Shown here piece by piece: positions 1 through 18,543 of a stretch of DNA of 18,543 nucleotides (within the stretch, counting starts at the first letter, position 1; every line of letters begins with the position of its first letter). Origin of the DNA: an uncultured Flavobacteriales bacterium. Its GTDB lineage: Bacteria > Bacteroidota > Bacteroidia > Flavobacteriales > BACL11. Made by a program: the position numbers and the translations under genes. The notes under the pieces were generated by a model. That model was not told the DNA's origin and ran no database searches. It saw only the letters and a program-made list of their open reading frames with translations. The stretch covers positions 1-18,543 of the forward strand of contig CAJWUS010000012.1 in the NCBI GenBank assembly GCA_913047525.1, written 5' to 3'.

Positions 1-7
1 AGAAACT

Positions 8-1300
8 ATGAATTACAAAGTAAAAGACATATCCTTAGCAGATTGGGGAAGAAAAGAAATCCGATTAGCTCAGGCTGAAATGCCAGGTTTAATGTCAATT
101 AGGGAAGAGTATGGGGATAGGAAACCACTCGCAGGAGCAAGAATTGCAGGTTGTTTACATATGACTATACAAACGGCAGTATTAATTGAAACATTAATTC
201 ATTTAGGGGCTGAGGTTACATGGTCATCATGTAATATTTTCTCAACTCAAGATCAGGCAGCAGCCGCAATTGCAGCTACAGGAGTTCCTGTTTTTGCTTG
301 GAAAGGAATGAGTGAGGAGGAATTTGATTGGTGTATTGAGCAAACGCTTCATGCTTTTGAAGGAGGTAAACCATTAAACATGATTTTAGATGATGGTGGA
401 GATTTAACCAATATGGTATTGGATAGATATCCGGAATTGGTTGGAAATATTAAAGGATTATCTGAAGAAACTACAACCGGGGTACATAGATTGTACGAGA
501 GAATGGAAAAAGGAACGCTTACACTTCCTGCGATAAATATTAACGATTCAGTTACAAAATCAAAATTTGATAATAAATATGGATGTAAAGAATCTTTAGT
601 AGATGCTATCAGAAGATCTACTGATGTAATGATGGCAGGAAAAGTGGCTGTTGTTGCAGGTTATGGTGATGTTGGTAAAGGTTCGGCAGCTTCACTTAGA
701 GGTGCTGGAGCAAGAGTAATTGTTACGGAAATCGATCCTATTTGTGCACTTCAAGCTGCAATGGATGGTTTTGCAGTTAAAAGAATGGATGATGTTTGTA
801 AAAATGCAGATATTATTGTAACAACAACTGGAAATAAAGATATTATTCAGGCTCGTCATTTTGAGAGCATGAAAGACAAGACGATTGTTTGTAATATTGG
901 GCATTTCGATAATGAAATTGATGTTGCTTGGTTAAACGAAAATTGGGGAGATACTAAAAATGAAATTAAACCTCAGGTGGATATGTACACAGTAAATGGT
1001 AACGATATTATTTTACTTGCAGAAGGTAGGTTGGTTAATTTAGGTTGTGCAACAGGGCATCCTTCTTTTGTTATGTCTAATTCATTTACTAACCAAGTAT
1101 TAGCGCAATTAGAACTTTGGAACAATACAGAAAAGTATGAGAACAAAGTTTATATGCTTCCTAAACATCTAGATGAAAAAGTAGCCAGATTACATCTTGC
1201 AAAAATCGGGGTAGAACTAGAAACTTTAAGGCCAGATCAAGCAGAATATATAGGCGTAAAAGTAGAGGGGCCGTATAAACCTGAATATTACAGATACTAA
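8..1300 (+). CDS. ahcY: Adenosylhomocysteinase (S-adenosyl-L-homocysteine hydrolase)
   Basis: This cytosolic, NAD-dependent enzyme reversibly splits S-adenosylhomocysteine into adenosine and homocysteine, which removes the inhibitory product of SAM-dependent methylation. The 430-aa protein looks full length for the family. Visible marks are the N-terminal substrate domain with [13 protein letters not shown] (51-63), [11 protein letters not shown] (152-162), the catalytic-lysine stretch [14 protein letters not shown] (179-192), the Rossmann loop GYGDVGKG (218-225), and the C-terminal tail ending KPEYYRY, which in this family reaches into the neighbouring subunit's NAD site. The ATG at 8 matches the usual family N-terminus. 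Only 7 bases of leader are in the window, so the promoter is not visible. A strong terminator follows within 50 nt, so transcription probably ends with this gene. Confidence 0.97.
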
Positions 1301-1323
1301 AAATAGTTACTAGTTAATAAATT

Positions 1324-1350
1324 AAAATCCCGAGAAATCGGGATTTTTTT
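1324..1350 (+). terminator. Rho-independent terminator of ahcY
   Basis: A perfect 10-bp stem, AAAATCCCGA (1324-1333) with TCGGGATTTT (1338-1347), encloses a GAAA tetraloop (1334-1337). The T run continues to 1350. It lies 24 nt after the ahcY stop. The A-rich left arm gives a U-rich end on the opposite strand too, so it may also stop the minus-strand lipoprotein transcript coming from 1519; that second role is inference. Confidence 0.9.
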
Positions 1351-1518
1351 GTTCTAAAGATTTGTGGGATTTGCCCATGTGAAAAAAATAGTTGTCATAC
1401 TAAAACCTGTGTAAAGCATCTCGTTTCTGAACTAATTTTTCAATATACCAGTCACAAACTAACAACTCAAAACTCATAATTCAACACCTAGAACTAGTGT
1501 CAAGTTATAAACTCTTTC

Positions 1519-1932
1519 TTAATTATAAATACTCAAAAAATCACCTTCCAAAGTATTTGAATATTGTTTTAAGGGGAGTATGGCAGGGCTCCCAATAGCA
1601 TTTCCATTTTGGTTGAGTAAAAATTTAGATTCACAACAATTACAAATAGCAATAGGTGAGTTGATTGAATCAATTTTAGCACAACTAAGTGATGGCTCAT
1701 AACTACAATTCCTGTCATAGGTTTTATAAGTATTAAAATCCTGCCGATAAACAATAATACCTTTTACGCCTTCATCTTCAATAAATATATAATTACCTAC
1801 CGTTTGTAAATCAGAATGCTCAGGTAAGCTTAAATTGAGGTTGTAATCAACCATTACATTTTGTATGTAATCTTCTTCTTTTTGACATGCAAAAAAAAGC
1901 AAAAAGCAAAGGACTAAAATTCTAATTTTCAT
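1519..1932 (-). CDS. Small lipoprotein with a Rieske-like C-terminal region lacking the His ligands
   Basis: A 137-aa protein with a lipoprotein signal: a short basic start, a hydrophobic core at 5-15 and a lipobox ending FFAC with Cys16 as the expected lipidated residue. The C-terminal half resembles a Rieske fold. DRNCSYEP (73-80) sits where the first Rieske box would be, and CNCCESKF (97-104) followed by GSPAILPLKQY (114-124) resembles the second box CPCHGSxF...GPAxxPLxxY. Both cluster-binding histidines are replaced (Tyr78, Cys100), so a normal 2Fe-2S Rieske cluster is unlikely. Cys76, Cys84, Cys97, Cys99 and Cys100 could form disulfides or an all-Cys metal site. It is monocistronic, between ahcY and the divergent TonB receptor gene. 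The molecular function is unknown; the fold assignment is by motif only. Confidence 0.8.
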   Translation of the reverse strand: MKIRILVLCFLLFFACQKEEDYIQNVMVDYNLNLSLPEHSDLQTVGNYIFIEDEGVKGIIVYRQDFNTYKTYDRNCSYEPSLSCAKIDSINSPIAICNCCESKFLLNQNGNAIGSPAILPLKQYSNTLEGDFLSIYN

Positions 1933-2025
1933 AGTGTTTGCAAGATTATGATTTTTTTCAAAACAATAAAGAATCAGAGCTTATTTTTTTCTTTTATGAA
2001 CCTTCAAATTATTTATATCTTTTTA

Positions 2026-2033
2026 TATCTTTA
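2026..2033 (+). promoter_or_regulatory. Putative -7 box for the TonB receptor operon
   Basis: TATCTTTA lies 41 nt before the ATG at 2075 and differs from the Bacteroidota -7 consensus TAnnTTTG only in the last base. No good TTG -33 element is present; TTC at 2003-2005 is at the right distance (20 nt). The surrounding DNA is very AT-rich, so chance occurrence is possible. Confidence 0.35.
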
Positions 2034-2074
2034 CGCCCTTGTTTTTTAAATAGTTATTAAAACAAACTAAAAAT

Positions 2075-5000
2075 ATGTTAAGAAAAATATACTTACTTTT
2101 TGCTACTGTCCTTTTCTCGGCAGTTGCCTTTGCTCAAACGGGTACTTTAAAGGGTACTGTTTTAGATGCTCTCAGTGGGGAAGCAGTTCCTTTTGCTAAT
2201 GTTATTATTGAAAGAAACGGAACCCAAACTGCTGGGACTACAACCGATTTTGATGGGAAATTTACCATTAAACCAATTGAGCCCGGAACTTATACGGTAA
2301 AAGCAACTTTTGTTGGTTATCAAACTTATATGATGACTGGCTTAATTATCTCAGCAAACAAAATTACATTTCAGGATTTAAAGATGTCCTCAGGAATTCA
2401 ACAAGTTCAGGTTGATATTCATGAATATAAAAAACCACTGATTGATCAAGACAATATTACTGGTGAAACAAAAACTGCAGAAGAAATTGTAGCTATGCCA
2501 ACAAGGTCTGTGGCTTCTGTTGCGGCAACTACTGCTGGTATTTACCAAAAGGATGAAGGAGAGTCCTTAAATGTGAGGGGTTCTCGTTCGGATGCAACCG
2601 ACTACTATATTGATGGTATAAAAGTAAGGGGTAGCTTGGGCGTACCACAATCTGCTATTGAGCAAATTACAGTAATGACAGGTGGTTTGCCAGCACAATA
2701 TGGAGATGCAACAGCTGGTATTATTTCCATTACTACAAAGGGTCCTTCCAACAAATTTTATGGAGGGGCTGAGATGGAATCATCTTCTTTATTTGACAAA
2801 TACAACAAAAATATTTTTGGGCTAAATTTATCAGGCCCTATTTTGAAGAAAAGAAATGAGGATGGGGTCAAAGAAAATTCTATTATTGGCTATTTCTTTT
2901 CTGGGGAATTTAGAATGGTGGATGATACGGATCCTTCCGCTATTGGAAATTGGAAAATAAAAGATGATGTACTAGCCGATTTAAAAGCAAATCCTTTTCG
3001 TCCTGCACCAGATGTTTCTGCCGGATTTTTGCAAAATGCAGAATTTGTTCAAATGAAGGATTTGGAAAAAGTACAAGCAAGACAAAATGTAGCACAAAAA
3101 AGAATAAGTGTTTCTGGAAAATTAGATTTTAAACCTGCCAACAATACCTTTTTATCATTAGGTGGAAATTATTACTACAATACAGGACATTCTTACACAA
3201 GAACATATTCTCTTTTCAATTCCAATAATAATGCGCAAAGCATTAGCAATACTTGGCGAGTATTTGGTAAACTAACCCAAAAATTTGGAACCCAAGAAGC
3301 AGATGATGAAGAAAGCGCATCTACCATAAAAAATGCCTTCTTTACCATTCAAGGAGATTATACCAGAAACCAATACAAAACCCAAGATGATTCACATAAT
3401 GAGAATATTTTTGATTATGGTTATGTAGGTAAATTTAAAACCTATAAAGAAAACATATATGATAGAGGTACCATATATGATACAACAGCCGGTCATTATA
3501 TTAGTGGCAATATACATTCTGGTTGGACAGATACACTTTATACCTTTGTAGCTGGTAATCAAAACCCAGATGCTGCCATCTATACTGATAAGTACTATGA
3601 AATGTTCAAGGATTATGGGATGACCTCTTATATTGATGGTTATGGGATGGATGGTGTTATCCGTACGCCACTTGATTTGCAAGGTGTAGGTCTATCCAAT
3701 GGAGTACGATCTTTACCTATCTATTCTCTTTGGTATCCTTTCGGGAGAGAATACAATTATTATGGTTACTCCCAATATTCGCAAACAACATTCAAAGCAT
3801 CTGGTTCTGCCGATATAAAAGACCATGAGTTTTCTTTTGGTATTGAGTACGAACAAAGATCGGATGCTTCATGGGGCGTGAGTCCTGTTGGGCTTTGGGG
3901 GTTGATGAGACTTTTAACAAACAAACACCTTTCTCAATTGGATTTGAGTGATCCACATACTGTATTTGAGAATGGTGATTATACGGTAAATTATGACAGA
4001 CTTTATGTAGCAGAAGACCAATCTGTTTTTGATAGAAATATAAGACTAGAATTAAAAGGAACAGCTGATAATGTAGATTGGATTGATATTGATTCTTATA
4101 GTCCGGACACCTATGATTTGAGTTTGTTTTCTGCTGATGAATTGCTCAATGATGGTGGTTCTTATGTGTCATATTATGGTTACGATTATTTAGGTAATCG
4201 ATACACAAGCCAACCTACATTTGAAGATTTCTTAACCAAAAAAGATAAAAACGGAAATTATACAAGACCTATTGCTGCTTTTCAACCAATTTATACGGCT
4301 GGGTACATACAAGATAAATTTGCCATTGAAGATCTTATTTTCAATGTAGGGATAAGAGTTGACAGGTATGATGCCAACCAATTGGTATTAAAAGATAAAT
4401 ACTTGCTTTATGATACTTATACTGCAAACACTACAAAGGCAAGAGATTTAGGTAGCTTATCTCAATTTGGAGAGGATCATTATGTATATGTGGATGATAT
4501 TGAAAATCCTTCATCAATTGTAGGTTATCGAAATGGAGATACTTGGTATGACCATACCGGTGCTGAAATTTCAAATCCTGATATTTTAATAAATGCTGCT
4601 GGTGGCAAAATAGCTCCTATGGTAAAAAATCCTACTGCTGCAGTAAACGGAGAGTTAAGTACAAATGCTTTCAAAGATTATGATCCACAAACCATCATTA
4701 TGCCAAGAATTGCTTTTTCTTTTCCCATTTCTGATGAGGCACAGTTTTTTGCACACTATGATGTACTTACCCAAAGACCGCCAAGCAGAAGTCGTTTCGA
4801 TCCTACACAATATTATTTCTTGGAGCAAAATATTGGAGGTTTGCTCAACAATCCTGATTTGAAACCTGAAAAGACGGTAGATTATGAAATAGGATTTGCA
4901 CAAACACTTTCTTTAAAATCGGCTTTAACCATTTCTCTTTTCTACAAAGAATTAAGAGATATGATACAAGTAATGAACCTTCCAGGGGCATACCCAGGAA

Positions 5001-5746
5001 GATACATGACTATGCAAAACTTAGATTTTGGAACGGTTAAAGGCTTATCAGTTGCCTTTGATTTAAGAAGAACAAATAATGTAAGCATGACAGCCAACTA
5101 TACTTTGCAATTTGCTGATGGTACTGGCTCTTCTGCTACTTCTGGTTATAGTATAGCCAACACCGAACAACCAAATTTAAGAACCACAACACCCCTTAGT
5201 TTTGACCAACGCCATACCATTTCGCTTTCTGTCGATTATCATTATGGTGCTGGAAAAGATTATAATGGGCCTGTTCTTTTCGGAAAGAAAATATTGCAAA
5301 GAGCAGGCTTTAATGCCATAGTATCTGCCGGATCGGGTACGCCTTATTCTAAACAATCTAATATTACACAGGAGGCAGCTTTTGGAATTCATAAACAAGG
5401 CTCATTAGATGGAACGCTTTATGGCTCTCGTTTGCCATGGCAGTATAGGGTAAGCACCAAAATAAACAAAGAGTTCGAGATAAAATGGAACGACAAGAAG
5501 CGCTCACATGTAAATGTATACTTGCAAATACAAAACCTATTTGACACTAAAAATATTATTAGTGTGTACAGAGCAACAGGTAATCCTGATGATGATGGCT
5601 ACCTTACATCAGCAGCTGCTCAGAACGATATTAATGCAAAAAATGACACCCAATCTTTTATCGATCTATACAGAATAAAAGTGAATAATCCTTCTAATTT
5701 TTCTCTACCAAGGATGATGAACTTAGGATTAACCATTAGTTTCTAA
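2075..5746 (+). CDS. TonB-dependent outer-membrane receptor with CarboxypepD_reg-like N-terminal domain
   Basis: A 1223-aa outer-membrane protein. It has a Sec signal peptide, with probable cleavage after AFA (residue 20). A CarboxypepD_reg-like beta-sandwich (about 22-105) follows, with GTVLDALSGEAVPFANV and the DFDGKF turn. The plug domain spans about 130-224 and includes LNVRGSRSDATDYYIDGIKV (165-184) and an ITVMTGGLPAQYGDATAG stretch. The rest is a beta-barrel ending in a terminal aromatic residue (LTISF), the usual outer-membrane assembly signal. Family members use TonB/ExbBD energy to import large substrates or to work with surface partner proteins. The substrate is not readable here. 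There is no SusD-like partner; instead a 1409-aa secreted protein follows after 10 nt and a PorV-like protein after that, so this is not a standard polysaccharide utilisation locus. The leader is A-rich without a Shine-Dalgarno sequence, as is usual in this phylum. Confidence 0.93.
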   Translation: MLRKIYLLFATVLFSAVAFAQTGTLKGTVLDALSGEAVPFANVIIERNGTQTAGTTTDFDGKFTIKPIEPGTYTVKATFVGYQTYMMTGLIISANKITFQDLKMSSGIQQVQVDIHEYKKPLIDQDNITGETKTAEEIVAMPTRSVASVAATTAGIYQKDEGESLNVRGSRSDATDYYIDGIKVRGSLGVPQSAIEQITVMTGGLPAQYGDATAGIISITTKGPSNKFYGGAEMESSSLFDKYNKNIFGLNLSGPILKKRNEDGVKENSIIGYFFSGEFRMVDDTDPSAIGNWKIKDDVLADLKANPFRPAPDVSAGFLQNAEFVQMKDLEKVQARQNVAQKRISVSGKLDFKPANNTFLSLGGNYYYNTGHSYTRTYSLFNSNNNAQSISNTWRVFGKLTQKFGTQEADDEESASTIKNAFFTIQGDYTRNQYKTQDDSHNENIFDYGYVGKFKTYKENIYDRGTIYDTTAGHYISGNIHSGWTDTLYTFVAGNQNPDAAIYTDKYYEMFKDYGMTSYIDGYGMDGVIRTPLDLQGVGLSNGVRSLPIYSLWYPFGREYNYYGYSQYSQTTFKASGSADIKDHEFSFGIEYEQRSDASWGVSPVGLWGLMRLLTNKHLSQLDLSDPHTVFENGDYTVNYDRLYVAEDQSVFDRNIRLELKGTADNVDWIDIDSYSPDTYDLSLFSADELLNDGGSYVSYYGYDYLGNRYTSQPTFEDFLTKKDKNGNYTRPIAAFQPIYTAGYIQDKFAIEDLIFNVGIRVDRYDANQLVLKDKYLLYDTYTANTTKARDLGSLSQFGEDHYVYVDDIENPSSIVGYRNGDTWYDHTGAEISNPDILINAAGGKIAPMVKNPTAAVNGELSTNAFKDYDPQTIIMPRIAFSFPISDEAQFFAHYDVLTQRPPSRSRFDPTQYYFLEQNIGGLLNNPDLKPEKTVDYEIGFAQTLSLKSALTISLFYKELRDMIQVMNLPGAYPGRYMTMQNLDFGTVKGLSVAFDLRRTNNVSMTANYTLQFADGTGSSATSGYSIANTEQPNLRTTTPLSFDQRHTISLSVDYHYGAGKDYNGPVLFGKKILQRAGFNAIVSAGSGTPYSKQSNITQEAAFGIHKQGSLDGTLYGSRLPWQYRVSTKINKEFEIKWNDKKRSHVNVYLQIQNLFDTKNIISVYRATGNPDDDGYLTSAAAQNDINAKNDTQSFIDLYRIKVNNPSNFSLPRMMNLGLTISF

Positions 5747-5756
5747 TTTAAAAAAA

Positions 5757-8700
5757 ATGAGATTAAAGAAAAATATAACCTTCATGAAAAATAAAATACA
5801 ACAGCTTTTTGCTATTGGGCTTGTACTTATGTATAGCAATCTTGTGGCCAAGGAAAATGTTATTGGGTCAGGGATGAGCACAGTAGTACAAACTAAAATT
5901 GCAGCAACTTGTGCAAAATCTACCTCACAAACGGATTTGAATATAAACAATGTAAGAGCTACTATATTAGGAGGTGGAGATATGTGGTGGGATTTAAATG
6001 ACGCACAATACGAAATACCAAAAGGAAGTATGAAAAATTCCTTATTTGCTGGTGCACTCTGGATTGGAGGCGTAGATGATGGAGGGCAATTAAAAGCAGC
6101 AGCACAAACCTATAGACAGTTTGGTGGTAACGACTTTTGGCCTGGACCTTTAGATGTTACTACCGCTTCAATTACAGATGAGGAGTGTTTGGCTTATAAC
6201 AAGCACTTTAAATTGGAAAGGGCTCAGGTAGATGAGTTTATTGCCCGGCATGTAGATACACAAGACCCAACATACACCATACCAGATGAAATTTTAGACT
6301 GGCCAGCACATGGAGGGCCTGGACAAGATCCATATTTAGCTCCTTTTCATGATTCTAATGGAGACGGTATTTATAATCCTTATGACAATGATTATCCGGA
6401 TTATAATATGACAGGAAATAATGATAATGCCAAAGTTTTTGGCGACCAAACGCTTTGGTGGGTGTTTAATGATAAAGGTGGCATCCATACTGAAACAGAG
6501 GCAGATCCAATTGGTCTGGAAATACACGCCCAAGCATTTGCTTTTGTTGCCGAAAATGAGGTAAATGACATGACTTTCTATAATTATAAAATAATAAACA
6601 GAGCAAATCAGCGCCTAAACGATACTTATTTTGGGCAGTGGGTGGATGCAGATTTGGGTTGGGCTTTTGATGATTATGTAGGTTGTGATGTGGGCTTAGG
6701 GCTAGGCTTTTGCTACAATGGAGATGCAGAAGATGATGGTGCTGAGGGTTATGGTTTTAATCCGCCAGCAATTGGAGTAGATTTTTTCCAAGGTCCAAGA
6801 GCAGATATAAATGATGGAGTAGATAATGACAGAGATGGTTTTATTGACGAAATGGATTCTGTGATTAACCCAGTAACTGGGCTTTGGGAATACACCCAAT
6901 ATGAAGAAATCATCATGTCAAAATTTGTGTATTACAATAATGACGGATCTATGCAAGGAAATCCTAGTACAGGTTCTCATTTTTATAATTATTTAAGAGG
7001 AATTTGGAAGGACAATGTACCTATGACTTATGGAGGAGATGGAAAAGGTGGGGGTCCAGGTGCAACCACAGAAATTTGTAATTTTATGTTCCCTGGCTCT
7101 TCCGATCCAGACATGTATTCCCAATTTGGAGAATGGACAGAAGTAACTGCCGGAAATGTACCTGATGATAGAAGATTCATACAATCTTCTGGACCTTTTA
7201 CCTTAGAGCCAGGTGCTGTTAATTATATTACAGTGGGTGTAATTTGGGCAAGGGCTAATGCAGGCGGAAATACCGCATCCATTGCACTAGTAAAAGTATA
7301 TGATCGTGAGGCGCAAGCATTATTTGACAATAACTTTAATATCCTAAACGGACCTGACGCTCCGGATGTAACAGTGAGGGAATTAGACAAAGAATTAATT
7401 TTTACCCTTTCTAATGGAATATCCTCCAATAATATAGATGAAAGTTATTCAGAGAAAGATCCTTATATCACCAAGCCAGCGAATTTACAATCTAATCCTA
7501 ATTATGAATTTCAGGGCTATTTGGTATACCAACTTATCAATGGAACTACTTCAGTAACCGATTTGGATAATATTGACAAAGCAAGGTTGGTTTTTAGATG
7601 TGATATAAAAGATGATGTGAGCGGTATTGTCAATCAGTATCTCGATCCTATCTTAGGCGTCTTTACCCCAGTAGAGGAAGTAGGAAGTGTGATGAGTTCA
7701 GGTATGAAGGGCTCGGTAGATAATGGCGTTGAATATTCTTTCAAAATTACAGAAGACCGCTTTGCCTTAGGGAATACCCAATTGGTAAATCATAAAACTT
7801 ACCATTATATGGCTATTTCTTATGCCTATAATAGGGCAGAAGAAAATGCAGATCCTTATGATGTAAACCATCCTGATTATGATGGACACAACCAACCTTA
7901 TATTGCAGGGCGTAGAAATATTCAACTCTATAGCGCAATACCTCATTTTACTGAGCCAGAAGCAGGAGGTACTCTGCTTAACTCTTCTTTTGGGGATGGT
8001 GTGAAAATAGAAAGATTAGAAGGAACAGGAAATGGAAATATTCCTTTGGAACTTACAAAAGAAACAGTGGATGAGATTCTTAATTCTTCTTCTCACCGCT
8101 CACTATATCCTATATACAAAAATGGCTTAGGCCCAATTGATGTAAGTGTGGTAGATCCGGTTTCTGTAAAAAAAGGAACTTATATTTTCACTTTGGAAGA
8201 TCCTATCTATACAGGGAATAATATTACCTCTTACGGAAAATGGGTACTAACCAATGAGGCTACCGGAAATGAAGTGGCATCTTCCACCAAACCAATTGAA
8301 GTGGGCTCAGAAAAATTAATATCCAATATTGGTCTTACTATTAAAATTCAGCAAGGGGTAAATCCGGCTGAGGACCCACTCCTTATTTCGAATAATGGTT
8401 TGATTTCTTCCTCCATGGAATTTGAAAATATAAATGACAGATGGCTATCGGGTGTACCAGATAGAGATGATGAGAATGGTTTTTTCTGGGGTCTAAACTG
8501 GATAAGGGCTGGCTCTTATGAAAATCCAGATAATGGCCAATTGAGTGATTACTCTTTTGGTGATGACCCTAATGGAATTTACGAAACAGCTATAGAAAAA
8601 AATATTTCCATTCCTTTTAATAACTTTACTTATGGAGGTGGGGTCTTTGATTTTTCCTTAGACTACTCAGGAGGCACCTGGGCACCTTATCATTTAGCTT

Positions 8701-9986
8701 CTGCTTTCAAGGATGGTCCTGGTTATAGCTTGTCCACTACTAATCAGGTTAAAATGGCTGATTTGCATTCAGTAGATATTGTATTTACAGACGATAAATC
8801 TGAATGGTCGAAATGCGTGGTGGTTGAAGCACAAGATGATGATTTGCTTTCAGTTGGAGGGCAAACCAAAATGGGCTTACGCTTAACCCCATCAGTTGAT
8901 AAAAACGGCAACCCTTTAAATGATGGAACTATGGGTATGGGCTGGTTCCCTGGTTATGCCATTAATTTGGAAACTGGAGAAAGATTGAATATTATTTTTG
9001 CAGAGGATTCTTACCTTACTGAGGATAACGGAAGGGATTTGAAATGGAACCCTACTTCAAATATTGTAACGGATGAGGCCCCGCTATACGATATAGATAA
9101 CGACACTTATCACCAAGGAAGTTACTTGCTTGGCGGGAAGCATTTTGTTTATGTAATCAATGGTTCGGCTGATGTAGTGAAAGATAGCACTTACATTGAT
9201 GGTACAGTTAGTCCAAACTATGACGAATGTGCTTGGATTTACAACCAACTTAAAAATTATACTTCACCTGGTTATACTGCTAATATTTGGCAAGTATTCC
9301 GTAATGCTTCTTGGGTAGGTATGCCGATATTAGCTCCTGGAAGAAGCTTGCTTGCTAATGATGTAACTGTAAAACTTAGTGTAAGCAAACCCTACAATCA
9401 ATACGTAACTAGAAATGCTTCAGCAATACTAGATAAAAATGACGATTTGATTTTAGGAACAACTTATTTTGTAATGGGGGCAACCCTTAACCATAATGGA
9501 AGCCAATACGCGCCTGGCGATACTTTTACAGCTGTGAGTACTTCTTTTTCAGGAAGCAATAATGCAAGAGCCATTAGCCCAATTCCAGAAAATGATTTTA
9601 GCCCAATGTACCGATTCTCTACAGATGATATTGTTGCGGAAAAAGGAGATCATAAAACTGCTGTAAATGCCCTGGATATGATAAATGTAGTGCCTAATCC
9701 GTATTACGCTTTTTCCACTTACGAAACATCACAGCTTGATAACAGAATGAAAATCACCAACCTTCCTACAAGAGCAACAATCTCTATTTATACTATTAGT
9801 GGAACTTTGGTACGACAATTGAAAAAGGATGATGCGTTTACATTTATCGATTGGGATTTGAAAAACACTTTCGGGATTCCGGTTGCATCTGGCCTTTATG
9901 TAATACATGTTGATGCAAAAGGAGTTGGAGAAAAAGTACTGAAATGGTTTGGTGTAATGCGTCCTGTTGACCTGGATACTTTCTAA
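5757..9986 (+). CDS. Large secreted protein with calcium-binding-like motifs and a T9SS-like C-terminal domain
   Basis: A 1409-aa protein of no function known to me. The ATG at 5757 is 10 nt after the receptor stop. A second in-frame ATG at 5784 (Met10) gives a more typical signal peptide, with cleavage near residue 31, so either start may be used. The N-terminal region carries GGGDMWWDL (72-80), FAGALWIGG (97-105) and NDFWPGPL (125-132), block motifs I recall from long Bacteroidota surface proteins. Two Asp/Asn-rich loops, DSNGDGIYNPYDND (from 199) and NDGVDNDRDGFIDE (from 352), look like thrombospondin-3- or EF-hand-type calcium sites. The last ~100 residues resemble a T9SS sorting domain: VVPNP (about 1311), SIYTISGTLVRQL, then WDLKNTFGIPVASGLYVIHV. 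It ends in KWFGVMRPVDLDTF rather than the usual short basic tail. Predicted to be exported and displayed on the surface with the flanking receptor and PorV-like protein. Confidence 0.85.
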   Translation: MRLKKNITFMKNKIQQLFAIGLVLMYSNLVAKENVIGSGMSTVVQTKIAATCAKSTSQTDLNINNVRATILGGGDMWWDLNDAQYEIPKGSMKNSLFAGALWIGGVDDGGQLKAAAQTYRQFGGNDFWPGPLDVTTASITDEECLAYNKHFKLERAQVDEFIARHVDTQDPTYTIPDEILDWPAHGGPGQDPYLAPFHDSNGDGIYNPYDNDYPDYNMTGNNDNAKVFGDQTLWWVFNDKGGIHTETEADPIGLEIHAQAFAFVAENEVNDMTFYNYKIINRANQRLNDTYFGQWVDADLGWAFDDYVGCDVGLGLGFCYNGDAEDDGAEGYGFNPPAIGVDFFQGPRADINDGVDNDRDGFIDEMDSVINPVTGLWEYTQYEEIIMSKFVYYNNDGSMQGNPSTGSHFYNYLRGIWKDNVPMTYGGDGKGGGPGATTEICNFMFPGSSDPDMYSQFGEWTEVTAGNVPDDRRFIQSSGPFTLEPGAVNYITVGVIWARANAGGNTASIALVKVYDREAQALFDNNFNILNGPDAPDVTVRELDKELIFTLSNGISSNNIDESYSEKDPYITKPANLQSNPNYEFQGYLVYQLINGTTSVTDLDNIDKARLVFRCDIKDDVSGIVNQYLDPILGVFTPVEEVGSVMSSGMKGSVDNGVEYSFKITEDRFALGNTQLVNHKTYHYMAISYAYNRAEENADPYDVNHPDYDGHNQPYIAGRRNIQLYSAIPHFTEPEAGGTLLNSSFGDGVKIERLEGTGNGNIPLELTKETVDEILNSSSHRSLYPIYKNGLGPIDVSVVDPVSVKKGTYIFTLEDPIYTGNNITSYGKWVLTNEATGNEVASSTKPIEVGSEKLISNIGLTIKIQQGVNPAEDPLLISNNGLISSSMEFENINDRWLSGVPDRDDENGFFWGLNWIRAGSYENPDNGQLSDYSFGDDPNGIYETAIEKNISIPFNNFTYGGGVFDFSLDYSGGTWAPYHLASAFKDGPGYSLSTTNQVKMADLHSVDIVFTDDKSEWSKCVVVEAQDDDLLSVGGQTKMGLRLTPSVDKNGNPLNDGTMGMGWFPGYAINLETGERLNIIFAEDSYLTEDNGRDLKWNPTSNIVTDEAPLYDIDNDTYHQGSYLLGGKHFVYVINGSADVVKDSTYIDGTVSPNYDECAWIYNQLKNYTSPGYTANIWQVFRNASWVGMPILAPGRSLLANDVTVKLSVSKPYNQYVTRNASAILDKNDDLILGTTYFVMGATLNHNGSQYAPGDTFTAVSTSFSGSNNARAISPIPENDFSPMYRFSTDDIVAEKGDHKTAVNALDMINVVPNPYYAFSTYETSQLDNRMKITNLPTRATISIYTISGTLVRQLKKDDAFTFIDWDLKNTFGIPVASGLYVIHVDAKGVGEKVLKWFGVMRPVDLDTF

Positions 9987-9998
9987 ATTATAGATAAA

Positions 9999-11072
9999 AT
10001 GAATACTACTGAAATGAAAAAAATAAATAATTGGCTTAAAGCCTTTCTAATTGTAGCACTTATTGTACTTCCTGTGAAAGATAATTTTGCGGGTAATGAG
10101 CAAAGAGCCGGACAAGCAGGCGCTTCCGAATTACTAATCAACCCTTGGGCGAGAAGTTCAGGTTGGGCAGGGGCAAATGTGGCCTGTGTTAGAGGCTTAG
10201 AAGGGATGTTCAACAATGTAGCGGGTTTGGCCTTTACTAATAAAACAGAGCTTATTTTCTCTCGTACCAATTGGCTAATGTATAACGATAATGAGGCAGT
10301 AAGTTATATCAACTCTTTTGGGTTCTCACAAAAAGTAGGTGAGTCAGGTGTATTAGCACTTGGCATTATGTCCTTAGATTTTGGAGATATTGAAATTACA
10401 ACTGAGGAACTTCCTGATGGAGGAATTGGTACGTTTTCTCCTAAGTATATGAACATTGGTCTTTCCTATGCGAAAACATTTTCTAATAGTATTTATGGTG
10501 GCTTTACCATTAAAATGATTTCCGAACAAATTTCAAATGTTCGAGCTGGAGGAGTGGCTTTTGATGCGGGTATTCAATATGTAACTGGTGCTAAAGATAA
10601 TTTGAAATTTGGTATATCCTTAAAAAATATTGGCCCAAGAATGAGTTTTTCTGGTGATGGGCTTTCATTTAGAGATTATGTAAATCCTAATTATGAAACG
10701 GCGGTAAATCATAAATCTGCTGAGTTTGAATTGCCATCATTGCTGAATATTGGGCTTGCATACGATATTCTTTATTTAAGACACCGACTAACAGGTTCAG
10801 GAACTTTTACTTCCAATGCTTTTCAGAAAGACCAATACCGATTGGGTTGTGAGTATTCTTTTCGAGATATGTTTATGATAAGGTGTGGTTACACTTTAGA
10901 AGAAGGATTAAGAACGCCATCTACCAGAACTACTGCTTTAAGAGGGCCAAGTGGAGGTTTCACTATTGAAATACCAATGGGTGGCGGGAAAACTTTTGGT
11001 GTAGATTATTCCTACCGACATACCGATCCTTTCCAGGGGTCGCACACACTTGGCGCCAGAATAAACCTCTAA
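9999..11072 (+). CDS. PorV/PorQ-family outer-membrane beta-barrel protein
   Basis: A 357-aa protein that begins 12 nt after the preceding stop and ends the trio. It has a basic, hydrophobic signal peptide (Met6 at 10014 is an alternative start), with mature sequence from about residue 32. The PorV/PorQ signature is ASELLINPWARSSGWAGAN, then VRGLEGMFNNVAGLA, near the mature N-terminus, where conserved Asn/Gly residues precede a FadL-like barrel of alternating strands. In the family, PorV (LptO) carries T9SS cargo from the translocon to the attachment machinery, and PorQ has a related role. Because it is linked to a T9SS-like cargo rather than to por/gld genes, this copy is probably a dedicated paralogue rather than the general PorV; that is inference. 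The barrel ends in INL without a terminal Phe. Confidence 0.85.
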   Translation: MNTTEMKKINNWLKAFLIVALIVLPVKDNFAGNEQRAGQAGASELLINPWARSSGWAGANVACVRGLEGMFNNVAGLAFTNKTELIFSRTNWLMYNDNEAVSYINSFGFSQKVGESGVLALGIMSLDFGDIEITTEELPDGGIGTFSPKYMNIGLSYAKTFSNSIYGGFTIKMISEQISNVRAGGVAFDAGIQYVTGAKDNLKFGISLKNIGPRMSFSGDGLSFRDYVNPNYETAVNHKSAEFELPSLLNIGLAYDILYLRHRLTGSGTFTSNAFQKDQYRLGCEYSFRDMFMIRCGYTLEEGLRTPSTRTTALRGPSGGFTIEIPMGGGKTFGVDYSYRHTDPFQGSHTLGARINL

Positions 11073-11092
11073 TTAAACAAAATTAATTTTTT
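11071..11092 (+). terminator. Weak AT-only hairpin with T tract after the PorV-like gene
   Basis: AATTAA (11071-11076) pairs with TTAATT (11083-11088) around a 6-nt loop, and the T run continues to 11092. There are no G-C pairs, so it would be a poor intrinsic terminator alone. Its position directly at the stop codon is suggestive. Confidence 0.25.
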
Positions 11093-11110
11093 ACAAAGAG
11101 GGAGAAATTC

Positions 11111-11118
11111 TTACTTTG
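11111..11118 (+). promoter_or_regulatory. Possible -7 box for greA
   Basis: TTACTTTG has one mismatch to TAnnTTTG and lies 18 nt before the greA ATG at 11137. That would leave a leader of about 12 nt. No TTG is visible 19-21 nt upstream. Confidence 0.3.
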
Positions 11119-11136
11119 TGATGATGCTATATTATT

Positions 11137-11610
11137 ATGAATGAGATAAAATATTTTACTGAACAAGGGCTACAAAATTTGAAAGATGAGCTAAATCATC
11201 TGAAAAATGTAGAACGTCCAAATATTACCAAAGAGATTTCGGAGGCAAGAGATAAAGGTGATTTATCAGAAAATGCAGAATATGATGCGGCAAAAGAAGC
11301 CCAAGGAATGCTGGAGGCAAAAATTGCAAAACTAGAAGAGCAATTAAGTCAAGCAAGGGTGCTAGATGAAAGTGAATTAGACACTTCCTCTGTGCATTTA
11401 CTTACTAAAGTAATTATCAAAAATACTAAAAATGATACCGAGCTAACTTATACCATTGTGCCAGAATCGGAAGCGGATTTGATGGCCAAAAAGATTTCGG
11501 TAGAATCGCCCATTGCACAAGGATTATTGGGTAAAAAGGTAGGGGAAATTGCAGAAATAGAAGTTCCAAGTGGAATTATGAAATTTGAAATCATAGCCAT
11601 AACGACTTAA
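11137..11610 (+). CDS. greA: Transcription elongation factor GreA
   Basis: GreA binds RNA polymerase in the secondary channel and stimulates cleavage of backtracked transcripts. The 157-aa length is standard. The N-terminal coiled-coil hairpin covers about 1-75, and its tip carries DKGDLSENAEYDAAKE (39-54), including the acidic pair Asp42 and Glu45, equivalent to E. coli Asp41 and Glu44. The C-terminal FKBP-like domain contains SPIAQGLLGKKVGE and ends with a KFEI strand. The ATG at 11137 gives the normal family start. A HIT-domain gene follows after 3 nt, so the two are almost certainly co-transcribed. Confidence 0.97.
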   Translation: MNEIKYFTEQGLQNLKDELNHLKNVERPNITKEISEARDKGDLSENAEYDAAKEAQGMLEAKIAKLEEQLSQARVLDESELDTSSVHLLTKVIIKNTKNDTELTYTIVPESEADLMAKKISVESPIAQGLLGKKVGEIAEIEVPSGIMKFEIIAITT

Positions 11611-11613
11611 ACA

Positions 11614-12006
11614 ATGTCAAGTATTTTTACCAAAATAGTTAAAGGTGATATTCCTGCATATAAAGTTGCAGAAGACGAAAGGTTTTTGGCATTTCTCGAT
11701 ATTTTCCCTCTTGCAAAAGGACATCTGCTTGTCATTCCTAAAAAAGAAACCGATTATATTTTTGATTTAGAATCTAAAGAGTTTATGGGGCTTTGGAGTT
11801 TTACTCAATTGGTAGCCAAAGCAATGGAAAAAGTCATAGCATGCGAAAGAATAGGGGTAGCTGTTATTGGATTGGAAGTACCCCATGCTCATATTCATCT
11901 GGTACCATTAAAAAACATGACTAACATCAATTTTGAAAAACCAAAACTTAAATTTTCTCCTGAAGAATTTGAGGAAATTGCCCAAAAAATAAGGAAAGAA
12001 ATTTAG
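11614..12006 (+). CDS. HIT (histidine triad) family nucleotide-binding protein
   Basis: A 130-aa cytosolic protein of the HIT superfamily, typically nucleoside phosphoramidases or nucleotide hydrolases acting on AMP-linked substrates. It has the N-terminal SIFTKIVKGDIPAYKVAED strand-helix, the FLDIFPLAKGHLLVIPK segment, and the active-site triad HAHIHLVPL with His91, His93 and His95. The Gln that often precedes the triad in Hint proteins (GQxVxHxHxH) is replaced here: GLEVPHAHIH. The start lies 3 nt after the greA stop. The physiological substrate cannot be read from the sequence. Confidence 0.93.
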   Translation: MSSIFTKIVKGDIPAYKVAEDERFLAFLDIFPLAKGHLLVIPKKETDYIFDLESKEFMGLWSFTQLVAKAMEKVIACERIGVAVIGLEVPHAHIHLVPLKNMTNINFEKPKLKFSPEEFEEIAQKIRKEI

Positions 12007-12068
12007 AAGTCAGGAACCAGTAGACAGCATTAAGAATACAGCAGAAAGATAAATTTCAAACCCAACAA

Positions 12069-12620
12069 CTATTTCAGTCTATCCGGATTATCTTTTACAA
12101 AAGCTTTCCATCCAGTATAACTTTTTCCTTTCTCTGCTGTATCCCCCTGAAAAAAATGACAAACTGCAGCAGCCAATCCATCAGTGGCGTCTAAATGTTT
12201 TGGTATTTCTTTTATTGTCAATAATGATTTTAGCATAGCAGCTACTTGTTCTTTAGAAGCATTTCCGTTTCCTGTAATGGCCTTTTTTATTTTCTTGGGG
12301 CTGTATTCAAAAATAGGAATATCTCTGTAAAGCCCAGCTGCCATTGCAACTCCTTGTGCTCTTCCCAACTTTAACATGGATTGCACATTTTTCCCAAAAA
12401 ATGGGGCTTCTACCGCCAACTCATCTGGTTTGTACTCATCTATCATAGCCAATGTTCGTTCAAATATTCGCTTTAGTTTCAGTTCATGAGAGCTCAATTT
12501 AGACAAATGCAAAATGCCCATTTGCAATAGTTCCATTTTCTTTCCTTCAATTTGGATAAGTCCATAACCCATAATGGTAGTTCCTGGGTCAATTCCTAAT
12601 ATAATTTTATCTATCGGCAA
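12069..12620 (-). CDS. ruvC: Crossover junction endodeoxyribonuclease RuvC
   Basis: RuvC resolves Holliday junctions together with RuvAB by paired, metal-dependent nicking. The 183-aa protein has the RNase H-like core: [14 protein letters not shown] with Asp11, [22 protein letters not shown] with Glu71, and [12 protein letters not shown] with Asp144 and Asp147. These match the four E. coli acidic residues (7, 66, 138, 141) in order and spacing. The start is a TTG at 12620-12618. An in-frame TAA lies two codons upstream and no ATG occurs before the conserved ILGIDPG, so a non-ATG start is required. It diverges from the flippase gene across 39 nt. No ruvA or ruvB is adjacent. Confidence 0.96.
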
Positions 12621-12634
12621 TTGTTATCTTTAAG

Positions 12635-12655
12635 TATATTTGCAACACAAAACTA
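12635..12655. promoter_or_regulatory. Facing -7 boxes for ruvC and the flippase operon
   Basis: The plus-strand TATATTTG (12635-12642) fits TAnnTTTG and lies 17 nt before the flippase ATG. On the minus strand, TAGTTTTG (12655-12648) also fits, 27 nt before the ruvC TTG. The two boxes are 5 bp apart, so polymerases could not occupy both at once. Neither has a convincing TTG -33 element at 19-21 nt. Confidence 0.45.
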
Positions 12656-12659
12656 AACA

Positions 12660-13640
12660 ATGCTTTCCAAAAAAACACTTGGCTTCCTATTAAAAATTTC
12701 AATTGTAGTGTTTGCTTTGTATTTTTTGTACCAGCAACTTACAAACAAAAAGGCGATTGAGGGATTTGACATTGCTTTTATCAAGCAAACAATCTTTGAA
12801 AGTCAGCCCTTAGTTGTTTTGGTTTTTATTATGATGTTTTTCAATTGGCTAGTAGAAGCTATCAAATGGAAATTCTTGATTGGAAAAATTGAAAAAGTAA
12901 GTATGCTTACTTCTTTGCGAGCAGTTTTTTCAGGAATTACAGTTTCGGTTTTTACGCCAAACAGAATTGGTGAGTATGGAGGAAGAGTATTTTGCCTAGA
13001 AAAAGCCGATAGAATCCAAGGGGTTTTAATAACGGTTTTAGGTTCTATGGCACAACTTTTGACTACCATCTTTTTTGGTTCCATGGCTATTTTGTTTTTG
13101 AATAATTACATTCCAGAATTAGATAGTTTGTATCAGGAAATGGAATTTGCTTATCCTGTGATGTTTTTTATGCTTTTGCTTTTGAATATTTTGCTACTCT
13201 TACTTTTTCATAATATTTCAGTGATTTCCAATTTTATGGATAAGTTTTCTTGGCTTTCGAAATACAAAAAATACAAGGAAGTTTTTACTTATTACAATAC
13301 CCAGGAGTTGGCTTTTGTATTTATATTTTCCATTATTCGCTATGCTATTTTTACTACTCAATTTTTTATTCTGCTTCAATTATTTACAGTAGATATCACC
13401 TACTTTGACGCCATTATTCTAACAATGATTATGCTTTTTATTATTTCCATCATTCCTACTATTGCCATTTCAGAAATTGGAATAAGGGGCTCTGTGGCAG
13501 TTTATTTGTTCGGATTAGTTTCTGCTAATACTTTGGGAATTCTCTCTGCTACTTTTGTGCTGTGGGCAATTAATTTAGTGCTTCCTGCCCTCATTGGCGC
13601 CTTCTTTGTGTTTACTCTCAAATTTTTTAGAAAACAATAA
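12660..13640 (+). CDS. Flippase-like integral membrane protein (LPG synthase TM / UPF0104 family)
   Basis: A 326-aa inner-membrane protein with about eight hydrophobic segments starting at 8-25. The family signature is visible as FNWLVEAIKWKFLI (61-74), then FSGITVSVFTPNRIGEYGGR (90-109), and late in the protein AISEIGIRGSVAVYLFG. Relatives include the membrane domain of lysylphosphatidylglycerol synthase (MprF) and AglD-type proteins; members are thought to move or present lipids and lipid-linked sugars. There is no catalytic aminoacyl-transferase domain. The next gene, a glycosyltransferase, starts directly after its stop codon, supporting a shared role in handling a glycosylated membrane lipid (inference). 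Confidence 0.88.
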   Translation: MLSKKTLGFLLKISIVVFALYFLYQQLTNKKAIEGFDIAFIKQTIFESQPLVVLVFIMMFFNWLVEAIKWKFLIGKIEKVSMLTSLRAVFSGITVSVFTPNRIGEYGGRVFCLEKADRIQGVLITVLGSMAQLLTTIFFGSMAILFLNNYIPELDSLYQEMEFAYPVMFFMLLLLNILLLLLFHNISVISNFMDKFSWLSKYKKYKEVFTYYNTQELAFVFIFSIIRYAIFTTQFFILLQLFTVDITYFDAIILTMIMLFIISIIPTIAISEIGIRGSVAVYLFGLVSANTLGILSATFVLWAINLVLPALIGAFFVFTLKFFRKQ

Positions 13641-14756
13641 ATGGATATCTTTTATTTATTCTTATCTCTTTTAGCTTTATGGTATCTTGTTGTATTTCTC
13701 TCTTATCGATTGTCATGGAATAAAATTCCAAATGCAAAAAACAAGAATGATAAGGATTTTGTAAGCGTGATTGTTACCTGTAGAAATGAAGAGGGGCATA
13801 TTGCAAATCTTATTCAGCAAATAAGAACGCAAAACTTTGACAAGAATCGTTTTGAACTTATAGTGGTAAACGACCATTCTACTGATGACACCTTGTCAAT
13901 TTTAGAAAAGAAAGCGGCAATTTGGAATAAGTTAAAAATAGTATGTTTAGGTGAAGGAGAAGAAGGTAAAAAAACAGCTATTGAAAAAGGAATATCTTTT
14001 GCAAAAGGGGATATTATTCTTTGTACAGATGCAGATTGCTCTGTTGAAAAAAATTGGATAGCAACTATTATCCATTATTTTACTGATGAAAAAATAAAGA
14101 TGGTTTCAGCTCCTGTATTATTTGAGAATAAAAAAGGAATTTTTTGCGAATTACAATCTTTGGAGTTTCTAAGTTTGATTGGTTCAGGGGCAGCAGCAAT
14201 TGGCAGAGGGAAAAGCATTTTTTGTAATGGTGCGAATTTTGCTTATCGCAGATCCGTCTTTTTGGAAGTAGACTCATTTGATAACAATATCGCTTCCGGG
14301 GATGATGTGTTTTTGATGCACAAGGTCAAACAAAAATATGCTAATGGAATTGCTTTTGCAAAGCAGAAAGAAGCGATTGTAAAAACAAGTAGTCAGCCTA
14401 ATATTTCAGCATTCATCAACCAAAGAAAAAGATGGGCATCTAAAAGCAGTTCTTACAAAGATTTTGATACAATAGCAATAAGTGTTTTGGTATTTCTGAT
14501 GAATGTAAGTATTGTGACTTTATTAGTAATGGCTTTTTTTTATAGTCAAATGATTGCTCTTTTTGCCGCTCTATTTTTAGTAAAATATATTGCCGATTAT
14601 CTTTTTTTACTTCCTGTTCTTAAATTTTTCAAAAAAAGAAATTTGGCTTTTTGGATTTTGCCTTTTGAGATATTTTATTGCTTCTATATTATTTTAATTG
14701 TAATTTTATCTTTTACAAGTTCTTTTGAGTGGAAAGGGAGAATACATAAGAAATGA
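13641..14756 (+). CDS. Membrane-anchored family 2 glycosyltransferase
   Basis: A 371-aa GT-A-fold enzyme expected to transfer a sugar from a nucleotide-sugar donor to a lipid or polysaccharide acceptor at the cytoplasmic face. It has an N-terminal membrane helix (3-22). The catalytic domain begins FVSVIVTCRNEEGH (40-53), with VVNDHSTDDT (75-84), the DxD metal site TDADC (Asp130, Asp132), a GDD motif at 220-222 as likely base region, and QRKRW (261-265, the QxxRW-type motif of processive enzymes). Three to four C-terminal membrane helices lie at about 275-365. The ATG immediately follows the flippase stop, and its TGA overlaps the permease ATG (ATGA), indicating translational coupling on both sides. 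Donor and acceptor are unknown. Confidence 0.93.
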   Translation: MDIFYLFLSLLALWYLVVFLSYRLSWNKIPNAKNKNDKDFVSVIVTCRNEEGHIANLIQQIRTQNFDKNRFELIVVNDHSTDDTLSILEKKAAIWNKLKIVCLGEGEEGKKTAIEKGISFAKGDIILCTDADCSVEKNWIATIIHYFTDEKIKMVSAPVLFENKKGIFCELQSLEFLSLIGSGAAAIGRGKSIFCNGANFAYRRSVFLEVDSFDNNIASGDDVFLMHKVKQKYANGIAFAKQKEAIVKTSSQPNISAFINQRKRWASKSSSYKDFDTIAISVLVFLMNVSIVTLLVMAFFYSQMIALFAALFLVKYIADYLFLLPVLKFFKKRNLAFWILPFEIFYCFYIILIVILSFTSSFEWKGRIHKK

Positions 14757-15805
14757 AAAAAGCATCTTTAAATAGCTTGGCTTGGAAGAAATTAAAAAGC
14801 AATAAAATGTCTTTTAGTGCATTGCTGTTTGTTGTTGTTTGTCTTTTTGTTGGAATTTTAGCAGTTCCTATTAGTCCAGATAAGACACCAATGGCAAATC
14901 AGATGCACATTGAATTGGCCACTCTAAAACCATTTACCAAAGTTGTCTTTTTGGAAATAACAAAAGAAGATGTAAATCAAGCCTCCCTTTTTGAAGGAAT
15001 ATTCTTTGGAAAGCCATTAATAGTTAAGCGTATTCCTATTTCCACATTTACCAAAACAAATGATGGTCTAAACTACTTTGCCTACCAATCAGAAATGGAA
15101 GAAAACTTTATTGGAGAATACAATATTAGAGAGCAAACCTTTTTCTTTGGAACAGATAAATACGGAAGGGATTTACTTAGCCGTATGCTCTTTGGCATCA
15201 GAATTTCGCTTTCTGTTGGTTTTATTGCCGTATTTATTTCATTAATAATTGGCATTAGTTTAGGGCTTATTGCGGGCTATTTTAGAGGAAAAACTGACGA
15301 TATAATCATGTGGCTCGTGAATGTGATCTGGTCCATTCCCACTTTACTTATGGTAATTGCAATTACTTTGGCATTAGGGAAAGGATTTTGGCAAGTATTT
15401 GTAGCGGTTGGTTTAACCATGTGGGTAGAAGTTGCTCGTATCGTTAGAGGGCAAGTGTTATCTATCAGAGAATTGGAATATATAGAGGCAGGAAAGGCAT
15501 TGGCCTACAAACCTTTTAGGATTATTTTCAAACATATTTTGCCTAATATAATTGGGCCTGTAATTGTGATTTCTGCAGCTAATTTTGCAGCTGCTATTTT
15601 GATTGAAGCTGGGCTTTCTTTTCTTGGAATTGGCGCACAACCACCTATGCCAAGCTGGGGTGGTATGATAAAAGATCATTATACTTACATTATTATGGAC
15701 AAGGCCTATCTAGCTATTATTCCTGGGGTGGCCATAATGTTTTTGGTGCTGGCTTTTATGCTTTTGGGTAATGGACTTAGAGATGCTTTTGATGTAAAGG
15801 ATTAA
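14753..15805 (+). CDS. ABC transporter permease, OppC/DppC type
   Basis: A 350-aa inner-membrane subunit of a peptide/nickel-type ABC importer. It has TM1 at 21-40, an extracytoplasmic segment of about 90 residues (41-130), then the GTDKYGRDLLSRMLFGIR motif (133-150) that opens the transport domain. The coupling loop that contacts the ATPase is EAGKALAYKPFRIIFKHILPN (245-265), followed by the conserved LSFLGIGAQPPMPSWGGMI stretch. No ATPase, OppB-type partner or solute-binding protein gene lies in the window, so those must be encoded elsewhere. The start overlaps the glycosyltransferase stop by 4 nt. The gene ends within a TTAA shared with the converging atoE-like gene. Confidence 0.93.
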   Translation: MKKASLNSLAWKKLKSNKMSFSALLFVVVCLFVGILAVPISPDKTPMANQMHIELATLKPFTKVVFLEITKEDVNQASLFEGIFFGKPLIVKRIPISTFTKTNDGLNYFAYQSEMEENFIGEYNIREQTFFFGTDKYGRDLLSRMLFGIRISLSVGFIAVFISLIIGISLGLIAGYFRGKTDDIIMWLVNVIWSIPTLLMVIAITLALGKGFWQVFVAVGLTMWVEVARIVRGQVLSIRELEYIEAGKALAYKPFRIIFKHILPNIIGPVIVISAANFAAAILIEAGLSFLGIGAQPPMPSWGGMIKDHYTYIIMDKAYLAIIPGVAIMFLVLAFMLLGNGLRDAFDVKD

Positions 15806-17145
15806 AAAATCAACAGCCCTCCAATAAATATTACGATTCCGGCAAGAAGTAATATAAGGGTGTAAGGTAAAATTTCTTTTGCTTTTAATCCTGTAATTCC
15901 TAGTAGCGGTAAAGCCCAAAAAGGTTGTAACATATTGGTAAGTTGGTCGCCATAAGCCAATGCCATTACGCTTTTTGGTATGCTTACGCCTAATTTTGTG
16001 GCTGCTTCCACAATTATTGGTCCTTGCACTGCCCATTGCCCGCCACCACTTGGCACAAATACATTTACAATTCCTGCACTAATAAATGTAAAAATAGGGA
16101 AAGTAGTTTCATTAGAAATATCAACAAAAAAGTCAGACATAATTTGCACCAAACCAGAGTGGTTCATAATACCCATTATTCCAAAATAAAGAGGGAATTG
16201 AATTAATATTCCAGAGGCGCCACCAATAGCGCTATTTACTGCTTTCAAAAAGTTAAAAAATGATTTGTGCATTACAATAGCCAAACCTAGCAATACCAAA
16301 TTAATATAATTTGGATTGATAACTTTGAAGGAGATGGTTTCAGGTAAAATGAATGCTTTATAAAAAGCATAAAACAAAATAATTCCGCCAAAAAGGAAAG
16401 CCATTATTCTGCTGTGATCCAATTTTTCTGCTCCGCTAATTGTTGTTGTCTCGCTTTGTTCAGAAGTGCTTAAATTCAGAGTTTTTCCTTTGTTTTTCTT
16501 TCCTAAATAATACATCAGCAAGGGAAGAGTAATCAATAAAACAATACTAATACTGATATTCATGGTAGAAAAAACTGTTTCTGCCTGAGAAATTACGCCA
16601 ATTTTATCGACTAAGAAATGTCCTTCTTCTGCAATTTTTATGGGTGCAGAGCCAGAAATTCCTCCATGCCACACCATAAGTCCGGAATATCCTGCAGCTC
16701 CAATTAAGGGGTAGTTAAGCAATATTCCTTTTTTGCTTGCATATTCTCCAACTTTTCGGGCAAATATGGCGCCAAAAATAAGGCCCAAACCCCAATTAAA
16801 GAAAGACACTAAAAGGGTGAAAAAGCAAATAATGGTAGCAGCATTGGCAGTATTGTTGCAATACTTTGTCCCTTTTTCTATAAGGTTGCTGATGGGTTTG
16901 CTTAGGGCTAATGTGTGTCCCAATACAAGCATCAGCATCATCTGCATGGCAAAAACAAGTAGTGGAGGATGCCAAACTCCTTTCTCCCAAAATTGCAAAA
17001 GTTGAAGAAAATGGTTTTCTCCAACTTTTGATTCTGTAATAAATAATGCTAACAGGAAAGTAAAAAAAGTAAGGATTACCGCTATGGTAAAAGGAGTCGG
17101 CAATACCGACTTAAATACCTTTTCAACTCTACTTGCAAATGACAT
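15802..17145 (-). CDS. atoE: Short-chain fatty acid transporter, AtoE family
   Basis: A 447-aa polytopic inner-membrane protein matching the AtoE/short-chain fatty acid transporter family (usual length about 440-450), expected to take up acetoacetate, butyrate or similar acids. Family-like stretches are the N-terminal VLPTPFTIAVILTFFTF, FWEKGVWHPPLLVFAMQMML, GHTLALSKPISNLI, LIGAAGYSGLMVWHGGISGS (about residue 150), and the conserved FVPSGGGQWAVQGPI near the C-terminus. The ATG at 17145 lies 3 nt after the DUF3127 gene stop, so the two share a transcript. Its stop overlaps the converging permease gene. The gene symbol is by family; the exact substrate is not proven. Confidence 0.9.
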   Translation of the reverse strand: MSFASRVEKVFKSVLPTPFTIAVILTFFTFLLALFITESKVGENHFLQLLQFWEKGVWHPPLLVFAMQMMLMLVLGHTLALSKPISNLIEKGTKYCNNTANAATIICFFTLLVSFFNWGLGLIFGAIFARKVGEYASKKGILLNYPLIGAAGYSGLMVWHGGISGSAPIKIAEEGHFLVDKIGVISQAETVFSTMNISISIVLLITLPLLMYYLGKKNKGKTLNLSTSEQSETTTISGAEKLDHSRIMAFLFGGIILFYAFYKAFILPETISFKVINPNYINLVLLGLAIVMHKSFFNFLKAVNSAIGGASGILIQFPLYFGIMGIMNHSGLVQIMSDFFVDISNETTFPIFTFISAGIVNVFVPSGGGQWAVQGPIIVEAATKLGVSIPKSVMALAYGDQLTNMLQPFWALPLLGITGLKAKEILPYTLILLLAGIVIFIGGLLIF

Positions 17146-17148
17146 ATT

Positions 17149-17511
17149 TTAGAACGGTAAGTCATCTTCTTCTGATGCTGGGGCATCAAAAACAGGTGGT
17201 TCTGCCATTTCTTCTGATGTGAAACTTTCAACTCCTATTTTCTCAATTTTCCAAGCATCCACATTATGAAAATACCTTCCATTCCACTCCCTTGATGATA
17301 GGTTAAAGGACACTTCCACTTGGTCACCTACATTATAATGTTCCAACATAGCAATTTTATCCTCTCCAAAAAGTTGGAAGCAAATTTCAGGATTGTATTG
17401 TGCAGCAGTATCCACTACAAACGATTGTTTCTTCCACTCTTTCCCTGCTTTTGATGTGCCATTTTCTACACTTAATTTACTGCTAATTTTTCCTTTTACC
17501 GATAAACTCAT
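17149..17511 (-). CDS. DUF3127 protein, OB-fold-like, with an SSB-type acidic C-terminal tip
   Basis: A 120-aa protein from the ATG at 17511. It begins MSLSVKGKISSKLSVENGT, continues with KEWKKQSFVVDT, PEICFQLFGEDK, and VGDQVEVSFNLSSREWNGRYF, and has a low-complexity acidic tail ending EEDDLPF. The core matches DUF3127, a small Bacteroidota family thought to have a nucleic-acid-binding OB-like fold. The last residues resemble the tip of single-stranded DNA-binding protein (DDDIPF), which recruits repair and replication proteins. A TTG at 17538 would add nine residues but lies inside the predicted -7 box, so the ATG is preferred. The atoE-like gene follows after 3 nt, with no evident functional link. 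Confidence 0.88.
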   Translation of the reverse strand: MSLSVKGKISSKLSVENGTSKAGKEWKKQSFVVDTAAQYNPEICFQLFGEDKIAMLEHYNVGDQVEVSFNLSSREWNGRYFHNVDAWKIEKIGVESFTSEEMAEPPVFDAPASEEDDLPF

Positions 17512-17535
17512 ATTTTTATTTTTTAATTTGAAAAG

Positions 17536-17543
17536 CAAATATA
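17536..17543 (-). promoter_or_regulatory. -7 box for the DUF3127-atoE transcript
   Basis: Read on the minus strand this is TATATTTG, an exact fit to TAnnTTTG, 24 nt before the ATG at 17511. No TTG is visible at the -33 distance. An A/T-only leader follows, as is common in this phylum. Confidence 0.5.
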
Positions 17544-17569
17544 AAACTTAATAATCTTCCTATTTGCTT

Positions 17570-17601
17570 TTGGTGTAAAATGTTAAAAAATAATATCTTT
17601 G
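17570..17601 (+). promoter_or_regulatory. Promoter of tRNA-Leu
   Basis: TTG (17570-17572) and TATCTTTG (17594-17601) are 21 nt apart, matching both elements of the Bacteroidota housekeeping promoter (TTG, 19-21 nt, TAnnTTTG). The tRNA starts 12 nt further on. This is the best promoter in the window. Confidence 0.75.
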
Positions 17602-17613
17602 CCCTCCCATTTT

Positions 17614-17695
17614 GCGGGTGTGATGGAATTGGTAGACATGCCAGATTTAGGATCTGGTGCTGCAAGGCGTGGGGGTTCGAGTCCCTTCATCCGCA
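17614..17695 (+). tRNA. tRNA-Leu (anticodon UAG)
   Basis: An 82-nt class II tRNA. The acceptor GCGGGTG (17614-17620) pairs with CATCCGC (17688-17694), with one G-U, and the discriminator is A17695. The anticodon stem CCAGA/TCTGG encloses TTTAGGA with TAG at 17648-17650, decoding CUN leucine codons. The variable arm is 13 nt (17658-17670), and the T arm (17671-17687) contains GTTCGAGT. The CCA end is not encoded: CAA follows the discriminator. It sits alone between the divergent DUF3127 gene and the converging crotonase gene. Confidence 0.97.
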
Positions 17696-17817
17696 CAAAA
17701 TAGTAATCAGAAATGTGTGTTATTTTCTTTTTGAATCTATTTTTACCAATTAGATAAATTATGTAATTCTGCAGCCCTTTTTAAAATAAATAAAAATTAT
17801 ACAAAGCAGAAATAGAC

Positions 17818-18543
17818 TTATAAATAGCTTTTTAATTTTTCAATTGCATTTTTAGTAAAATCAGATAAAACTAATTTACCACTACTTTCAGCTCTTTCCA
17901 TTAAAAGGGTATCCCAATGATTAGTTCCTTCCCACATTATCTTCTTTAAACCATCCATTGCTTCTGGATTAGATATTGAAAGGGTAGAAGCTAGTTTTGA
18001 TACTTCAATATCCATTTCTTCTGTAGTTTCAAAAACTTCAGTATACAAGCCTTTTTCTCTTGCCCAAGACGCATCAAACCATTTTGTAGAGTTTATTGTC
18101 ATAGCAGAAAATGCGGATGTTCCTACTTTACGCTCTACTGCAGGACCAACCACAAACGGACCGATACCGATTGCAAGCTCAGATAATTTAACAGACGCAA
18201 ATTTTGTAGCAAAACAATAATCAGTTGCAGAGGCCATTCCAATACCTCCACCAACTGCTTTACCTTGTACACGTCCAATAATAAATTTAGGACATTTTCT
18301 AGCTGCATTTATCACATTAGCAAATCCTGAAAAGAATTTCTTCCCATTTTCTGGAGTGTTTATTGCTAGAAGTTCATCAAATGAAGCTCCTGCACAAAAT
18401 GTTTTTTCTCCTGCACTTTTCAGGATAATAACCTTTATTTTTTTATCTTCTCCTGCTGTAGTTATGTTACTAGCTAATTCTGCTAAAACGTCCCCTGGTA
18501 GTGAGTTAGATTTTGGATGAAAAAATTCAATAGTTCCAATTCC
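17818..18543 (-). CDS. Enoyl-CoA hydratase/isomerase family protein (crotonase fold), partial at the window edge
   Basis: The reading frame is open to the last base of the window, so the N-terminus is missing; 241 residues are visible. A GTG at 18315 is internal, not the start: upstream in frame come GTIEFFHPKSNSLPGDVL, KVIILKSAGEKTFCAG and ASFDELLAI, the normal crotonase N-terminal half. Oxyanion-hole motifs are CAGASFDE and the glycine run of GKAVGGGIGM. The first catalytic Glu position may be SELAIGIGPFVVGPA. The second, usually in a LAMEM-like segment, reads TSAFSAMTIN with no acid, so activity may differ from a plain enoyl-CoA hydratase. From memory, similar Bacteroidota proteins are called methylglutaconyl-CoA hydratase-like, but I cannot confirm that here. 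Confidence 0.9.
   Translation of the reverse strand, partial: GIGTIEFFHPKSNSLPGDVLAELASNITTAGEDKKIKVIILKSAGEKTFCAGASFDELLAINTPENGKKFFSGFANVINAARKCPKFIIGRVQGKAVGGGIGMASATDYCFATKFASVKLSELAIGIGPFVVGPAVERKVGTSAFSAMTINSTKWFDASWAREKGLYTEVFETTEEMDIEVSKLASTLSISNPEAMDGLKKIMWEGTNHWDTLLMERAESSGKLVLSDFTKNAIEKLKSYL

Follow-up and report, generated by a model that had tools for sequence, protein, structure and literature searches.

The closest described relatives of the locus presented here are surface complexes in which a protein exported by the type IX secretion system (T9SS) is held by an outer-membrane barrel, together with the SusCD glycan importers. In the attachment complex of the T9SS, PorQ is the barrel that holds PorZ, and PorV the one that holds PorU, as set out in PMC5562754, and type B cargos have cognate barrels of the PorP/SprF kind encoded directly downstream, according to a 2025 paper (PMC12618676). 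Such cognate barrels may shield the C-terminal domains (CTDs) of cargos from cleavage, as put forward in a review (PMC10202324). The locus encodes a TonB-dependent receptor (TBDR), a giant secreted protein and a PorV/PorQ-family barrel, and it resembles each of these systems in part. With PorZ–PorQ and PorU–PorV it shares a T9SS-exported surface protein, a type A-fold CTD and, by the analogy that we propose, a PorV-family barrel as anchor (PMC5562754, PMC10202324); the attachment complex, however, is without a TBDR, has other passenger domains and comes as one set per T9SS, whereas several versions of the unit described here are found in deep-branching genomes. In the type B systems, such as SprB–SprF, the gene of the cognate barrel likewise follows the cargo gene directly, with stoichiometric pairing as reported in PMC12618676 and PMC9143113, but the triplet has a type A-fold CTD, a barrel of the PorV/PorQ family and a TBDR as a fixed third member. 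As in SusCD, there is a TBDR with a carboxypeptidase-like N-terminal domain and a surface-exposed partner (predicted, for the giant) from the same gene cluster; unlike SusCD, the triplet lacks SusD, and the partner has a Sec signal-like N terminus, a T9SS CTD and a barrel besides. The Bacteroidota BAM complex was also considered as a home for the unit and dropped: the subunits reported to co-purify with BAM in F. johnsoniae came without T9SS components (PMC12611786).

The window, that is, the whole stretch of 18,543 nucleotides analysed, carries the following features.

1519..1932, minus strand: divergent small lipoprotein of a degenerate Rieske-like family, a conserved neighbour and only a candidate for membership of the unit
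2075..5746, plus strand: TBDR of 1223 aa with an N-terminal carboxypeptidase-regulatory-like domain (open reading frame; CarboxypepD_reg, Plug and barrel above the Pfam cut-offs)
5757..9986, plus strand: giant T9SS-type secreted protein of 1409 aa (open reading frame; relatives)
5907..7343, plus strand: giant residues ~51-529, supersandwich domain plus the helix after it, resembling the N-terminal part of GH15/65/94/116 enzymes (fold match)
7344..9656, plus strand: giant residues ~530-1300, further beta-rich domains (structure models)
9657..9962, plus strand: giant residues ~1301-1402, T9SS-type CTD of the triplet subclass
9963..9983, plus strand: short C-terminal tail behind the giant's CTD (conservation in nearer relatives)
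9999..11072, plus strand: PorV/PorQ-family outer-membrane barrel of 357 aa, a dedicated paralogue (PorV_fam score; clade of giant-triplet barrels)

The preliminary description had placed three genes on one strand, in the order TBDR, T9SS-like cargo and PorV/PorQ paralogue, with no SusD. The open reading frames confirm all three genes, with gaps of 10 and 12 nt counted from the first possible start codons; the domain models and the fold model of the CTD agree with the order of functions, and no SusD family appeared in the ten window proteins scanned with Pfam. The consensus of the giant family suggests that the usual start lies 9 codons further in, in which case the gap between TBDR and giant would be 37 nt. 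The triplet is flanked upstream by adenosylhomocysteinase and the small divergent lipoprotein and downstream by GreA, a HIT protein and RuvC.

We propose that the products of the three genes would form one outer-membrane surface complex. The T9SS would export the giant, whose CTD would escape cleavage and remain attached to the PorV-like barrel encoded with it, in the manner of PorZ on PorQ and PorU on PorV; the giant would thereby be tethered at the cell surface next to the TBDR. There its beta-rich body, with the supersandwich domain, may capture or position a ligand, probably glycan-like, for TonB-driven import: the overall working would be that of SusCD, with a T9SS protein on its own barrel in place of the SusD lipoprotein. 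For the whole of this reading, a barrel-anchored extracellular giant serving a TBDR in import, our estimate is a probability of roughly 50%. That the barrel is the cognate anchor or shuttle of the giant is distinctly probable, while the import of a glycan-like ligand by the TBDR unit has, in our judgement, an even chance; retention of the CTD by the barrel, contact between giant and TBDR and import as the purpose are what we infer from the comparisons below.

The triplet is a conserved unit across much of the phylum, far beyond chance, and of this we are very nearly certain. Of 7990 candidates scored against the giant, 6613 are relatives at E <= 1e-3, and a scan of species genomes found at least 573 relatives among at least 588 matched stretches. 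Among the best 80 of these loci, 74 keep the order TBDR–giant–barrel on the same strand (split or run-off genes counted), two (L027 and L037) lose one partner at a contig end, and four (L024, L025, L040 and L044) are orphan giants with neither TBDR nor barrel adjacent. In three of the four orphan-giant genomes a complete triplet lies on a different contig, and the orphan may use its barrel as well; in the fourth, G393, neither such a barrel nor a close TBDR was found. The gaps are short, with medians of 25 and 26.5 nt in 64 complete triplets.

Among 392 genomes drawn from the phylum, 202 have some match to the giant and 42 a strong one (E <= 1e-40). Twenty genomes with strong matches were extended, seven from the same class and 13 from further away, and in 19 of these distant loci all three genes stand in order; in the twentieth, the contig ends inside the giant. 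The search for conserved gene order across Bacteroidota, which the preliminary description had set beforehand as its check, thus came out in favour of the triplet. SprA, the T9SS translocon, is present in 320 of the 392 genomes and, when the genome lists were compared by eye, in all 202 with a giant match; as the weak matches may rest on the CTD alone, this co-presence is most informative for the 42. Environmental Bacteroidota genomes commonly contain the giant, and its spread is patchy: one family (f3) of the window's own order has five weak giant matches listed and no strong one.

The window TBDR scores 62.1 bits for CarboxypepD_reg, 39.7 for Plug and 53.5 for the barrel, all above the Pfam cut-offs, and so has the carboxypeptidase-regulatory-like domain of a SusC-like TBDR. 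A sequence search against solved structures gave three matches for it, of which two concern small domains from SusC-like or TonB-dependent receptors. Reliance on SusD can be judged from the 11 giant-bearing genomes that were searched with the Pfam model SusD_RagB. No match was found in G001, the nearest genome to the window among those compared, or in G322, and both have the unit, which bears out the earlier claim that it does without SusD: the unit does not depend on SusD. In two further genomes the SusD_RagB matches are fewer than the triplets with cargos other than the giant: one against five in G384, and two (adjacent, on one contig) against seven in G302, six of the latter found by rule and one by hand. 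Other counts are seven in G031, two in G184, three each in G019 and G074 and one in G046, with 13 and 27 in the Bacteroidia genomes G065 and G179. That the unit actually replaces SusD is a guess on our part, from few genomes and one Pfam model.

The arrangement is not confined to the giant. Most other PorV-family genes of G031 follow a different CTD-bearing protein, itself placed after a TBDR. Among 57 further PorV-family members from seven deep-branching genomes, giants excluded, 25 belong by rule to TBDR–cargo–barrel triplets, 11 to cargo–barrel pairs and four to TBDR–barrel pairs, and 17 to neither; these counts are to be read with the fact that the CTD detector had genes near PorV as its training set and is biased towards cargos in that position. 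The scan left out canonical PorV (except in G031), the tandem PorV-family pair L175 and two weak matches in G031, and other matches below threshold. Four triplets that failed the spacing rule (L172, L213, L241 and L245) were added by hand, which brings the total to 29, for the tree, the distances and the CTD profiles. The same rule found no triplet among 17 members from seven Bacteroidia genomes. Of ten sampled cargos, nine match the NCBIfam PorZ model in its C-terminal region, at 20-32 bits and far below the whole-protein cut-off of 260, and three of these nine also exceed the type A CTD cut-off; the tenth, L163, matches neither model. All nine sampled receptors carry the carboxypeptidase-regulatory-like domain, with plug or barrel as well in eight.

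One family of triplets with a cargo other than the giant is present in five deep genomes (L163, L209, L219, L227 and L234); its cargo of 1132-1160 aa has a faint match to the first domain of the giant, and another CTD-bearing open reading frame precedes its TBDR. At L170, L229 and L236 the barrel directly follows the TBDR with no cargo between them, and the regions of L170 and L229 also hold a protein with a CTD of the triplet subclass.

The giant has no Pfam family above cut-off and no PHROGs match, it is absent from the matches of the NCBIfam PorZ model, and neither giant nor barrel has a match at E <= 1 in a sequence search of solved structures. Among the 120 relatives listed, identity to the giant is 59-100%, and their names go no further in function than hypothetical protein or T9SS sorting-domain protein. 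Against the type A sorting domain model TIGR04183 the giant scores 20.6 bits, below the curated cut-off of 23. The structure alignments used 56 of 75 rows, the 75 being the window, 64 nearer sequences and ten distant ones. The C terminus is modelled as an Ig-like beta-sandwich (pLDDT 89) that matches the CTDs of PorZ and PorU; these are its closest CTD folds, ahead of RemA and NucA, a lead owed in part to the shorter chains of the latter two. The first domain is modelled as a supersandwich, the fold of the N-terminal part of GH15, GH65, GH94 and GH116 enzymes, with 6-14% identity among the 50 matches listed. With these enzymes it shares the fold of the domain and of the helix that follows, but the match stops before their catalytic helical barrel: the listed matches end at about residue 528, where the giant's model continues as beta structure, and the catalytic half of the sugar enzymes, an (alpha/alpha)6 barrel, has no counterpart in them. 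A shared supersandwich, in a predicted model, does not by itself show a function. For residues ~530-1300, whole-model searches gave no clear match, an absence that is no evidence of a new fold.

Conservation is uneven along the protein. In groups of 47, 6 and 4 sequences, identity to the window giant is 0.62, 0.53 and 0.47 in the CTD, 0.57, 0.43 and 0.42 in the first domain and 0.39, 0.31 and 0.19 in the middle region; the CTD is thus the best conserved large region in every group beyond the closest relatives. Among the 17 nearest giants the first domain (0.74) and the region after it (0.73) stand above the CTD (0.69). The short tail is kept in nearer relatives (0.83 in the 17 and 0.70 in the 47), with only 0.17 and 0.29 in the distant groups of six and four.

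PorZ as the nearest CTD by fold raises the prospect that the unit is an accessory complex of the envelope or of the T9SS, handling LPS, capsule or another surface polymer, or aiding secretion in the way of PorQ–PorZ with A-LPS, the TBDR then being an energised gate and not a food importer. PorZ works with A-LPS as described in PMC5562754; identity of at least 59% among the 120 relatives listed, the frequent proximity of the giant to housekeeping genes (greA at 66 of 87 loci) and its retention in the nearest compared genome, of about 2 Mb, would all suit such a role. Yet the canonical T9SS genes are present as well, the giant is missing or weak in most genomes with SprA (42 strong matches against 320), and several versions that differ in cargo are present in deep genomes; we regard this explanation as unlikely, though deserving of attention.

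A second explanation concerns the barrel. Were the giant an ordinary T9SS cargo, the general PorV would hand it on, PorU would cut its CTD and the neighbouring barrel would be a general shuttle or a porin. The type A fold of the CTD fits this, as does the statement of the 2025 paper that type A CTDs all use PorV (PMC12618676). The barrel, however, belongs to the family without being its canonical member: it scores 139.1 bits against PorV_fam (NF033709; cut-off 90) and falls short of the equivalog cut-offs of PorV (NF033710; 65.6 against 250), PorQ (NF033711; 72.2 against 220) and PorV2 (30.5 against 325). All 15 giant-bearing genomes examined have a much better PorV match elsewhere (320-418 bits), within a total of 4-18 PorV-family matches per genome. 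In the compared genomes canonical PorV was set by score rank and PorU by size and position before PorV; on these grounds we take the 1120-aa gene before the best PorV in G001 to be PorU.

In a tree of 109 PorV-family proteins (a quick tree without bootstrap), the barrels of giants form one clade (SH-aLRT 99), which includes L250, a barrel cut off at a contig end of G046, a genome in which the giant is split over contigs. The barrels of other triplets and of three TBDR–barrel loci form an adjoining clade (SH-aLRT 94), and the two are jointly set apart (SH-aLRT 96) from canonical PorV, the remaining members and the fourth TBDR–barrel locus, L238. The separate clade and the far better PorV elsewhere sustain the preliminary description in one part and correct it in another: the barrel is a dedicated paralogue, but a PorV-like barrel dedicated to a cargo is not unprecedented, given PorZ–PorQ, PorU–PorV and type B cargos with PorP/SprF.

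The CTDs divide in the same manner. With profiles from which the genome in question was held out, 28 of 28 triplet CTDs were assigned to the triplets, and 33 of the 35 other CTDs to the non-triplet group; the remaining two lie in L170 and L229, loci scored as TBDR–barrel without cargo. BLAST sorts the cargo bodies into three families, and with a whole family held out the triplet profile still wins 28 of 28. These tests covered 28 of 36 triplet cargos; the filter dropped seven giants and L172, and the giants were therefore scored separately: models trained without giants gave preference to the triplet profile in 84 of 84 cases (83 giants and L172), and the window giant's CTD reaches 84.3 bits with the triplet profile against 26.9 with the other. 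The sorting signal itself therefore goes with the private barrel.

The three genes also share their descent. Across 35 triplets from seven genomes (29 with other cargos and six with giants; L126 was left out, its TBDR being split into two open reading frames), pairwise distances correlate at r = 0.964 for TBDR and cargo, 0.939 for TBDR and barrel, 0.925 for cargo and barrel and 0.818 for the cargo CTD and barrel. When partners were shuffled within genomes, the mean r was 0.035-0.054, and for every pair the observed value was reached in 0 of 2000 shuffles; for 16 of the 35 triplets, TBDR, cargo and barrel all find their nearest relative from another genome in one and the same triplet. Paralogous triplets thus keep their partners unswapped, part of which is explained by physical linkage, and contact between the proteins is not implied. 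A separate barrel clade with its own CTD subclass, inherited together, and a slowly evolving CTD all weigh against an ordinary cargo, which we consider improbable.

TBDR-linked secretion of proteins has been reported in myxobacteria. On that model the TBDR would serve export and not import, assisting either the release of the giant or its product from the cell or folding at the surface; since the CTD and the conserved SprA already provide an export route, we rate this as rather more improbable still. That the genes are neighbours by inheritance only, without joint function, has next to no chance: greA, HIT, ruvC and adenosylhomocysteinase genes are recurrent neighbours too (66, 63, 39 and 33 of 87 loci), but the triplet is kept in distant genomes and reappears with other cargos, and its paralogues keep their partners, which contradicts it.

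Against the proposal of a barrel-anchored giant serving a TBDR in import stand the missed type A CTD cut-off, the four of the best 80 giants without adjacent partners and the four TBDR–barrel loci without cargo. More broadly, we tentatively suggest, at somewhat less than even odds, that a class of TonB-dependent uptake machines exists alongside SusCD, with SusD's place taken by a T9SS protein that has its own CTD subclass and its own PorV-family barrel; the class would have diversified its cargos in deep branches and been reduced to a single, highly conserved giant in Bacteroidia, SusCD having become the main route there. The novelty lies in the type A-like subclass of CTDs, in the TBDR as a fixed member and in the spread of paralogues, and a literature search (titles and abstract starts of open-licence papers, preprints excluded) found no paper on the triplet. 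If the proposal is true, a PorV-family barrel can be private to a cargo whose CTD has the type A fold, in contrast to the one shared PorV described in PMC12618676, and the T9SS can build TonB-dependent surface machines. This opens the questions of how barrels and CTDs are paired and of how SusD-poor Bacteroidota acquire food.

Some observations concern the surroundings of the triplet. At L077 a second giant (14533-18645) lies between barrel and greA, with a C terminus unlike the usual conserved ending, and at L128 parts of a second TBDR and giant adjoin a full triplet, likely as a tandem copy. The window's flanks at 1-1300 and 11137-12620 hold a recurrent and long-kept neighbourhood, the greA, HIT, ruvC and adenosylhomocysteinase genes of the counts given above. 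At some of the positions that we take to be the usual iron-ligand histidines of the Rieske motif, the window's small lipoprotein has other residues; the Pfam Rieske model is above cut-off in two of four relatives tested. The Rieske-like lipoprotein is a possible fourth member of the unit: it has a relative in 41 of 87 loci, and in all 41 this lies upstream of the TBDR and divergent from it.
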